This document shows positions 1-64,000 of a stretch of 64,000 nucleotides of DNA, piece by piece. Each line of letters starts with the position of its first letter. The first letter of the stretch is position 1. Both the position numbers and the translations under genes were made by a program. Under the pieces are notes generated by a model. That model saw only the letters and a program-made list of their open reading frames with translations, was not told the DNA's origin and ran no database searches. The stretch comes from Shinella zoogloeoides (GTDB taxonomy: Bacteria; Pseudomonadota; Alphaproteobacteria; Rhizobiales; Rhizobiaceae): positions 1,097,501 to 1,161,500 of the forward strand of contig NZ_CP086610.1 in assembly GCF_020883495.1 (NCBI RefSeq). Direction: 5' to 3'.

Positions 1-88
1 CCTCGTCGTCGAGCTTGCCGACCTCCGTATAGAGGGTGCGGTTGGCCCAGGCGTTATAGGCGGCGAACATGCGGTAGTGGTCAAGCAT
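1..88 (-). CDS. DinB family protein (N-terminal fragment, cut by window edge)
   Basis: Only the first 29 residues are in the window. They begin MLDHYRMFAAYNAWANR, the typical opening helix of DinB/DfsB-type four-helix-bundle proteins, which are usually metal-binding enzymes of thiol transfer or unknown role. The start at 88 is chosen because GGAG lies six bases upstream; in-frame ATGs at 100 and 115 are also possible. It is divergent from the glutathione transferase gene. The rest lies outside the window, so the specific function cannot be judged. Confidence 0.6.
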   Translation of the reverse strand, partial: MLDHYRMFAAYNAWANRTLYTEVGKLDDE

Positions 89-221
89 CGCGATCTCCAT
101 GATGGCGCCTATCATAGACGAAGCAGCCATCGAGCGCGTGAATGCGACCCATGAAATTATCTGATTTGCGTGCAGAGCGGCGCTGCGCTCCAATGCGCGC
201 CGACCGAATAACGAGGTTTCG

Positions 222-911
222 ATGACCCGACTGCTCTACGCCCTTGCCGGCGCCGACAAGGCCCGCCAGTTCTCGCCTCATGTCTGGAAGACCGTGATGT
301 CGCTCGCCCACAAGGGCCTCGACTATGAGACGGTGCCGGTAGGCTTTACCGAGATTCCCGCCATCGAGAACGGCAGCACGGCGACGGTGCCGCTGCTGCG
401 CGATGGCGACAGGCTGGTGCGGGATAGCTTCGAGATCGCGCTCTATCTCGACGAGGCCTATCCCGACCGTCCGTCGCTTTTCTGCGGGGAGGGCGGCAAG
501 GCCATGGCCCGCTTCATCGAGAACTGGTCGCAATCGACGCTGCACATGGCCGTCACCCGTATCGCGATCCTCGATATCCACGACCTGCTCGGCCCGGCCG
601 ACAGGGCCTATTTCCGAAGCAGCCGCGAGGAACGCCTCGGCGCGTCGCTGGAGGAGATCGCGGCGGCGGGCAAGGCGGAGGTCGAGGGCTTTGCCAAAAA
701 GCTCCAGCCGCTGCGCAACATGCTGAAGGTCCAGCCCTTCATCGGCGGCGAGGAGCCGCTTTTCCCCGACTATATCGTCTTCGGCGCGCTGCAATGGCTG
801 CGCACCACCGCGGGCACGAAAGTGCTGGAGGCGGACGATCCGGTCGCCCTGTGGTTCGCGCGCTGCCTCGACCTCCACGGCGGCATCGGCCATCGTGTGA
901 CGGCTGCATGA
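222..911 (+). CDS. Glutathione S-transferase family protein
   Basis: 229 residues, the normal length for a cytosolic GST. The N-terminal half has the thioredoxin-like glutathione-binding fold: a short first strand ending in the SPHVWK region, then a STATVPLL segment standing for the usual cis-proline loop, then DSFEIALYLDEAYP, which matches the helix that contacts the glutathione glutamyl group. The C-terminal all-helical domain follows from about residue 95. The sequence resembles GSTs annotated near beta-etherase types, but the substrate cannot be inferred. The gene stands alone, about 100 bases upstream of ndk and in the same direction. Confidence 0.8.
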   Translation: MTRLLYALAGADKARQFSPHVWKTVMSLAHKGLDYETVPVGFTEIPAIENGSTATVPLLRDGDRLVRDSFEIALYLDEAYPDRPSLFCGEGGKAMARFIENWSQSTLHMAVTRIAILDIHDLLGPADRAYFRSSREERLGASLEEIAAAGKAEVEGFAKKLQPLRNMLKVQPFIGGEEPLFPDYIVFGALQWLRTTAGTKVLEADDPVALWFARCLDLHGGIGHRVTAA

Positions 912-1015
912 AAGTTTGAGGCCGAACGCGCCAAACGCCGCCACCCCCTTGTTTTGCCGGGCGTTGGCGGCTATGGAACCGCCACTTTCACCGGAAAACC
1001 AAGGGAAACGGGAAA

Positions 1016-1438
1016 ATGGCGATTGAACGCACCTTTTCGATGATCAAGCCGGACGCAACGAAGCGCAACCTCACCGGCGCGATCACCAAGATGCTCGAAG
1101 ACGCAGGCCTGCGCGTCGTAGCTTCCAAGCGCGTCTGGATGAGCAAGCGCGAAGCCGAAGGCTTCTACGCCGTTCACAAGGAGCGCCCCTTCTTCGGCGA
1201 ACTCGTTGAAGGCATGACCTCCGGCCCGACGATCGTTCAGGTTCTCGAAGGCGAGAACGCGATCCTCAAGAACCGCGAAGTCATGGGCGCCACCAACCCG
1301 GCCAACGCCGACGAAGGCACCATCCGCAAGACCCACGCTCTGTCCATCGGCGAGAACTCGGTCCACGGCTCCGACGCCCCGGAAACCGCTGCCCAGGAAA
1401 TCAAGTACTGGTTCTCCGACACCGAAATCGTCGGCTGA
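1016..1438 (+). CDS. ndk: Nucleoside diphosphate kinase
   Basis: 140 residues, exactly the family length. It transfers the gamma-phosphate of ATP to nucleoside diphosphates through a phosphohistidine. The catalytic signature NSVHGSD is present near residues 115-121, and the N-terminus [11 protein letters not shown] is the conserved first strand and loop. A purine-rich stretch precedes the ATG. Two plus-strand hairpin terminators follow (1484-1512 and 1663-1688), so ndk is probably a single-gene transcript. Function is certain at family level. Confidence 0.98.
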
Positions 1439-1483
1439 ATCGGTTTGTCCGGCCAAGGCCGGAAGCCTTTGAAATGACTCTGG

Positions 1484-1512
1484 AACCGGGGCTGGAAGGC
1501 CCCGGTTTCTTT
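1484..1512 (+). terminator. Rho-independent terminator after ndk
   Basis: Stem AACCGGGGC / GCCCCGGTT with a six-base loop, followed by a T-rich run (TTTCTTTTTTG). It lies 46 bases after the ndk stop and points the right way. Confidence 0.85.
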
Positions 1513-1540
1513 TTTGCGGAAAGCGTTTCCCCCACCCACT

Positions 1541-1632
1541 GTCGTCATCCTCGGCCTTGTGCCGAGGATCTGCCAAGGCATCGCAGAATCGCGACGCCGC
1601 AGATGCTCGGGACAGGCCCGAGAATGACGGAG
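1541..1632. repeat. Palindromic intergenic repeat element
   Basis: The two ends of this 92-bp segment are imperfect inverted copies (left CGTCATCCTCGGCCTTGTGC..., right ...CCCGAGAATGACGG; about 26 of 32 positions pair). Each arm also contains its own small hairpin (CCTCGG...CCGAGG and CTCGGG...CCCGAG). Elements of this look are common between genes in Rhizobiales. It sits between two terminators in the ndk 3' region. Confidence 0.6.
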
Positions 1633-1662
1633 GGGAGGTTTTCTGCCTTGCCGACCATTTGG

Positions 1663-1688
1663 ACCGGGGCCGAAAGACCCCGGTTTTT
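1663..1688 (+). terminator. Second plus-strand terminator, touching the end of the convergent lipoprotein gene
   Basis: Stem ACCGGGG / CCCCGGT with loop CCGAAAGA, followed by TTTTT at 1684-1688. Its end coincides with the stop codon of the convergent minus-strand lipoprotein gene, so it would shield that gene from antisense transcription out of ndk. Confidence 0.7.
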
Positions 1689-2185
1689 CATTGCCCGCAT
1701 TTTGCCGTTTCGAAATGTGCGGGCGCCTTGCCGTCCTTGAAGACTTCCGGGTTCTTCTCGTAGCCGGGGCCGACGACGAGGGGTTTTGCCGGAAGCACGC
1801 TCTGGTCGACATCGGAGGTCACCTCCACCTCGAGCGCCTGCAGCCGGGTGCCATCCGGCCCCACCACCGCGATCTCGACCTTATAGGGCCGTCCCTTTTT
1901 CACGCAGGTCACATCCGGGCTTTCCAGCACCACGCGCGGCAGACCGGGGAAGATTTTTCGCTCCAGCATCAGCGCTGCGCCACCCGCCGGGTTCTCGAAT
2001 TCCGCCTTCACGATGGAGCCCTCGGGTAGGGGCTGAGTCTGCTCCAGCGTGACGAGATAGGTAGCGTAGGCGAGGCGGTAGTTGAAGACGAATATCCGGC
2101 CCGTCAGCTTCAGCGGATCGGGGCCGGCCTCGCGCTGGCAGGCGGCAAGCAGAAGCACGAGCAGGATCGGCAGAAGGCGTTTCAT
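1688..2185 (-). CDS. Small lipoprotein of unknown function
   Basis: 165 residues from the ATG at 2185. The N-terminus MKRLLPILLVLLLAAC is a lipoprotein signal with lipobox LAAC (acylated Cys16), so the product is anchored in a membrane facing the periplasm. The mature part looks beta-rich (runs such as GRIFVFNYRLAYATYLVTLEQ) and ends in a Lys/Pro-rich tail with one further Cys near the end. No family recognised. Its start overlaps the stop of the CGNR regulator gene by four bases (ATGA), so the two are probably translationally coupled. An N-terminally longer reading of the frame would run through the regulator in the wrong frame and is rejected. Confidence 0.75.
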   Translation of the reverse strand: MKRLLPILLVLLLAACQREAGPDPLKLTGRIFVFNYRLAYATYLVTLEQTQPLPEGSIVKAEFENPAGGAALMLERKIFPGLPRVVLESPDVTCVKKGRPYKVEIAVVGPDGTRLQALEVEVTSDVDQSVLPAKPLVVGPGYEKNPEVFKDGKAPAHFETAKCGQ

Positions 2186-2736
2186 GGCTGCTGGTCCTCG
2201 CGATTGCGGTGATAGTGGCGGCTCGCCTTCACCCGGTTGCCGCAGACGGCCATGTCGCACCAGGCGCGCGAGCGGTTGCGGCTGCGGTCGAGAAACAGCC
2301 ATTGGCAGTTCGGGCAGATTTTCAGCCGCTCCGGCTCCGGCCGCGACAGCAGCAGCAGCGCGGAGCGGGCCGTCGCGGTATCGAGCGCCCGCCGCCGCGC
2401 GCCGGACCGGCGCAGCGTACCCGCGATAGCCTCGAGCAAATCGGCCAGCAGCGCCGGCTGCCCTTCGCCCAGCGCCTCTGCGCGAAAATGCCGGTCGATC
2501 GCCTCGCGAAGCTCCACCAGCCCGGCCCGTGCCGCCTCGCAGGCCGGCTCCAGCCCGCCGAAAAGAGCGCGTTCCGCTCCGTGCCTGTTCGCACCTTCGG
2601 AAAAGGCATCCATCACCGCCGGATCGGCAAAGCGGTCGATCCGCCGTTCCGGGTCGGCGCGCAGCACGACGGAATTGGCGACATCGAGGGCGAGCGCGCC
2701 GCCGGAGAAACGATGCGGGGTCCAGGAAAAGGTCAT
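2182..2736 (-). CDS. CGNR zinc-finger / ABATE-domain transcriptional regulator
   Basis: 184 residues from the ATG at 2736 (MTFSWTPHRFSGG); an upstream ATG at 2784 would place the operator-like palindrome inside the gene. The first two thirds match the ABATE-type ligand or stress-sensing region (GALALDVANSVV... then helices). The C-terminus is a CGNR zinc finger: CPNC, then WLFLDRSRNRSR, then C-x4-CGNR, which is the DNA-binding part of these regulators. It is divergent from the LivH-type permease gene with only 62 bases between starts and overlaps the lipoprotein gene downstream. Probably it controls both; the effector is unknown. Confidence 0.85.
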   Translation of the reverse strand: MTFSWTPHRFSGGALALDVANSVVLRADPERRIDRFADPAVMDAFSEGANRHGAERALFGGLEPACEAARAGLVELREAIDRHFRAEALGEGQPALLADLLEAIAGTLRRSGARRRALDTATARSALLLLSRPEPERLKICPNCQWLFLDRSRNRSRAWCDMAVCGNRVKASRHYHRNREDQQP

Positions 2737-2746
2737 GCGATATTCT

Positions 2747-2772
2747 AACTGGTAAAAGCAATTTTGCCAGTT
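2747..2772. promoter_or_regulatory. Candidate operator between CGNR regulator and permease
   Basis: A 26-bp inverted repeat, AACTGG...CCAGTT with A/T-rich inner arms (10 of 13 positions pair), is centred in the 62-bp divergent intergenic region. Its position suggests the binding site of the CGNR regulator, controlling itself and the permease. Assignment is inference. Confidence 0.5.
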
Positions 2773-2798
2773 ATAATTTGCCAAAGCCCGGAGCGCCC

Positions 2799-3695
2799 AT
2801 GGCCTATTTCCTGCAGCAGGTCGCCAATGCCGTGCCGGTCGCCGCGCTCTATGCGGCGCTGGCCTTCGGCTATTCCATCGCCTTCGCGGTGACGCGGCGG
2901 GCGGATATCGGCTATGGCGCGCTCTTCGCCTTCGCCGCGCAGATGTTCGTGCTGTTCGCGGGGTATGGCTGGAACCATCTCTGGCTGGTGCTGCCGGCCG
3001 CGCTTGCCTTCGGCGCGGTTGCTGCGCTGATCTACGGCGTCGGCGCTGGCCTTGTCATCGGGCGGCATGTCATGCGCCCGCTCGCCTTTTCCTCGGACAA
3101 TACGGTGGTCGTCGCCGCGCTCGGCACCGTGCTGGTGCTGATGGAGACGGCGCGGCTTGCCTCCGATACGCGCAGCCTCTGGCTGCCGCCGCTGCTGGCG
3201 ACGCCGGTGGTGCTCTGGAACGATCCGGCCTTCCCGGTCGTGCTGACAGTGCTGCAACTGGCCAACACGCTGGCCTTCGCCGCCATCGTCGCCATCGGCC
3301 ATGTCTTCCTCGTCCGCTCGGCCTGGGGCCGGCGCTGGCGCGCGGTCTCGCAGGACCGGCGGGCGGCGGAACTGTGCGGCGTGGATGCGGCGGGCGTCTA
3401 TCTCGCGGCCTATGCGAGTGCGGCGCTGATCGCCAGCCTCTCCGGCATCCTCGCCGTTTCCTATTACGGCAACATGGATTTCGGCGCGGGTCTCGTCTTC
3501 GGGGTGAAGGTGCTGTTCATCGCCGCCATCGGCGGGGCGGGGGCGCCGCTTCGCTCGGCGCTCGGCGGCGCGGCGATGGGGGCCGCCGAAACGCTCTGGA
3601 GCGCCTATGGCGAATTCCTCTGGCGTGACTTCGCGATCTTTTCCGCGCTGGTGCTGCTGCTGGTGATCTTCAGACGGGAGAGGCCGGCGCCGTAA
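2799..3695 (+). CDS. LivH-type branched-chain amino acid ABC permease (stand-alone)
   Basis: 298 residues with about eight hydrophobic segments, the length and layout of LivH permeases. Recognisable features are the N-terminal LQQVANAVPVAALYAALAFGYSIAFAV and the cytoplasmic loop WRAVSQDRRAAELCGVDA, which matches the EAA-like coupling helix that touches the ATPase. The start at 2799 follows a CGGAG sequence. No LivM, LivG, LivF or binding protein lies beside it, so it would have to borrow ATPases from elsewhere or act in a different way. It is divergent from a CGNR regulator. Confidence 0.8.
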   Translation: MAYFLQQVANAVPVAALYAALAFGYSIAFAVTRRADIGYGALFAFAAQMFVLFAGYGWNHLWLVLPAALAFGAVAALIYGVGAGLVIGRHVMRPLAFSSDNTVVVAALGTVLVLMETARLASDTRSLWLPPLLATPVVLWNDPAFPVVLTVLQLANTLAFAAIVAIGHVFLVRSAWGRRWRAVSQDRRAAELCGVDAAGVYLAAYASAALIASLSGILAVSYYGNMDFGAGLVFGVKVLFIAAIGGAGAPLRSALGGAAMGAAETLWSAYGEFLWRDFAIFSALVLLLVIFRRERPAP

Positions 3696-3698
3696 GGC

Positions 3699-4172
3699 TC
3701 AGGACCATTTGTCCCGCGCTCGGTCGTCGCTGTCCTTGGCGTCGACCCAGCCGCCGGTGCTGCCATCGGCAAAGTGCTCCTTCTTCCAGAAGGGCGCGGA
3801 GGTCTTCAGGTAATCCATGACGAAGGACGCGCCGTCGAAGGCGGCGTGGCGATGGGGGGCGGCGGCGATGACGAGCACGATATTGCCGCCCGGCGCGATC
3901 TTGCCGACCCGGTGGATCGCCGTGATGCCGAGCAGCGAGAAGCGCTCGACGGCCAGCCGGCAGATGCGGCCGATCTCCGCCTCGGCCATGCCGGGATAAT
4001 GCTCCAGCTCCAGCGCGGAAAGTTTGCCGCCCTCGTCGCGGCAGAGGCCGGTAAAGGTCACGATGGCACCAGCGGAAGCGCCGCCGGCGGTAAGGCGCGC
4101 CGTTTCGGCCATGACGTCGAAATCGTCCGTCTGGACGCGCACGATCACCGGAGCCGAGACGCCGCCGGCCAT
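3699..4172 (-). CDS. moaE: Molybdopterin synthase catalytic subunit MoaE
   Basis: 157 residues, normal for MoaE. With MoaD thiocarboxylate it inserts the dithiolene sulfurs into precursor Z (cPMP) to make molybdopterin. The signature APFWKKE, with the active-site lysine, lies near residue 130, and HRVGKI is the conserved central motif. It is the last gene of the minus-strand run and starts three bases after the moaD stop. The molybdopterin oxidoreductase at 11.4 kb is one possible user of the cofactor. Confidence 0.96.
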   Translation of the reverse strand: MAGGVSAPVIVRVQTDDFDVMAETARLTAGGASAGAIVTFTGLCRDEGGKLSALELEHYPGMAEAEIGRICRLAVERFSLLGITAIHRVGKIAPGGNIVLVIAAAPHRHAAFDGASFVMDYLKTSAPFWKKEHFADGSTGGWVDAKDSDDRARDKWS

Positions 4173-4175
4173 TGG

Positions 4176-4430
4176 TCAGCCCCCGGTCATCGGCGGGAAG
4201 AGGGCGATCTCGCGCGCGCCGGCGATAGGCTCGTCGTGCTCGACATGCTCCTGGTTGATCGCGATGCGGATGACCTTCTCATGCTCCAGCGCATGGGCAT
4301 AGTTCTCGCCCAGCGTCTTGAGATGCCGCAGAAGATCGCCGCCCGTCTTCACGGCGGCGGGCAGGTCGATCTCTTCCTCGCCCTTGCCGATCCGTTCGCG
4401 CACCCAGGCGAAATAGACGAGCTTCGTCAT
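4176..4430 (-). CDS. moaD: Molybdopterin synthase sulfur carrier subunit MoaD
   Basis: 84 residues of the ubiquitin-like beta-grasp family, ending in PPMTGG. The terminal Gly-Gly is the residue pair that is adenylated and thiocarboxylated to carry sulfur to MoaE. The N-terminus KLVYFAWVRERIG is the typical first strand and helix. It lies directly between pgsA and moaE with almost no spacing, so the three genes are likely cotranscribed. Confidence 0.95.
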   Translation of the reverse strand: MTKLVYFAWVRERIGKGEEEIDLPAAVKTGGDLLRHLKTLGENYAHALEHEKVIRIAINQEHVEHDEPIAGAREIALFPPMTGG

Positions 4431-4431
4431 G

Positions 4432-5016
4432 CTATTCGTCCACGATATGCTTCAGGCCGACGCGGAAATAGTCGTAGCCGGTATACATGGTGATGAGCGC
4501 GGCGACCCACAGCAGGGTGATGCCGATCTCGGTCGTGTAGGGCAGCACCTTGTCGCCGGCCGGGCCGGCCAGCAGGAAGGCGATGGCGAACATCTGGATC
4601 GCCGTCTTCCACTTGGCGATGCGCGTCACCGGCACGGAGACCTTGAGGTCGGCGAGATATTCGCGCAGGCCCGAGACGAGGATTTCGCGGCACAGGATGA
4701 TGATCGCGGCCCAGATCGTCCAGCCGGCGATCGTGCCGTCTGCGGCCATCAGCAGCAGCACGGAGGCGACCAGCAGCTTGTCGGCGATCGGGTCCAGCAT
4801 GCGGCCGATATTCGACGTCTGGTTCCAGATGCGGGCGAGATAACCGTCCAGATAGTCGGTGATCGACGCGGCAACGAACAGCCAGAAGGCCGTCCAGCGC
4901 GCGAAGTCCGACGATTCCAGCCGTCCCTCGATGAAGAAGCACAGCACGATCAGGGGAACGGCCAGGATGCGGCCGTAGGTGAGAAGGTTCGGAATGCTAT
5001 ATGCGCGGGAAGCCAT
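4432..5016 (-). CDS. pgsA: CDP-diacylglycerol--glycerol-3-phosphate 3-phosphatidyltransferase
   Basis: 194 residues, an integral membrane enzyme that makes phosphatidylglycerol phosphate. It has the CDP-alcohol phosphotransferase signature D-G-x2-A-R-x8-G-x3-D-x3-D in the segment DYLDGYLARIWNQTSNIGRMLDPIADK, with four predicted membrane helices after it. The N-terminus SIPNLLTYGRI is characteristic. It lies between uvrC and moaD on the minus strand; uvrC-pgsA neighbours are common in alphaproteobacteria. Confidence 0.95.
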   Translation of the reverse strand: MASRAYSIPNLLTYGRILAVPLIVLCFFIEGRLESSDFARWTAFWLFVAASITDYLDGYLARIWNQTSNIGRMLDPIADKLLVASVLLLMAADGTIAGWTIWAAIIILCREILVSGLREYLADLKVSVPVTRIAKWKTAIQMFAIAFLLAGPAGDKVLPYTTEIGITLLWVAALITMYTGYDYFRVGLKHIVDE

Positions 5017-5141
5017 GGATTTTTCAGTCTCGACTGTCTGGTGCGGCTAGATGAGGTCTTTGTGCGAGCGCCGTCAACCTTTGTTTCCGGCAATTCTTGG
5101 CGAATTTACGGAGGCTTGGCGGAAAAGCCGGAATATCGCCG

Positions 5142-7175
5142 TCAACCCGCAGCGTCGTCGTGGAAATGGTTGTAGACGATGCGCGCGACGCTCTCCGAAA
5201 TGCCGCCCACCGCCATCAGATCCGCCATCGCGGCGCGCGAGACGGCCTTGGCGGTGCCGAAATGCTGGAGCAGGGCGCGCTTTCGCGTCGGGCCGATGCC
5301 GGCGATCTCGTCGAGCGGGTTCTTGACCATCTCCTTCTTGCGCCGCGCCCGGTGCGAGCCGATGGCGAAGCGGTGCGCCTCGTCGCGCAGGCGCTGCACG
5401 AAATAGAGCACCGGATCGCGCGGCGGCAGCGAGAAGTCGGCAATGCCCTTCATGAAGAATCGCTCGCGCCCCGCCTCGCGGTCCGCGCCCTTGGCGACGC
5501 CGATGGCGATGACCTGATCGGTGATGCCGAGTTCTTCCAGAATGGCCCGCACCGCCGTCATCTGCCCCTGGCCGCCGTCGATGAGGATGACGTCGGGCCA
5601 GGCGGGGAAGGGCAGGTCCGCGGCATCCGCGCTCTGGTCGGCATTGCGGTCCGGCAGGCCCTCTTCCTTGATGAGACGCGAGAAGCGCCGCGTCATCACT
5701 TCCTTCATCATGCCGAAGTCGTCGCCGGGCGTGATGTCGGTCGATTTGATGTTGAACTTGCGATATTGCCCCTTCACGAAGCCTTCCGGCCCCGCCACCA
5801 CCATGCCGCCCACGGCATTGGTGCCCATGATGTGCGAGTTGTCGTAGATCTCGATGCGGCGCGGCACATAGGGCAGCTTGAAGGTTGAAGCAAAACCTTC
5901 CAGCAGGCGCGACTGCGATGCCGTCTCGGCCAGCTTGCGGCCATGCGCCTCGCGGGCATTGGCCACCACATGGTCGACGAGGTCCTTCTTCTCGCCGCGC
6001 TGCGGCACGGAGATCGTCACCTTGTAATTGGAGCGCTCGGAAAGCGCTTGTGACAGCAGATCGATTTCCTCGACCGGCTCGGAGAGAAGGATCTGCCGCG
6101 GACAGGGCTTGTCGTCATAGAACTGGGCGAGGAAGGCGTTGAGCACTTCTGCGCCGGTAAGCTGCGGATCGGCCTTGGGGAAATAGGCGCGGTTGCCCCA
6201 GTTCTGCCCGGTGCGGAAGAAGAAGACCTGAATGCAGGAAATGCCGCCTTCATGGTGGATGGCGAAGACGTCGGCCTCCTCCACGCCGGCCGGATTGATG
6301 CCCTGATGGCTCTGGACGTGCGAAAGCGCCGCCAGCCGGTCGCGAAAGACGGCGGCGCGCTCGAAATCGAGGTCCTCGGCAGCGGCGTTCATGGCCTCGG
6401 CCATATGCGCCTTCACCTTCTGGCTCTTGCCGGAAAGGAAGTCCTTCGCCTCCTGCACCAGTTCGGCATAGTCCCGGTCCGTGATCTCATGGGTGCAGGG
6501 GCCGGAACAGCGCTTGATCTGGTAGAGCAGGCACGGCCGGCTGCGCGTCTCGAAGACGCTGTCGGTGCAGGTGCGCAGCAGGAAGGCGCGCTGGAGCGAG
6601 TTGATCGTGCGCCCCACGGCCCCCGCCGAGGCGAAGGGGCCGAAATAGTCGCCCTTGCGGCTGCGCGCGCCGCGATGCTTGAAGATCGCCGGTGCGCGGC
6701 TGTCCCCGGTCACGAGGATATAGGGGAACGACTTGTCGTCGCGCAAAAGCACGTTGAAGCGCGGGCGCAGGCGCTTGATGAGGTTCGCTTCCAGCAGCAG
6801 CGCCTCGGTCTCGGTGCGGGTGGTGACGAATTCCATGTTCGCCGTCAGGCGAATCATCTGCGTGATGCGGTTGGAATGGCCGCGGCCCTGCGCATAATTC
6901 GTTACGCGCTTCTTCAGGCTGCGCGCCTTGCCGACATAGAGCACGTCTCCATCCGCATTGAACATGCGGTAGACGCCCGGGCTGTTCGGCAGGCGCTTGA
7001 CGAAGTGCTGGATCAGTTCGGCCCCGATCAGCCCTTCCGGCGCCTCGCCGCCCTCGTTCCAGTCGATGCCGGACGCGGCGGCGCCTTCGGGCGGGCTTTC
7101 CTGAAGCTCGTCCTCGTCGTCCGTCTCGTTCTCGTCATAGAGGATGCCGCCATCCTCCACCTTCCGGCCGTTCAT
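5142..7175 (-). CDS. uvrC: Excinuclease ABC subunit C
   Basis: 677 residues from the ATG at 7175. UvrC makes both incisions in nucleotide excision repair. The GIY-YIG nuclease domain spans about residues 62-145 (GVY 67-69, YVG 80-82). A cluster of cysteines after it ([13 protein letters not shown]) matches the Fe-S/UvrC linker region. A UVR motif near residue 250, the RNase H-like C-terminal nuclease (EIYDNSH, VILIDGG) and a final helix-hairpin-helix ([20 protein letters not shown]) complete it. A 50-residue acidic N-terminal extension ([14 protein letters not shown]) precedes the usual start. Its ATG overlaps the SDR stop by four bases, so the two are coupled. Confidence 0.97.
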
Positions 7176-7960
7176 TCCGCTATTCCCCAGACATCGGGTG
7201 TTTCCCAGGCGAGATGCTGCCCGCCGTCGAGCGCTATCATTTGCCCCGTAATGGAGGGCGTGTCGAACAAAAAGCGAACTGTGCGGCCAAATTCGTCCAG
7301 CGAAGGCCCGCGCTGGAGGATCAGGCCCTCCACCTGCGCCCGGAAGGCCGCGTCGTCCTGCCGCTCGCTCGGCAGCGAGGGACCGGGGCCGATGGCGTTG
7401 ACGCGCACGCGCGGCGCAAAGCCCTGCGCCATGGTGCGCGTCGCCATCCAGAGGGCCGATTTCGACAACGTATAGGAATAGTAGCGCGGCGTCGGGTTCC
7501 AGACGCGCTGGTCGATGATGTTGACGATGGAGCCGGGCATGTCCTGCGGAAGCTGCCGCACGAAATCGCGGGCGAGGATGGAAGGGGCCTTCACATGGAC
7601 GGCGAAATGCCGGTCCAGAAGCGCATCGTCGAAGGTGTCGACCGTATCCGGCTTGAAGACGGAGGCATTGTTGACGAGCAGGCCGAGCGGCCCGATCGCG
7701 GCCACGGCCTTTTCGACAAGGCGGCCTGTCGCGGCCCCGTCCGCAAGGTCGCACTGCACGGCGAGGGCTCTGCCGCCATTCGCGTTCAGGCGCCGGGCGA
7801 TGACCTCCGCCTCCTCGAAGGATTCGTTCGCATGGATGGCGACGGCGAAACCGTTTGCCGCCAGATCTTCCACGATGGCCTTGCCGATGCGCCTTGCGCC
7901 GCCCGTCACGAGGGCCGTCTTCAGGGGCTTGCTCAAGAAATATCCGTCCTGCCGATTCAT
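7172..7960 (-). CDS. SDR family oxidoreductase (pteridine reductase/FolM-like)
   Basis: 262 residues, a classical short-chain dehydrogenase. The NADP(H) site is [12 protein letters not shown] near residues 18-29, where the Arg-Arg favours NADPH. NNAS lies near 95, and the catalytic YxxxK appears as YSYTLSK near 165. The GGARRIG form and overall sequence resemble pteridine reductases and FolM dihydromonapterin reductases, but the substrate is not provable here. It is the first gene of the minus-strand run that continues into uvrC by a four-base overlap. Confidence 0.85.
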
Positions 7961-8295
7961 TTGATTAACCGGTCAAAGATATAGACATCTCTGCGCAGGC
8001 TTAAACTCCCCCTGAAAATTGGTTGCAGAAAAATTAACTGCAAAAGCTCCTTCGAAGTAATTCGGAGTATATTTCCGCGTATTCTTGATTTGTTGAAATT
8101 GTGGTTAATGAATTCCCTGTTGTTCAAAAGTCACATCCCATTTGTGCCGCGTGTCTGCCACAATCATTTCACATTTTGGCTCTTTCATTTCCTCAATCTT
8201 TATTCAAATTCCCCTCAACCGGGCGGGACTGAACAGGAATGACGATGCCCGACAGCCTCCCATTGAGAGGGCGTCGTTTAGTAAAGGAGAATAAC
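7961..8295. other. AT-rich divergent intergenic region (335 bp)
   Basis: No open reading frame of note. The base composition is clearly richer in A/T than the genes on both sides, especially 8000-8220, as expected for the promoter and 5' leader of a highly expressed outer membrane protein gene. A strong ribosome binding site AAAGGAGA (8283-8290) lies just before the ATG at 8296. No promoter boxes are assigned with confidence. Confidence 0.6.
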
Positions 8296-8931
8296 ATGCG
8301 TACACTTATCGCCACCCTCATCGCTTCGACCGTTTCCATGGTCGCCTTCCAGGCCGCTCACGCCGCTGACGCCATCGACGAAGTTCCGCAGGCTCCGGCC
8401 GCTGAATATTCCGAGCCGGTCGTCAAGAACTGGTCGGGCGCCTATGTCGGTGGTAACGCCACCTGGCAGAAGGGCAAGTTCAACGGTCAGGACAAGGATC
8501 GCGGCCATGCCCTCGGCGGCGGCGTCTACGGCGGCTACAACATGCAGAGCGGCCAGCTCGTCTACGGTGGCGAAGCCGACCTCAGCTACTCCGGCGTCGA
8601 CAACAACTCGCATGGCTTCACGGCCAAGCAGGGTGCGAACGGCTCCATCCGCGCTCGCGTCGGTGTCGACCTGAACCCGGTTCTCGTCTACGGCACGGGT
8701 GGTATCGCCGCCTCGAACGTCGAAGTCGAGACGAATGCTGGCGCCAAGGACGATGCGACCCTGCTCGGCTGGACTGCCGGCGCCGGTGTCGAAGCCTTCG
8801 TCACGGACAACGTCACGGCGCGCGTCGAATACCGCTACAGCGACTACGGCAAGAAGACCTTCCACGGTGCCGGCACGCGCAGTGGCTTCGAAGACCACAG
8901 CGTCCGCGTCGGTATGGGCGTGAAGTTCTAA
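8296..8931 (+). CDS. Outer membrane beta-barrel protein (RopB/Omp25-31 family)
   Basis: 211 residues. The start at 8296 is fixed by the strong AAAGGAGA site; a longer reading from 8239 has no signal peptide at its beginning. The Sec signal peptide MRTLIATLIASTVSMVAFQAAHA ends near residue 23. The mature protein starts with the family's NWSGAYVGGN strand, has alternating barrel strands with Gly-rich turns, and closes with the terminal strand HSVRVGMGVKF ending in Phe, the signal for barrel assembly. Expected to be an abundant, eight-stranded outer membrane protein. A terminator follows. Confidence 0.9.
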   Translation: MRTLIATLIASTVSMVAFQAAHAADAIDEVPQAPAAEYSEPVVKNWSGAYVGGNATWQKGKFNGQDKDRGHALGGGVYGGYNMQSGQLVYGGEADLSYSGVDNNSHGFTAKQGANGSIRARVGVDLNPVLVYGTGGIAASNVEVETNAGAKDDATLLGWTAGAGVEAFVTDNVTARVEYRYSDYGKKTFHGAGTRSGFEDHSVRVGMGVKF

Positions 8932-8960
8932 GCCTCGACGGCTCTGGAAATACGAAAAGA

Positions 8961-8985
8961 CCGCGGAGCGATCCGCGGCCTTTTT
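8961..8985. terminator. Terminator between omp and GST, probably bidirectional
   Basis: Stem CCGCGGA / TCCGCGG with loop GCGA, followed by CC and TTTTT. AAAAG on the 5' side allows termination of the convergent GST transcript as well. Confidence 0.85.
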
Positions 8986-8992
8986 GCTATGT

Positions 8993-9583
8993 TCAACCCT
9001 TGAACTTCGCGTAGTCGGGGAAGACGGCCTCGAAGCGGGCGAGGTAGCGCTTCAGCTTCGGCCGGCCGCGCTGCCATTTTCCGGTAAAGCGCAATTCGAT
9101 GTAGCGCAGCATCGCGGCCAGCGCGAAATGGCCGGCATTCGGCTTCTTTCCGAGGCGCGGCATGTTGGCCTCCAGATGGTCGAGCGCACGTTCCACCTTC
9201 TGCCATTGGCGGTCGATCCAGGGCTGGTGGATCTTTTCTTCCGGCCGGGCGCGGCGCTCGTAGACGATGGCGAGCAGGCTGTCACAGATGCCGTCGGCGG
9301 TCGCTTCCAGAATATCCGTTTCCGTACGCTTGGCGGCGTTGCGCGGATAGAGCGAACCGCGCGTCTGGCGATCAATGTAGTTCATGATCGCGCGGCTGTC
9401 GAAGACGGCAAGGCCCTCGTCGGTAAGCAGCGTCGGGATTTTGCCGAGAGGATTGGCCGCCAGAAGCTCGGACGGATCGGCATTGGTGTCGACCACGACC
9501 GATTCGGCCGGAAGGCCGGCATAGAGCGCGGCCATGCGCACCTTGGTGGAGTAAGGCGAGGCGTCGGAATAGAAGATCTTCAT
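8993..9583 (-). CDS. Glutathione S-transferase family protein
   Basis: 196 residues. The N-terminus MKIFYSDASPYSTKVRMAA is a GST thioredoxin-like start with Ser/Tyr in the SPYS position. The cis-Pro loop is GKIPTL and the glutathione-contacting segment is VFDSRAIMNYID near residues 61-72. The helical C-terminal domain fills the rest. It is unrelated in detail to the GST at 222-911. It lies 14 bases downstream of the RNase T2 gene on the same strand, so they may be cotranscribed; no functional link is evident. Confidence 0.85.
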   Translation of the reverse strand: MKIFYSDASPYSTKVRMAALYAGLPAESVVVDTNADPSELLAANPLGKIPTLLTDEGLAVFDSRAIMNYIDRQTRGSLYPRNAAKRTETDILEATADGICDSLLAIVYERRARPEEKIHQPWIDRQWQKVERALDHLEANMPRLGKKPNAGHFALAAMLRYIELRFTGKWQRGRPKLKRYLARFEAVFPDYAKFKG

Positions 9584-9597
9584 GGGCGGTTCCTGTT

Positions 9598-10317
9598 CTA
9601 ACGGATGGGCGGCTGTTCGATGGTTTTGGCACGGCAGGCGGCGCGGTCGACGGCGGGGCAGGGGCGGAAGGAAAGGTCGGCATTCATGCAGATGCGGACC
9701 TCTTCCAGTTGCCCGCCCGCGCAGGTGACGGCCATGCCTTTGGCGTCAAGGCCCGGATTGGCCGCGATGAAGGCTTCCTCCACCGCTTCGGGCGCAAGAC
9801 GCCGGCCGCCGCGCTGCTCTTCCATCTCGGTGGGAATGCGCACGCGCTCGAAGGCCGCGCGGGTGACGGCGAAATAGTCCTTCTGGCTGAGGCCCGAACA
9901 GCTTCCATGCTTGCGCCACTGGTGGCCGATCAGCCCCATGGAGGGAATGATGTCGAGAACGGTGCGGCCGAGGCTTTCCGGCACGCGGTCCGATTCCCGT
10001 GTCGAACAATATTCCGGATAGCCGCGCTCGTTCTGCGGCCACAGGCCATGCACGATGAAGCCGTTGTCCTCGCCGCGCCGGCACTGCTGCGTCCGGCCGC
10101 CGGCATCGTTCTCCGAACACCAGGTCGGCGACCAGGAGAGCGACAGCACATAAAAGTCGAAGCCCTTGCCGAGCGGCACCTGCGCACGCTTTTCCGGCGT
10201 TATGCGGTTCGTCTCGGTCTTCGGCTTTTCCGCCGGCTTTTCTTCGCTGCAACCGGCAAGCACGGCCAGCAACAGCCATGCGGAGCGCGCGAGGATGGAG
10301 GAGGGCAGCCGGATCAT
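9598..10317 (-). CDS. RNase T2 family lipoprotein
   Basis: 239 residues from the ATG at 10317, which gives a signal peptide ending in lipobox LAGC (Cys23); the longer reading to 10419 lacks one. Both active-site blocks of the RNase T2 family are present: CAS1 FIVHGLWPQ and CAS2 WRKHGSCS, each with its catalytic histidine. Several cysteine pairs (CSENDAGGRTQQC, CPAVDRAAC) suggest disulfides, so the enzyme should act outside the cytoplasm, cutting RNA through a 2',3'-cyclic intermediate. Lipid anchoring would hold it at a membrane. Confidence 0.9.
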   Translation of the reverse strand: MIRLPSSILARSAWLLLAVLAGCSEEKPAEKPKTETNRITPEKRAQVPLGKGFDFYVLSLSWSPTWCSENDAGGRTQQCRRGEDNGFIVHGLWPQNERGYPEYCSTRESDRVPESLGRTVLDIIPSMGLIGHQWRKHGSCSGLSQKDYFAVTRAAFERVRIPTEMEEQRGGRRLAPEAVEEAFIAANPGLDAKGMAVTCAGGQLEEVRICMNADLSFRPCPAVDRAACRAKTIEQPPIR

Positions 10318-10393
10318 CGGCGGGCTGCGGAAAAAGGCGTCATGAAGGTCTCTCCCGGTTCGGCGCGCGATTGTTGCCGCCGAAAGCCAAAGG

Positions 10394-11254
10394 TCAAGAG
10401 GCCTTCGCTTCCCCCGCAAGCCAGAAGGCGCGCGCCGAGGCGAAACGGTCCTGCGCCAGCCGCTCCTTGAGGAAGGGCAGCAGCACGTCGAGTTCCTGCT
10501 TCAGCGTGAAGGGCGGGTTGACGACAATGAGGCCGGAGCCGGTCAGCCCTGTCGTCTCGCGGTCGCTCTTCACGGAAAGCTCGGCGCAGAGCATCTTGGG
10601 AATGCCCGTCTCCTTCAGCGCCTTGTGGAAGGCGGGGATCGGCGCGTTCTTCTTCAGCGGATACCATAGGCAATAGACCCCGCCGGCAAAGCGCTTCACG
10701 GCCTTTTCCAGCCCCTCCACCAGCCGCTCGTATTCGCCTTCGATCTCGAAGGGCGGATCGACCAGCACGATGCCGCGCTTCTCCTTCGGCGGCAGATGCG
10801 CGCCGAGCGAAAGCCAGCCGTCGAGATGGGTGATACGGCTCTGGAAATCGCCGTCGAAGAGCCGGTGCAGCGTCTCGTAGTCGTCGGGATGCAGTTCCAT
10901 GGCCGAAAGCCGGTCCTGCGGGCGGAAGAGCATACGAGCGAGTTTTGGCGAGCCTGGATAATGGGTTAGCCCGCCCTGCGGATTCAGTTCGTGAATGACC
11001 TTGAGATAAGGTTCAAGGACGTCCGCCACCGCCGCCGGCATGTCGCTTGCAAGAAGCCGGCCGATACCATCCAGCCATTCGCCCGTCTTCTGCGCCTCCT
11101 CGCTGGAAAGGTCGTAGAGGCCGATGCCCGCATGGGTATCGAGCACGCGAAACGCCTTGTCCTTGCCCTGCATGTAGGTGACGAGGCGCGCGAGCACGGC
11201 ATGTTTCAGCACATCCGCGAAATTGCCGGCGTGGTAGATGTGGCGATAGTTCAT
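10394..11254 (-). CDS. rlmJ: 23S rRNA (adenine(2030)-N6)-methyltransferase
   Basis: 286 residues from the ATG at 11254. The N-terminus MNYRHIYHAGNFADVLKHA is nearly diagnostic of RlmJ (old name ComJ/YhiR). The SAM-binding motif is VLDTHAGIGLYDL near residues 38-50 and the catalytic motif IV is LVDPPFE (DPPF), as in N6-adenine methyltransferases. It methylates A2030 of 23S rRNA during ribosome assembly. The frame stays open far upstream of this start, antisense to the molybdopterin oxidoreductase gene, but that part is not coding. Confidence 0.95.
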   Translation of the reverse strand: MNYRHIYHAGNFADVLKHAVLARLVTYMQGKDKAFRVLDTHAGIGLYDLSSEEAQKTGEWLDGIGRLLASDMPAAVADVLEPYLKVIHELNPQGGLTHYPGSPKLARMLFRPQDRLSAMELHPDDYETLHRLFDGDFQSRITHLDGWLSLGAHLPPKEKRGIVLVDPPFEIEGEYERLVEGLEKAVKRFAGGVYCLWYPLKKNAPIPAFHKALKETGIPKMLCAELSVKSDRETTGLTGSGLIVVNPPFTLKQELDVLLPFLKERLAQDRFASARAFWLAGEAKAS

Positions 11255-11356
11255 GGAGCGCTGCCCGGGATCATCCGCAATGATGCGTCGATGAATTGTT
11301 GAAATGGTGACACGATTTGCCTTTTGGGCCTTTGCGCTCTGCAATATAGAAAAGCC

Positions 11357-13471
11357 ATGAACGTTGCGACCCCCCATCTCGGAAAACCGCGGATCGGCCA
11401 TTCGGCCTGCCCGCACGACTGTCCCTCCACCTGCGCGCTCGATGTCGAGATAAGCGCGGATGGCCGCATCGGCCGCGTGAAAGGCAGCCCCGACAACAGC
11501 TACACGGCCGGCGTCATCTGCGCCAAGGTCGCCCGCTATGCCGAGCGCCTCTACCATCCCGACCGGCTGATGAAGCCGCTCGTGCGCAAGGGCGAGAAGG
11601 GCGGCGGCGACTGGGGCGACATTTCCTGGGAAGCCGCGCTCGATGCCATCGCCGAGAATTTCGTCAAGGCCGAGCAGGCCTATGGCAGCGAGGCCGTCTG
11701 GCCCTATTTCTACGCCGGCACGATGGGCCTCGTGCAGCGCGATTCCATCGATCGCCTGCGCCACGCCAAGCGCTATTCCGGCTTCTTCGGCTCGATCTGC
11801 ACCAATCCCGCCTGGACTGGCTACACCATGGGCGCGGGCACCCTGCGCGGTCCCGATCCGCGCGAGATGGCGAAATCCGACTGCGTGGTCATCTGGGGCA
11901 CCAACCCGGTCTCCACGCAGGTCAACGTGATGACCCACGCCATCAAGGCCCGCAAGGAGCGCGGCGCCAAGATCGTCGTGGTCGACATCTACGACAACCC
12001 GACGATGAAGCAGGCGGATATCGCCCTGAAGCTGCGCCCCGGCACGGACGCCGCGCTCGCCTGCGCCGCCATGCACATCGCCTTCCGCGACGGCCATGCC
12101 GACCGCGCCTATATGGAAAAGTTCGCCGACGACCCCGCCGGCCTCGAAGCCCATCTGGCGACCCGAAATCCGCAATGGGCCGCCGATATCACCGGCCTTT
12201 CCGCCGAGGAGATCGAGACCTTTGCCGCGCTCGTCGGCCGCACGAAGAAGAGCTATTTCCGCCTCGGCTACGGCTTCACCCGCAGCCGCAACGGCGCGGT
12301 GTCGATGCATGCGGCGCTCTCCATCGCCACCGTGCTCGGCTCCTGGCAGTATGAGGGCGGCGGCGCGTTCCACAGCAATTCGGATATCTTCCACATCCGC
12401 AAGGCCGAGCTGACGCTCGCTAAAATGGTCGATCCCGATATCCGCATGCTCGACCAGTCGCAGATCGGCCGCGTCCTGACGGGCGACGCCGTGGCGCTGC
12501 GCGACCGCGGCCCCGTCACGGCCATGCTGATCCAGAACACCAACCCGGTGAACGTCGCGCCCGAACAGCGCCTCGTGAAGCAAGGCTTCCTGCGCAGCAA
12601 CCTCTTCGTCGCCGTGCACGAGCACTTCATGACCGACACGGCCAAGCTCGCCGATATCGTGCTGCCGGCCACCATGTTCGTCGAGCATGACGATATCTAT
12701 CGCGGCGGCGGCCACCAGCACATCCTGCTCGGCCCCAAGCTCGTCGAGCCGCCTCAGACCGTGCGCACCAATCTCTTCGTCATCGAGGAACTGGCAAAAC
12801 GCCTCGGCGTCGCGCATCTGCCGGGCTTCGGCCTCACCGAGCGCGAGCACATCACCCGCATGCTGCCCTATTACGAGATGGACTTCGACGGGCTGCAGCA
12901 GGAGAAGTGGATCGACTGCCAGCCGGATTTCGAGGCCGCGCATTTCGGCAAGGGTTTCGGCTTCCCGGATGGCAAATTCCGCTTCCGCCCGAATTGGACG
13001 AACACGCCGGCCCCCAACAAGCCGCCGAAAGCGCTCGGTGCCTTCGGCCCGCACGAGGACCTGCCGACCTTCCCGGATTATGTCGCGGTGATCGAGACGG
13101 TGGACGCCGAACACCCGTTCCGCCTCGCCACCTCGCCGGCCCGCACCTTCCTCAATTCCACCTTCACGGAAACCAAGGGTTCGAAGGAGCGCGAGGGCCG
13201 GCCGGAGGTGATGATTCATCCCGAGGACGCCGTGGCAAACGCCATCGAACAGGGCGATATCGTCCGCCTCGGCAATGTGCGCGGCGATATCCGCCTGCAT
13301 GCGAAGATCACCGGCGATGCCAAGCCGGGCGTGCTGATCGCCGAGGGCATCTGGCCGAATTCTGCCCATCTCGACGGCGAGGGCATCAATGTCCTGACGG
13401 GCGCCGATCCCGTCGCGCCCTATGGCGGCGCTGCCTTCCACGATAACCGCGTCTGGTTGCGCAAGGCCTGA
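11357..13471 (+). CDS. Molybdopterin oxidoreductase family protein (DMSO reductase superfamily)
   Basis: 704 residues from the ATG at 11357. The N-terminal CPHDCPSTCAL with a later GVICAK gives the C-x3-C-x3-C-x27-C pattern of a [4Fe-4S] cluster. The molybdopterin-binding domains follow (GTNPVSTQVNVMTH, QNTNPVNVAPEQ), and a C-terminal dinucleotide-binding beta-barrel domain spans about residues 590-700. There is no Tat motif at the N-terminus, so it is probably cytoplasmic. Electron donor and substrate are unknown. It uses the cofactor pathway to which moaD and moaE at 3.7-4.4 kb belong. Confidence 0.85.
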   Translation: MNVATPHLGKPRIGHSACPHDCPSTCALDVEISADGRIGRVKGSPDNSYTAGVICAKVARYAERLYHPDRLMKPLVRKGEKGGGDWGDISWEAALDAIAENFVKAEQAYGSEAVWPYFYAGTMGLVQRDSIDRLRHAKRYSGFFGSICTNPAWTGYTMGAGTLRGPDPREMAKSDCVVIWGTNPVSTQVNVMTHAIKARKERGAKIVVVDIYDNPTMKQADIALKLRPGTDAALACAAMHIAFRDGHADRAYMEKFADDPAGLEAHLATRNPQWAADITGLSAEEIETFAALVGRTKKSYFRLGYGFTRSRNGAVSMHAALSIATVLGSWQYEGGGAFHSNSDIFHIRKAELTLAKMVDPDIRMLDQSQIGRVLTGDAVALRDRGPVTAMLIQNTNPVNVAPEQRLVKQGFLRSNLFVAVHEHFMTDTAKLADIVLPATMFVEHDDIYRGGGHQHILLGPKLVEPPQTVRTNLFVIEELAKRLGVAHLPGFGLTEREHITRMLPYYEMDFDGLQQEKWIDCQPDFEAAHFGKGFGFPDGKFRFRPNWTNTPAPNKPPKALGAFGPHEDLPTFPDYVAVIETVDAEHPFRLATSPARTFLNSTFTETKGSKEREGRPEVMIHPEDAVANAIEQGDIVRLGNVRGDIRLHAKITGDAKPGVLIAEGIWPNSAHLDGEGINVLTGADPVAPYGGAAFHDNRVWLRKA

Positions 13472-13486
13472 CACCGAGGGTATTTC

Positions 13487-14083
13487 ATGTCCGCAGAAAA
13501 GCAGTCTTCCATCCGCATCGTCGAGCAGCAGACGGTCTGGAAGCGCTTCATCCATTTGCGCACCATCGTCCTCGAGCAGACCCGCGCCGACGGCCGGGTC
13601 GAGTTCCTCGACCGCGAGGTGCACGACCACGGCGCAGCCGCCGCGATCCTCTTGGTCGATCCTTCACGCAGGACGGTCGTGCTGGTGCGCCAGTTCCGCC
13701 CCGGCGCCTTCTTCGGCGGCCATGCGGACGGTTTCCTGCTGGAAATCCCCGCCGGCCTTCTCGACGACGACAGCCCGGAGGATGCCATCAGCCGCGAGGC
13801 GATGGAGGAAACGGGCTACGCCGTCAGCGACCTCCGCCACGTCTTCGATATGTATTCCAGCCCCGGAACGCTGACGGAGCGCGTGAGCTGCTTCGCCGCC
13901 CACATCGATTCTTCGAAGCAGGACGGCAAGGGCGGCGGCGTGGATGGCGAGGGCGAGGATATCGAGATCGTCGAAATGCCCATTGATGAGGCTTACGGCC
14001 TGATCGCCACCGGCGGCATTGTCGATTCCAAGACGATCATGATGCTGCAATGGCTGATGCTGAATCGGGAGACGTTCGGGTGA
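13487..14083 (+). CDS. Nudix hydrolase, NudK-like (GDP-mannose pyrophosphatase family)
   Basis: 198 residues. The Nudix box is present with the short insertion typical of NudK, from AGLLDDDSPEDA to SREAMEETGY; the glutamates of REAMEE bind metal. The downstream GEDIEIVEMPIDEA and the preceding SPGTLTERV segment follow the order seen in E. coli NudK. Likely substrates are nucleotide sugars such as GDP-mannose or ADP-ribose. It starts 15 bases after the molybdopterin oxidoreductase stop and is probably cotranscribed. Confidence 0.85.
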   Translation: MSAEKQSSIRIVEQQTVWKRFIHLRTIVLEQTRADGRVEFLDREVHDHGAAAAILLVDPSRRTVVLVRQFRPGAFFGGHADGFLLEIPAGLLDDDSPEDAISREAMEETGYAVSDLRHVFDMYSSPGTLTERVSCFAAHIDSSKQDGKGGGVDGEGEDIEIVEMPIDEAYGLIATGGIVDSKTIMMLQWLMLNRETFG

Positions 14084-14110
14084 ACCTCGGATAGTTTCTG
14101 CGGAGGCACA

Positions 14111-14264
14111 CCCCCCCTCTGCCCTGCCAGGCATCTCCCCCTCAAGGGGGGAGATCGGCAAGAGGCAGGCACTTTCCTCAACCAATGACGCTGGCGATGG
14201 GCGAAACGGTCCTCCATCCAATCTCCCCCTTGAGGGGGAGATGCCCGGCAGGGCAGAGGGGGGT
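14111..14264. repeat. Long palindromic intergenic repeat (MITE-like) upstream of aspS
   Basis: Two arms of about 46 bp (14111-14158 and 14218-14264) are near-perfect inverted copies, each carrying CCCTGCC, GCATCTCCCCCTC and AAGGGGG-type inner hairpins, around a 59-bp centre. This explains most of the 329-bp gene-free stretch between the Nudix gene and aspS; no coding frame is supported there. Similar elements are spread through rhizobial genomes. Whether it moves or acts in mRNA is unknown. Confidence 0.75.
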
Positions 14265-14412
14265 AATCCCGCCCGGCAACTTACCCTCCCACGCGCCTCG
14301 CCCCCGCCAAGCCTTGACAAACGGCCGCCACCATGCGCTTTTCCGCGCGATTTTCTTGGGTAGCTGCGCCGGGACCTTCCCGCGCGGCCTGTCAGCATTT
14401 CAGGATACCACG

Positions 14413-16200
14413 ATGCACCGTTACCGCAGCCACACCTGCGCCGCTCTCCGCAAGTCCGATGTCGGCCAGACCGTCCGTCTTTCCGGCTGGGTCCACCGCG
14501 TTCGAGATCACGGCGGCGTGCTCTTCATCGACCTGCGCGACCATTACGGCATCACCCAGGTCGTCGCCGACCCCGATTCCCCGGCCTTCAAGAAGGCCGA
14601 GACCGTGCGCGGCGAATGGGTGATCCGCATCGACGGCCTCGTCAAGGCGCGCACCGAAGACACGGTCAACAAGGGCATGCCGACCGGCGAGATCGAGCTT
14701 TACGCGCAGGACATCGAAGTCCTGTCGGCCGCCAAGGAACTGCCGCTGCCGGTCTTCGGCGAGCCGGAATATCCGGAAGACGTCCGCCTCAAGTACCGCT
14801 TCATCGACCTGCGCCGCGAGACGCTGCACCGGAACATCGTCAAGCGCACGCAGATCATCTCCGCCATGCGCAAGGGCATGGGCGAGGCCGGCTTTGCCGA
14901 ATACACCACGCCGATCCTCACGGCCTCCTCGCCGGAAGGCGCGCGCGACTTCCTCGTGCCGAGCCGCATCCATGAAGGCAAGTTCTTCGCCCTGCCGCAG
15001 GCCCCGCAGCAGTACAAGCAGCTCCTGATGGTCGCCGGTTTCGACCGCTACTTCCAGATCGCGCCGTGCTTCCGCGACGAAGACCCGCGCGCCGACCGCC
15101 TGCCGGGCGAATTCTACCAGCTCGACGTCGAGATGAGCTTCGTCACCCAGGAAGATGTCTGGCAGACGATGGAACCGATGATGACGGCCGTCTTCGAGGA
15201 GTTTGCCGAGGGCAAGCCCGTCACGAAAGAGTGGCCGCGTATTCCTTACGATGAAGCGATCCGCAAATACGGCTCCGACAAGCCGGACCTGCGCAACCCC
15301 ATCGTCATGCAGGCCGTGACTGAGCATTTCGCCGGCTCCGGCTTCAAGGTCTTCGCCAACATGATCGCGTCGAACCCGAAGGTCGAGGTCTGGGCGATTC
15401 CGGCCAAGACCGGCGGCAGCCGCGCCTTCTGCGACCGCATGAACGCCTGGGCGCAGTCGACCGGCCAGCCTGGCCTCGGCTACATCTTCTGGCGCAAGGA
15501 AGCCGACAAGCTGGAAGGCGCAGGCCCGCTCGCCAAGAACATCGGCGAGGAGCGCACGGAAGCCATCCGCACGCAGCTCGGCCTCGATGACGGCGACGCC
15601 TGCTTCTTCGTCGCCGGCGACCCGGCCAAGTTCTACAAGTTCGCCGGCGAAGCCCGCACCCGCGCCGGCGAGGAGCTGAACCTCGTCGATCGCGACCGCT
15701 TCGAAATGTGCTGGATCGTCGACTTCCCGTTCTACGAATACAACGAAGACGAAAAGAAGATCGACTTCGCGCACAACCCCTTCTCGATGCCGCAGGGCGG
15801 CCTCGAAGCCTTCGACAGCAAGGATCCGCTGGAGCTGAAGGCCTATCAGTACGACGCGGTCTGCAACGGCTTCGAGATCGCCTCGGGCTCGATCCGTAAC
15901 CAGTCGCCGGAACTGATGGTGAAGGCCTTCGAGAAGGTAGGCCTCTCGCAGGGCGACGTGGAAGAGCGCTTCGGCGGCCTCTACCGCGCCTTCCAGTACG
16001 GTGCCCCGCCGCACGGCGGCTGCGCCTTCGGCATCGACCGCGTGGTCATGCTGCTCGTCGGTGCGAAGAACCTGCGCGAAATCTCGCTGTTCCCGATGAA
16101 CCAGCAGGCGCAGGACCTCCTGATGAACGCCCCGTCGCCGGCAACGCCGACGCAGCTTCGCGAACTGGCGCTGCGCGTCGTTCCGTCCAAGAAGGACTGA
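14413..16200 (+). CDS. aspS: Aspartyl-tRNA synthetase
   Basis: 595 residues from the ATG at 14413 ([13 protein letters not shown]), matching the bacterial-type length. It has the N-terminal OB-fold anticodon-binding domain ([15 protein letters not shown]), class II motif 2 ([11 protein letters not shown]), motif 3 (GIDRVVML) and the bacterial GAD insertion in between. The enzyme charges tRNA-Asp; in organisms using GatCAB it may also charge tRNA-Asn. A perfect 12-bp stem terminator follows the stop. The palindromic repeat upstream lies in its 5' region. Confidence 0.98.
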
Positions 16201-16220
16201 GCCTTTCGGCAGTTTTGAAA

Positions 16221-16250
16221 AAGGGGCCGGCGGAAACGCCGGCCCCTTTT
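16221..16250. terminator. Terminator after aspS
   Basis: Perfect 12-bp stem AAGGGGCCGGCG / CGCCGGCCCCTT with a GAAA tetraloop, followed by TT; A-run on the other side. A very strong hairpin. Confidence 0.9.
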
Positions 16251-16378
16251 GCGTGAAGACGCCACAATGCCGCGGTTTCGCCGCCGGCCGATCCCATTTC
16301 CGCGCATAATCGGTCGAAATGCACCCCTAGCGTGAAGTCGCGCCCGCAAGAGGCGATTCATGACTGGAGGGACTTTTC

Positions 16379-17803
16379 ATGACCGAAACACAGACCGACG
16401 ATCCCGTTCCCAATTCATCCCGACCATTTCCCCATCCCGAGCCGCGCGGAAACGTAGCGACGCTGCTGCGCTCGCCGGGTGTCAAGTTCATCATGATCGG
16501 CATCATCTCCGTGGCGCTGCTCGTGCCGCTGCTCCTCGTCTGGGGCCTCACGGAAGAGCGCGCCCAGCGGGCGACGGATGTGTCGAACCGCATCGCCAAT
16601 GGCTGGGGCGGCGCGCAGGCGATCAACGGCCCCTATATCGCGGTGCCCTTCGACGTGCAGCGCAGCCGCGAGGTCGACGGGCGCACCGTCGTCGAGCAGG
16701 CAACGGAATGGGCGCTGGTCATGCCGGAAACGCTCGACGTGACGGCGGACCTCAAGACGGAGGAGCGCCGGCTCTCGATCTACACGCTGCCCGTCTATAA
16801 CGGCGCGCTGACGCTGAAGGGCCGCTTCGGCGCCAGCATGTTGCAGGATCTTTCGCAGTTCCCCGGCACGCCGCAGCTCGACCGCGCCGTGCTCGTGCTC
16901 AACATCAACGATATCACCGGCATCCGCTCCGATGCCGGTGTGAGGATCGATGGCGGTGCGTTGCGGCCGTTCGATCCGGGCATGCGGCAGATTTCCGCGA
17001 TGACCGTCGTTGGCAGCGACGGCTATGCCACGCCGCAGACGAGCGCCGGCGTGCACCGGCCCATCGAGCGCGCGCTGGTCGAAAAGGGTTTTGCCTTCGA
17101 GATCGCCCTGTCGCTCAACGGTTCGCGCAGCTTCGCCGTCGCGCCGGCGGGACAGACGACGACCTTTGCCGCCCGTGCGAACTGGCCGCATCCGGGTTTC
17201 GAAGGGCTGTTCCTGCCGGAAGAGAAGACGATCACGGCGTCCGACTTCACTGCGAAATGGACGATCCCCTATCTCGCCCGCGGCATCGACAGGGTGGTGG
17301 CCGGTTCGGCCCTGCCGCTGTCGGGCAGCATGATGAACATCAACCTCGTGGAGCCGGTGCAGTTCTATCAGGTGGTCTCGCGCACGCTGAAATATTCCAT
17401 CGGCTTTATCTCGCTCGTCTTCCTCGCCGTCTTCGTCGTGGAGCTGAAGGGCGGGCGCATGGTGCACTGGATTCAATATGTGCTGACGGGCCTCGCGCTC
17501 ATCGTCTTCTACGTGCTGCTGCTGGCGCTGGCCGAGCACACCGGCTTCGCCATCGCCTATGCCATGGCCGCACTGGCAACGACGATCCTGATCGCCGCCT
17601 ATCTCGGCGCGGCGACGGCCAGCCGGCGGAACGGCCTCGCGCTCGGCATCGTGCTCCTGTCCGCCTATGGCGTCATGTACCTCGTGCTGCGCGAGGACGA
17701 ATATGCGCTGCTTGCCGGCGCGCTCATCTCCTTCGCCTCCATCGCGACCACCATGTACGCGACCCGCCGCGTAGACTGGACGGGGAGGGCGCAGGCGAAC
17801 TGA
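16379..17803 (+). CDS. creD: Inner membrane protein CreD
   Basis: 474 residues. One membrane helix near residues 38-58 (FIMIGIISVALLVPLLLVWGL) is followed by a large periplasmic domain with the family's GAxxLKGRF-type segments, then five or so helices from about residue 330 to the end. This layout and sequence are those of CreD (Cet), linked in enterobacteria to the CreBC response and envelope or beta-lactam phenotypes. No creBC pair lies nearby, so regulation here may differ. A strong terminator follows. Confidence 0.85.
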   Translation: MTETQTDDPVPNSSRPFPHPEPRGNVATLLRSPGVKFIMIGIISVALLVPLLLVWGLTEERAQRATDVSNRIANGWGGAQAINGPYIAVPFDVQRSREVDGRTVVEQATEWALVMPETLDVTADLKTEERRLSIYTLPVYNGALTLKGRFGASMLQDLSQFPGTPQLDRAVLVLNINDITGIRSDAGVRIDGGALRPFDPGMRQISAMTVVGSDGYATPQTSAGVHRPIERALVEKGFAFEIALSLNGSRSFAVAPAGQTTTFAARANWPHPGFEGLFLPEEKTITASDFTAKWTIPYLARGIDRVVAGSALPLSGSMMNINLVEPVQFYQVVSRTLKYSIGFISLVFLAVFVVELKGGRMVHWIQYVLTGLALIVFYVLLLALAEHTGFAIAYAMAALATTILIAAYLGAATASRRNGLALGIVLLSAYGVMYLVLREDEYALLAGALISFASIATTMYATRRVDWTGRAQAN

Positions 17804-17811
17804 ACAAAGAA

Positions 17812-17847
17812 GAAGGCCCGGAGCGATGCTCCGGGCCTTCCTGTTTT
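17812..17847. terminator. Terminator between creD and the convergent secreted-protein gene
   Basis: Perfect 13-bp stem GAAGGCCCGGAGC / GCTCCGGGCCTTC with a 3-base GAT loop, then CTGTTTT. Serves creD; may also stop the convergent gene. Confidence 0.88.
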
Positions 17848-17864
17848 CGAACCGACCGAACGGC

Positions 17865-19055
17865 TTACTGGTTGGCCGTGACCGTGACGCCGAGGACCTG
17901 CGGAATGGTCTGCGGCGCGCCCATGGCGGCGCCCATGATCATCGGGAACGGCACCGGCTCCTTCGGCTCGGCGCTGATCTTCAGGTTCTTCGGGTCGTCG
18001 AGGAAGGTGGTGACGGCGGCGGAGATCTGGTTCTGCAGGTCGGGCATGTTGAGCTGCGCGACCATGATCGGCACGAGGCCCTTCAGCGACTGTGCCATCT
18101 GCTCGCCCGTCACACCCTGTTCGCTGCCGGCATATTCAAGCAGCTTCTTGGTGATGGAGGCGTCGTCGAAGGAGATCGAGGCATTGTTGAAGGTAAGCTG
18201 CTGGACGAGGCCCATCATGGCCATGCCCATGGCGGCGTTGGCTTCTTCCTTGTTCGGGTTGGATTCGGCGGTCTTCAGGGCTTCCTGCAGGTTCTTCAGG
18301 AAGTCGAGCGTGTAGCCGGAGAAGGCCAGCGTGATGTTGAGGCGGCCGATATCCTTGAAGTCGAAGGCATATTCGTCGACCGTCATCTTGCCGCTCGCCA
18401 GTTCCCAGCTACCGGACATGGAGACCTTGCCATCCAGCGAGTGGATGCCGAGCTTGTCCATGGTTTCCTTGGCCTTGGGGTCCTCGACCGAGCTCAGGTC
18501 CGCCTTGAGGTCGGACAGGGTGGCGTCGAATTCGAGGCCGGCGTCGCCGTCCATGCGGGTGATGTTCGCTTCCGCGCCGGACATGGAGAACACTTCCTTG
18601 CCCTTGCTGCTGACGCTGACCGGGCCGGCGGATGCCGATTCGTACATCAGGAGCGAATCGAGCGTGCCGGGAACGACCGTGCCGGGGATGACGACACCGG
18701 TGATGGCGAGGTCCTGCGCCGTGACCGTCGTGTCCGTTTCGGTGACGTTGATGTCTTCGAACGAAACGGTCTCGATCGTGTAGCCGCCTTCGCCGTCTTC
18801 CTCGACGCCGTCCATGGTGATCGTGCCGAGCTTGAACGGGGCTTCGGCGCCCGTGGCCTTCACTTCCACGCCTTCCAGGGTGACGGTCGAATCGTCGGCG
18901 GTAACGTTGGAGGAGGTGATGGATACGCCGCTGGTGGCATAGGTCGCGTTCAGCTTGGTCAGCAGATCCGCGCCATCGAGTGCGAAGGCGGGGCTTGCCA
19001 GGGTGGCGAGCGCTGCGCCGGCGAGGAGGGCGCGGAAATGGGAGGTGCGCATCAT
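17865..19055 (-). CDS. Conserved periplasmic protein of unknown function
   Basis: 396 residues from the ATG at 19055. Sec signal peptide MMRTSHFRALLAGAALATLASPAFA, cleavage after AFA. The mature protein is acidic and Thr/Ser/Val-rich, with many short beta-like repeats (SSNVTADDSTVTLEGVEV, then similar units such as TVTAQDLAITGV). It ends in a stretch with ALKTAESNPNKEEANAAMG and a final VTVTANQ. Some rhizobial proteins of this design are described as DUF945/AsmA-like substrates, but no family is claimed here. Probably a single-gene transcript, convergent with creD and divergent from parC. Confidence 0.7.
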   Translation of the reverse strand: MMRTSHFRALLAGAALATLASPAFALDGADLLTKLNATYATSGVSITSSNVTADDSTVTLEGVEVKATGAEAPFKLGTITMDGVEEDGEGGYTIETVSFEDINVTETDTTVTAQDLAITGVVIPGTVVPGTLDSLLMYESASAGPVSVSSKGKEVFSMSGAEANITRMDGDAGLEFDATLSDLKADLSSVEDPKAKETMDKLGIHSLDGKVSMSGSWELASGKMTVDEYAFDFKDIGRLNITLAFSGYTLDFLKNLQEALKTAESNPNKEEANAAMGMAMMGLVQQLTFNNASISFDDASITKKLLEYAGSEQGVTGEQMAQSLKGLVPIMVAQLNMPDLQNQISAAVTTFLDDPKNLKISAEPKEPVPFPMIMGAAMGAPQTIPQVLGVTVTANQ

Positions 19056-19266
19056 GAATAGGCTCTCTTTCTGGATTTCTTGGACGGCTGCCTTGCCGTT
19101 ACCGCTCCTATACGGGCGGCGCGGCAAATATATTCATGCCGCGCAGAGTTTCCATGGGATTCTCTGTTTCGGACGGGAGATTTCAAAGAAACGTCACGAA
19201 CCGCTATCCACAGCCCGATCGCCCGGTTTCCTTGCCGCGAATCGGCCGAGCGGCTAGTCAAGAGGG

Positions 19267-21519
19267 ATGGGACAAAACACTTTGCCGCCGGATGGCGGAG
19301 ACGACAACATCCTGCCGGTCGACCTCAAGGCGGCGCTGGAAGAGCGCTACCTTGCCTATGCGCTGTCGACCATCACCCAGCGCGCGCTGCCGGATGTGCG
19401 TGACGGCCTGAAGCCGGTCCATCGCCGCATCATCCACGCCATGAGCGAAATGGGCCTTCGGTCCAATTCTTCCTTCAAGAAATGCGCGCGTATCGTCGGC
19501 GACGTCATCGGTAAGTTCCACCCGCATGGCGACCAGTCGGTCTACGACGCGCTGGTACGCCTCGCGCAGGATTTCTCGCAGCGTTATCCCATCGTCGACG
19601 GGCAGGGCAATTTCGGCAATATCGACGGCGACAACGCCGCCGCCTACCGATACACCGAAGCGCGCATGACCGAGGTGGCGACGCTCCTGCTCGAGGGCAT
19701 CGACCAGGACGCCGTCGATTTCCGCAAGACCTACAACGAGGAGGACGAGGAGCCGGTCGTCCTGCCGGGCGCCTTCCCGAACCTTTTGGCCAACGGTTCT
19801 TCCGGCATCGCCGTCGGCATGGCGACCTCCATTCCCTCGCACAATGTCCATGAACTGTGCGACGCCGCGCTCCACCTCATCCGCAATCCCGAAGCGGATG
19901 TCGAAAAGCTGGTCGAGTTCGTGCAGGGCCCGGACCTGCCGACGGGCGGCATCATCATCGACAGCCGTGAAAGCATCGTCGAGGCCTACAAGACGGGTCG
20001 CGGCGGTTTTCGCGTGCGCTCCAAGTGGGAGACGGAAGACCTTGGCCGCGGCGGCTACCAGATCGTCGTCACCGAGATTCCCTATCAGGTGCAGAAGTCG
20101 CGCCTGATCGAGAAGATCGCCGAGCTGCTGATCGCCCGCAAGCTGCCGCTGCTGGAAGACATCCGCGACGAATCGGCCGAGGACGTGCGCATCGTGCTGG
20201 TGCCGAAGAGCCGCACCGTCGATCCGACGATCCTGATGGAATCGCTCTTCAAGCTCTCCGAGCTGGAGAGCCGCATTCCGCTCAACATGAACGTGCTCTC
20301 GATGGGGCGCGTGCCGAAGGTCATGGGTCTCAAGGACGTGCTCGTCGAGTGGCTGGCCCACCGGCGCGAAGTCCTGCAGCGCCGCTCGCGCCATCGCCTC
20401 GCCGCCATCGACCGCCGCCTGGAAATCCTCGGCGGCTACCTCGTCGCCTATCTCAACCTCGACGAGGTGATCCGCATCATCCGCGAGGAGGACGAGCCGA
20501 AGGTTTCCCTGATGGAGACCTTCTCGCTGACGGATGTGCAGGCCGAAGCGATCCTCAACATGCGCCTGCGCTCGCTGCGCAAGCTCGAGGAGTTCGAGAT
20601 CCGCACCGAATTCGACACGCTGTCGAAGGAGAAGGCGGAGATCGAGGCGCTGCTCGCTTCCGACGAGAAGCAGTGGCAGACCGTCGCCTGGGAAATCGGC
20701 GAGGTCCGCAAGAAATTCGCCAAGGCGACAGAGATCGGCCGCCGCCGCACCCAGTTCGCCAGCGCGCCGCAAGCCGATGTCGAGGCCATCCAGCAGGCCA
20801 TGATCGAGAAGGAGCCGGTCACGGTCGTCATCTCGGAGAAGGGCTGGATCCGCGCGCTGAAGGGCCATATCGCCGACACGTCCGGCCTCCAGTTCAAGGA
20901 GGGCGATGCGCTGAAGGTGGCCTTCCCGGCGCAGACGACGGACAAGGTGCTGATCGTCACGACGGGCGGCAAGGTCTATACCCTCGGCGCAGACAAGCTG
21001 CCCGGCGGACGAGGCCACGGCGAGCCGCTGCGCATCATGGTCGACATGGAGAACGATCAGGACGTGCTGACCGCCTTCGTGCACGATCCCGCGCGCAAGG
21101 TCATCGTCGCCTCGCAGGCCGGCAACGGCTTCGTCGTTGCGGAAACCGAGATGGTCGCCAATACCCGCAAGGGCAAGCAGGTGATGAATGTCGGCATGCC
21201 GGACGAGGCCAAGCTCGTCGTGCCGGTGCGCGGCGACCACGTCGCCGTCGTCGGCGAGAACCGCAAGATGCTGGTCTTCCCGCTGGTGCAGCTCCCGGAA
21301 ATGTCGCGCGGCAAGGGCGTGCGCCTGCAGCGCTACAAGGACGGCGGCGTTTCGGATATCCGCTGCTTCGCCATCGCCGACGGCCTGACCTGGGACGACA
21401 GCGCCGGCCGCAACTTCGTGCGCTCGAAGGAAGAACTCGCCGAATGGCTCGGCGACCGCGCCACCGCCGGCCGCACCGTGCCGAAGGGGTTCCCGCGGAG
21501 CGGCAAGTTCAGCGGTTGA
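19267..21519 (+). CDS. parC: DNA topoisomerase IV subunit A
   Basis: 750 residues, the alphaproteobacterial ParC length, shorter than typical GyrA. The winged-helix core holds the catalytic tyrosine in YRYTEARMT (Tyr129), which forms the 5'-phosphotyrosyl link. The quinolone-resistance region [14 protein letters not shown] lies near residues 83-97. The C-terminal beta-pinwheel domain (from about 520) has degenerate blades. With ParE (not in the window) it separates replicated chromosomes. Its stop abuts the convergent doc stop with no spacer. Confidence 0.96.
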
Positions 21520-21909
21520 TCAGCCGGGATAGGGGACGCTGACGTCGCGCAGGAAGCGCGTCGCGCCCTCTTCGTCGATCTCGCCGGCAGCGACGGCGAG
21601 GACGAAGGTGTAAAGGATGGCTTCGTCGGTGGCGATCTCGAAGCCGTTGTCCATCAAGAAAACAGCGGTCGCAACAATGGCGATGCGCTTGTTGCCGTCG
21701 ACAAATGCATGGTTCTTTGCCAAGCCATACAGATAGGCGGCTGCAAGCTCGAAGATATCTTCGCAGCCGTAAAAGGCCTTGTTGACGGGCCGTGCCAGCG
21801 CTGACTCGAAAGCATTCTCATCACGCAGCCCGGCAGCGCCGCCGAAGCGCTGTATCTGGACATCATGAAGTCTTTCAACAAGCTGGCGTTCCAGAAAGAC
21901 GACGCTCAT
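21520..21909 (-). CDS. Doc-like (Fic-fold) toxin
   Basis: 129 residues, the size of Doc toxins. The Fic motif is KNHAFVDGNKRIA (HxFx[D/N]GNKR) near residues 61-73, with the catalytic His. In phage P1, Doc phosphorylates EF-Tu with this fold, and inactivating changes are not visible here. The N-terminal FLERQLVERLHDVQIQRFGG is typical of death-on-curing proteins. The ATG overlaps the antitoxin stop by four bases, giving the usual antitoxin-first order. The toxin stop touches the parC stop. Confidence 0.88.
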   Translation of the reverse strand: MSVVFLERQLVERLHDVQIQRFGGAAGLRDENAFESALARPVNKAFYGCEDIFELAAAYLYGLAKNHAFVDGNKRIAIVATAVFLMDNGFEIATDEAILYTFVLAVAAGEIDEEGATRFLRDVSVPYPG

Positions 21910-22127
21910 TCTGCAAGCTTCTTGAGCGTCACCTTGTAGCGATCCATGAATTTTTCGGCATGTGCAAGCTGCCGGTCGAAATCGCCTTCTGCCGCTGTAA
22001 GGATGAGTTTGCCGCCCTCGCTTGTCACGGTGACTTCATCACCCGCCTTGACCCCCATGCGGTCAAGCACGTCCTTCGGGATGATGATGCCTTCGGAATT
22101 GCCGATCTTGCGGATGGTGATGTTCAT
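21906..22127 (-). CDS. AbrB/MazE-type antitoxin
   Basis: 73 residues. The N-terminal SpoVT/AbrB swapped-hairpin DNA-binding domain is clear: ITIRKIGNSEGIIIPKDVL, then GDEVTVTSEGGKLILT. The C-terminal 25 residues (DRQLAHAEKFMDRYKVTLKKLAE) are charged and helical, as expected of a toxin-neutralising tail. Paired with the Doc toxin by a four-base overlap. It should repress its own operon through the GTTATAAC repeats just upstream. Confidence 0.88.
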   Translation of the reverse strand: MNITIRKIGNSEGIIIPKDVLDRMGVKAGDEVTVTSEGGKLILTAAEGDFDRQLAHAEKFMDRYKVTLKKLAE

Positions 22128-22138
22128 GGCCTTGCTCC

Positions 22139-22157
22139 GTTATAACCAAGTTATAAC
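22139..22157. promoter_or_regulatory. Tandem GTTATAAC operator of the toxin-antitoxin operon
   Basis: Two identical 8-bp palindromes GTTATAAC (22139-22146 and 22150-22157) are separated by three bases, one helical turn apart centre to centre, starting 12 bases upstream of the antitoxin ATG. This fits cooperative binding by two AbrB-fold dimers. The TATAAC core may also serve as the -10 element. Confidence 0.6.
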
Positions 22158-22180
22158 ATGGCTGCCGGCCGCTCGCAATC

Positions 22181-23098
22181 TCACCCCGTAAACGGAAACT
22201 CCGCCGCCGCGTCGTCCTCCCTCGCGGCGCGGGCCTTCGAGCGCATTTGCCAGATCGAATGGGCGAGGAGCGCGAGGATGAGGATCGAGCCGCCGATGAG
22301 GGTCTGGGTGGTTGGCGTCTCGGAGAAGACGATCCAGACCCAGATGGGGGCGAGAACCGTTTCCAGAAGGTAGAACATGCCGACTTCCGGGGCGGAGAGG
22401 AAGCGCGGGCCCGTCGCCAGACAGAAGAAGGCGAGGGGGATCATGATGAGGCCGTTGAATAGGATGAAGCCGGGATGGGCGATCTGGAAGCCTGCTTCGG
22501 GCAGCAGGAGCAGCGCGGCTATACCGGGGAAAATGGCGGTGACGAGGGGCACGAAGCCCATGTCCAGGCGGGTGTGACGGCTGAGCGTGATGGCCGAGGC
22601 GAGCAGGAAGGCGGAGCAGGCCGCCATGGCGTCGCCGAAGAAATTGCCGCTTTCCAGACCGTCATGCACGATCAGCGCCACGCCCGCGACCATCGCTCCC
22701 ATGGTCAGAAGCGTCGCGTTCGAGGGGCGCTCGCCAAGGAAGATCCAGGAAAGGATCGCCGCGAACATCGATGTAAAGGCGAGGATGAACACGACATTCG
22801 CCGTGGAGGTGTTGAACACCGCCAGCATGAAGGTCAGCGAGTTGATGCCGTAGAGAATGCCGATCAGGAGGCCGATGGGGCCGGGGATCAGCGCCATGCG
22901 CTTGCCGAGCGCGAAGCGGACGACGGACCAGGCCAGCAGGGCGACCACGAAGGTCGCGATGCTGCGCGTCGCCAGCACCGACCAGACCTCGCCATCGGAC
23001 AGGCGGATCAGCGGAATATCGAAGGAGAGGGACAGGCCGCCGATGGCGGTGATGAGAAGACCCTTGCGGTGAAGGGCGGGATCGCTTGCTGGGGGCAC
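22181..23098 (-). CDS. EamA/DMT family transporter
   Basis: 305 residues with ten predicted membrane helices in two homologous five-helix halves, the EamA (drug/metabolite transporter) layout. The loop WIFLGERPSNATLLTMGAMVAGV is the typical end of the first repeat, and the matching end of the second is WIVFSETPTTQTLIGGSILILAL. Substrate unknown. It lies between the toxin-antitoxin pair and bpt on the same strand, but its start is only 18 bases from the bpt stop, so it may be cotranscribed with bpt. Confidence 0.88.
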   Translation of the reverse strand: MPPASDPALHRKGLLITAIGGLSLSFDIPLIRLSDGEVWSVLATRSIATFVVALLAWSVVRFALGKRMALIPGPIGLLIGILYGINSLTFMLAVFNTSTANVVFILAFTSMFAAILSWIFLGERPSNATLLTMGAMVAGVALIVHDGLESGNFFGDAMAACSAFLLASAITLSRHTRLDMGFVPLVTAIFPGIAALLLLPEAGFQIAHPGFILFNGLIMIPLAFFCLATGPRFLSAPEVGMFYLLETVLAPIWVWIVFSETPTTQTLIGGSILILALLAHSIWQMRSKARAAREDDAAAEFPFTG

Positions 23099-23116
23099 GT
23101 CGGAACCGATTCTGGC

Positions 23117-23881
23117 TTATTTCGCGGGATTTTCGCCATCATAGCGCTCCCAGCCGCGCGGCATCAGGTGCTCCTGCGGCAAAAACTTCGTTTTGTAGTC
23201 CATTTTTCGCGATCCCTTGACCCAGTAGCCGAGATAGACGTGCGGCAGGCCGAGCTGCCGAGCGCGGCGGATGTGGTCGAGAATCATGAACGTGCCGAGC
23301 GAGCGGTGGGAAAGGTTCGGGTTGTAGAAGGAATAGACCATGGAAAGCCCGTCGCCCATGCGGTCGGTGAGCGCGACGGCGACCAGTTCGCCCTGCGGGC
23401 GCTCCCTGAGGCCCGCGCCTTCCTCGCGCACACGATATTCGATGACCTTGGTGTTCACGTGGGTGTCTTCCACCATCATCGCATAGTCGAGCACCGACAT
23501 GTCCGACATGCCGCCCTTCTGGTGGCGGGCGTCGAGATAATGGCGGAACAGCGAATATTGCTCGCTGGAAGGCTCGGCCGGATATTCTCGGGAAACAAGG
23601 TCGGCATTGTCCGCCAGTACCCGGCGCATGGTGCGGCGCGGCTTGAACTCGTTGACCAGGATGCGCACGGAAATGCAGGCGCGGCAGGTCTCGCAGGCCG
23701 GGCGATAGGCGATGTTCTGCGAACGGCGGAAGCCGCCCTGCGTGAGGAGGTCGTTGAGTTCCGGCGCGCGCTCGCCCACCAGATGCGTAAACACCTTCCT
23801 CTCCATCTCCTGCGGCAGGTAGGGGCAAGCCGCCGGCGCGGTGAGATAGAACTGCGGAGAGGATGTTGCCTGCGTATTCAT
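23117..23881 (-). CDS. bpt: Aspartate/glutamate leucyltransferase (L/F-independent N-end rule enzyme)
   Basis: 254 residues from the ATG at 23881 ([23 protein letters not shown]), the start used throughout rhizobia. Bpt moves leucine from charged tRNA to N-terminal Asp or Glu of proteins and so marks them for ClpAPS. It has the ATE-type N-terminal CPYLP and [11 protein letters not shown] cysteines and the GNAT-like C-terminal part, with [18 protein letters not shown] near residues 215-232. An in-frame start at 23920 adds 13 residues unlike the family. Confidence 0.93.
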
Positions 23882-23981
23882 CAGCCGTGAAGCGACTCCG
23901 TCGCCGTGTGACATTTCCAAGCCGGTAGGATTGGCCTAGTTCGGGAAAAGGTCAACTGGCGCGCCGCAGGTTTCGGCGCGC

Positions 23982-24446
23982 TCAGTAGCGGTCGCGCCGA
24001 ACCATCACGGTGCCGAGCAGCAGGTCGTGCAGCAGGCGGCCGCGGTCGGTGAAGAGGCCGACGAGCACGATGAAGGGCGTCAGCAGCGCATTGCCGATCC
24101 AGAACAGCACGAGATGCACGACCGCCGTCAGGAAATCGACCGGCCGGCCGTCCACGCGGGCAAGCGCAAGGCCCATCACGTTCATGCCGGCGCTCGCCTG
24201 GCTCGGCCCGCCCATCGTCAGGCCGAAATAGAGCATGGCGACGATGGCGAAGAGCGCCGGATAGAGGAAGAAGCCGAGGCCGAAGGTCAGGATGCCGAGG
24301 AAGAAGACCACGACGGCGGCCGGAATCCAGAGCAGGGCGATGATCGCATAGTCGATCAGGAACGCGAAAATCCGCCGCGACAGCACGCCGCGATAGGCCT
24401 GCCAGTCCGTCGTCGGAACCCGCGTTTCGTTGAAATCAGCGCTCAT
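23982..24446 (-). CDS. RDD family membrane protein
   Basis: 154 residues from the ATG at 24446, chosen for its GGAG site eight bases upstream; the open frame continues further but without a site. Three to four membrane helices. The family's Arg in helix 1 appears in VLSRRIFAFLIDY, and the loop with two Asp residues is at GLFTDRGRLLHDLLLGTVMV near the C-terminus. RDD proteins are small membrane proteins, some linked to ion or compatible-solute transport; the role here is unknown. Confidence 0.85.
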   Translation of the reverse strand: MSADFNETRVPTTDWQAYRGVLSRRIFAFLIDYAIIALLWIPAAVVVFFLGILTFGLGFFLYPALFAIVAMLYFGLTMGGPSQASAGMNVMGLALARVDGRPVDFLTAVVHLVLFWIGNALLTPFIVLVGLFTDRGRLLHDLLLGTVMVRRDRY

Positions 24447-24604
24447 CTGCCGGTCTCCTGAATGGAACATGGCTTTCATATGGGAATGTCTTTGGGGGAA
24501 AACAACATGTCTGGCCAACAGGCGGTCTCTGGGCGTGACGATGATAGAACGGGCGAGGGGAGGCCTCCAACCGGCTGCCCCGTACATTCGAAACGGAGAT
24601 AATC

Positions 24605-25126
24605 ATGAAACTGTCGGAAAATACCCCGTGGCTGCTCGTCGGCGGCGACTTGCGCAAGGATGCACCCTACTTCGTGCCTCTCGGCTTTCTGGTGGCCGTT
24701 CTTCAGGTCGTCGGCTACGGCTATTTCAACAAGGCAAACTGGGGCGAAACCCTGCTGCTGGAGCATCTTGCTTTTCATTCTACGGCATTCTCGATTCTAT
24801 TCCTGTGGGGTGGAAGGCTCCTCCTGATTTGGCAGGGTAAGCGGCGTGGGATGGCATATCTGGATGCCATGATTACCAACGTGGCGAATAGAGCCGTCGG
24901 CTTCGCTTCGGTGGCGGCTTGCGTCATTTTCGGGTTTGCGATCGTGCCCGGGATATCCGGCGCCTTCTGGCATGCCGGCATGTTCATGCTTTGCAGCTTC
25001 TACTTCGTCTGCCTCGCCGAGGTTGCAGCGAATCCGTTACTCGGAAAGGGCGACTCGAAAGCCCATCCCATTGCGCTGGGAGTGATCATCGGCATGCCGT
25101 TTGCGCTGTCGCGGATCGCGTTCTAA
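24605..25126 (+). CDS. Hypothetical membrane protein
   Basis: 173 residues with four to five hydrophobic helices (for example FVPLGFLVAVLQVVGYGYF and ILFLWGGRLLLIW) and short charged loops such as QGKRRGMAYLD. No family recognised. It is divergent from the RDD gene and convergent with hemB; the stop lies 13 bases from the hemB stop. Codon use looks slightly more relaxed than its neighbours. The reading frame itself is well supported by length and by the hydrophobic periodicity. Confidence 0.6.
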   Translation: MKLSENTPWLLVGGDLRKDAPYFVPLGFLVAVLQVVGYGYFNKANWGETLLLEHLAFHSTAFSILFLWGGRLLLIWQGKRRGMAYLDAMITNVANRAVGFASVAACVIFGFAIVPGISGAFWHAGMFMLCSFYFVCLAEVAANPLLGKGDSKAHPIALGVIIGMPFALSRIAF

Positions 25127-25139
25127 CCTCGAAGGGCAC

Positions 25140-26144
25140 TCAGCCCTTCTTGGCCAGATACCGCGCCACATCCATGGCGAAATAGCTGAGGATGCCGTCG
25201 CAGCCGGCGCGCTTGAAGGCGAGGAGGGTTTCCAGCATCACGCGCTCGCCGTCGATCCAGCCGTTCATCGCGGCGGCCTTGACCTGGCTATACTCGCCCG
25301 AGACCTGATAGGCGAAGACCGGCAGGCCGAAGGCCTCCTTCATGCGCCAACAGATGTCGAGATAGGGAAGGCCGGGCTTGACCATCAGCATGTCCGCGCC
25401 TTCCTCGACGTCGAGCGCGGCGTCGCGCATCGCCTCGGTGCCGTTGGCCGGGTCGATATAATAGGTCTTCTTGTCGCCCTTCAGCAGGCCGCCGGTGCCG
25501 ATGGCGTCGCGATAGGGGCCGTAGAAGGCGGAGGCGAATTTCGTGGCGTAGGACATGATGCCGACATTCTGGTGCCCGCTCGCGTCGAGCGCACGGCGGA
25601 TCGCGCCGATGCGTCCGTCCATCATCTCGGAAGGCGCGATGATGTCGGAGCCGGCATCGGCCTGGATGACGGCGGCGCGCGCCACCAGCTCGACCGTCTC
25701 GTCATTGGCGATGACCTCGCCGCGCAGCACGCCGTCATGGCCGTGGCTGGTGAAGGGATCGAGCGCCACGTCGGTGATGACGCCGATATTCGGCACGGCC
25801 TTCTTGATGGCGCGCGTCGCCGCGTTGATGAGGTTGTCGCTTTCCAGACTGTTCGAGCCGGTCTCGTCGCGCAGATGCATCTCGACATTGGGGAAGGTGG
25901 CGATGGCGGGGATGCCGAGATCAGCCGCTTCCTTCGCCGCCTCGACGAGCCTGTCCACGCTCATGCGGTTGACGCCGGGCATGGCGGCGACCGGATCGAC
26001 GACATTCGTGCCGGGCACGACGAAGACCGGCCAGATGAGATCGTCGACCGTCAGGCGGCTTTCCTGCACCAGCCGCCGCGTCCAGTCGGCCTTGCGGTTG
26101 CGCCGCATGCGTCGGCCGCCGGTGATCTCGTCAACGATATTCAT
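25140..26144 (-). CDS. hemB: Delta-aminolevulinic acid dehydratase (porphobilinogen synthase)
   Basis: 334 residues from the ATG at 26144, preceded by AAGGAA; the longer frame to 26183 is less likely. It condenses two 5-aminolevulinate molecules to porphobilinogen in haem synthesis. The two active-site lysines lie in SYATKFASAFYGP and LMVKPGLPYLD. The metal-ligand region reads with Asp rather than the Cys triad (FTSHGHDGVLR), the Mg-dependent type common in alphaproteobacteria. The N-terminal GGRRMRRNRKADWTRRLV is the oligomer arm. Confidence 0.96.
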   Translation of the reverse strand: MNIVDEITGGRRMRRNRKADWTRRLVQESRLTVDDLIWPVFVVPGTNVVDPVAAMPGVNRMSVDRLVEAAKEAADLGIPAIATFPNVEMHLRDETGSNSLESDNLINAATRAIKKAVPNIGVITDVALDPFTSHGHDGVLRGEVIANDETVELVARAAVIQADAGSDIIAPSEMMDGRIGAIRRALDASGHQNVGIMSYATKFASAFYGPYRDAIGTGGLLKGDKKTYYIDPANGTEAMRDAALDVEEGADMLMVKPGLPYLDICWRMKEAFGLPVFAYQVSGEYSQVKAAAMNGWIDGERVMLETLLAFKRAGCDGILSYFAMDVARYLAKKG

Positions 26145-26299
26145 GATGCCGTTTCCTTGCGTGGATGCGTTTTCCGCCTCCATATCACGCCGGCCCGGTC
26201 AATCAAATCGGGTGGCGTCGGCCGCGCTGCGGCATATGGCCGTGCATGACATGCGGTTGCGGGCTTTATGCCGGCCGGCCTTGCCCTTACTGTCCGCGG

Positions 26300-26737
26300 A
26301 TGGTTGCTGATTCTGCCAAAGGCCCAAGGCCAAGCCTGACCGAAACGCTGTTCATGCTGTTCCTGCGGCTGGTGGCGGTCGCCGCGCTTTGGTTCGCCGT
26401 GCAATACTGGGCGATGCTGACCGGCCTCTCCGTCGAGGGCAAGGGGCGCTTCGACCTGCTGCCGCCGGCCTGGAAGGCGGCCGCCACGGCGCTTGCCGTG
26501 CTCTTTCCCGTCGCGGCGGTGGGCTTGTGGCTTCTGGTCTCCTGGGGGCGGGTGATCTGGCTTATCGCGGCGGCGACCGAGATCGCCATGCACGAGCTCT
26601 ATCCGTCCATTTTCGGCATCAACCGGCTGCTGGTTCTGATGCACCTTGCCGTCGCCGCGCTCTTCGTTCTTTTCCGCCTTGCGCTGTTCGTCCAGCGCCG
26701 TCGACAGGCGCGGGCGGTAAGAACTGATTCACCGTGA
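26300..26737 (+). CDS. DUF6163-type membrane protein
   Basis: 145 residues from the ATG at 26300; an open frame begins at 26165 but the added part is Cys/Pro-rich and lacks a ribosome site. About four membrane helices (LFLRLVAVAALWFAVQYWA is the first) and a conserved-looking AATEIAMHELYPSIFG loop. Proteins like this sit between hemB and ldtR in many rhizobia, which is why the DUF6163 label is used; function unknown. It lies 130 bases upstream of ldtR. Confidence 0.75.
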   Translation: MVADSAKGPRPSLTETLFMLFLRLVAVAALWFAVQYWAMLTGLSVEGKGRFDLLPPAWKAAATALAVLFPVAAVGLWLLVSWGRVIWLIAAATEIAMHELYPSIFGINRLLVLMHLAVAALFVLFRLALFVQRRRQARAVRTDSP

Positions 26738-26867
26738 GACAGGGTCGCCTTCCGGTAAGGCGCTGTTAAGGCTGCGGTTTAAGTAGAATTTTAGATGCAT
26801 TCGTTAGGTTCTCACTCAAGGCGGGAAAACAAACCACACCGCCAAACAAAACAGTGAGGCAGTAACA

Positions 26868-27380
26868 ATGAACACCAAGATCAAGCAGCAGCAGGTCCCC
26901 GCCGTCGATCCGCAGGAAGACGCGATCCGTAACCTCTACCTCGAATCCCTTCACCTCGTCGAACGCCTGCACCGCCGCCTGCTCGACGTCATCAAGGACG
27001 AATTCGACCGCGCCGGCCGCTCCGACGTCAACGCCGTCCAGGCGCTTCTCCTCTTCAATATCGGCAACTCGGAACTGACCGCCGGTGAGCTTCGTTCGCG
27101 CGGCTACTATCTCGGCTCGAACGTCTCCTACAACGTCAAGAAGCTGGTCGATCTCGGCTTCATCAACCATCAGCGTTCGCGCATCGACCGCCGCTCCGTC
27201 CGCATCAGCCTGACGGAAACCGGCCAGGAGATCGCCGAGACCGTCGCCAAGCTCTATGAGCGCCATATCGGCTCGATCCAGAAGGTCGGCGGCATCGGCG
27301 AAGGCGAATTCAACCAGATGAACAAGCTCCTGCAGCGCCTCGACCGCTTCTGGAACGACTCGATCCTCTACCGCCTGTAA
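26868..27380 (+). CDS. ldtR: MarR-family transcriptional regulator LdtR
   Basis: 170 residues. The winged helix-turn-helix is in the middle (SELTAGELRSRGYYLGSNVSYNVKKLVDLGFINHQRSRIDRRSV region; recognition helix SNVSYNVKKL). The N-terminal EDAIRNLYLESLHLVERLHRRL forms the dimer helices. The sequence matches LdtR, described in Liberibacter and Sinorhizobium as the regulator of an L,D-transpeptidase gene and osmotic tolerance. The neighbour downstream is that transpeptidase, so local control is likely. A terminator-like hairpin separates them. Confidence 0.92.
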   Translation: MNTKIKQQQVPAVDPQEDAIRNLYLESLHLVERLHRRLLDVIKDEFDRAGRSDVNAVQALLLFNIGNSELTAGELRSRGYYLGSNVSYNVKKLVDLGFINHQRSRIDRRSVRISLTETGQEIAETVAKLYERHIGSIQKVGGIGEGEFNQMNKLLQRLDRFWNDSILYRL

Positions 27381-27404
27381 TCGGCGCCGTTTCCGACCTC
27401 CTCC

Positions 27405-27447
27405 GAAAGCCGGCCGCGTTCCCTGCGCGTCCGGCTTTTCACGTTTT
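27405..27447 (+). terminator. Candidate terminator after ldtR
   Basis: Stem GAAAGCCGG / CCGGCTTTTC with a 17-base loop, ending in TTTTC ACGTTTTC. The loop is long and the T-run broken, so moderate support only. Confidence 0.45.
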
Positions 27448-27659
27448 CGTGCAGGGCGCGCGCCGTGCCGGAAGGCCCCGAGACACGAATTGGCCATATT
27501 GCTGTGACACCCGGACGATGGGCTTAGGTATGCGCGGGCGGCAGGGCCGGTTTGCGTTTGTTAACCCTGTTCGTGATAGCTGCATCGGGTATGGACCTTG
27601 GGTCTCGTGCCCAGGCGCACCCGCCGCTTTGAACGGCGTCTCAGGAGATGGTAGGATTG

Positions 27660-28982
27660 ATGTCTCGCAAAACCGGATTTGATGTGTTCTCGCGCCGCGC
27701 GTTCCTGCGCTCCGCCGCAACCCTCGGCGCTGCTGCCGTCGCCGGCCCGACGCTCGCCCAGACGGCGATGGACGACGTTCTCAACGCGCCGCGCCGCGGC
27801 AACTGGGACGATCAGTTCGACGCCAAGGCCTCGCGCAGCGCGGACGCCGTGACCTCGAACAATCCGATCCTCGGCTCCGGCGCCGTGCCGAACATCCAGC
27901 AGGCGATTTCCGATTACCAGCAGATCGTTTCCGCCGGCGGCTGGCCGAACGTTTCCTCCTCGCAGAAGCTGCAGCTCGGCGTGGTCGATCCCGGCGTCCA
28001 GTCGCTGCGCCAGCGTCTGATGATCTCCGGCGACTTGCCGCGCGAAGCCGGCATCTCCAATGCCTTCGATTCCTACGTCGACGGCGCGGTGAAGCGCTTC
28101 CAGGCCCGTCACGGCCTGCCGCAGGACGGCGTGCTCGGCGAATATTCGCTGAAGGCCATGAATGTGCCGGCCACGACGCGCCTCAACCAGCTCAACACGA
28201 ACATGGTGCGCCTGCAGGCCATGTCCGGCGATCTCGGCCAGCGCTATGTCATGGTGAACATTCCCGCCGCCCATATCGAGGCGGTGGAAGGCGGCCGCGT
28301 GGCATCGCGTCACGTCGCCGTTGTCGGTCGCCTCAGCCGCCCGACGCATATCCTCAATTCCAAGATCTACGACGTCACCCTCAATCCCTACTGGACCGCG
28401 CCGCGCTCGATCGTCGAAAAGGATATCGTGCCGCTGATGCGCACGGATCCGACCTATCTGAAGCGCAACAACATTCGCCTGATCGACGGCAAGGGCCAGG
28501 AAGTGGCGCCGGAAACGATCGACTGGAACGCCGAGAAGGCGCCGAACCTGATGTTCCGCCAGGACCCGGGCAAGATCAACGCCATGTCCTCGACGAAGAT
28601 CAACTTCCACAACCCGAACAACGAATACATGCACGACACGCCCCAGCAGGGCCTGTTCAACAAGCTGATGCGCTTCGAATCGTCCGGCTGCGTGCGCGTG
28701 CAGAACGTGCGCGACCTCATCACCTGGCTGCTGCGCGATACGCCCGGCTGGTCGCGTCAGGACATCGAAAGGGTCATCGACACCCGCGTCAACACGCCGA
28801 TCAGGCTGGCTGTCGAGGTTCCGGTCTATTTCGTCTACATTTCGGCCTGGTCGGCGCGCGACCGCGTCGTGCAGTTCCGTGACGACATCTACCAGATGGA
28901 CGGCGCCACCGAGCTTGCCCTGCAGACCGGCTACAACCAGGAAGGCGGCCAGACCGTCGACAGCGACCTGCTGCCGCAATAA
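27660..28982 (+). CDS. ldtP: L,D-transpeptidase (LdtP/YkuD family), Tat-exported
   Basis: 440 residues from the ATG at 27660; another ATG lies four codons upstream. The N-terminus SRRAFLRSAATLGAAAV is a twin-arginine signal, so the enzyme is exported folded. A peptidoglycan-binding domain 1 lies around residues 120-175 (VDGAVKRFQARHGLPQDGVLGEYSLKAM region). The YkuD catalytic domain follows, with HDTP and SSGCVRVQN holding the active His and Cys near residues 325 and 342. It forms 3-3 cross-links or links proteins to peptidoglycan. Likely controlled by LdtR. Confidence 0.92.
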   Translation: MSRKTGFDVFSRRAFLRSAATLGAAAVAGPTLAQTAMDDVLNAPRRGNWDDQFDAKASRSADAVTSNNPILGSGAVPNIQQAISDYQQIVSAGGWPNVSSSQKLQLGVVDPGVQSLRQRLMISGDLPREAGISNAFDSYVDGAVKRFQARHGLPQDGVLGEYSLKAMNVPATTRLNQLNTNMVRLQAMSGDLGQRYVMVNIPAAHIEAVEGGRVASRHVAVVGRLSRPTHILNSKIYDVTLNPYWTAPRSIVEKDIVPLMRTDPTYLKRNNIRLIDGKGQEVAPETIDWNAEKAPNLMFRQDPGKINAMSSTKINFHNPNNEYMHDTPQQGLFNKLMRFESSGCVRVQNVRDLITWLLRDTPGWSRQDIERVIDTRVNTPIRLAVEVPVYFVYISAWSARDRVVQFRDDIYQMDGATELALQTGYNQEGGQTVDSDLLPQ

Positions 28983-29006
28983 GGCGATTTTTCCGCTTGT
29001 TTCAAA

Positions 29007-29047
29007 AGGCCTCGTTTCCTGCCGGAAACGGGGCCTTCGCGTTTTCA
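29007..29047 (+). terminator. Terminator after ldtP
   Basis: 14-bp stem (AAGGCCTCGTTTCC against GGAAACGGGGCCTT, one wobble pair) with a TGCC loop, followed by CGCGTTTTC. Confidence 0.75.
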
Positions 29048-29174
29048 GGGCTCCGACGCATGTCGTTTTTATTTCACAAGGCGCGCGGAAATGGCGCAAA
29101 CCGTGGAGCGGATATTGCCCTTGCCATGCGAGGACGATAAACACCATGCCACCCACCCTTAAGGAGCCTCGAGG

Positions 29175-30473
<1,299 letters not shown>

Positions 30474-30482
30474 GGAGCCCGC

Positions 30483-30962
30483 ATGCGCTGCCCCTATTGC
30501 AGTTCGGAAGATTCGCAGGTGAAGGATTCCCGTCCCGCAGAGGACGGGGCCGCCATTCGCCGCCGGCGCATCTGCCCGGATTGCGGCGGTCGTTTCACGA
30601 CCTTCGAACGGGTGCAGCTCCGCGAATTGATGGTTGTCAAGAAGACGGGCCGCAAGGCCCCCTTCGACCGCGACAAGCTCCTGAAATCCTTCGAGATCGC
30701 GCTTCGCAAACGGCCCGTCGACCGGGACCGGATCGAACGCGCGGTCTCGGGCATCGTCCGCCGGTTGGAAAGCTCCGGCGAGACGGAAATCGCCTCTGAA
30801 GAAATCGGCCTTCAGGTGCTGGAGGCGCTGAAGGCGCTCGATGACGTGGGCTTCGTGCGCTATGCCTCGGTCTATCGCGACTTTTCCCATGTCGACGACT
30901 TCGAGAAGATTCTCGCCGAAGTCGCCGCCAAGATCGCCCGGGATCCGGGCGCCGACGGCTAG
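30483..30962 (+). CDS. nrdR: Transcriptional repressor NrdR
   Basis: 159 residues. The N-terminal zinc ribbon is complete: [18 protein letters not shown], then [19 protein letters not shown] (two CxxC pairs). The ATP-cone follows ([19 protein letters not shown] onward), which senses ATP/dATP and controls binding to NrdR boxes before ribonucleotide reductase genes. It is ten bases after glyA and its TAG stop is followed at once by the ribD ATG, so the genes form one operon. Confidence 0.97.
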
Positions 30963-32060
30963 ATGTCTTCCCGCGCGGAAGACGAGCGTTTCATGGCGGC
31001 GGCGATCCGCCTTAGCCGCCGCAACCTTGGCCTGACCTCCACCAATCCCTCCGTCGCCTGCCTGATCGTCAAAGACGGCGTGATCGTCGGCTCGGCCGTG
31101 ACCGCGCCGGGCGGAAGGCCGCATGCGGAAACGCAGGCGCTTGCCGCGGCCGGCGAGGCTGCGCGCGGTGCGACGGCCTATGTCACGCTCGAACCCTGTT
31201 CCCATCACGGCAGGACGCCGCCTTGCTCCGAGGCGCTGATCGCTGCCGGCGTTGCGCGCGTCGTCGTTGCTGTGACAGACCCGGATGAACGGGTGGCAGG
31301 CAGGGGGCTGGCGATGCTGCGCGATGCGGGAATCAACGTGGAGACCGGCATTCTGGAAAAAGCGGGCAAGGAAGCGCTTGCGGCCTATCTGAATCGACAG
31401 ACGAAGAAGCGGCCCTATGTGACTCTGAAACTTGCCGTTTCCGCCGATGGCATGCTCGGCCGGCTGGGCGAGGGGCAGGTGGCGATCACCGGGCCGGTCT
31501 CGCGCGGGCAGGTGCATGTGTTGCGCGCCGAGACGGACGCGATCCTCGTCGGCATCGGCACGGCGCTTGCCGACGACCCGGAACTGACCTGCCGCCTGCC
31601 GGGCCTCGAAGCCCGCTCGCCGGTGCGCATCGTGCTCGATCCGCGGCTGGAATTGCCGCCGGCCTCGAAGCTGGCGCAGACGGCGCGACAGGTGCCGGTC
31701 ATCGCGGTCACGGAAAAGGATGGCAAGGACGACCCGGCTTTCCTCGCACGGCAGTCCGCGCTGGAGGCGCTGGGCGTCGAGGTGCTGATCTGCGATCCGC
31801 GTAAGCTCGATGCGCTGCTGACGGCGCTTGCGACGCGCGGCATCTCCTCTCTGCTGGTGGAGGGCGGGGCGCGGACGGCGCAATCCTTCCTCGATGCAGG
31901 CCTCGTCGACCGTATCCTGATGTTTTCGGGTGGGGTCACCATTGGCAGGGACGGGGTCGCATCCCCATTTGTGTCCGGGCGGGTGCCGCCCGGATTTGCG
32001 CTGCGCCATGCGGCCCGCTATGGCGCGGATATGCTGCAGGAATACGAAAGAGGCGATTGA
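30963..32060 (+). CDS. ribD: Bifunctional riboflavin deaminase/reductase RibD
   Basis: 365 residues. The N-terminal cytidine-deaminase-like domain has the zinc signature HAETQALAAAGEAA and PCSHHGRTPPC (His and two Cys ligands) and removes the amino group of the pyrimidine intermediate. The C-terminal RibD_C reductase domain runs from about residue 150 (RPYVTLKLAVSADGMLG) to ILMFSGGVTIG. Together they do steps two and three of riboflavin synthesis. It begins at the base after the nrdR stop and its TGA overlaps the ribE ATG. Confidence 0.96.
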   Translation: MSSRAEDERFMAAAIRLSRRNLGLTSTNPSVACLIVKDGVIVGSAVTAPGGRPHAETQALAAAGEAARGATAYVTLEPCSHHGRTPPCSEALIAAGVARVVVAVTDPDERVAGRGLAMLRDAGINVETGILEKAGKEALAAYLNRQTKKRPYVTLKLAVSADGMLGRLGEGQVAITGPVSRGQVHVLRAETDAILVGIGTALADDPELTCRLPGLEARSPVRIVLDPRLELPPASKLAQTARQVPVIAVTEKDGKDDPAFLARQSALEALGVEVLICDPRKLDALLTALATRGISSLLVEGGARTAQSFLDAGLVDRILMFSGGVTIGRDGVASPFVSGRVPPGFALRHAARYGADMLQEYERGD

Positions 32061-32677
32061 TGTTTACCGGCATTGTCACGGATATCGGAACGGTCGAGAA
32101 GATCGAGCCCATGAACGAGGGCCTGCGCCTGCGCGTGCGCACGAGCTACGATCCCGCCACCATCGACATGGGGGCTTCCATCGCCCATTCCGGCACCTGC
32201 CTCACGGTGACCGCGCTGCCGGAGGAGGGCGCGAACGCCCGCTGGTTCGAGGTCGAGGCCTGGGAGGAGGCGTTGCGGCTGACCACCATCGGTTCATGGA
32301 CCGCAGGCACCCGGATCAATCTGGAGCGCTCGCTGAAGATCGGCGACGAACTCGGCGGCCATATCGTTTCCGGCCATGTCGACGGCAAGGCCGAAATTCT
32401 CTCCGTCGAGGCGGAAGGCGACGCCACGCGTTTCCGCATCCGCGCACCGGAAGGGCTGGAGCGGTTCGTCGCCCCGAAAGGCTCCGTCGCGCTCGACGGC
32501 ACCTCGCTCACCGTCAATGCGGTGGATGGCGCGGTCTTCGACGTGCTCCTCATCCGCCACACGCTGGAGGTCACGACCTGGGGCGAGCGCAAGGCAGGTG
32601 ATTTCGTCAATTTCGAAGTCGACACCATGGCCCGCTACGCCGCACGGCTGGCGGAATTCCCTGCGCCCAAGGCCTGA
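32060..32677 (+). CDS. ribE: Riboflavin synthase, alpha subunit
   Basis: 205 residues from the ATG at 32060, which overlaps the ribD stop (TGATG); a TTG one codon earlier is possible but unneeded. Two repeated lumazine-binding domains: MFTGIVTDIGTVEKIE and, near residue 100, GHIVSGHVDGKAEILSVE. Riboflavin synthase dismutates two 6,7-dimethyl-8-ribityllumazine molecules into riboflavin. The alpha subunit is followed, after a GGDEF gene, by the lumazine synthase gene ribH. Confidence 0.95.
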   Translation: MFTGIVTDIGTVEKIEPMNEGLRLRVRTSYDPATIDMGASIAHSGTCLTVTALPEEGANARWFEVEAWEEALRLTTIGSWTAGTRINLERSLKIGDELGGHIVSGHVDGKAEILSVEAEGDATRFRIRAPEGLERFVAPKGSVALDGTSLTVNAVDGAVFDVLLIRHTLEVTTWGERKAGDFVNFEVDTMARYAARLAEFPAPKA

Positions 32678-32894
32678 CGGAACGTTGCCGTTTCGCTTCA
32701 TGCGGTATCGCCTGCGGGCGGCCGGTTGGCCGCCATGCGTGGCAAACGGCGCGCGGCAGCGTGACATAAGCGTAACAGGACGAACTGCGTTACGTAACGG
32801 TACAACAAGATGTAGCGTCGCCGCGCGTCAGGTAACGATATGGATACTTCTCCGCTTCTAGGGTGCGCTATCGGATCCCGGAGACCGCTCAAGC

Positions 32895-34031
32895 ATGACG
32901 CCTGACTACAATACGCTCCTTCTGGCGATTGCCTTGTCCGGATTCTGCCTTTCGGCAACGCTGTTCGCCTCCTGGCTGTCGTCGCGGGTCGAGCGGTTCC
33001 TGCTCTCGTGGTCCATCGGTATCGGCTGCATCGTGCCGGCCGTGGCCGTCTACAGCATCTATTTCAGCAATCCGGATTTCCGCATCGGCTGCCTTGCCTT
33101 CATGCTGCAGTTCCTCGGCTTCGCCTTCATTTACGGCGCGGCCTACCGCTTCCGCACGGGAAAGAGCGCCCGCCGCCGCATCGTTCTCCTTTTCACCGTC
33201 TCCACGTTCGTCTCCGTGCCATGGCTCGTCGTGGGCTATGACGGCATCGGCTTCATCATGCTCAATGTCATGATCGCCGGCGCGCTGGTCGCAACGGCGC
33301 GGGAGTACTGGCGCGGGCGGGCGGAAGCGCCGCGACCGCTGACCGGCATGGTCGTCCTCTATCTGCTGACGGCGTTCTCCTTCGTGCTGTGCGCGGCCGC
33401 GCTCATCCACGGCAGGCAATGGGTGCTGGGCCGAGCGCCGGACAATTGGGCGGAAAACCTCAATCTGGTCGTCGCGATCGTCGGCATCACCGGCATCGGC
33501 GCCATGTCGCTGGCGCTCAACCAGTGGCGCGTGGCCGGAAACCACCAGCGCGCCGCCAACACCGATGCGCTGACAGGCCTGCTCAACCGCCGCGCCCTCT
33601 TCGAGCGCCACGGCGACGAGGCCATCGGCCCGCACCGGGCGGCTATCGCCTTCGACCTCGATAATTTCAAGTCGGTCAACGACCGCTATGGCCATGCGGC
33701 CGGCGACGTGGTGCTGAAGGTCTTCGCCGATATTCTCGGCGAGGTCTGCGGCGCGGCGGCCAGCGTCGCGCGCCTCGGCGGCGAGGAATTCGTCGTCGTG
33801 CTCGACCGCACCCTGCCGGATCGCGCGCAACACGTCGCCGAACGGGTCCGCGCGGATTTCGCCGCGAAGCTCATTCCCATCGGCCGCCGCTCCATCTCCT
33901 GCACGGTGAGCGCGGGCATCGCCTTCGGGGGCGAGCATTGCACGAGCTTCGACTCCCTGCTCAGCAATGCCGACAAGGCGCTCTACACGTCCAAGCGCAA
34001 CGGCCGTAACCGCGTCTCCCTTGCCGCCTGA
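32895..34031 (+). CDS. Membrane-bound diguanylate cyclase (GGDEF)
   Basis: 378 residues. About six to seven membrane helices in the first 200 residues (the first is LLLAIALSGFCLSATLFAS), then a GGDEF domain from about residue 220: NTDALTGLLNRRALF, then the active-site loop RLGGEEF near 295. The GGEEF sequence is complete, so cyclase activity making c-di-GMP is expected. No RxxD inhibitory site is seen five residues before it. It sits between ribE and ribH, 217 and 149 bases from them, so it probably has its own promoter. Confidence 0.9.
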   Translation: MTPDYNTLLLAIALSGFCLSATLFASWLSSRVERFLLSWSIGIGCIVPAVAVYSIYFSNPDFRIGCLAFMLQFLGFAFIYGAAYRFRTGKSARRRIVLLFTVSTFVSVPWLVVGYDGIGFIMLNVMIAGALVATAREYWRGRAEAPRPLTGMVVLYLLTAFSFVLCAAALIHGRQWVLGRAPDNWAENLNLVVAIVGITGIGAMSLALNQWRVAGNHQRAANTDALTGLLNRRALFERHGDEAIGPHRAAIAFDLDNFKSVNDRYGHAAGDVVLKVFADILGEVCGAAASVARLGGEEFVVVLDRTLPDRAQHVAERVRADFAAKLIPIGRRSISCTVSAGIAFGGEHCTSFDSLLSNADKALYTSKRNGRNRVSLAA

Positions 34032-34180
34032 CCGCCGGCTCCGTTTCCCGCGGCAAGACGGCGCGGTAAGGCCGAAAACGCCGGGTGGGGCGGAAAGTGC
34101 TTGCCAAGCATCGCCGGGCATGGTTTGACCGCCGCTTCCGCCCGCAATTGCGTGGCCCGCCTCCAATTTTCAGGTGATTC

Positions 34181-34642
34181 ATGGCCAACACCGATAATCC
34201 CCATCTCCTCATCGTCGAGGCCCGTTTCTACGACGACATGGCCGATGCGATGCTCGACGGCGCCAAGCATGCGCTGGATGCCGCCGGCGCGACCTACGAT
34301 ATCGTGACCGTCATGGGCGCGCTCGAAATCCCCGCCGCCATCTCCATGGCGCTCGACGGCATGGAAAATGCCGGCACCTGGTATGACGGCTTCGTCGCGC
34401 TCGGCATGGTCATCCGCGGCGAGACCTACCATTTCGATATCGTCGCCAACGAATCCAGCCGCGCCCTGATGGACCTTGCCGTCAGCGAGGCGCTCGCCAT
34501 CGGCAACGGCATCCTGACCGTCGAGAACGACGAGCAGGGCTGGGCGCGCGCCCGCCGCTCGGAAGGCGACAAGGGCGGCTTTGCGGCCCGCGCGGCGCTC
34601 ACCATGATCGACCTGAAGAAGAAACTGGGCGGCGAACAGTGA
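34181..34642 (+). CDS. ribH: 6,7-dimethyl-8-ribityllumazine synthase
   Basis: 153 residues, the standard length. The signatures are [14 protein letters not shown], the catalytic-His region [23 protein letters not shown], and [15 protein letters not shown]. It joins the pyrimidine intermediate made by RibD with dihydroxybutanone phosphate and supplies riboflavin synthase. Its TGA overlaps the GTG start of nusB, so the two are coupled, an order conserved in many bacteria. Confidence 0.97.
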
Positions 34643-35121
34643 CCGGCGACAAGAACCAGCAGCCGGTAAAGCCGGCCAACCAGCGCGGCGCGGCGCGTCT
34701 TGCCGCCGTACAGGCCCTCTACCAGATGGATGTCGGCGGCACCGGCGTGCTCGAGATCGTCGCCGAATACGAGACGCACCGTCTCGGCCAGGAAATCGAC
34801 GGCGACACCTATCTCAAGGCGGACGCCTCCTGGTTCCGCTCCATCGTCTCGGGCGTCGTGCGCGACCAGCGCCAGCTCGATCCGCTGATCGGCACGGCGC
34901 TGCAGGACGACTGGGCGCTGTCGCGCCTCGATTCGACCGTCCGCGCCATCCTGCGCGCCGGCACCTTCGAACTGCGCGAGCGCAAGGATGTGCCCATCGC
35001 CGTGATCGTCACGGAATATGTCGAGATCGCCAAGGCGTTCTTCGAGGACGAGGAACCCAAGCTGGTGAACGCGGTGCTCGACCGCATCGCCAAGCAGGTT
35101 CGCACGGACATCCGCAAATAG
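34639..35121 (+). CDS. nusB: Transcription antitermination factor NusB
   Basis: 160 residues starting at a GTG that overlaps the ribH stop. All-helical RNA-binding protein that, with NusE (S10), binds boxA of rRNA leaders. The family features [16 protein letters not shown] and, near the C-terminus, [36 protein letters not shown] are clear. Confidence 0.96.
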
Positions 35122-35134
35122 ATCGGCATTGGAC

Positions 35135-36361
35135 ATGAGCGCAGGCGCGGTTGAAGGTCTTGAACGAGAACTGTCGGCCGCGCGCCGCAATGTATTCCTG
35201 CTGACCTTCGCGCAGGCGCTGCTCGCCTCCTCGGGGCCGATCGTCTTCTCCATCGGCGCGCTTGCCGGCTACAACCTGCTCGGCGAGGACAAGTCGCTCG
35301 CGACCGCCCCGCTGACCGGCTTCAACATCGGGGTCGCGCTCGGCGCCGTCTTCGTCGCCATCGCCGCGCGCCTGCTGGGGCGCGCCCACGGCTTCATCGT
35401 CGGCGCGCTGGTGGGCGCGTCGGGCGGATTGATCGCCGCCATCGCGCTGTTCCGCGGCGATTTCTGGCTCTTCGCCCTCGGCTTCGTGCTCGTCGGCATT
35501 TCCAGCGGCTTCGCGCAGAAGATCCGCTTTGCGGCGGCCGATGCATCGCCGTCCTTCTACAAGCCGCGCGCCATCTCCTGGATCCTTGCCGGCGGCGTCA
35601 TTTCCGCCGTGCTCGGCCCGCAGGTCGTCATCCTCACCAAGGACCTGTTCGAGCCGGTGCTTTTCGCCGGCGCCTTCGTGGCGCTGGCCCCGCTCTGCGG
35701 CCTGGCGATCGTCCTCTTCCTCATGCTGCGCCTGCCCGACCACAAGGCGGCGGGCGCGGCGAGCGGCGAGGTGGCCCGGCCGTTGAAGGAGATCGTGCTG
35801 ACGCAGCGTTTCCTGACGGGCATGGTCTGCGGCATCTCCTCCTATGCGCTGATGACCTTCATGATGACGGGCGCGCCGCTCGCCATGGTCATCGGCTGCG
35901 GCTTCTCGCCGGAAATGGCGACGCTCGGCATCCAGTGGCACGTGCTGGCCATGTTCGGCCCGAGCTTCTTCACCGGCATGCTGATCCAGCGTCTCGGCAC
36001 GGAGAAGGTCGTCGCCGCCGGCCTCCTGATCCTCATGGCCTGCGCCACCGTCGCGCATGCGGGCATTGCGCTGTGGAATTTCTGGGGCGCGCTCATCCTG
36101 CTCGGCATCGGCTGGAACTTCGGCTTCATCGGCGCGACCGCCATCGTCGCTTCCAGCTACCGCCCGCACGAGGCCGACAAGGTGCAGGGCTTCCACGACA
36201 TCATCCTCTTCGGCGCGGTGGCGCTCGCCTCCTTCTCCTCCGGCAAGGTGTTCAACGCCTATGGCTGGCAGGCGATCAACCTGATGTTCTGGCCGATCAC
36301 CGGCATCAGCCTCGTGCTCGTCCTGCTGCTGCTCCTGCGCTCCCGCCGCGCGGCGGTATAA
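35135..36361 (+). CDS. MFS transporter
   Basis: 408 residues from the ATG at 35135; a TTG two codons earlier is possible. Twelve predicted membrane helices in two halves with a longer central loop (LRLPDHKAAGAASGEVARPLKE), the major facilitator layout. Helix 2-3 region LGAVFVAIAARLLGRAHGFIVGALVG is a weak form of the MFS motif A. No substrate-defining motif is recognised. It lies 14 bases after nusB, so may be expressed from the same mRNA. Confidence 0.88.
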   Translation: MSAGAVEGLERELSAARRNVFLLTFAQALLASSGPIVFSIGALAGYNLLGEDKSLATAPLTGFNIGVALGAVFVAIAARLLGRAHGFIVGALVGASGGLIAAIALFRGDFWLFALGFVLVGISSGFAQKIRFAAADASPSFYKPRAISWILAGGVISAVLGPQVVILTKDLFEPVLFAGAFVALAPLCGLAIVLFLMLRLPDHKAAGAASGEVARPLKEIVLTQRFLTGMVCGISSYALMTFMMTGAPLAMVIGCGFSPEMATLGIQWHVLAMFGPSFFTGMLIQRLGTEKVVAAGLLILMACATVAHAGIALWNFWGALILLGIGWNFGFIGATAIVASSYRPHEADKVQGFHDIILFGAVALASFSSGKVFNAYGWQAINLMFWPITGISLVLVLLLLLRSRRAAV

Positions 36362-36553
36362 TCGTTTCGCACCGGCCGTTTCGGAAAATCCGGTTTTTAG
36401 AAGCGCTTGCCGCAATGCGGCGACTTGACGCAACCGATTCGCAATCGCACTCTGGCCCCGCGCCGGCTCCCTGCTTGTGAGGAGGCAAGGGGGAGCGGAC
36501 GCGTTTCGGCGGCGGGGGGAGGACCCCGCGGCCTCCAAGGAGGACAGAGCGAA

Positions 36554-38689
36554 ATGACCATATTGCTTGGCGTTATCGCATGCGGGTTGCTTTCGGTGGT
36601 CTATGCCATCTGGGCGACGCAGTCGGTGCTTGCCGCCGACCAGGGGAATGCCCGCATGCAGGAAATTGCAGGTTATATCCGGGAAGGGGCGCAGGCCTAT
36701 CTCACCCGGCAGTACAAGACCATTGCCATCGTCGGGGTCGTCGTCTTCATCGGCACCTGGCTGCTACTTTCCGCTACGGCCGCCATCGGGTTCCTGATCG
36801 GCGCCGTGCTTTCGGGCGTCGCCGGTTTCATCGGCATGCATGTGTCCGTCCGCGCCAATGTGCGCACGGCGCAGGCCGCGTCCGTCAGCCTGTCCTCCGG
36901 CCTCGACATCGCCTTCAAGTCGGGCGCGATCACCGGCATGCTGGTGGCCGGCCTCGCACTGCTCGGCGTGTCCATCTACTACTGGATCCTGACCGGCGTC
37001 CTCGGCCAGGAACCTGCCTCGCGTGAAGTCATCGACGCGCTCGTCGCGCTCGGCTTCGGCGCATCGCTGATCTCGATCTTCGCTCGTCTCGGCGGCGGCA
37101 TCTTCACCAAGGGTGCTGACGTCGGCGGCGACCTCGTCGGCAAGGTCGAGGCCGGCATTCCCGAGGACGATCCGCGCAACCCGGCCACCATCGCCGACAA
37201 CGTCGGCGACAACGTGGGCGACTGCGCCGGCATGGCCGCCGATCTCTTCGAGACCTATGCGGTGACCGTCGTCGCCACCATGGTCCTCGCGGCGATCTTC
37301 TTTGCCGGCACGCCGATCCTCGCCAGCGCCATGATCTACCCGCTCGCCATCTGCGGCGCCTGCATCATCACCTCGATCATCGGCTCCTTCTTCGTCAAGC
37401 TCGGCTCGAACGGCTCGATCATGGGCGCTCTCTACAAGGGCCTCATCGTGACGGGCGTGCTGTCGATCCTCGGCCTCGGCGCGGCGACGTCGCTGACCGT
37501 CGGCTGGGGCAGCCTCGGCACCGTGGCGGGCAAGGAAATCACCGGAACGAACCTCTTCATCTGCGGCCTGCTCGGCCTCGTGGTGACGGCGCTCATCGTG
37601 GTGATCACGGAATACTACACGGGCACCAACAAGCGGCCGGTGAACTCCATCGCCCAGGCGTCGGTGACCGGCCACGGCACCAACGTCATTCAGGGCCTTG
37701 CCGTCTCGCTGGAATCGACGGCGCTGCCCGCCATCGTCATCGTCGGCGGCATCATCGCCACCTACCAGCTTGCGGGCCTCTTCGGCACCGGCATCGCGGT
37801 CACCGGCATGCTCGGCATCGCCGGCATGATCGTGGCGCTCGACGCCTTCGGCCCGGTCACGGACAATGCCGGCGGCATCGCCGAAATGTCCCATCTGCCG
37901 CCGGAAGTGCGCAAGTCCACGGACGCGCTCGACGCCGTCGGCAACACGACCAAGGCCGTCACCAAGGGCTATGCCATCGGTTCGGCTGGCCTCGGCGCGC
38001 TGGTGCTGTTCGCCGCCTATTCGAACGACCTCGCCTATTTCGCGGCGAACGGCGACAAGTATCCGTATTTCGCGGATATCGGCACGATCTCCTTCGACCT
38101 TTCCAACCCCTATGTGGTGGCCGGCCTCATCTTCGGCGGCCTCATTCCCTATCTCTTCGGCGGCATCGCGATGACCGCCGTCGGCCGGGCGGCGGGGTCC
38201 ATCGTGGAGGAGGTGCGCCGGCAGTTCCGCGAGAAGGCGGGCATCATGGCGGGCACGGAGCGTCCGGATTACGGCCGCGCCGTGGATATCCTGACCAAGG
38301 CGGCGATCCGCGAGATGATCATCCCCTCGCTGCTGCCGGTTCTGGCGCCGCTCGTCGTGTATTTCGGCGTGCTTGCCATTTCCGGCTCCAAGGCTTCGGC
38401 CTTCGCGGCGCTCGGCGCATCGCTGCTCGGCGTCATCGTCAACGGCCTCTTCGTCGCCATTTCCATGACATCGGGCGGTGGCGCTTGGGATAACGCCAAG
38501 AAGAGCTTCGAGGACGGCTTCGTCGACAAGGACGGCACCCGGCATCTGAAGGGCTCGGAAGCCCATAAGGCTTCCGTCACCGGCGATACGGTCGGCGATC
38601 CCTACAAGGACACGGCCGGCCCGGCGGTGAATCCGGCGATCAAGATCACCAATATCGTGGCCTTGCTGCTGCTCGCCGTTCTCGCCTGA
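36554..38689 (+). CDS. hppA: K+-independent proton-translocating pyrophosphatase
   Basis: 711 residues from the ATG at 36554, preceded by AAGGAGG; about sixteen membrane helices. It couples PPi hydrolysis to proton export. The pyrophosphate site includes [20 protein letters not shown] and [19 protein letters not shown] near residues 195-235. The segment [16 protein letters not shown] has Lys where K+-dependent enzymes have Ala, which marks the K+-independent class. The gene stands alone between the MFS gene and a bidirectional terminator. Confidence 0.96.
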
Positions 38690-38709
38690 TCCGCAAGAGG
38701 CGCAAACAA

Positions 38710-38743
38710 AAACCGCGGGGAGTGATCCCCGCGGTTTCTTTTT
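38710..38743. terminator. Bidirectional terminator between hppA and bamE
   Basis: 12-bp stem AAACCGCGGGGA / TCCCCGCGGTTT with loop GTGA, then CTTTTT; a matching A-run on the other side serves the convergent bamE gene. Confidence 0.9.
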
Positions 38744-38758
38744 GAGATCGGATGAGCG

Positions 38759-39223
38759 TCAGTTGCTCATCAGGTTCTTCATCATGTTGCCGGGGCTTGC
38801 GCCGCCGCGCAGCAACTGGCCGAGGAAGGTCGTCTCGGCGCCGCCCGTGGGCGTCACGCGTGCGATCATGTCGAAGACCTTGCCGTCCTGCATCGTGTAG
38901 TGGCCAAGGCGCTCGACATTGCCGTCCTTGTCGAAATAGACGGCGAGCACGCTCTGCTCGACGATCTTCGGCTTCATGAAGGCAGCGGAGCGTTTGCGCT
39001 TCTGCGAGATGTAGTAGAAGACTTCGTTGTCGAAGGTCGCGGTCGCGGACGGCGTGCCGAGCGACAGGAGGACCTGCTCGCGCGAGGAGCCGACAGGAGC
39101 CAGCGCCAGCGTTTCCTGATCGACGACATAACCCTGATAGAGAACTTCGCTCGGACCCTGGCAGGCCGCAAGAACGGAAGCGGAGAGGGTGACGGCAACG
39201 GCGGCGTTACGCAACAGCTTCAT
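38759..39223 (-). CDS. bamE: Outer membrane assembly lipoprotein BamE/OmlA
   Basis: 154 residues from the ATG at 39223. Lipoprotein signal peptide with lipobox LAAC (Cys21), so an outer membrane lipoprotein facing the periplasm. The BLIP-like fold of the SmpA/OmlA family is seen in PVGSSREQVLLSLGTPSATATFDNEVFYYIS, followed by VLAVYFDKDGNVERLGHYTM. It is an accessory subunit of the BAM beta-barrel assembly complex. Divergent from the bc1 chaperone gene. Confidence 0.93.
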   Translation of the reverse strand: MKLLRNAAVAVTLSASVLAACQGPSEVLYQGYVVDQETLALAPVGSSREQVLLSLGTPSATATFDNEVFYYISQKRKRSAAFMKPKIVEQSVLAVYFDKDGNVERLGHYTMQDGKVFDMIARVTPTGGAETTFLGQLLRGGASPGNMMKNLMSN

Positions 39224-39375
39224 ATTCACATAATCTCTCTTCACAATTTCCCCGGGACTATGATGGCCGCGCAGCCATTGCAATTCATGCCTGCTTCGGT
39301 AAACCAGCTTCGAGCGTCATGCAACATGACTTGCGACGGCTCCATGGTTTGAATCGGGCAAAACTAGGCTTTATG

Positions 39376-39930
39376 ATGATTTTCGGCCTGTTCGGCAAAA
39401 AAAACGGTAACCGGCGCATCGTCGAAAAGCAGTATGCGACCCTGACAAAGGCGGCGCGCCATCCCTATCTCTATGAAGCGCTTGACGTTCCTGACACGGT
39501 CATAGGCCGTTTCGAGATGCTGTCGGCGATGCTGATCCTCTACTTCCGGCGAACGCGCGCAAGCGCCACCTCCGGCCAGGAGATCGCCCAGGAGATCGTC
39601 GACGCCTTCTTCGAGGACGTCGATCATTCGATTCGCGAGCTGGGCGTCGGCGATGTCGGCGTGCCCAAGCGCATGAAGAAATTCGCCGGCATGTTCTACG
39701 GCCGGCTGGAATCCTACGCGGCGGCGCTCGATAGCGGCGACCGCGCGGCGCTGGCGACGGCGCTGGCGCGGAACATTCACCCGGAGGCCGGCGACGCCGC
39801 CCCGACGATGGAGGCGCTGGCCGGGTATCTCTTCATTGCCGAAAAGGCGATGGCGGATGTCGGGGAAAGCGAGATAGAGACCGGCGCGCTCTGGGTGGCG
39901 GAGCCGGGTCCGCAGGGATACGCCGCCTGA
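39376..39930 (+). CDS. Ubiquinol-cytochrome c chaperone family protein (CBP3-like)
   Basis: 184 residues from MIFGLFGKKN; an ATG one codon earlier is equally possible. Helical protein of the Ubiq_cyt_C_chap family, with the conserved YLYEALDVPDTVIGRFEMLSAMLILYFRR region near residues 30-60 and IAQEIVDAFFEDVDHSIRELGVGDVGVPKRMKKFAGMFYGR near 75-115. In mitochondria CBP3 helps assemble the bc1 complex; a similar role is expected here. The next gene starts 20 bases downstream. Confidence 0.9.
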   Translation: MIFGLFGKKNGNRRIVEKQYATLTKAARHPYLYEALDVPDTVIGRFEMLSAMLILYFRRTRASATSGQEIAQEIVDAFFEDVDHSIRELGVGDVGVPKRMKKFAGMFYGRLESYAAALDSGDRAALATALARNIHPEAGDAAPTMEALAGYLFIAEKAMADVGESEIETGALWVAEPGPQGYAA

Positions 39931-39950
39931 AGGCGGCTGGAAGGCAGACG

Positions 39951-40505
39951 ATGAAGAAAGACGACGACACGCCGTTCTCCTATCCGGTCAAGGTCGGGCA
40001 TATCTCGGCCAATCCGGTCGAGGTGACGATCAGCGCGGATGCCGCGGAGCGGGCGGGGCTGGCGAAGCTCTGGTCCATCCTGGAGGTGAAGGCGCTGACC
40101 GCGACCTTCGAGGTGCGCCGCTGGAAGCGCGACGGCGTGCGGCTCAAGGGCCGTGTGAGCGCCGATATCGTGCAAACCTGCGTGGTGACGCTCGATCCGG
40201 TGGAAAGCCATATCGACGAGCCGGTCGAGGTGGTCTTCGTGCCGGAAGGCTCCAAGCTGGCGCGGCTGCCGCTGGCGAGCGAGAGCGGCGAAATGCTGCT
40301 CGACCCTGATGGCCCCGACGCGCCGGAAATCTTCACCGGCGACAGCATCGATGCCGGGGAAGTTGCCGCCGAGCATGTGGCGCTCGCCATCGATCCCTAT
40401 CCGCGCAAGGCCGATACCGGCTTTGCCGGTCATATCGAGAGCACGGACAAGGACGACCGCAAACCCTCGCCCTTCGCGGTTCTGAAGGACTGGAAAAAAG
40501 ACTGA
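39951..40505 (+). CDS. YceD/DUF177 family protein
   Basis: 184 residues. The family block near the middle, with [29 protein letters not shown], carries the usual single cysteine (QTCVVTL), and the acidic DPDGPDAPE follows. In other bacteria YceD is linked to 23S rRNA or large-subunit synthesis and often lies beside rpmF-plsX-fabH. Here it precedes plsX without rpmF. Twenty bases separate it from the bc1 chaperone gene. Confidence 0.88.
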
Positions 40506-40635
40506 ACGGCCCGGCAAGCGCCCGATAATTCAGTTGTACACCCGGCGAAAAGCGGTATTTTGGCCGAATTCCGCTAGAGCGGCCCTCGTGCCGCCGGGAC
40601 AAGAAAATACGGCCAAGAAGGTAGGCAAGACTCGC

Positions 40636-41691
40636 GTGGTCAGAATTTCCGTCGACGTCATGGGTGGCGATTTCGGTCCGAAGGTCGCCATCCCCGGCGC
40701 AGCCAAGGCCCTCGAGCGCCATCCCGAAATCCGCTTCGTTCTCTTTGGCAATGCCGCTGAATGCGAGCCGCTTCTGGCGCAGCATCCGAAGCTGAAGGCC
40801 GCAAGCACCTTCCATCATTGCGACGTCGCCGTCGCCATGGACGAGAAGCCGAGCCAGGCGCTGCGGCGCGGCCGCGGCAAATCCTCCATGTGGCAGTCCA
40901 TCGACGCCGTGGCGAAGGGGCAGGCCGATGTCGCCGTCTCCGCCGGCAATACCGGCGCGCTGATGGCCATGTCGAAGTTCTGCCTGCGTATGATGGCCAA
41001 TATCGAGCGCCCGGCGATTGCCGGCATCTGGCCGACGCTGAAGGGCGAGAGCATCGTGCTCGATATCGGTGCGACCATCGGCGCCGACGCCAACCAGCTC
41101 TTCGACTTCGCGCTGATGGGCGGCGCCATGGCGCGCGCCCTGTTCGAGATCGACAGGCCGACGCTGGGCCTGCTCAATGTCGGCGTCGAGGAGATCAAGG
41201 GCCAGGAAGAGGTCAAGGCCGCCGGCCAGCTCATCCGCGAGGCCAATTTCGACACGATTGACTATTACGGCTTCGTCGAGGGCGACGATATCGGTCGCGG
41301 CACGGTGGACGTCGTGGTGACGGAAGGTTTTGCGGGCAATATCGCATTGAAGGCGGCGGAGGGCACGGCCCGTCAGATCGCCGAATATCTGCGTGCGGCC
41401 ATGTCGCGCACCCTGCTCGCCAAGCTCGGCTATCTCCTCGCCAAGGGCGCGTTCGACCGGGTGCGCGAGAAGATGGACCCGCGCAAGGTCAATGGCGGCG
41501 TGTTCCTCGGCCTCAACGGCATCGTCATCAAGAGCCACGGTGGCACGGACGCCGAGGGCTTCGCCGCAGCGGTCGATGTCGGCTACGACATGGTCCGCAA
41601 CGGCCTCAAGGACAAGATCGAAAACGATTTGCAGAAGTATCACGCGGGCCGGCCTGTCGAAGGCGCCCAGGGCGTGAACGACGGGGTATAG
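40636..41691 (+). CDS. plsX: Phosphate acyltransferase PlsX
   Basis: 351 residues from the GTG at 40636 ([15 protein letters not shown]), the usual PlsX opening, with AAGAAGG upstream; the open frame extends to 40534 but those residues are unlike the family. PlsX makes acyl-phosphate from acyl-ACP for phospholipid synthesis. Conserved blocks include [17 protein letters not shown] and [18 protein letters not shown]. The fabH ATG follows one base after its stop, in the classical plsX-fabH order. Confidence 0.96.
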
Positions 41692-41692
41692 A

Positions 41693-42664
41693 ATGATTCG
41701 TTCAGTGGTCCGCGGTTTCGGAACGGCGCTTCCGAAACGGGTAGTCACCAATGCCGAAATGGAAAGCATGGTCGACACGTCCGATGAATGGATCGTGCAG
41801 CGCACCGGCATCCGCCAGCGCTACATCGCCGGCGAGGGCGAGACCACCGCTTCGCTCGGCGAGGCGGCCGCGCGTGCGGCGCTCGACCGGGCGGGCCTCA
41901 CCGCCGCCGATATCGACCTTATCGTCGTCGCCACCTCGACGCCCGACAACACCTTCCCGGCGACCGCCGTCAATATCCAGAACCGCCTCGGCATGCATCA
42001 CGGCTTCGCCTTCGACCTGCAGGCGGTCTGTTCCGGTTTCGTCTATGCGGTGACGACGGCGGATGCCTATATCCGTGGCGGCCTCGCAAAGCGCGCTCTC
42101 GTCATCGGCTCGGAAACCTTCTCGCGCATCCTCGACTGGACGGACCGCACGACCTGCGTGCTCTTCGGCGACGGCGCGGGCGCCATCGTGCTGGAAGCGC
42201 AGGAAAGCCGGGGCGACACCACGGACCGCGGCGTGCTGACGACGCAGCTCCGCTCCGACGGCGCGCACCGCGACAAGCTCTATGTCGACGGCGGCCCCTC
42301 CACCACGGGCACGGTCGGCCATCTGCGCATGGAGGGCCGCGAGGTCTTCAAGCATGCGGTCGGCATGATCACCGACGTCATCGTCTCAGCCTTCGACGCG
42401 ACCGGCTTCACCGCCGAGGATATCGACTGGCTGGTGCCGCACCAGGCCAACAAGCGCATCATCGACGGCTCGGCCAAGAAGCTCGGCATTCCGCTGGAGA
42501 AGGTCGTCATCACCGTCGACCAGCACGGCAACACCTCCGCCGCGTCGATCCCGCTGGCGCTCGCCGCGGCGGCCGCGGACGGCCGCATCAAGGAAGGCGA
42601 CCTCGTGCTTCTCGAAGCCATGGGCGGCGGTTTCACCTGGGGCGCGGTGCTGCTGCGCTGGTAG
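41693..42664 (+). CDS. fabH: 3-oxoacyl-ACP synthase III
   Basis: 323 residues of the thiolase fold. The catalytic triad is visible: Cys in [13 protein letters not shown] near residue 113, His in [12 protein letters not shown] near 250, and Asn in [14 protein letters not shown] near 280. FabH condenses acetyl-CoA with malonyl-ACP to start fatty acid synthesis. It directly follows plsX and is about 100 bases upstream of ihfA. Confidence 0.97.
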
Positions 42665-42763
42665 GGCGGAGCTGCTTCCACGGGGCCGCTTGACCCGAGG
42701 GGGCAAGGACAATACTCTTCCGCCACTAACCATACGCTTTCAATAGGAAATCGGTGAGGAACG

Positions 42764-43102
42764 ATGAGCGGCAAGACGGTGACACGCGCAGATTTGGCCG
42801 AATCGGTTTTCCGGAAGGTCGGCCTTTCCAGAACCGAATCGGCGGAACTCGTCGAAACCGTGATCGACGAGATCTGCAACGCCATCGTGCGGGGCGAGAG
42901 TGTGAAGCTCTCCTCCTTCGCCACCTTCCAGGTGCGTGACAAGAACGAGCGCATCGGCCGCAACCCCAAGACCGGCGAGGAAGTGCCGATCTCGCCGCGC
43001 CGCGTGATGACCTTCAAGGCGTCGAATGTGCTGAAGCAGCGGGTGCTGAAGTCGCATCTTTCCCGCAAGGCGAAGCAGAAGCCGGCTTCGCCCGCTTCCT
43101 GA
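42764..43102 (+). CDS. ihfA: Integration host factor subunit alpha
   Basis: 112 residues, slightly longer than enterobacterial IhfA because of a Lys/Pro/Ala-rich tail. The DNA-bending beta-arm and its intercalating proline are in [24 protein letters not shown], and the N-terminal helices ([21 protein letters not shown]) form the dimer body. With IhfB it bends DNA at promoters, origins and phage sites; it may also be used by the prophage 1.3 kb downstream. Confidence 0.95.
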
Positions 43103-43303
43103 CGGCCTGCGGCCGGGCGCGGCAACCTCTTCGCGAAAGGGGAGGCCGGCGCTACCCGGCCGCCGCCGGATTTTGCGGTTTTTCGGCCGATTGGCGCGCC
43201 GCGTACGATTTGAAACTTGAATATCGCCCGGCAAGCCGCTGAAATGAATGCGATTCGGCAGCGCCCTCGGCGTGCGCCCCTATGAGCTTTCATCGAGGAT
43301 AGA

Positions 43304-43834
43304 ATGGACAAGAGTCCGGACGCTTTCCGCACCATCAGCGAGGTCGCCGACGACCTCGACCTGCCGCAGCATGTCCTGCGCTTCTGGGAAACGCGCTTCA
43401 CGCAGATCAAGCCGATGAAGCGCGGCGGCGGGCGGCGCTATTACCGGCCCGAGGATGTGGACCTGCTGAAAGGCATCCGCCACCTGCTCTACGATCACGG
43501 CTATACGATCAAGGGCGTCCAGAAGCTGCTCAAGGTCAACGGCAACAGGTTCGTGGCGGCGATCGCCAGCGGCGACCTTGCCACCGTCGAGGCCCTTGCC
43601 GCCGCCAGCCACGAGGACCCGACGCCGCCGAAGGCCGGCAGCGACGAGGACCAGATCGTCGGTCGCGCCAAGGCCCCCGCCAGCCGCCGCTTCTTCTCCT
43701 TTGTCGGCGGCAGCGACGAGGCGCCGGAAATCTCGCTCGGCAAGACGAGCGTCGGCAAGGAGGATCGCGCTCTGCTCCAGGAAGCGCTCTACGACCTCCT
43801 CGAATGCAAGCGCCTGCTCGATCAGGTGCGATAG
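43304..43834 (+). CDS. MerR family transcriptional regulator
   Basis: 176 residues. The MerR-type winged helix-turn-helix is at the N-terminus ([26 protein letters not shown], then [37 protein letters not shown]). The remainder is a charged, low-complexity linker with no metal-binding cysteines, then a short helix [18 protein letters not shown]. This gene type after ihfA is conserved in rhizobia; its regulon is not known. Confidence 0.92.
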
Positions 43835-43856
43835 CCCGCCTCGCAATCCCCATACG

Positions 43857-43880
43857 AAAAAGCCCCGCCGATGGCGGGGC
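43857..43880 (-). terminator. Rho-independent terminator on the minus strand
   Basis: Stem GCCCCGCC / GGCGGGGC with a 3-base loop; the U-run (AAAAA on plus at 43857-43861) is on the minus strand. It points into the 3' end of merR and therefore does not serve merR itself. Confidence 0.8.
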
Positions 43881-43960
43881 AAACAGGCGTCACGCTTGGC
43901 TCTTGTGACGCGGGGGAGTGTTCGCAAATGACAAGCGAACGACAGCACTCTACGACTTTC
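43857..43960 (-). ncRNA. Candidate minus-strand small RNA with terminator
   Basis: Reading the minus strand from about 43960 to 43857 gives three stem-loops in a row: GTTCGC...GCGAAC (43920-43940), a 7-bp stem GCGTCAC...GTGACGC (43887-43911), and an 8-bp GC stem (43862-43880) with an ATC loop and TTTTT, which is a complete terminator. No gene on the minus strand needs this terminator on the host side. The 5' end and promoter are not located. The same terminator could simply end transcription leaving the prophage. Confidence 0.4.
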
Positions 43961-44099
43961 GTCTAATGCGCGGGAAGGTCTGATTCGGCGAATCCGGTAC
44001 GGCTGTGCAAAGAAATATCGGGAAATGCATTCGCGCGTCCGTTGCGGCGGGCGTGATGTGGGGGAGCGCTGTGACCCCGCGCTGGAAATCCGGGATTAT

Positions 44100-44144
44100 T
44101 GTAGCGCGCAAAATCAAATGGCGCGGCGCGCAAATTCAAGTGGC
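44100..44144. repeat. 22-bp-phased direct repeats at the presumed prophage right end
   Basis: GCGCGCAAAATCAAATGGC (44104-44122) and GCGCGCAAATTCAAGTGGC (44126-44144) match at 17 of 19 positions and start 22 bases apart. TGTA stands just before the first copy. Mu-like phages have adjacent 22-bp transposase-binding sites R1 and R2 beside a terminal 5'-TG, so this is a reasonable candidate end. No matching left end is in the window. Confidence 0.45.
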
Positions 44145-44183
44145 AGCAATTTTATCGCCGCTGCCCTATGAGAAGGCCAACGG

Positions 44184-44669
44184 CTAGCGATCAAGAAAAA
44201 TGAATTCCGGGACGGGTACAAACAGATCGTCCCCCTTGTCGTCGAATGACAATCCGCAGAGATATTGCGACGACTGCTTGGTGGCTAGGAAACCGGGCGT
44301 CTCGCCGCCGCCGAGATTGTAGTGAAGTGTGTGGCCTCTCAGAATTCCAGCTCCTGATGCGTAGCTGGGGCCAACCTGCGGCTCGTCAGAATACTTAAGG
44401 GACAAGTGGACGTCCGCCTTCCAGCCCCGAGCTAGCCGGTGCGGGGCGGTCTCTTGGCGGATATCCACTCGCGCCTCGGTGACGTCGCTCCAGAATTCAT
44501 CCCCAAGTGGCCGGCAATTTCGGCGAAAGATTTCCAACGCAACCATCGCGTCAGCCTCTGAGTAACCCTCAGCATCGATCTCTATCCGCACTTCCCCTCC
44601 CAGCGCAGGAAGGCCTGTGCAAACGAGAACCGCCAACGCCGCTATGGTCCCGGTAACGATCTTCTTCAT
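44184..44669 (-). CDS. Small secreted protein at the prophage end (moron candidate)
   Basis: 161 residues with a Sec signal peptide (MKKIVTGTIAALAVLVCTGLPALGG, cleaved near residue 24) and a GAGGTGG site upstream of the ATG. The mature part has two widely spaced cysteines (in RRNCRPLGD and QYLCGLSFDD) and no recognised domain. GC content is near 52% in a sampled line, well below the host genes. It lies after the Dam gene at the far end of the late region, the place where phages often carry lysogenic-conversion genes. Confidence 0.65.
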   Translation of the reverse strand: MKKIVTGTIAALAVLVCTGLPALGGEVRIEIDAEGYSEADAMVALEIFRRNCRPLGDEFWSDVTEARVDIRQETAPHRLARGWKADVHLSLKYSDEPQVGPSYASGAGILRGHTLHYNLGGGETPGFLATKQSSQYLCGLSFDDKGDDLFVPVPEFIFLDR

Positions 44670-44774
44670 CTAGCCACCTCATAGTTGAATGCCGTCGCGG
44701 CGATGCCTGTCTTCGATACCGCCGCCGACCATATTCTGTCTAGCAGTGCACGAGCGAGCTGACGCCACCGAGGC

Positions 44775-45581
44775 TCAAGTGCCACCTCTCGTGATAATGA
44801 CCTCACGCACGGTTTTGCTCCGCCCTTTTCCAGCGATGGAATAGGTGCAATCGACTTCCTCGATCTCGAACTCTTTGAAGGTCTCGTAAACGCCCGGTGT
44901 GGCGTTCAGAGACAGGATGAACTGGCTTCGAAGGGTCTTCAAAGTTGAGGCCATGTCGGCGAATTCAGCCCGACTGAAGACGTCCGAGCCGTAATCCTCT
45001 TCGTTCCCCCAGTATGGTGGGTCCAGATAGAAGAGCATCCCCGGCCGATCGTACCGCTCGATAAAAGTTCGCCAAGACAGGCATTCAATGACGACGCCGG
45101 CAAGGCGTTCGTGGATGTCTTCCAAGAGCGGGGCAAGCTTCAGAAGGTTGAACCGTGCGCCGCGCGCCTTGTCGACGCCGAAATTGCGCCCCGAAACCTT
45201 CCCCCCGAATGCCAGACGCTGCAGATAGAGGAACCGCGCTGCGCGTTCGAGGTCGGTCAACGTCGTTGGGTCCGTCCTCTGCAGCCGTTCATATTCGCGC
45301 CGGCTCGTGATCTGGAACCGAAGAACCTCCATGAACTGCGGGTAGTGCCGCTGAAGGATGCGGAACAGGTTCGCCACGTCCCCACTGATATCGTTGATCG
45401 CCTCCATGCTGGGCTGCATGGTCCGGCGCAGGAAGACGCCGCCCATGCCAACGAAAGGCTCCGCATAGCCATCATGCGGCATGGCGTTGATCTTCTTGAT
45501 GATCGCCTTCGAGAGCACGCGCTTGCCGCCGATATAGGGAGCGGCGGGGGAAACCGGAGCGACCGGCTGCAAATTCACCAT
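44775..45581 (-). CDS. DNA adenine methyltransferase (D12 class / Dam family)
   Basis: 268 residues. The three family blocks are in order: PYIGGKRVLSK near residues 15-25, the SAM site AEPFVGMGGVF near 41-51, and the catalytic DPPYWG near 190. It should methylate N6 of adenine. No restriction enzyme lies beside it, so it is a solitary phage methylase. Base composition is lower in GC than the tail genes (about 52% in a sampled line). The ribosome site is weak. Its place, after the tail genes at the end of the phage, is where Mu carries its mom modification gene. Confidence 0.9.
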   Translation of the reverse strand: MVNLQPVAPVSPAAPYIGGKRVLSKAIIKKINAMPHDGYAEPFVGMGGVFLRRTMQPSMEAINDISGDVANLFRILQRHYPQFMEVLRFQITSRREYERLQRTDPTTLTDLERAARFLYLQRLAFGGKVSGRNFGVDKARGARFNLLKLAPLLEDIHERLAGVVIECLSWRTFIERYDRPGMLFYLDPPYWGNEEDYGSDVFSRAEFADMASTLKTLRSQFILSLNATPGVYETFKEFEIEEVDCTYSIAGKGRSKTVREVIITRGGT

Positions 45582-45614
45582 ATCAAATAACCCACGACTC
45601 AGTCACATGTGCCG

Positions 45615-45708
45615 CCTCGGCTCTGCCGAGGTCGGATGCGACGGTTGTGCTCACTGCTGTCAGGCGGGTTGGACGCCAATCTAGGCCCGCCTCGGGGACA
45701 CGTCCCCG
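45615..45708. other. Hairpin cluster downstream of tail gene D
   Basis: Three inverted repeats lie in about 95 bases: CCTCGGC/GCCGAGG (45615-45631), AGGCGGG/CCCGCCT (45662-45692) and the tight CGGGGAC/GTCCCCG (45693-45708). None is followed by a T-run on either strand. They separate the tail operon from the Dam gene and could shape the 3' end of the tail mRNA. Confidence 0.45.
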
Positions 45709-45715
45709 GCATCCG

Positions 45716-46723
45716 TCAACCTGTCTTCGTTCGCGCCGCAAATTCCGGCGTCATCAACCACCCTCCGCTCTCGTCAAATGTGAATTCGTGGGTGATGGTC
45801 TGCGCGACCATGTTCAGCCCCGCCCATCCCCCGAAGCCGATCAGTTCGATAGGCGCGCCGGCCATGGCCTGCTCGTCGCCTTCGACGGTGATGTTCCCGT
45901 CGATCGTCGCGCGGGCGAGGTCGAGCGCCTCGGCCTTGCTGCGCTGCTTCGCCTCGCCGGGCGACGGTGCTGGATGAAGGGCGAGGAAGCGGGCGTCCTG
46001 GCCGAGGCCCCGTGCGGCCTCCAGCCGGGAAAAGCCCCGGTCCTCATCGAAGTAACTCGCCTGCACCTCGCCATACTCCGGGCGGCCTTCGGTCGAGAGA
46101 CCGCAAGATGTCACGTCGTCGGCCGAGATCGTGAGCGTCGGGATCGTCGTGCCGCCTGCCGTCTCGCCGCTGTTCTTCATGGTGATGAGCCAGCGGCCGT
46201 TCGCGGGCTTAACCGTCGCACCCAGCTCGTCCGCAAACGCCTGGGCGAACCCCATGGCCGATTGCTGGTGGCGGAGACGGTACGGGATGGCGATGTCGTC
46301 GATCGAGGGATGCACGGTGGCGCGCTTGCCGACGCCGGTGGCAAGCTTGCGGAAGATGTCGCCGGCCGTCGTCTCCTCGAAATGCTCCATATCTGCCGCC
46401 TTGTCGGCATCAACGAAGTCGGCCGACCGGCATGTGACCGTCATTACCCAGCCGCTTTCGGGATCGAAGTTCAAGCTGGCGTTCTGGAAGGTGAAGAGAC
46501 CGGCATCCTTCAGCGCCGACGCGTCCCATCCATAGAGGAGACGATACTTCGTGCCCTTGGCCGGCGGTGCCTGTAAAGGCGGCGCAACGGAGAAATCGAT
46601 CTCCAGCTCGTCGGCCTCGCCGCCCTCGCAGTCGGTGAAGCGGACGGCCATGACGGCGCTGCCCCAGCCGGGAAGGAGGTCGGTGCCGGAGGTGCCGATA
46701 ATCTGAACGACGGGCTTGCGCAT
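45716..46723 (-). CDS. Phage late control gene D protein (tail tip hub)
   Basis: 335 residues, matching the P2 gpD family. Conserved features are the N-terminal VRFTDCEGGEADELEIDFS, the ground-plan LLYGWDASALKDAGLFTFQNA and, near the middle, RKLATGVGKRATVHPSIDDIAIPYRLRHQQSAMGFAQAFADELGA. Despite its historical name it is a structural hub at the end of the tail tube, homologous to T4 gp27. Last gene of the tail operon; its ATG is three bases from the X stop. Confidence 0.92.
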   Translation of the reverse strand: MRKPVVQIIGTSGTDLLPGWGSAVMAVRFTDCEGGEADELEIDFSVAPPLQAPPAKGTKYRLLYGWDASALKDAGLFTFQNASLNFDPESGWVMTVTCRSADFVDADKAADMEHFEETTAGDIFRKLATGVGKRATVHPSIDDIAIPYRLRHQQSAMGFAQAFADELGATVKPANGRWLITMKNSGETAGGTTIPTLTISADDVTSCGLSTEGRPEYGEVQASYFDEDRGFSRLEAARGLGQDARFLALHPAPSPGEAKQRSKAEALDLARATIDGNITVEGDEQAMAGAPIELIGFGGWAGLNMVAQTITHEFTFDESGGWLMTPEFAARTKTG

Positions 46724-46725
46724 GA

Positions 46726-46947
46726 TTACTCCCAGGCGAGCACGAAGCGCTTGGCGGCGGTCTTCGGCGTGAACGCGGCCGGCAGGCGGACCACGGTTTC
46801 GGCCGGCACGATCGCGGCGGTCATCATTGCCGCAAGGCCGGGATTTGCCTCCAGCAGCGCCTCCACGGTGCCCCGGTTCTCTGTCTGCATGAGCTTGCGC
46901 GCGATCCGGTCGATCCGTTCGCCGCCAAGCGGGACGGGATAGGTCAT
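46726..46947 (-). CDS. Phage tail protein X
   Basis: 73 residues with the LysM-like small domain of the P2 gpX family: GGERIDRIARKLM... EALLEANPGLA ... PAETVVRLP. It is placed between U and D as in P2 and overlaps the U stop by four bases. Probably involved in tail completion or the tail-tip attachment. Confidence 0.9.
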   Translation of the reverse strand: MTYPVPLGGERIDRIARKLMQTENRGTVEALLEANPGLAAMMTAAIVPAETVVRLPAAFTPKTAAKRFVLAWE

Positions 46948-47411
46948 CCGAGCAGGCCTCCGAGATTGATGATGTTCAGCCCACCGCCGAGCGCGGCCGA
47001 GGGCGGCAGCAGCAGGAGGCCGAGGGACACGTCCACCTTTCGGCCGACGCCGTCGAACGGGTGAAGGCGCTCCTCGTCGGTGTCGACCGTCTCGATGACG
47101 CAGAGGCCGTTGACGTCGCCCAGGTAATTGCCGCGCAGCCGAACATAGGGAACGACGGACTGGGCGCGATGGTGCGCCTTCAAGATGGCATAGGCATCGA
47201 GGCCGCCGACGACGTGCGGGAATGTCACGGCCTCAAGGGTGATGCGCTCGGGATCGACGCCCGTTTTCTGAACGCGGAAACCGGACTGCACCGAATGCAC
47301 AGGAAAGCGCGCGGTCGAGGAATAGCTGATGCGCTGCGGGTTGAGGCCAACCGTGTAGAGGATCGCGCCGCCGATCGAGATAAGCGCGCCATAGGGCTTC
47401 AAGGCGCTCAT
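46944..47411 (-). CDS. Phage tail protein U
   Basis: 155 residues of the P2 gpU family, the tail terminator at the head-proximal end of the tube. The characteristic pieces are GALISIGGAILYTVGLNPQRISYSSTARFP and, later, PHVVGGLDAYAILKAHHRAQSVVPYVRLRGNYLGD. It overlaps the tape measure gene upstream and X downstream, each by four bases, so the block is translationally coupled. Confidence 0.92.
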   Translation of the reverse strand: MSALKPYGALISIGGAILYTVGLNPQRISYSSTARFPVHSVQSGFRVQKTGVDPERITLEAVTFPHVVGGLDAYAILKAHHRAQSVVPYVRLRGNYLGDVNGLCVIETVDTDEERLHPFDGVGRKVDVSLGLLLLPPSAALGGGLNIINLGGLLG

Positions 47412-49477
47412 GCCAGCCTCCGGCCGGTATCATAGAGGGTCCGCGCCTGCGCCTTCTGGATCTCGCGCCGACTTTGCCGTGCGGCATGCATCGAATTCGG
47501 CGAAACGATCGTCTGGTTGAACCTGTTGGAGGTCGGCGAGACGGACGTATGCTGCTGGCCCGTCGTCGCGGCCGCGCCACCACCAACCGGTGGAATAAAG
47601 TTCGGCTGGATCGTCGGCTGGGCCGTGAAGTTCAGCAAGCGCTGCATCTCCGCCGCTTTCTCGGCCGAGAGCGCGACGGCGCGGTCCAACTCGCTGCCGA
47701 GCTTCTCGTTGTAGCTCTGCATGGCTTGGCTGGCGGCGGGTGAAAGGTCGCCGCCGAGCTTCTGTTCCACGCTCTTGAGCTTGGGAATGGGGATTGCCCC
47801 TGTGCTCTTGCCGAGCGCCCCGCCATCGCCGCCCTGTGCGCGCTGCACCTCGTCGAGGTACATTTCGAGGTTCTTGATTTCCAGGCTGAGATTATCGCGC
47901 TGCGATTGAAGGAGATCGGGGCCGTCACCCTTGGCCCGGGGCAAGTCGGCCATGGCCTTAAACCGCGCCGCTATTTCCGCCTTGATCGCCGCCGGGTCCT
48001 CGCCGAGCAAGCCCTGGCGGCGCTCTACGGCATCCTCTTGCCGCCGATAGTCCGGGTTCACCGTACCTACGAACCATTCCCGGAATGGTTCCGTGAGCCA
48101 GTCCCACTTCTCGCCGATCTTCAGGCCGGTGGCTTCAAGCGCCGCGCCTCGCCGGTTGGCTTTTTCCTTCGGTGTCTTGCGGAGGAACTCGTAGTCCTCG
48201 TCCAGGTTCCCCGTACTGTTGTTCATGATCTGCGACAGGAAGTCGTCGTACATTTTCCGGTTGTTGAGGAGCGGTGCGAGCGCCAGCTTCGCTTGCTGGT
48301 CTCCGAACAGTTCGTTGACCTCGAACTCGTTGCCGCCGGTCAGCCGCATGATCTCGTCCATTACGGCTGTCAGGTAAGGCTTCCCGGTCGCGTCGGCCTG
48401 CTTCTTGACCTGTTCGAGATCGACGCCTTTTTCCTTGAAGTTTTTGACGGTGTCCTGGGATGTCAGCTTGCCGAGCAGGTTGCGAAGGTTGTTCGCCGCC
48501 TCGTCCTCGCTGCCCGCCGTTGTCCTAACGACCTGCGAGAGCGCGACCAGTTCGCCCCATCCAGCAAGCCCCTGTCGGCCCGTTCCTGCCATCATGGCAC
48601 CGAGCGCCGGAAAATTCTTCGCCATAGCGCCGAGGTTGAAGCCGCCGAGCTTGCCGCCCTTGGCCATCATGTCGAGCGCGGCGGGGACTTCGCTGTCTTT
48701 CACGCCGAGGTTCTGCTTGGCGGCGATAATGGCGGTAGCGATGGTCTCGCCGCTGGTGTCGCCCGACACGGCTGCCTTCAGCGTCGGGTCAAGGATGTTC
48801 TCCTGCGAACCGAGATCGATGCCGACCGCTGCATAGGCATTGCGCGCCTGGTTGACGCTTCCCTGCTGCAAACCATAGCGCAGGGCTAGCTTTTCGTTCG
48901 AGGAGCCGATGCTGGCGACCGCTTCGGGCGTGCGCATCTCGGCCGTCACGGCGACGGAAGCCACCTCTCGGTTCAAATCCCGAAAGCGGCCGGTCAGCTC
49001 TTCCAGGCCGCGAATGATGTTATCGGCCGAGGCGAACGCCATAAGCCCGGCAAACGCCCCCGAAGCCGTTGCGCCGATGAGGCCGACCGTGCTGTTGAGC
49101 CTGCCGGCAGAGGTGTTCATCCGATCGAACTTTCCGGCATCCGCCCGGTTGATCTCCCGGAGCTTGTGGCCGAGACCGTCGAGATCGCGCTTGGCCTTAA
49201 CGCCGGCCGTGCCGAGCGCCTTGATCTCCTTCTCGGCCTTGCTCGTGGAAATCTGGTTGAGCTTGCGGGCCTGCCGGTCGAGATCGCGGACCGGCATTTC
49301 CGCCCGCTTGGCCTCGCGGCCGACATCGCGAATGTTCTTGCCGAGCTTGTCGGCTCCGCCCGCAGAACCGAGCTTCTGCGCTTCACCGCGCAAGTCCTTC
49401 AGGTCGCGCTCTACGACCTTGGCTTCCCGCGAAAACTGGTTTTGAAGGCGAAGGCGAAGGGCGACGTCCAAGGTCAC
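47408..49477 (-). CDS. Phage tail tape measure protein
   Basis: 689 residues. Coiled-coil-rich N-terminus (residues 15-120, e.g. REAKVVERDLKDLRGEAQKLG), a TP901-type core with Ala/Gly-rich helices around 135-400 (GATASGAFAGLMAFASADNIIRGLEEL), and a Gln/Asn-rich C-terminus. It sets tail length: at roughly 0.15 nm per residue the tail would be about 100 nm. Its ATG overlaps the stop of the E' frame, the classical place after the frameshifted chaperone. Confidence 0.92.
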   Translation of the reverse strand: MTLDVALRLRLQNQFSREAKVVERDLKDLRGEAQKLGSAGGADKLGKNIRDVGREAKRAEMPVRDLDRQARKLNQISTSKAEKEIKALGTAGVKAKRDLDGLGHKLREINRADAGKFDRMNTSAGRLNSTVGLIGATASGAFAGLMAFASADNIIRGLEELTGRFRDLNREVASVAVTAEMRTPEAVASIGSSNEKLALRYGLQQGSVNQARNAYAAVGIDLGSQENILDPTLKAAVSGDTSGETIATAIIAAKQNLGVKDSEVPAALDMMAKGGKLGGFNLGAMAKNFPALGAMMAGTGRQGLAGWGELVALSQVVRTTAGSEDEAANNLRNLLGKLTSQDTVKNFKEKGVDLEQVKKQADATGKPYLTAVMDEIMRLTGGNEFEVNELFGDQQAKLALAPLLNNRKMYDDFLSQIMNNSTGNLDEDYEFLRKTPKEKANRRGAALEATGLKIGEKWDWLTEPFREWFVGTVNPDYRRQEDAVERRQGLLGEDPAAIKAEIAARFKAMADLPRAKGDGPDLLQSQRDNLSLEIKNLEMYLDEVQRAQGGDGGALGKSTGAIPIPKLKSVEQKLGGDLSPAASQAMQSYNEKLGSELDRAVALSAEKAAEMQRLLNFTAQPTIQPNFIPPVGGGAAATTGQQHTSVSPTSNRFNQTIVSPNSMHAARQSRREIQKAQARTLYDTGRRLA

Positions 49478-50153
49478 GGCGATGTTCCTGCCTGGCTGGC
49501 GGCCCGCGGGACAAGCAGGCCGAAGGTTTCTCGGTGGATCATCCGGGCCTCCTCGTGCCAGAGCAGGATGTCATCCCACCACATGTCCATGACGGCCGGG
49601 AGCGGCGTATGGAGATAGGAGGAAACCCGGGCGACATAGGCCCGCCAGCTCCTCAGCTCTCCTGCGGCTCGGGTTCCGGCCGGAGTGAGCGGGGCAAAAA
49701 ATCGTAGCACGCGTCGGTGACCGCGTCGCCGTCCTCGTCGATAAGGCCCCGCAGCACATCCACCGGAAGCCGGGTCATCTCGGCGTAAATCTCGAAGGTC
49801 GAGAAACTGCCGGTGCGGGCGCGCTTGATGAAACGGTCGATGTCGCCGATACGGAGCCTGCGCACAGTGATGGTGGAGACGGTGACCCCGTCGCGCATGA
49901 AGGGGTGCTGAAGCGTCAACTCCTTCATATGCGTGCTGCCCAGGAACTGAAGCTCGGCGATCGGCTCGCTGCCTTCCGCCACCACCGTGTCCTGATGCGC
50001 GGTCGGCGCTGCCGCCGGCTTGCGGCCGGAATTGTCCAGTGCCTCCCACTGGTCAACAGGCGGTAGCGGTATTTCCTCGACCTTGGCGGCGAGCGGATTA
50101 CCTTTCTCCTGCACCGTCTCGATCTGCATGGTCTGCTGGTCGTTCGAAACCAT
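49474..50153 (-). CDS. Tail assembly chaperone E+E' made by -1 frameshift
   Basis: Two overlapping frames form this gene. The upstream frame starts at 50153; the downstream frame is one base back and ends at 49474 with MDMWWDDILLWHEEARMIHRETFGLL, a GpE-type sequence. A -1 slip at T TTT TTG (49695-49701) after Leu153 would give a fusion of about 226 residues. In P2 and most tailed phages this fusion and the short form together coat the tape measure protein during tail assembly. Confidence 0.85.
49653..50153 (-). CDS. Tail assembly chaperone, short form (gpE-like)
   Basis: 166 residues, ending at the TGA at 49653 when no frameshift occurs. A strong GAGGAGG site precedes the ATG. The N-terminal 70 residues are charged and probably disordered; the core from MKELTLQHPFMRDGVTVSTITVRRLRIGDIDRFIKRA is the phage tail assembly protein domain (Phage_TAC type). 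The C-terminus after the slip site is PRSLRPEPEPQES. Confidence 0.9.
   Translation of the reverse strand: MVSNDQQTMQIETVQEKGNPLAAKVEEIPLPPVDQWEALDNSGRKPAAAPTAHQDTVVAEGSEPIAELQFLGSTHMKELTLQHPFMRDGVTVSTITVRRLRIGDIDRFIKRARTGSFSTFEIYAEMTRLPVDVLRGLIDEDGDAVTDACYDFLPRSLRPEPEPQES
49695..49701 (-). promoter_or_regulatory. Programmed -1 frameshift site T TTT TTG
   Basis: On the minus strand the heptamer TTTTTTG is phased as T|TTT|TTG relative to the E start, the exact phase needed for tandem slippage into the E' frame. The next in-frame stop of E is 40 bases further. A perfect 10-base palindrome TCCGGCCGGA shortly downstream may act as a stimulator. Confidence 0.85.
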
Positions 50154-50224
50154 TTTGAAACCTCCTCAAAGCAGAGCCAGCCATTGGACACGGCCGGCGA
50201 AGAAGCATCCGCAACCACGCTCGA

Positions 50225-50767
50225 TCAGGCGCGGATCATGCGGTTATGCTCAGCGGTATAATTGACACCCTCGATAATCAGGGTGTTGTTCTGGACATCG
50301 AACTTGTGGACGGTCTGGCCGTCCATGATGTCGTGGTAGAGCACGATTGACGACCAGATGAGCCGGGTCTTCCCACTCGACTTCTGCCCCTTCACGCCCG
50401 CCTGGGCGTACTCATTGAGCAGCCCCTTCAGAAATACGACGCGACCGAGGTTCTGCGCCGCGCCGTTGGCGGCCTCCCCAGTCGAGTTCGACGGGAAGAC
50501 ATTCAGCAGGTTCTCGTAGTACGAGACCGTCGTCCAGTCGCCGGGTTCGCGGCCGAACCGGGCCTTGAGGTCCTTGTGGACCCCTTCCACCGTCATCTCG
50601 GCGGTGAGCGGCTGCACTTCGGCCGGTAGCTCGAACGAAAACCACCCACCGCCCATGACGAGCTGCATCATCTCGCGGCGGAGCACCGGCAGAGTGGTTT
50701 CATCGGCGCGCAGGCGCTGGTTGATCTCGCCGCAGTACCAGTTGGCACCTCTGATCAGGCCATCCAT
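50225..50767 (-). CDS. Phage major tail tube protein (FII-like)
   Basis: 180 residues with an AAAGGAG site before the ATG. Family features are RGANWYCGEINQRLRADETTLPVLRREM near the start and MGGGWFSFELPAEVQPLTAEM, then the C-terminal strand DVQNNTLIIEGVNYTAEHN. It forms the inner tube of the contractile tail. It lies 12 bases after the sheath gene; sheath-then-tube order is that of P2. Confidence 0.95.
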   Translation of the reverse strand: MDGLIRGANWYCGEINQRLRADETTLPVLRREMMQLVMGGGWFSFELPAEVQPLTAEMTVEGVHKDLKARFGREPGDWTTVSYYENLLNVFPSNSTGEAANGAAQNLGRVVFLKGLLNEYAQAGVKGQKSSGKTRLIWSSIVLYHDIMDGQTVHKFDVQNNTLIIEGVNYTAEHNRMIRA

Positions 50768-50779
50768 GAGAATTCTCCT

Positions 50780-52036
50780 TTAGGCGGTGACGCGGACGTT
50801 CGACAGGCCGAGCTGCGAGAGCGCCGAGGCGATCGCGGCCTTAAGCACGTCAAAGGCTTCCGGCATGGCTTCGTCATAGAGTTGCAGATCGACGAGGTCG
50901 GGCGTTTCGGCCCAGCGCATCTTCGTGCGCAGGCCGCCGGCCTCCAGCAAGGTTGCCGGGTTCATGGCCTTCGACCAGATCAGCTCGTAGTCGATGAGCG
51001 CGCCGAGGGTTACGAGATCGCCCAGGAACTGGTCTGCCGCCCGATAGATGAGCGAGACGACGTGGCCGGTGATGTCCTCGGACATGTACTGGCGCAGCGG
51101 CCGCAGCATCGCCTTCTCGACGGCGCGGCGGGTGCGGATTTTCTTGATGGACCGCCAGCTCTTCACGGTCGGGTCCGTTGCCGTGGTGAAGGGCGCCCAC
51201 AGCAGATTGCCCTCGATGATGCTGCCGACGCCCGCCTGGGCGAGCAGGTTCGCCTCGGAGCTGACATCGCCATCGGTGTAGCCGACCGGGACGGACGGCG
51301 CGAGGACGCCCTGCAGCGGGCGGTTCCAGAATGCCTTGTAGGGGCCGCCGGTCTCCTTGTCGCGGCGGACCATGGCGGCGGCGACGTTGGCCGAGATCGG
51401 CCGCGTGACGTTGCCTGCGCCGAGGTTCACCACGCCGGCCGGATACATGGCGACGACGTTGAGGGCGGTCGCGAAGTCCTCGGCCCATTCGATGGCGGCT
51501 TCCACGGACGAGGACGGCGTATCGGCGATGACGATGCAGTCGATGATGCGGTCTGAGATCGTGCGGGCCGTTGCGGCGACGGCATTGGTCGCGCCACCGA
51601 TGCGGTGCGCCATATAGCCGGGCGCGATGATGCAGCCGGGTTCGATCTTGATGTGGCTCTTGGCGTCGAGCAGCGCCCACAGACCCGTCTTGGACCCGGC
51701 GCTGCCGACGATGGCGTTGATTTCCGCATCCAGCTTTGCGGCCGGATCGGTCAGGATCGAATGCTGGGAGCGGACGAAGGCGAGATCGGTGACGATGCCC
51801 TCCGTCAGGAACTGGTCGATGGTGTCGCGGGCGATACCTTCGCCGAGCTTCTCGACCTGCTCGGGATCGTCGATCGACAGGCGCACCGGCTCGTCGAGCG
51901 GGAAAACGGTATTGTCGGCAGCGGGTGCCGGCAGGCAGACGCCGACGACGGTGCTGTTGCGCGTGTCGATCTTGGCGACGGTGCTGCGCAGGTTCGAAAA
52001 CCCGCGTACGCCGACGAAGTCCGTGGTGCCTGACAT
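50780..52036 (-). CDS. Phage tail sheath protein (FI-like)
   Basis: 418 residues. N-terminal GFSNLRSTVAKIDTRNSTVVGVCLPAP, with the middle AEDFATALNVVAMYPAGV and the conserved C-terminal sheath domain (SWRSIKKIRTRRAVEKAMLRPLRQYMSED...) that makes the inter-subunit handshake. It contracts to drive the tube through the envelope. First gene of its operon: a terminator lies 60 bases upstream and AGGGA precedes the ATG. Confidence 0.95.
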   Translation of the reverse strand: MSGTTDFVGVRGFSNLRSTVAKIDTRNSTVVGVCLPAPAADNTVFPLDEPVRLSIDDPEQVEKLGEGIARDTIDQFLTEGIVTDLAFVRSQHSILTDPAAKLDAEINAIVGSAGSKTGLWALLDAKSHIKIEPGCIIAPGYMAHRIGGATNAVAATARTISDRIIDCIVIADTPSSSVEAAIEWAEDFATALNVVAMYPAGVVNLGAGNVTRPISANVAAAMVRRDKETGGPYKAFWNRPLQGVLAPSVPVGYTDGDVSSEANLLAQAGVGSIIEGNLLWAPFTTATDPTVKSWRSIKKIRTRRAVEKAMLRPLRQYMSEDITGHVVSLIYRAADQFLGDLVTLGALIDYELIWSKAMNPATLLEAGGLRTKMRWAETPDLVDLQLYDEAMPEAFDVLKAAIASALSQLGLSNVRVTA

Positions 52037-52091
52037 TGGTCGTCCCTGCTGAATGGTTCAAAGCTGGGGCGACGTTAGGCGTGGGCGGAAT

Positions 52092-52120
52092 AGAAAAAGG
52101 GCTGACAGTTGTCAGCCCTT
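52092..52120 (-). terminator. Rho-independent terminator between fibre and sheath operons
   Basis: Perfect 10-bp stem AAGGGCTGAC / GTCAGCCCTT with loop AGTT; on the minus strand it is followed by TTTTTCTA. It ends the head-baseplate-fibre transcript and implies a separate promoter for the sheath-tube-tail operon in the next 60 bases. Confidence 0.88.
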
Positions 52121-52192
52121 GACCGCTAAGTCCGCTTCTGCGGTGGAAGATGCGCGCAACGACGTCGAAAATCAACCCGACGCGGACAGACC

Positions 52193-52636
52193 TCAGGTTA
52201 TCAGGTTGGCCGAGCGCCAGACGTCATCCATGTAGGCCGACGAGAAGCCCTTCATCGCAGCGAAGTAATCGACGAACCAGTTGGTGCGCAGGAAGGTCGT
52301 CGCGCCGCAGAGGGCCATGCGCGCTTGCCATTCGATATCCTCGTCGAGAATGGCAGATACCAGGGCCTCGAATTCTGCGGGTAACGTTTTGGACGTAATC
52401 GCAGCTAGGGCTTCCTCCCGGGTGATCAGCTCACGGTTTGCCAGTTCCTGGAAGAACTGACAGTGTGAGATTTCGTCGGGGACCGGCTCGGGCGATGCGG
52501 CAGGAGGCGAAAACACGCCATCGCTGAACAGGTAGCCCGGCTGCACCTCGTCGGGGACTGCGACATAGCCGCCGGGCGGGTTGCCGGTGAGGTCGAGCTG
52601 TACCACGACGCCGTTTTCGATGAGTACGTGAGGCAT
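52193..52636 (-). CDS. Phage tail-fibre-associated protein (hypothetical)
   Basis: 147 residues. It follows the fibre gene directly, where P2 has its fibre assembly gene G. The N-terminus (VLIENGVVVQLDLTGNPPGGYVAVPDEVQPGYLFSDGVFSPP) has the pattern of an N-terminal fibre-binding beta region seen in such accessory proteins. The C-terminal half is helical, with WQARMALCGATTFLRTNWFVDY. No exact family recognised. Last gene before the terminator at 52092-52120. Confidence 0.65.
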   Translation of the reverse strand: MPHVLIENGVVVQLDLTGNPPGGYVAVPDEVQPGYLFSDGVFSPPAASPEPVPDEISHCQFFQELANRELITREEALAAITSKTLPAEFEALVSAILDEDIEWQARMALCGATTFLRTNWFVDYFAAMKGFSSAYMDDVWRSANLIT

Positions 52637-52637
52637 A

Positions 52638-54167
52638 TCAGTCGACCCTCTCGATGATCACGTCGGAAAAAATACTTGGCCGGGTGTTAACGCCGTTCGA
52701 TGCCCCCAACCCACCCGTGGCGTATGAGCTATGGGTGTACAGAGCAAGCTCAATCACCGTGGTTGTCGCGAGCTGAATTCGCCCTTTAACGGTAGCATTT
52801 ACGGCCGCATAATCGCCTGACGCGATGCTATAGAGCTGTGGCCCGTCAAGCAGATACGATCCGCCAGCCTCACGGATGCTAAGCTGACCGAAGCCACTCC
52901 TAAAGAACTGCGACGTCGCATTGATGTCATACACTCCAGGAGGCAGTGTTATCTGGTTTGCGGCGAGACTGGCACCAGCGATCCCATTGACTACGACGGT
53001 GTTGAGTGTGCGGACCTGAACACCAGTAACAGACGAACCGCCAGCCGCACCAGCGGCTTTCTGATCACGGACATGCAGCACGCGTGCATCGCGCGCTGCG
53101 CCCTGCTGCCACGTTCGCAGCGACGTCATCAGCTTGGTGTTATCCAGTCCGGCTTCTGCGGTCAGCTTGTCAGCTATGGCGGTAAGAAGCGCCGAGAGAT
53201 CTGCCATGCCGTCGATGACGATGTTAGAGAACGCCCGAATTGTGATGACGACGATGCCGGCTTTGACACGGCTCTCATTGTTGTTAACGCGAGCGCCCGG
53301 CGACAGCCCGCTGTCAAAGGATATCTTATCGACGGGACGTGCTGTCCCGGTGCTCGATCCCCCATGGTTCGGGAGCGTAGATGGCCCGCGCGTGAAGGCT
53401 CCCGCACCAGCGACTACAAAGCTGGCGCCCGCCGTGTCGGTGGCCCTCACGTCGAAAGACCCCGTAATGCGCTGCATCGCATCTTCCTGCGTCGTACCCG
53501 CCGCGCCAGCGAGCGGACCGGCCATGCGCAAAACACGGTCGGTGTAATTCGGCAAAACATTCGTGCCGAGATAGTCGTACAGTTGCGGATAAAGCTCCTC
53601 GTTAAAGACCGAGCCGTCGCAGACAAGGTTCGTGAGCGGAACCTCGTTGATCGGAAAGATTTCGAGCGTGCCGACCGATACGCCGCGCTTCTGGATTTCA
53701 GCCATGAGGTCATCGTTGAGGACCTCCAGCCCTTCCGCTACCTCGGCGCGCGTCGGTCGATCGGTGAGCGCTGCCGCAAGGCCGGTCACCTCGGCTATCA
53801 GATGCGGGTGGACGCCCAGCGCCGCCAGGGCCGACGACGGTACGTACAGGCCGCCGCTCGATTTGACGAGCACGTAGTTCGTCGGCGCGCCGGCGGCCCC
53901 TTCGACGTCGGTCAGATCATCGAGCGCAAACTGGCGATCGCTCGACATCTTGGCATTGAGCGCGTCGATGAGGCCGGTGATGGTGCTCATCGCCTGATCG
54001 TGCTCGGCCGGCGCTTTCTGCGCGACGAGCTGCGCCAGGGCGTGCAGGAAGGCATCGACCATATCCCAGGCCATAGCCAGGGCGTCGAATTCCTCGTCGA
54101 TATTCCGAGACGGCACGCGGGTGCGGTTCGGTTTTGGAAGGCCAAGGTGGGTGGTTGTGTCTGCCAT
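52638..54167 (-). CDS. Phage tail fibre protein with collar domain and jelly-roll-like tip
   Basis: 509 residues from the ATG at 54167; the open frame continues upstream but overlaps the previous gene. The N-terminus (THLGLPKP... EFDALAMAWD) probably attaches to the baseplate. A collar-like motif CDGSVFNEELYPQLYDYLGT lies near residues 205-225. The last 130 residues (VRTLNTVVVNGI, LPPGVYDINATSQFF, ELALYTHSSY) look like a C1q/TNF-like beta-sandwich tip that would bind the host surface. GC content falls to about 50% in part of the tip region, unlike the baseplate genes next to it. Confidence 0.85.
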   Translation of the reverse strand: MADTTTHLGLPKPNRTRVPSRNIDEEFDALAMAWDMVDAFLHALAQLVAQKAPAEHDQAMSTITGLIDALNAKMSSDRQFALDDLTDVEGAAGAPTNYVLVKSSGGLYVPSSALAALGVHPHLIAEVTGLAAALTDRPTRAEVAEGLEVLNDDLMAEIQKRGVSVGTLEIFPINEVPLTNLVCDGSVFNEELYPQLYDYLGTNVLPNYTDRVLRMAGPLAGAAGTTQEDAMQRITGSFDVRATDTAGASFVVAGAGAFTRGPSTLPNHGGSSTGTARPVDKISFDSGLSPGARVNNNESRVKAGIVVITIRAFSNIVIDGMADLSALLTAIADKLTAEAGLDNTKLMTSLRTWQQGAARDARVLHVRDQKAAGAAGGSSVTGVQVRTLNTVVVNGIAGASLAANQITLPPGVYDINATSQFFRSGFGQLSIREAGGSYLLDGPQLYSIASGDYAAVNATVKGRIQLATTTVIELALYTHSSYATGGLGASNGVNTRPSIFSDVIIERVD

Positions 54168-54178
54168 GTCTCGGCTCC

Positions 54179-57100
54179 TCAGAATACGGCGGCGCTGTAA
54201 TGGCCGGCGACGAGGCGTGAGGCGGGGCCGCCTGTGCCGGTCAGCTTCAGGCGGCAGGTCGTGCCGGTCTGGCCCGTCAGCTCGTGCTTGCGATCCACCC
54301 ACAGCGGGAAGGCCAGTTGCTCATTCTCGGCCACCGGCATGGCGACGAAGGGGCCGTCGTCGATCGACAGGCCGACCGCGATCGTGGAGCCACCCGGCAG
54401 GTAAGCCTTGAAGTAGTTCGCGATGCGCACCGCCTCGCCCAGGGCAAAGGCACGGGTGACGTAGGTGAACTCCTCGTGGATGTGCCCGGCGACCAGATCG
54501 ACGGGCGCATAAAGGATGGGCGAGAGCTTCGAAGTGCCTTTGAGGATCGCCCGGAGCTGCACCGTCTCGGTGATGTATTCGGTGAGCTGCAGCACCTGGA
54601 ACGGGGCCAGCCGGTATTTCGTGCCGTTGGTCCGCTCGATCTCGAACTCCACCGAGCATCCGGCGGCCGGGATCTCGACGGCCGCGCGCACCTGAATGTC
54701 CGAGCAGTCTACTAAATCGAAGCTCCCCAGCTCGACGACCTTCGTGGTCACCGGGTAGTTCGCGACGACGATACGGAAGGCAAGCGCCTCGTCCTGGTGC
54801 GCGGTGTAGGTTTCGGCGTTGACCGAAGAGAAACGTGCGCTGGTCGTATAGGGGTGGCTCGCGATCTTCTGCTGAAGCTCCTGGTCGAACCCGCCCAGCT
54901 TGGCGATCGAGACTGAGTGATCCGCATCGTCGGTCTTGATGACGAAGGCCTGAAGGAATTGCGGGCCTGTGGTGACGGGCAGCGTGTAGCGGGCCGCTTT
55001 CCAGCCGATGACCGCGCCGACCATGGGCAGGATCGCTTCCGCCTGGATGTCGGTCGTCGGATAGCCGTTGTTCATCGTGACCTGATTGACGACGATGTGC
55101 TTGGCCTCATCGCCGATGTGGCAAAGATGGAAATCGACGCCCATGACCTGCCGGGTCTCGGGCAAGGCGAAGCCCTGCGCCTGCGGGTCCAGGCCACGCG
55201 AGCCGTCAGCGCCGCTGCCACGCCCGCCACCGCCCATCGCGACCGTACGTGCCCGCGTCCAGGTTAAAACTGTCGTGACGAGCCGCATGGTCCGCGTCGT
55301 GACGGTGCCCTGTCCGGCAAAGAGAGCCGTCGCGTCCGTCCCGCCCATTCCCTTGGCGGCAACGATCTTGGAGCCGGCCGTGACGTTCGGCGGGATGACG
55401 AAGCTGCCGCTGAGTTCCCCCGTGCCGTCGGCGGTGTGAACGCCGGCCGGCTTGACGTCGACGCTATCGAAGGTCAGTTCGTCGAGGATCTCGCCGGGCG
55501 CGAAACCCGAGATCGTGAAAGAGACAGGGATCTGGCGCAGGAATTCGATCATCTCCGTACGCGTATCGACCAGCTCGGAAGAGGTCGTTGCGGTGCGGAG
55601 CGGCCCGCTGTCCGTCCTCGTGCCACGGTTGAACTCCTGCGTGCGCGCGGATGTCCATGTGTCGCGGGTCTCCGTCCAGAAGTCCACCGGCGGCACGAGC
55701 TTCAGCGCTCCGGGCAGGAACGTGAAGTTCTGGTACGGATTGATCTTCTCGCAGAAGCTCTTCAGCGGCTGTGAGACGATGACCTCCTCGACGGGATCGA
55801 GCATCACCGGGCCGGTCAATGTCGTGGTGAAGAAGGTCGGGTCGATCGCAAGCTGCACCATGCCGTCGAAGATCGCGCCGGACTGGGCAAGACCCGCATC
55901 GCGGTAGGTGTCGTCGATGAAGGGATCGACGAAGATGCCCTTCTTCGCCACCGGCTCCCGGCTGTCGATGGACTGCTGGATGCGCTCCAGGCCCATGAGG
56001 CGCTGCATATCGAGGAAGGCGAACTTCAGTCGGGCGATCTCGGACTGCGGGTTGAAGACCACGCCGTCGTTCTTCCCATCGATGACGATGCGCGGCGGCC
56101 CCATCCAGTCGTTGTGCACCTGGCAGAGCTTCAGGGCGTTGTCGGGCGCTGCCGGCGGCAGGCCGTTGGCGCGGGCCGAGATACCCTTGATGTAAAGCGG
56201 CGCGCCGTCCTCGGCGAGGCAAAGGCGGTCGATGCGCGGGAGCTTGGACGTGTATGCCAGGATAGCAGCGCCGCCGTCTGCGCCACCGGCGACGGTGATC
56301 GCCGTATCGGTGCGGGCGGTTGGCTCGACGAGGTCGAGGTAGCGGAAGGTGACGGGATAGGTCGCCCCGGCAAGTGGTTCCCCGCCGGCAAGGCCCCAGT
56401 TCACCGTGTTCGCGGTCAGGGTATAGTCCACGTCCTTGGTGAAGCCGGCGATGCCGACGATGCTGGTAACGCCGGTTTTCGGGAGGCCGTCCTGCCCGTT
56501 CGCGATCGGGCCGCGCGTGACGTTGACGGTGATTTCCTTGGTCAGCAGGATCGAGTTGACGACGCCGATCGGTGCGAAGTCCACCTCGAATGTGTGGCTG
56601 GCGCCACCGGGATAGATATGCGTCTCGCCGGGGATGATCATCTCGTCCCAGTCTTCCGGCTCTTCATGGCGCAGGGCGGCAAGACGCGAGCGCTTATAAC
56701 CGTAGATATTGGCCTCGCCTTCGCTGATCGAAAAAATCTGCTTGCCGGCATTGGTGGCGAGATAGGTCACGCGGCAGCCGTGGACGATGTAGTTGCCGTT
56801 TGGCCGGTCCTGGTCCGCGATCGCCGCCATGACCGGTGCAAAGAGGTTCGGGCCTTGCTCGTCCAGGATCACGCCGTCCTGGAGGATGTAGACCGTGAAG
56901 AACAGGCCCGGCTCGTCGGCGTCCTTGTTCGCCCAGGTGGCGCTGCGGATCTCGCGCGCCGCGCCGCCTTCCCCTTCCGAGATCGGGCCGGGCACCAGAC
57001 CCACGAGGGACGCATCCTGCTCGTGGGTGACGTAGTCGGTAAGCAGGCGGATGCCGACCTCGACGCGGCCGACCATGGAGACGCCGGCAAGCACGCGGGC

Positions 57101-57385
57101 CGGTACCTCCCATATATCGCCATCGGCATAAACGCGGCCGACCTCGATCGTTACAGTGCCGGCATCGATGTCGACGAAGGCAGCGCCACGGTCGATCCGG
57201 TCGCCATCATTCACGATGATATGGCCGAGCCGCTTCAGCGCGTTGCGCTGGATGGTCTGGATCTCGTTGAGTTCAGTCGTCTGGATGAACGGCTCCTCGC
57301 CATAGAACACGAGCGCCTGATAGTCGGGGCGATCCTGGGCGCGGTCGAAAGCGTCGGGCAGGCCGGAAGGGTGTTCAAAGGCCAT
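54179..57385 (-). CDS. DUF4815 phage protein (large baseplate/fibre-base protein)
   Basis: 1068 residues, the longest gene in the window. The N-terminal GEEPFIQTTELNEIQTIQRNALKRLG and GRVYADGDIWEVP are typical of phage structural proteins with a DUF4815 domain. The middle contains long beta-rich regions and two similar stretches built around strand-turn repeats; the C-terminal 250 residues (YTTSARFSSVNAETYTAHQDEALAFR...) are also beta-rich. It lies between tail protein I and the fibre, so a role at the baseplate wedge or fibre socket is likely. No enzymatic motif seen. Confidence 0.75.
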   Translation of the reverse strand: MAFEHPSGLPDAFDRAQDRPDYQALVFYGEEPFIQTTELNEIQTIQRNALKRLGHIIVNDGDRIDRGAAFVDIDAGTVTIEVGRVYADGDIWEVPARVLAGVSMVGRVEVGIRLLTDYVTHEQDASLVGLVPGPISEGEGGAAREIRSATWANKDADEPGLFFTVYILQDGVILDEQGPNLFAPVMAAIADQDRPNGNYIVHGCRVTYLATNAGKQIFSISEGEANIYGYKRSRLAALRHEEPEDWDEMIIPGETHIYPGGASHTFEVDFAPIGVVNSILLTKEITVNVTRGPIANGQDGLPKTGVTSIVGIAGFTKDVDYTLTANTVNWGLAGGEPLAGATYPVTFRYLDLVEPTARTDTAITVAGGADGGAAILAYTSKLPRIDRLCLAEDGAPLYIKGISARANGLPPAAPDNALKLCQVHNDWMGPPRIVIDGKNDGVVFNPQSEIARLKFAFLDMQRLMGLERIQQSIDSREPVAKKGIFVDPFIDDTYRDAGLAQSGAIFDGMVQLAIDPTFFTTTLTGPVMLDPVEEVIVSQPLKSFCEKINPYQNFTFLPGALKLVPPVDFWTETRDTWTSARTQEFNRGTRTDSGPLRTATTSSELVDTRTEMIEFLRQIPVSFTISGFAPGEILDELTFDSVDVKPAGVHTADGTGELSGSFVIPPNVTAGSKIVAAKGMGGTDATALFAGQGTVTTRTMRLVTTVLTWTRARTVAMGGGGRGSGADGSRGLDPQAQGFALPETRQVMGVDFHLCHIGDEAKHIVVNQVTMNNGYPTTDIQAEAILPMVGAVIGWKAARYTLPVTTGPQFLQAFVIKTDDADHSVSIAKLGGFDQELQQKIASHPYTTSARFSSVNAETYTAHQDEALAFRIVVANYPVTTKVVELGSFDLVDCSDIQVRAAVEIPAAGCSVEFEIERTNGTKYRLAPFQVLQLTEYITETVQLRAILKGTSKLSPILYAPVDLVAGHIHEEFTYVTRAFALGEAVRIANYFKAYLPGGSTIAVGLSIDDGPFVAMPVAENEQLAFPLWVDRKHELTGQTGTTCRLKLTGTGGPASRLVAGHYSAAVF

Positions 57386-57386
57386 T

Positions 57387-58508
57387 TTAGAACCTCACAA
57401 GGAATTTGAAGCGCTCGCGAACGGTGGCGCGGAGCGGCAGGGAAATCGGGGTTTCGGCAAAAGGTGCGCCGGCCGTCACCTCCTCGGGCTTCAGCCAGAG
57501 GCGGCCGGGAGGGATGCCAGCGGCAAGGGTGACGCCTGCCATCAGGGCGACCGACCGGGCTTCGACACCATCGGCATCGCGGAAGCCGGTCATTGCCTCG
57601 ATGTAGGCCGTCTGCCCAGCCGGCGCTGGAGACCAGGACTGGCCGGCGATCCGATAGCGGCCGTCAAGGACCTGTGTGACGGCATGGCAGGCACGGCAGC
57701 GGCGATAGCCGATGACGACGCCGGCAGCGTCCTGCAGGCGGGCATAGATCGGCCGGGCGATGAACCAGGCCGCCATCAGTGCCCGGCGCTGGGCCGCGGG
57801 GCTTGCCGCCCAGGGGAAGGTTGCCGTCACCCACGGATAGGTCATCGACACCCACGGCAGACCGCCTTCCTCCGGTTCCTCGATCCAGTTGCCGATTGCC
57901 AGTCCCTCGGCTTCGGTCAGCGTGTGGTCGATCTCCATCGTGCGACCGAAGGACCAGAGCGTTCCGCCGTCCTTGAGGCGGATGCCGCTCTCGCGGTCGA
58001 GGAGGCTTTGGTTGAGGCGGGACGCGTTGCCGATCAGCGGGCCGACGTCGTACTGGTGGACGCCACGGCGCAGGTCCGAGCGCTTCGGCCCGGACAGGCG
58101 CGTGACGCCCTCGATGCGCTCCAGCAGCGGGCGATCGTTCGCCGGCAGCGCCGGGAACCGAAGCTGAAAGGAGTTCCACCAGACGCGGCCGTGCCATGCC
58201 GGCTCGGCCGTGGCGGTGATGCCGAGGAAGGCAAGGCCGCGCGCGATTGCGTCATAGGTTCCGCGCACCCGCATCCAGCGCACGCCTCGACCGTCGAGCA
58301 GCTCATAGACGTTATCGACATATGGCGTGAGCATCCCCAGGCCATCCTCGAATACGAGGAACGGCAACACGTCCGGAGCGGGCGAAATCCGTTTTCCGGT
58401 CCATATACCCGGGGTCGCTGCCCGCAGCTCGGCCCAGCGCGCGAGCCTGGTTTCCTCAAGCACCCGTTCGTAGATGTCGGTGGAAGACGCGGGAAGCAGC
58501 GAGGTCAA
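57387..58508 (-). CDS. Phage tail protein I
   Basis: 373 residues from a TTG start at 58508. This TTG overlaps the TGA of gene J (ATTGA), has GGGGAG five to ten bases upstream, and begins LTSLLPASSTDIYERVLEETRLARWA, the family opening. A longer reading to 58943 only shadows gene J. The P2 gpI region occupies about residues 1-200, including VDNVYELLDGRGVRWMRVRGTYDAIARGLAFLGI; the C-terminal 170 residues extend beyond P2 gpI. Baseplate wedge component. Confidence 0.85.
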   Translation of the reverse strand: MTSLLPASSTDIYERVLEETRLARWAELRAATPGIWTGKRISPAPDVLPFLVFEDGLGMLTPYVDNVYELLDGRGVRWMRVRGTYDAIARGLAFLGITATAEPAWHGRVWWNSFQLRFPALPANDRPLLERIEGVTRLSGPKRSDLRRGVHQYDVGPLIGNASRLNQSLLDRESGIRLKDGGTLWSFGRTMEIDHTLTEAEGLAIGNWIEEPEEGGLPWVSMTYPWVTATFPWAASPAAQRRALMAAWFIARPIYARLQDAAGVVIGYRRCRACHAVTQVLDGRYRIAGQSWSPAPAGQTAYIEAMTGFRDADGVEARSVALMAGVTLAAGIPPGRLWLKPEEVTAGAPFAETPISLPLRATVRERFKFLVRF

Positions 58509-59374
58509 TAGGCTCTCCCCTTCAGGACAAGGTTGATGCTGCCGATGGAGATGGCTTCGGTCGGCTGGGCGACGACGTCGGCGGAGGTAGCGGGCACCGC
58601 CTTGTGCACGCCCGGGATCATCAGCTTCGAGATCCACCACGCGGCCACGAGGTCGCGGCCAAGGCCCTGTTCGGTAGCCCACGCGGCGCGCAGGTTCGAA
58701 GCGGCGCGGGCAACGGTGGCCTCCTCGGCATCGGGCAGCAGCCAGATATCGGCGGCAAGGTTGGCGACCTTGCGAATGGCCGGCTGCACGATGACGGTGT
58801 CGTTCATCACCTGGGCGGCCGGTGCGGTGACGGCCGCGCGAACGGCATTGAGAAGCCCGGCGCTGGCGACGCCGTCCGCCTCCGATGAGAATATCGCGAT
58901 GTAGATAACGGGGCTGCGCCCGATCCGATAAGGCTCCGCCCATTTCACCCGAAGGTCGGCCGACATGGCGAGGAACTGGTAGCGCTCCTGCGGGCCGGCC
59001 GTGGAGCGTCCCATGATGCCGAGGAGGATGCGCACCAGGAAGCGATCGTCATCCTCGCCGGGCATGCGCAGAACGGGCACGCTCGCCGCGAGATGGTCGA
59101 GGTTCCCGCGCCGCGCGAAATACAGGAACGTCGAGCGGAAGGTGTCGTTGATCTCGGCCCGCAGCAGCATCTCGCGGGTGCTTTCGGCCTGGTTGTCGAT
59201 TGCAAACGGATCGCTGTCCAGCATCTCGACGCTATAGGCCGGCAGGTCCGGGAACTGCGCGCGTGCGACGGCCCACTTCGCAAGGAACGTCTGCTTCTGG
59301 CGCTCGACGATGGCTTCATAGTCGAGTTCGCGGATGACGGCCGGCTTCGGAAGGGCGGAAAGGTCGATGGTCAT
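58505..59374 (-). CDS. Baseplate assembly protein J
   Basis: 289 residues, the P2 gpJ / T4 gp6 family that forms the baseplate wedge ring. Family pieces are YEAIVERQKQTFLAKW near the start, DNQAESTREMLLRAEINDTFRSTFLYFARRGNLDHLA near 65-100, and RILLGIMGRSTAGPQERYQFLAMSA. It overlaps W upstream by four bases (ATGA) and I downstream by the TTG/TGA overlap. Confidence 0.94.
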   Translation of the reverse strand: MTIDLSALPKPAVIRELDYEAIVERQKQTFLAKWAVARAQFPDLPAYSVEMLDSDPFAIDNQAESTREMLLRAEINDTFRSTFLYFARRGNLDHLAASVPVLRMPGEDDDRFLVRILLGIMGRSTAGPQERYQFLAMSADLRVKWAEPYRIGRSPVIYIAIFSSEADGVASAGLLNAVRAAVTAPAAQVMNDTVIVQPAIRKVANLAADIWLLPDAEEATVARAASNLRAAWATEQGLGRDLVAAWWISKLMIPGVHKAVPATSADVVAQPTEAISIGSINLVLKGRAY

Positions 59375-59772
59375 GCGACCCCCAGTGCAACGGGCGTGGT
59401 GGCGCGCAGGCCGAGGTCGACAGCGAGGTCGTAGTTTCCGAAACGGCCTTCCGGGAAATAGAGGCCGCCGTGGCGAATGCCGAGCCGACCGCCGTCCGTC
59501 ATCGTGACGAGCTGCAACTGGCCGAGCAGGTATTCCGGCTCCCAGAGCGCCGCGCTCGCCACCATCTCATTATAGAGAAGGAGCGCGATCGACGGTGTGA
59601 GGTCTTCGGAAAGCAACGAGCGAAGATCCGCGCCGAAGGTCAGGCGCATGACGCGGGCACCGATCCGGGTGTGCCAGATCTTGCCGAGAGACTGGGCAAG
59701 GTGCGCCGGGCCGGTGAGCAGCTTGCCCGTCCGTGCATTGATTCCGACGCGATAGCGGATTTCACCGGCCAT
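59371..59772 (-). CDS. Baseplate protein W (GPW/gp25 family)
   Basis: 133 residues. Lysozyme-like GPW/gp25 fold with the conserved TFGADLRSLLSEDLTP (the R-x2-LL-x-ED type motif) near residues 45-60 and EPEYLLGQLQLV. It initiates sheath polymerisation in contractile tails. Overlaps gene J by four bases. Confidence 0.93.
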   Translation of the reverse strand: MAGEIRYRVGINARTGKLLTGPAHLAQSLGKIWHTRIGARVMRLTFGADLRSLLSEDLTPSIALLLYNEMVASAALWEPEYLLGQLQLVTMTDGGRLGIRHGGLYFPEGRFGNYDLAVDLGLRATTPVALGVA

Positions 59773-59786
59773 GCTTCAAAGCCTCT

Positions 59787-60101
59787 TCAAACGGTCTCGG
59801 CGTCTGCGGCGGTCTGCTCGTCGCTGCCGGGGACCGACGGCGGTGCAATGTGAAGGGCGAGCAGCTCGCCGCGCGCCTCGTCCTCGGTGAGGCGGAGCGT
59901 ATCGCCCGGCTTCACGCGGCGGCCGGCGACGCGCGAGGGCGCACGATCTGTCACCGTGTATTCGATACGCCCGTCGCCGGCCTCGGCCGGGTCTGCCGCG
60001 TCCTTCAACACCAGCGGCGTGACCTCCGGGAGTTTCGGCAGGGGCGCGTCGCGCAGCGTATCGACGGCGGCGGAAAGCTCTTGCTTGGCTGATTTTGCCA
60101 T
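59787..60101 (-). CDS. Hypothetical phage protein between V and W
   Basis: 104 residues, Ala/Asp/Glu-rich. The first 50 residues look like a helix-linker (AVDTLRDAPLPKLPEV); from about 60 a short beta-like unit RVAGRRVKPGDTLRLTEDEARGELLALHI resembles small hub or spike-interacting domains but is not a known family to me. P2 has no gene between V and W, so this is an insertion. It starts 12 bases after the V stop with a GGAG-type site. Confidence 0.65.
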   Translation of the reverse strand: MAKSAKQELSAAVDTLRDAPLPKLPEVTPLVLKDAADPAEAGDGRIEYTVTDRAPSRVAGRRVKPGDTLRLTEDEARGELLALHIAPPSVPGSDEQTAADAETV

Positions 60102-60112
60102 GGGGGTCTCCT

Positions 60113-60670
60113 TCAGCGGGGCGGCTTGCCGGAAAGGGCACCGCCGGGTTCAACATCTTCGTGGACATGGTCCTTGCCGATCTGGACGTCGTCGTGAAAC
60201 ACGCCGCCGCCCAAGGTCTGCCAGCCGGCCGCATCGAGGACGGCCGTGCAGCCACCGGCGCGGAACACGAGCTGGTCGCCCTTCATCTCGATCCGGGTCT
60301 GCCCGCGGGCGAACATGGAAAGGTCGCTCGCCTTCGACGGCGCGGCGTGATCCTGGTCGAAGGTCGCCGGGATGGCGATCGAGCCAGCGCCGACCGTGCC
60401 AGACAGCGAGATCAGCATCATCTGCTCGTCCCCGCCCGGCTCGCTGTGGATAGAGAGCTGGCCGACGCCGGCTTCCTGCCACCGTGTCCAGGGACCGAGC
60501 ACGTCTTCGCCCTTCGAATTCTTGCCGAGCTTCAACCGCAGCCGGCGGCGTTCCGGATCGACCGGGCCGACCTTGCCGGGGATCAGCATCATGGACATGC
60601 GCCGCTCGGCCGCTTCCATGCGGGCGAGCTGGCGGCGAAGTTCCAGGGCGACCGGATCACGCATCCTCAT
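60113..60670 (-). CDS. Baseplate spike protein V
   Basis: 185 residues, the P2 gpV family. N-terminal helix and OB-fold (VGPVDPERRRLRLKLGKNSKGEDVLGPWTRW), then a short beta-helix with Gly/Asp repeats (GDQLVFRAGGC...) and a C-terminus with GKDHVHEDVEP where histidines commonly bind the metal at the spike tip. It punctures the outer membrane. Its start overlaps the gp37-like stop by 14 bases; a second ATG two codons in is possible. Confidence 0.93.
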   Translation of the reverse strand: MRMRDPVALELRRQLARMEAAERRMSMMLIPGKVGPVDPERRRLRLKLGKNSKGEDVLGPWTRWQEAGVGQLSIHSEPGGDEQMMLISLSGTVGAGSIAIPATFDQDHAAPSKASDLSMFARGQTRIEMKGDQLVFRAGGCTAVLDAAGWQTLGGGVFHDDVQIGKDHVHEDVEPGGALSGKPPR

Positions 60671-61289
60671 CGGCCTCCCGTTCGGCCGGGATCCACGGAG
60701 CCAGCTCGTCGATCATGTCGGCATCGGGATAGACGATCGCGCCGAGCTGCTCGTCGTAGCGGCCGGCATGCGGCGGCATAAAGCCGGTGCCCAGCGCCGG
60801 CACGATCTGCGTCCAGGTGACGGTGTAGTAGGCCACGCCCTGGGCGGCATCGCGGATCGTGAAGAGCGGCTTCAGTTCTGCCGGCGGCGTGGTCTCGGGT
60901 GGCAGAACGCCCGACCGGCCCCACAGGCTCGTTTCGAGATCCGCTAGGATTTCGAGGAGCCGGCCGCCGATCGCAAGGCCCACGGCCTCCTTTTCGACCC
61001 GGCGCGCGCCGACCACCTTGGCCTCGGCGACGATGTAGGCGACCCATTCGACGACAAGGTAGAACATGCCTTCCGCGTGCTGGCCGGTCTTCACCTTGCT
61101 CCAGCCAAGGCCGATGCCGGGGGCGTTCACCACAGTCCTGGAGATCAGCTCGGATACGTCGACCTTGCCCGGATGCGGCACGACGGTCACGCCCGGGTTG
61201 AGCAGCTTCAGGCTGGAAACGATTGCCGCCTGCAGGGGAGCAAGCGGGTCGGTTTCGAGCAATTCGGCGAAGGGTTTCGGATCGATCAT
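60657..61289 (-). CDS. Phage gp37-like (DUF1834) protein, probable tail completion
   Basis: 210 residues from the ATG at 61289, which overlaps the previous stop by four bases; the longer open frame to 61865 is a shadow. The N-terminus DPLAPLQAAIVSSLKLLNPGVTVVPHPG and the later GQHAEGMFYLVVEWVAYIVAEAK fit the Mu gp37 family, which links head and tail. The position between the morphogenesis protein and the spike gene fits. Confidence 0.7.
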   Translation of the reverse strand: MIDPKPFAELLETDPLAPLQAAIVSSLKLLNPGVTVVPHPGKVDVSELISRTVVNAPGIGLGWSKVKTGQHAEGMFYLVVEWVAYIVAEAKVVGARRVEKEAVGLAIGGRLLEILADLETSLWGRSGVLPPETTPPAELKPLFTIRDAAQGVAYYTVTWTQIVPALGTGFMPPHAGRYDEQLGAIVYPDADMIDELAPWIPAEREADEDA

Positions 61290-61762
61290 GGCAGCACCCC
61301 GAAGAAGTCCGTCACGGCGTCGACGATCTCGCGGGCGTTCTCGTCGGAAATGCCGACGAACGGACGGGCCGGGATATCCACCTTCTTGGAGCGAATGGTT
61401 TTGCCGCCGAGCTGGAAGACGAGCGCTTCCGCCGACTTCGGTACGATCGTCATGCCCTCCTGGTGGACGTGCGCCCATTCCCATGCGGCTCCCCACTGCG
61501 CTTCGCTGGCTGAGGCAAAGGAGGCGACGGAGGCGAGCAGATGCTGGCCGGTCTGCATGAGGATGGACGTGTCCTGCGAGTTCGGCTTCCAGGGCGTGCC
61601 GTCCGGCGCGGTCTTCTCCTCGGCGATGCGGCGGCGGGTCTGGTTCTCGCCGATGGCGGCAATGTTCGTCATCAGCTCGGACGGTTCGAAGTCGAACCAG
61701 CGCCGAAGCTTCAGGCGGGCATCGTCCAGATCGGAGGCGTCGAGCGTGATGCCGAAGCTCAT
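61286..61762 (-). CDS. Phage virion morphogenesis protein (Mu gpG / P2 gpS-like)
   Basis: 158 residues. The family block TNIAAIGENQTRRRIAEEKTAPDGTPWKPNS, then HLLASVASF and a C-terminal PARPFVGISDENAREIVDAVTDFF, are the usual signature of the phage virion morphogenesis family, needed for tail completion. Overlaps gp36 upstream and gp37 downstream by four bases each. Confidence 0.92.
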   Translation of the reverse strand: MSFGITLDASDLDDARLKLRRWFDFEPSELMTNIAAIGENQTRRRIAEEKTAPDGTPWKPNSQDTSILMQTGQHLLASVASFASASEAQWGAAWEWAHVHQEGMTIVPKSAEALVFQLGGKTIRSKKVDIPARPFVGISDENAREIVDAVTDFFGVLP

Positions 61763-62217
61763 ATCCGGCCGAGCCTTTCCCTGGTGAACATGCGTACCGG
61801 AGCCTCAACGACGACTTCGTTCTGACCGACGCCGCCGGCATCGCCGCCGGTTCCCGAACTACCACCCGTCGTCGTCAGCGCCCCCTTGCCGGCCGCGATG
61901 GCCTCCAGGCGCTTGATGGCCGTGTCGTGCCGTTCCTTGATCGTCTCGGAAGAGCGGCTGAACGCGAGCGCGATGCGGTAAAAGGCGATGTCCATGCAGT
62001 AGACGCGCAGCACCGCAAGGCTGTCTTCGTCCAGGCTGGCAAGATCGGAGGAGGAATAGCGGGCCGCGAGGATCGCGCGGATCTCCGTCGAGGCGTCGGT
62101 GATGCCGGCCACGATCCGCACATCGTCACGCAAGCCCGTCCGCTCATCGGCCGCGACGAGCGTGAGCTGCTCGTTGTGACGGGCTTCGAGATCGGCGATG
62201 GTGGCGTAGACGGCCAT
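61759..62217 (-). CDS. Mu gp36-like protein (DUF1320)
   Basis: 152 residues. The start MAVYATIADLEARHNEQLTLVAAD and the middle GITDASTEIRAILAARYSS are the DUF1320 signature of Mu gp36, a head-tail connector component of the gp6/gp15-like helical class. A Gly/Ser/Thr-rich linker (TTTGGSSGTGGDAGG) sits near the C-terminus. Follows the Acb2-like gene by two bases. Confidence 0.88.
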   Translation of the reverse strand: MAVYATIADLEARHNEQLTLVAADERTGLRDDVRIVAGITDASTEIRAILAARYSSSDLASLDEDSLAVLRVYCMDIAFYRIALAFSRSSETIKERHDTAIKRLEAIAAGKGALTTTGGSSGTGGDAGGVGQNEVVVEAPVRMFTRERLGRI

Positions 62218-62219
62218 GG

Positions 62220-62468
62220 TTACGCCTCGTCGCCGTCGAGCTGGACGCGCCCGGGCTTGAAGACGGCCCGGTTGATCGCCATGAAACCCTGCTCGATGTG
62301 GGAGCGCCCGATGGCAAGCCAGCGCTGATCGACCTCGGACGAGGCGGTGTACTGGTCGAGAAGTCGAAGGATGGCTTCCTCAACCTTCTTGTTCTCGTTG
62401 ACGACGGCGATCTTCTCCTCGCTCTGGGCGTGGTAGCCGGCGATGGGAAGCCCCTTATGCTCGGACAT
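62220..62468 (-). CDS. Acb2/Tad1-type nucleotide-sponge protein (candidate anti-CBASS/anti-Thoeris)
   Basis: 82 residues with AAAGG nine bases upstream of the ATG. It has the Acb2/Tad1 hairpin pattern: an N-terminal IAGYHAQSEEKIAVVNENKK region, a helix with VEEAILRLLDQY, and the C-terminal block DQRWLAIGRSHIEQGFMAINRAV, which is the most conserved piece of the family. Tyr12 and Lys27 keep the 15-residue spacing of the Tyr11/Lys26 pair that, from memory, binds cyclic nucleotides in Acb2 of phage PaMx33. Such proteins soak up the signal of CBASS (and for Tad1, Thoeris) defence. It sits inside the head operon, not in an early moron. Confidence 0.75.
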   Translation of the reverse strand: MSEHKGLPIAGYHAQSEEKIAVVNENKKVEEAILRLLDQYTASSEVDQRWLAIGRSHIEQGFMAINRAVFKPGRVQLDGDEA

Positions 62469-62620
62469 GGCGATGACCTTTCAAAAGAGATGCGGGCTTC
62501 GCCGCTTGTGTTGTGCCGCTGTTGTGGTGCCCCTGTCGGGCTTCTGCTGCACCAGGGCTACGGGCGATGGGCGACAGGCTTCAGATGTCGACCGGCCCTC
62601 GCGGCGCTCCCGTCGAAATC

Positions 62621-63013
62621 TCAGTCATCCTCGACCGGGCGCTCTTCGAAGCGGCTATCGATCTTCAGCAGCGGGTCGGCGCGCAGCCGCTCCAGCACGT
62701 CCGTGCGTTCATCATTGTCCGCGCCGAGTTCTTCCCAGCGCAGATCGACCGGGACCGGGCCGAAGCCGAACCCGGCACGGCGACGCGGCCCGCCGGGGGC
62801 GGAGACCACCAAAACCTGTTCCGCCGCGATCATCTGCATGGTCTCGCCGCCGTCTTCGCCCGGCGCTCCGGTTTCGCCGCCTTCCGTGGAACCCTTGTGC
62901 TCATGGGCCTGGAAAGCCGCGCCGGCATCGTTCTGCAAGGTCTCGCCGGCCGAGCCGCCGGTTGCCTGATCGTTGGTTGCGACCTTTTCGGCCGGGGTGG
63001 ACTGTTTTGCCAT
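62621..63013 (-). CDS. Mu gp35 / HI1506-like head protein
   Basis: 130 residues from the ATG at 63013, chosen for GGAG upstream (the frame stays open to 63118, into the hairpin region). The N-terminal half is low-complexity, Gly/Glu/Ala-rich (GGSAGETLQNDAGAAFQAHEHKGSTEGGETG). The C-terminal half VLVVSAPGGPRRRAGFGFGPVPVDLRWEEL... RADPLLKIDSR matches HI1506-related proteins, in which a Pro-Arg-Arg-Arg-Ala-Gly motif is followed by short helices. Probably a head accessory protein. Confidence 0.7.
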   Translation of the reverse strand: MAKQSTPAEKVATNDQATGGSAGETLQNDAGAAFQAHEHKGSTEGGETGAPGEDGGETMQMIAAEQVLVVSAPGGPRRRAGFGFGPVPVDLRWEELGADNDERTDVLERLRADPLLKIDSRFEERPVEDD

Positions 63014-63034
63014 GTTGGTCTCCTTGGTTTCCGA

Positions 63035-63125
63035 GCAAGCACGCGGATTGGTGCTTGCCGGGAAACCGCCGGCGGCGGGAGGAGGAGAAGCCGCCGGCGA
63101 TCCTGCGGCCGTGCGCAACGGCCGC
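63035..63125. other. Three consecutive hairpins between capsid gene and gp35
   Basis: Perfect stems GCAAGCAC/GTGCTTGC (63035-63058), the 10-bp CGCCGGCGGC/GCCGCCGGCG (63067-63099) and GCGGCCGT/ACGGCCGC (63105-63125) fill the 120-base gap. None has a T-run. They may stabilise or process the 3' end of capsid mRNA, allowing more capsid than downstream product. Confidence 0.6.
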
Positions 63126-63133
63126 TCCGCGGA

Positions 63134-64000
63134 TCAGTCGAGAAGCGGAAGCTCCATGGTCTGGACGAGATTGCGCAGCGTGTTGGACGAGCCGCCGATC
63201 GTTTCGGACAACAGGAGTTCCCTCGCCTTGAAGACGTTGCTGCTGCCGACGAGCAGATGCGTGGGCTTGATGTTGAGCTTGCGTCCCTCGTCGTCGGTAA
63301 GCGCCGACATGGCCTGCCAGGCTGCCTTGAGGTTCGTCGCATCCAGCGCCACGGTCGCGCCGTAGGCCATCTGCCAGAAGCCGAAGCCGACTGCCCCGCG
63401 CACATCTGCGCCATAGACATATTCGTCGTTCATGAAGACGTGGTCCGACGACTTCGGGTCTTCCTTGTTGACGAAGCTGGGTTCGCCGACCTTCTGGTAG
63501 ATCCACGGCTTCAGCGGCTTGGAGAGGTCGGCCAGGATCCAGAGATTGGAACCACCAGCGGCATAGTTCGAAACCGACGTCACCGCGCCGGGCTTGCCAA
63601 CGGGATGATCGGTATCGAAGAAGTTATTGCCGTCGAAGCAGGGCAACGACGCGCCGGACGTGACCAGCTCCATCGTGGTTTCGTCGGGATGCAGGGCGAC
63701 GGAATTGCCGAGCATCTCGAAACGCGGCCGGTAGACACCGAGCCGGTCGTAGAAGATGTCGTCGGCGCTGACCGAAACCGTCAACTCGAACTTCCGGTTC
63801 TTGATGGAATAGGCCTTTTCCGTGAGGCCGTGGATGTGGCGTGCGCCGATCCATTCGCGCATTTTGGGGATCGACCCCAGCCAGCCGTAAAGCTCTTCCG
63901 GCGCATCAGAATTGATCACCGTGGCCAGCGACTGGTAGATGGCGGCAGTGGAGGTCAGGCCGAGCTGGAAGGCGGTCTTGAAGCCGCGCCTTGCCGCATC
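63134..64000 (-). CDS. Major capsid protein, Mu gpT family (5' end outside the window)
   Basis: The last 288 codons are in the window; the frame is open to the right edge, so the true start lies beyond 64000 (a GTG at 63919 is internal). The gpT signature is unmistakable: EELYGWLGSIPKMREWIG, then KNRKFELTVSVSADDIFYDRLGVYRPRFEMLGNSVALHPDETTMELV, and CFDGNNFFDTDHPVG. It is an HK97-like fold major head protein. Three hairpins follow its stop. Confidence 0.93.
   Translation of the reverse strand, partial: DAARRGFKTAFQLGLTSTAAIYQSLATVINSDAPEELYGWLGSIPKMREWIGARHIHGLTEKAYSIKNRKFELTVSVSADDIFYDRLGVYRPRFEMLGNSVALHPDETTMELVTSGASLPCFDGNNFFDTDHPVGKPGAVTSVSNYAAGGSNLWILADLSKPLKPWIYQKVGEPSFVNKEDPKSSDHVFMNDEYVYGADVRGAVGFGFWQMAYGATVALDATNLKAAWQAMSALTDDEGRKLNIKPTHLLVGSSNVFKARELLLSETIGGSSNTLRNLVQTMELPLLD

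Follow-up and report, generated by a model that had tools for sequence, protein, structure and literature searches.

An Acb2-family sponge gene in the head operon of a Mu-like prophage of Shinella zoogloeoides occupies a recurrent slot behind the capsid gene

The window analysed here, a stretch of 64,000 nucleotides from Shinella zoogloeoides (NZ_CP086610.1, positions 1,097,501 to 1,161,500), carries an 82-residue ORF which, judged from its sequence, is a clear Acb2-family protein and very probably soaks up bacterial infection-alarm molecules. The gene is another member of an already known family, and the point of interest is its place, a slot behind the capsid gene that is common to two unrelated sponge families. 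No mention of such a head-operon position was found in the open-access literature on Acb2, Acb4 and CBASS in the parts available, subscription papers being outside the scope of the search. The reading that we regard as probable is that of an Acb2-type sponge of a Mu-like phage, made together with the capsid trigger from a standing cargo slot of the head operon. The features concerned are listed in Table 1.

Table 1. Sponge gene, aligned ligand-residue codons and neighbouring head genes, in reading order (positions in the window).
Feature	Positions	Strand	Basis
Major head protein gpT, extending beyond the window end	63134..64000	minus	PF10124, 326 bits
gp35-like head gene, 130 aa	62621..63013	minus	without Pfam or PHROG match; named from position
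152-nt spacer between gp35-like gene and sponge gene	62469..62620	minus	promoter, terminator and RNA-fold scans
Acb2-family (hairpin) sponge gene, 82 aa (ATG at 62468, stop at 62220)	62220..62468	minus	PF24729, 65.9 bits against a gathering score (cut-off) of 27; AF2 model; PDB folds
Codon of Tyr12 (aligned with PaMx33 Tyr11 and T4 Tyr8)	62433..62435	minus	alignments; T4 Y8A (PMC12657230)
Codon of Lys27 (aligned with PaMx33 Lys26 and T4 Lys23)	62388..62390	minus	alignments
Codon of Ser56 (aligned with T4 Thr68)	62301..62303	minus	alignments; T4 T68M (PMC12657230)
Codon of Phe70 (aligned with T4 Phe82)	62259..62261	minus	alignments; T4 Phe82 (PMC12657218)
Mu gp36-like head-tail adaptor	61759..62217	minus	PF07030, 51.1 bits; PHROG 195
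Virion morphogenesis / tail completion gene	61286..61762	minus	PF05069, 59.9 bits; PHROG 26

The ORF and its product agreed with those given by the first-pass annotation, in which the strand was absent. Residues 11–71 of the product matched positions 1–58 of the Pfam profile PF24729 (E 3.6e-18), far above chance, which bears out the assignment to the Acb2/Tad1 family that had been made from the letters alone; the block DQRWLAIGRSHIEQGFMAINRAV corresponds to residues 47–69. When a profile of the sponge protein and 41 relatives was compared with the PDB, Acb2 (8h2j, E 1.3e-16) and T4 Vs.4/Acb2 (7uq2, E 1.1e-7) were found, while the single sequence reached 8h2j at E 1.6e-5 and T4 Vs.4 at just E 1.3. 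The AF2 model of the single chain (pLDDT 89) presented helices at residues 17–38 and 48–70 and no strands, and a fold search with it ranked Acb2 8h2j (with cGAMP) and T4 Vs.4 7uq2 at the top. The model thus shows the build of both structures, a pair of long helices running antiparallel plus an N-terminal arm, and the structure prediction proposed earlier gave, for one chain, a two-helix hairpin.

The residues Tyr12 and Lys27, previously likened to the ligand-binding residues of Acb2, did align with Tyr11 and Lys26 of PaMx33 Acb2, which we take to be residues of its dinucleotide pocket, and with Tyr8 and Lys23 of T4 (the chain numbering of 7uq2 runs one higher), so that both the pocket Tyr and the pocket Lys of Acb2 were found by alignment. 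Lys27 was invariant across 42 aligned sequences, the window protein included. Among the slot copies, Tyr12 appeared in 43 of 49 alignment rows (the others being five gaps and one Cys) and Lys27 in 44 of 49 (three gaps, one Arg and one Glu); L216, L234, L241 and L253, whose contigs had already been counted, were left out of these rows. As for T4 Acb2, the Y8A variant is reported as binding-deficient and T68M as lowered in affinity (PMC12657230), and Phe82 is described as stacking onto the bound dinucleotide (PMC12657218). The position of Phe70 is occupied by Ala in the alignment of PaMx33 and JBD67.

A cyclic di-/trinucleotide sponge acting against CBASS is well supported by homology. Of the two activities offered in the first-pass annotation, inhibition of CBASS or of Thoeris signalling, the former was supported, by PF24729, the Acb2 fold and the pocket residues, and the latter was not. 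Tad1 is described with an N-terminal beta-sheet ahead of its hairpin (PMC12043709), and the Thoeris branch is unsupported because the present protein is a two-helix hairpin without it: within its 82 residues the model has helices only, and no four-stranded beta-sheet domain precedes the hairpin. A Tad1-like sponge that takes up gcADPR and blocks Thoeris is therefore considered very unlikely, even if the Pfam domain is common to Acb2 and Tad1 and a staphylococcal Thoeris system is set off by a capsid protein (PMC11312562). Moreover, gcADPR binding is described for Tad1 and Tad2, and not for Acb2, in the available part of PMC12043709, and Tad1 was absent among the PDB matches listed, which by itself proves nothing. 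Turning to the host, a search of its genome for two families, SMODS (PF18144) and TIR_2, returned no match (with control matches in 3 and 4 of 14, respectively), which counts against an anti-CBASS role, though a temperate phage meets many hosts. Acb2 is reported to act in induction and not in lysogenic maintenance (PMC12043709, in part), which fits the gene being off in the prophage.

In reading order, gpT is followed by the gp35-like ORF, the 152-nt spacer, the sponge gene, gp36 and the PF05069 gene, with baseplate and sheath genes beyond, and by these neighbours the region is a head and tail module, that of a Mu-like prophage. The location between gp35- and gp36-like head genes was accordingly recovered as annotated, the PF07030 gp36 lying downstream, with its start 2 nt past the sponge stop codon, and the gp35-like ORF and then gpT lying upstream. 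From this position the sponge would be made late, together with the head genes. A related second prophage of the same genome carries another sponge copy in an identical gene order. Between the two prophages, the sponge showed the highest dN (0.141) and dN/dS (0.45) of the genes compared, the ratio being 0.40 for gp35, 0.23 for gp36, and 0.15 for both gpT and gpG. In particular, dN/dS was 0.65 over residues 1–45 and 0.17 over residues 46–82 (window 62220-62468 against L002:1471-1719), which is suggestive, for one pair and few sites, of a faster change of the sponge sequence that falls mainly in its first half.

The spacer presented neither sigma-70-like sites (0 found, 0.0 expected by chance) nor terminators (0 found, 1.0 expected), and its RNA fold was not above chance (z 0.26); a regulatory RNA was not retained as a candidate, and the internal promoter raised in the first-pass annotation draws neither support nor refutation from a scan that expects 0.0 sites by chance. 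Among the loci compared, the spacer matched only the two prophages of this genome. Their 95% identity over it is attributed to low divergence (dS of 0.12 for gpT and 0.08 for gp35) and not to special conservation.

The place of the gene had been called unusual, a view that did not survive the comparison with other phages, as JBD67, RcapMu and Lsp-JY19 each have their sole PF24729 match in this slot, which is also filled in many uncultured relatives. The named phages with a sponge in the gp36 slot were RcapMu, RcWaterboi, Leptolyngbya phage Lsp-JY19 (gp36 confirmed) and JBD67. Conservation at this locus among related prophages, which had been put forward as a check, held for the slot, which is recurrent, and failed for the presence of the gene, which is gained and lost. 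A scan with the sponge protein gave 55 loci in IMG/VR and 10 among GTDB contigs, to which genome searches and phage records were added. Hairpin matches were found by profile search at 93 loci (L010, L110 and L124, copies of our own loci, being excluded), of which 29 had gp36 at most 0.7 kb downstream. Within the family sample, PF24729 appeared in 18 of 394 genomes, nine loci from seven genomes lying in the slot (our own two included), while among the 21 genomes of the genus sample it appeared only in the genome of the window. When the Lsp-JY19 copy was used as the query, 47 loci were obtained, of which four were in the slot.

To provide a denominator, contigs were gathered by gpT instead of by the sponge, with the gpT proteins of the window, RcapMu, Lsp-JY19 and L333 as queries. 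These gave the best 80 relatives for the window, 79 for RcapMu (from its best-80 list), 14 for Lsp-JY19 and 37 for L333, 210 in total, and 193 of the 210 contigs had gpT and gp36 in a row. A slot sponge was present in 45 of these 193 IMG/VR contigs (39 Acb2-like hairpins and six Acb4), and 148 had neither. By query set (window, RcapMu, Lsp-JY19 and L333), hairpins numbered 1, 20, 0 and 18, and Acb4 genes 0, 5, 1 and 0, respectively. Only two hairpins and no Acb4 were found outside the slot within 4 kb on either side, so that 45 of 47 sponge matches fell in the slot, which accounts for 6.7% of the DNA examined (sponge excluded). Clustering at 60% identity left seven hairpin and five Acb4 clusters in the slot and two clusters outside. 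It should be noted that the hairpin counts are biased upward, since all four query phages bear a slot sponge, a bias from which the Acb4 counts are free, and that independence of the contigs does not hold, an identical gpT end being common to the members of each of 12 groups, among them Pseudomonas prophages close to JBD67. The sponge is rare in the capsid clade of the window, as just one of 71 window-gpT relatives with gpT and gp36 carried one in the slot. No contig out of 193 had both an Acb2-like gene and Acb4, for which about one would be expected by chance; mutual exclusion of the two families in the slot was thus not retained.

The tree of hairpin proteins (89 rows and 75 columns, without the partial rows L030, L080, L075 and L070) was poorly resolved, with 22 of 76 inner branches starred and bootstrap values unsettled. 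Nevertheless, the Lsp-JY19 slot copy was separated from the remaining slot copies of the tree and joined the PaMx33 type (99/87), from which it follows that hairpins entered the slot at least twice. The labels gp36-slot, gp27-slot and other required 11 changes on this tree.

Acb4 (PF13876) is reported as a sponge of CBASS nucleotides, and eight of eight homologs tested are stated to have bound 3′,3′-cGAMP (PMC11722364). All six Acb4 genes found in the gp36 slot, on six contigs, were above the Pfam cut-off. Acb4 shows no general link with this slot: gpT and gp36 were seen with one of 37 relatives of one slot Acb4 copy, on that copy's own contig. The genome of the window gave no Acb4 match, and the controls were likewise unmatched. 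As regards the hairpins, at 11 loci the sponge was preceded by a Mu gp27-like gene, followed by a gp28-like large terminase gene, or both, Pfam being run on three of these loci; this second late site of Mu-like phages with the sponge family comprises L032, L035, L040, L048, L051, L056, L061, L064, L065, L075 and L089. At the other loci, the neighbours analysed (65 of 67 downstream and 62 of 65 upstream ORFs) matched no PHROG more than three and four times, respectively. Listed among the first 25 of 80 and of 106 neighbour families were ParB-like, methyltransferase, ssDNA-annealing and primase families, and also terminase, head-tail adaptor, portal and major head families.

Several further arrangements were observed. 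Pseudomonas phage KPP23 (L097, 4272-5544) has a 300-aa ORF with a C-terminal hairpin (about 40 bits with our own profile), and 31 bases downstream of it lies an Acb4-family gene (PF13876, 112 bits), so that two sponge families stand in tandem. The hairpin is also the C-terminal part of ORFs at L007:5704-6270 (188 aa) and L090:5761-6288 (175 aa), the N-terminus of the latter being without a Pfam family. A small ORF (MTTKVTV.NHGWPVDVT...) is the sole occupant of the slot of L226 and precedes the hairpin gene in L225, and a stretch that by eye resembles its C-terminus is fused to the hairpin at L063:909-1280 and L091:5860-6231, where a beta-plus-hairpin build like that of Tad1 is possible. In Rhizobium phage RHph_X2_26 (L005, 5444-6249), the gene before the sponge is annotated as TIR-domain, and its Pfam matches are DUF1937 and DUF4406. 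In a collection of plasmids, relatives were encoded by 43 records, 35 of them from Klebsiella, and 12 of the 14 Klebsiella rows listed were 108–113 kb long, a size that brings phage-plasmids to mind.

The first-pass annotation also considered an added structural role, which is unlikely because the gene comes and goes in the slot. On a tree of 78 gpT proteins, the presence of the hairpin underwent 11 changes, at least 10 of them forced by starred branches (a quick method with SH-aLRT support only, L264 and the Acb4 carriers being scored as without it). Loci L219 and L220 are 94% identical in the flanking DNA on both sides, and in L220 a deletion of about 0.2 kb, bounded by two short repeats, has removed most of the sponge gene; a scar of 16 codons is left, and the head genes stay open. 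Furthermore, the slot copy of L030 is broken by a frameshift and that of L080 is without its first half, and no PF24729 match was found in B3 or JBD18. A structural protein should be needed wherever the head operon occurs, and what was found instead is 148 of 193 contigs without a sponge, six with Acb4 and the deletion in L220. That the hairpin was co-opted into the head, for decoration, as a scaffold or for head completion, and lost its nucleotide binding is regarded as very improbable; its location inside the head operon, immediately ahead of gp36, and the keeping of that place across large distances would suit it, but the ligand residues retained in the slot copies, the presence changes on the gpT tree and the missing or broken genes beside intact head genes all speak against it. 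So does the class sample, where 10 other genomes provided 11 gpT+gp36 loci and the first profile found the hairpin in none of them (that profile missed L207 and L264, both recovered by a further seed). The virion proteome of vB_ThpS-P1 and vB_PeaS-P1, in which the slot product ORF37 is reported as undetected (PMC5488378, in part), is irrelevant to this question, since no hairpin gene was found by profile in the head stretch of these phages.

The reading preferred here, an accessory sponge co-made with the capsid, would work as follows. On prophage induction or infection, the sponge would be transcribed with the head genes and would form an oligomer, a hexamer by homology, with pockets lined by Tyr12, Lys27 and Phe70; Acb2 is described as a homo-hexamer that has three sites for dinucleotides and two for trinucleotides (for the hexamer, PMC12043709). 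These pockets would bind the cyclic di-/trinucleotides from CBASS enzymes (and related systems), and the suicide effectors are proposed to stay off because the sponge binds their cyclic nucleotides. With the sponge gene directly behind the capsid gene, trigger and antidote would be made together, and this place would be explained by timing, because head proteins are among the triggers of CBASS and Thoeris. In that respect, the Thoeris trigger is reported to be the capsid and the activator of a CBASS cyclase the prohead protease, and capsid mutations are reported to avoid CBASS (PMC11312562); phages without acb2 are likewise reported to escape through capsid mutation (PMC10419184). The latter source also states that the wild-type capsid gene alone induced no CBASS toxicity in its test, an observation unfavourable to a simple capsid trigger in that system.

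The gap between the gp35-like gene and gp36 would then be a standing cargo site of Mu-like head operons, repeatedly filled by an Acb2-like or Acb4 sponge. An alternative, which we consider possible but unlikely, is that of an ordinary Acb2 sponge in an accidental position, the gap tolerating non-essential cargo without any timing advantage. In its favour, the gap holds other small ORFs and, in L062 (4896-4972), a tRNA-Met (cat) gene immediately ahead of the sponge; most contigs have neither sponge; sponges elsewhere have no dominant neighbour family; in PaMx33 the sponge gene closes the replication block; and the relatives of the slot Acb4 copy were almost all found without gpT and gp36. Against it stand the two unrelated sponge families with 45 of 47 matches in this one gap of the head region examined, and the second Mu-like group, whose gene is in the packaging operon at gp27/gp28. 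A stronger form of the preferred reading is evenly balanced between right and wrong in our judgement: that Mu-like phages would have a dedicated sponge slot, refilled by recombination with the family suited to the host (Acb2-like or Acb4), its antidote being co-transcribed with the head proteins that raise the alarm, and that timing to the trigger, and not early expression, would be the rule for such genes.

The search for anti-defence genes usually goes to early regions and accessory islands. Should Mu-like head operons contain sponges as a rule, the slot would be a place to seek further sponges, an antidote timed to the capsid trigger would become a directly testable idea, and the near-identical pairs with and without the gene (JBD67/JBD18 and L219/L220) would serve as natural controls.

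Among the known systems, JBD67 is the key case, a tested precedent in the same slot with a rescue that is cited as partial only. Its genome (NC_042135) has a single PF24729 match, gp34 (59.6 bits), in the order gp32 (major head), gp33, gp34 and gp36-type adaptor, and is 96% and 98% identical to JBD18 on the two sides of the slot. Acb2 is reported to rescue partly both JBD67 delta-acb2 and JBD18 (PMC13083879, citing Huiting 2023), a study that concerns CBASS (PMC11044969, in part), and the gene deleted as acb2 is the slot gene gp34, given that JBD67 has no other PF24729 match. The JBD67 protein shares with the window protein its Pfam family and its slot in a Mu-like head operon, which has the capsid/gp33 genes on one side and the gp36-type adaptor on the other, and differs in its 108 residues and long inter-helix insert, where the window protein has a short turn, and in the Ala at the position of Phe70. 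Moreover, the JBD67 major head protein has no Pfam gpT match; its record annotates it as major head protein, and near relatives of it were recovered by an iterated profile. The Acb2 proteins of PaMx33 and PaP2 (PDB 8h2j and 8h2x) differ in location, the PaMx33 gene ending a replication block that is convergent to the structural genes, and T4 Vs.4 (Acb2, PDB 7uq2) has a longer inter-helix insert and belongs to a lytic phage. Acb4 resembles the window protein as a sponge of CBASS nucleotides in the same slot, while its Pfam family is unrelated to PF24729. In the RcapMu record (JN190960), RcapMu44 is described as 'similar to cyclic-nucleotide binding domain'. Finally, RcapMu44 of Rhodobacter phage RcapMu and RcWaterboi gp42 share the gene order and 58.5% and 59.8% full-length identity, respectively, with the window protein; both differ in their 96 residues with a longer C-terminus, and their phages are reported to have non-contractile tails (PMC8601537), whereas the window carries sheath and baseplate genes.
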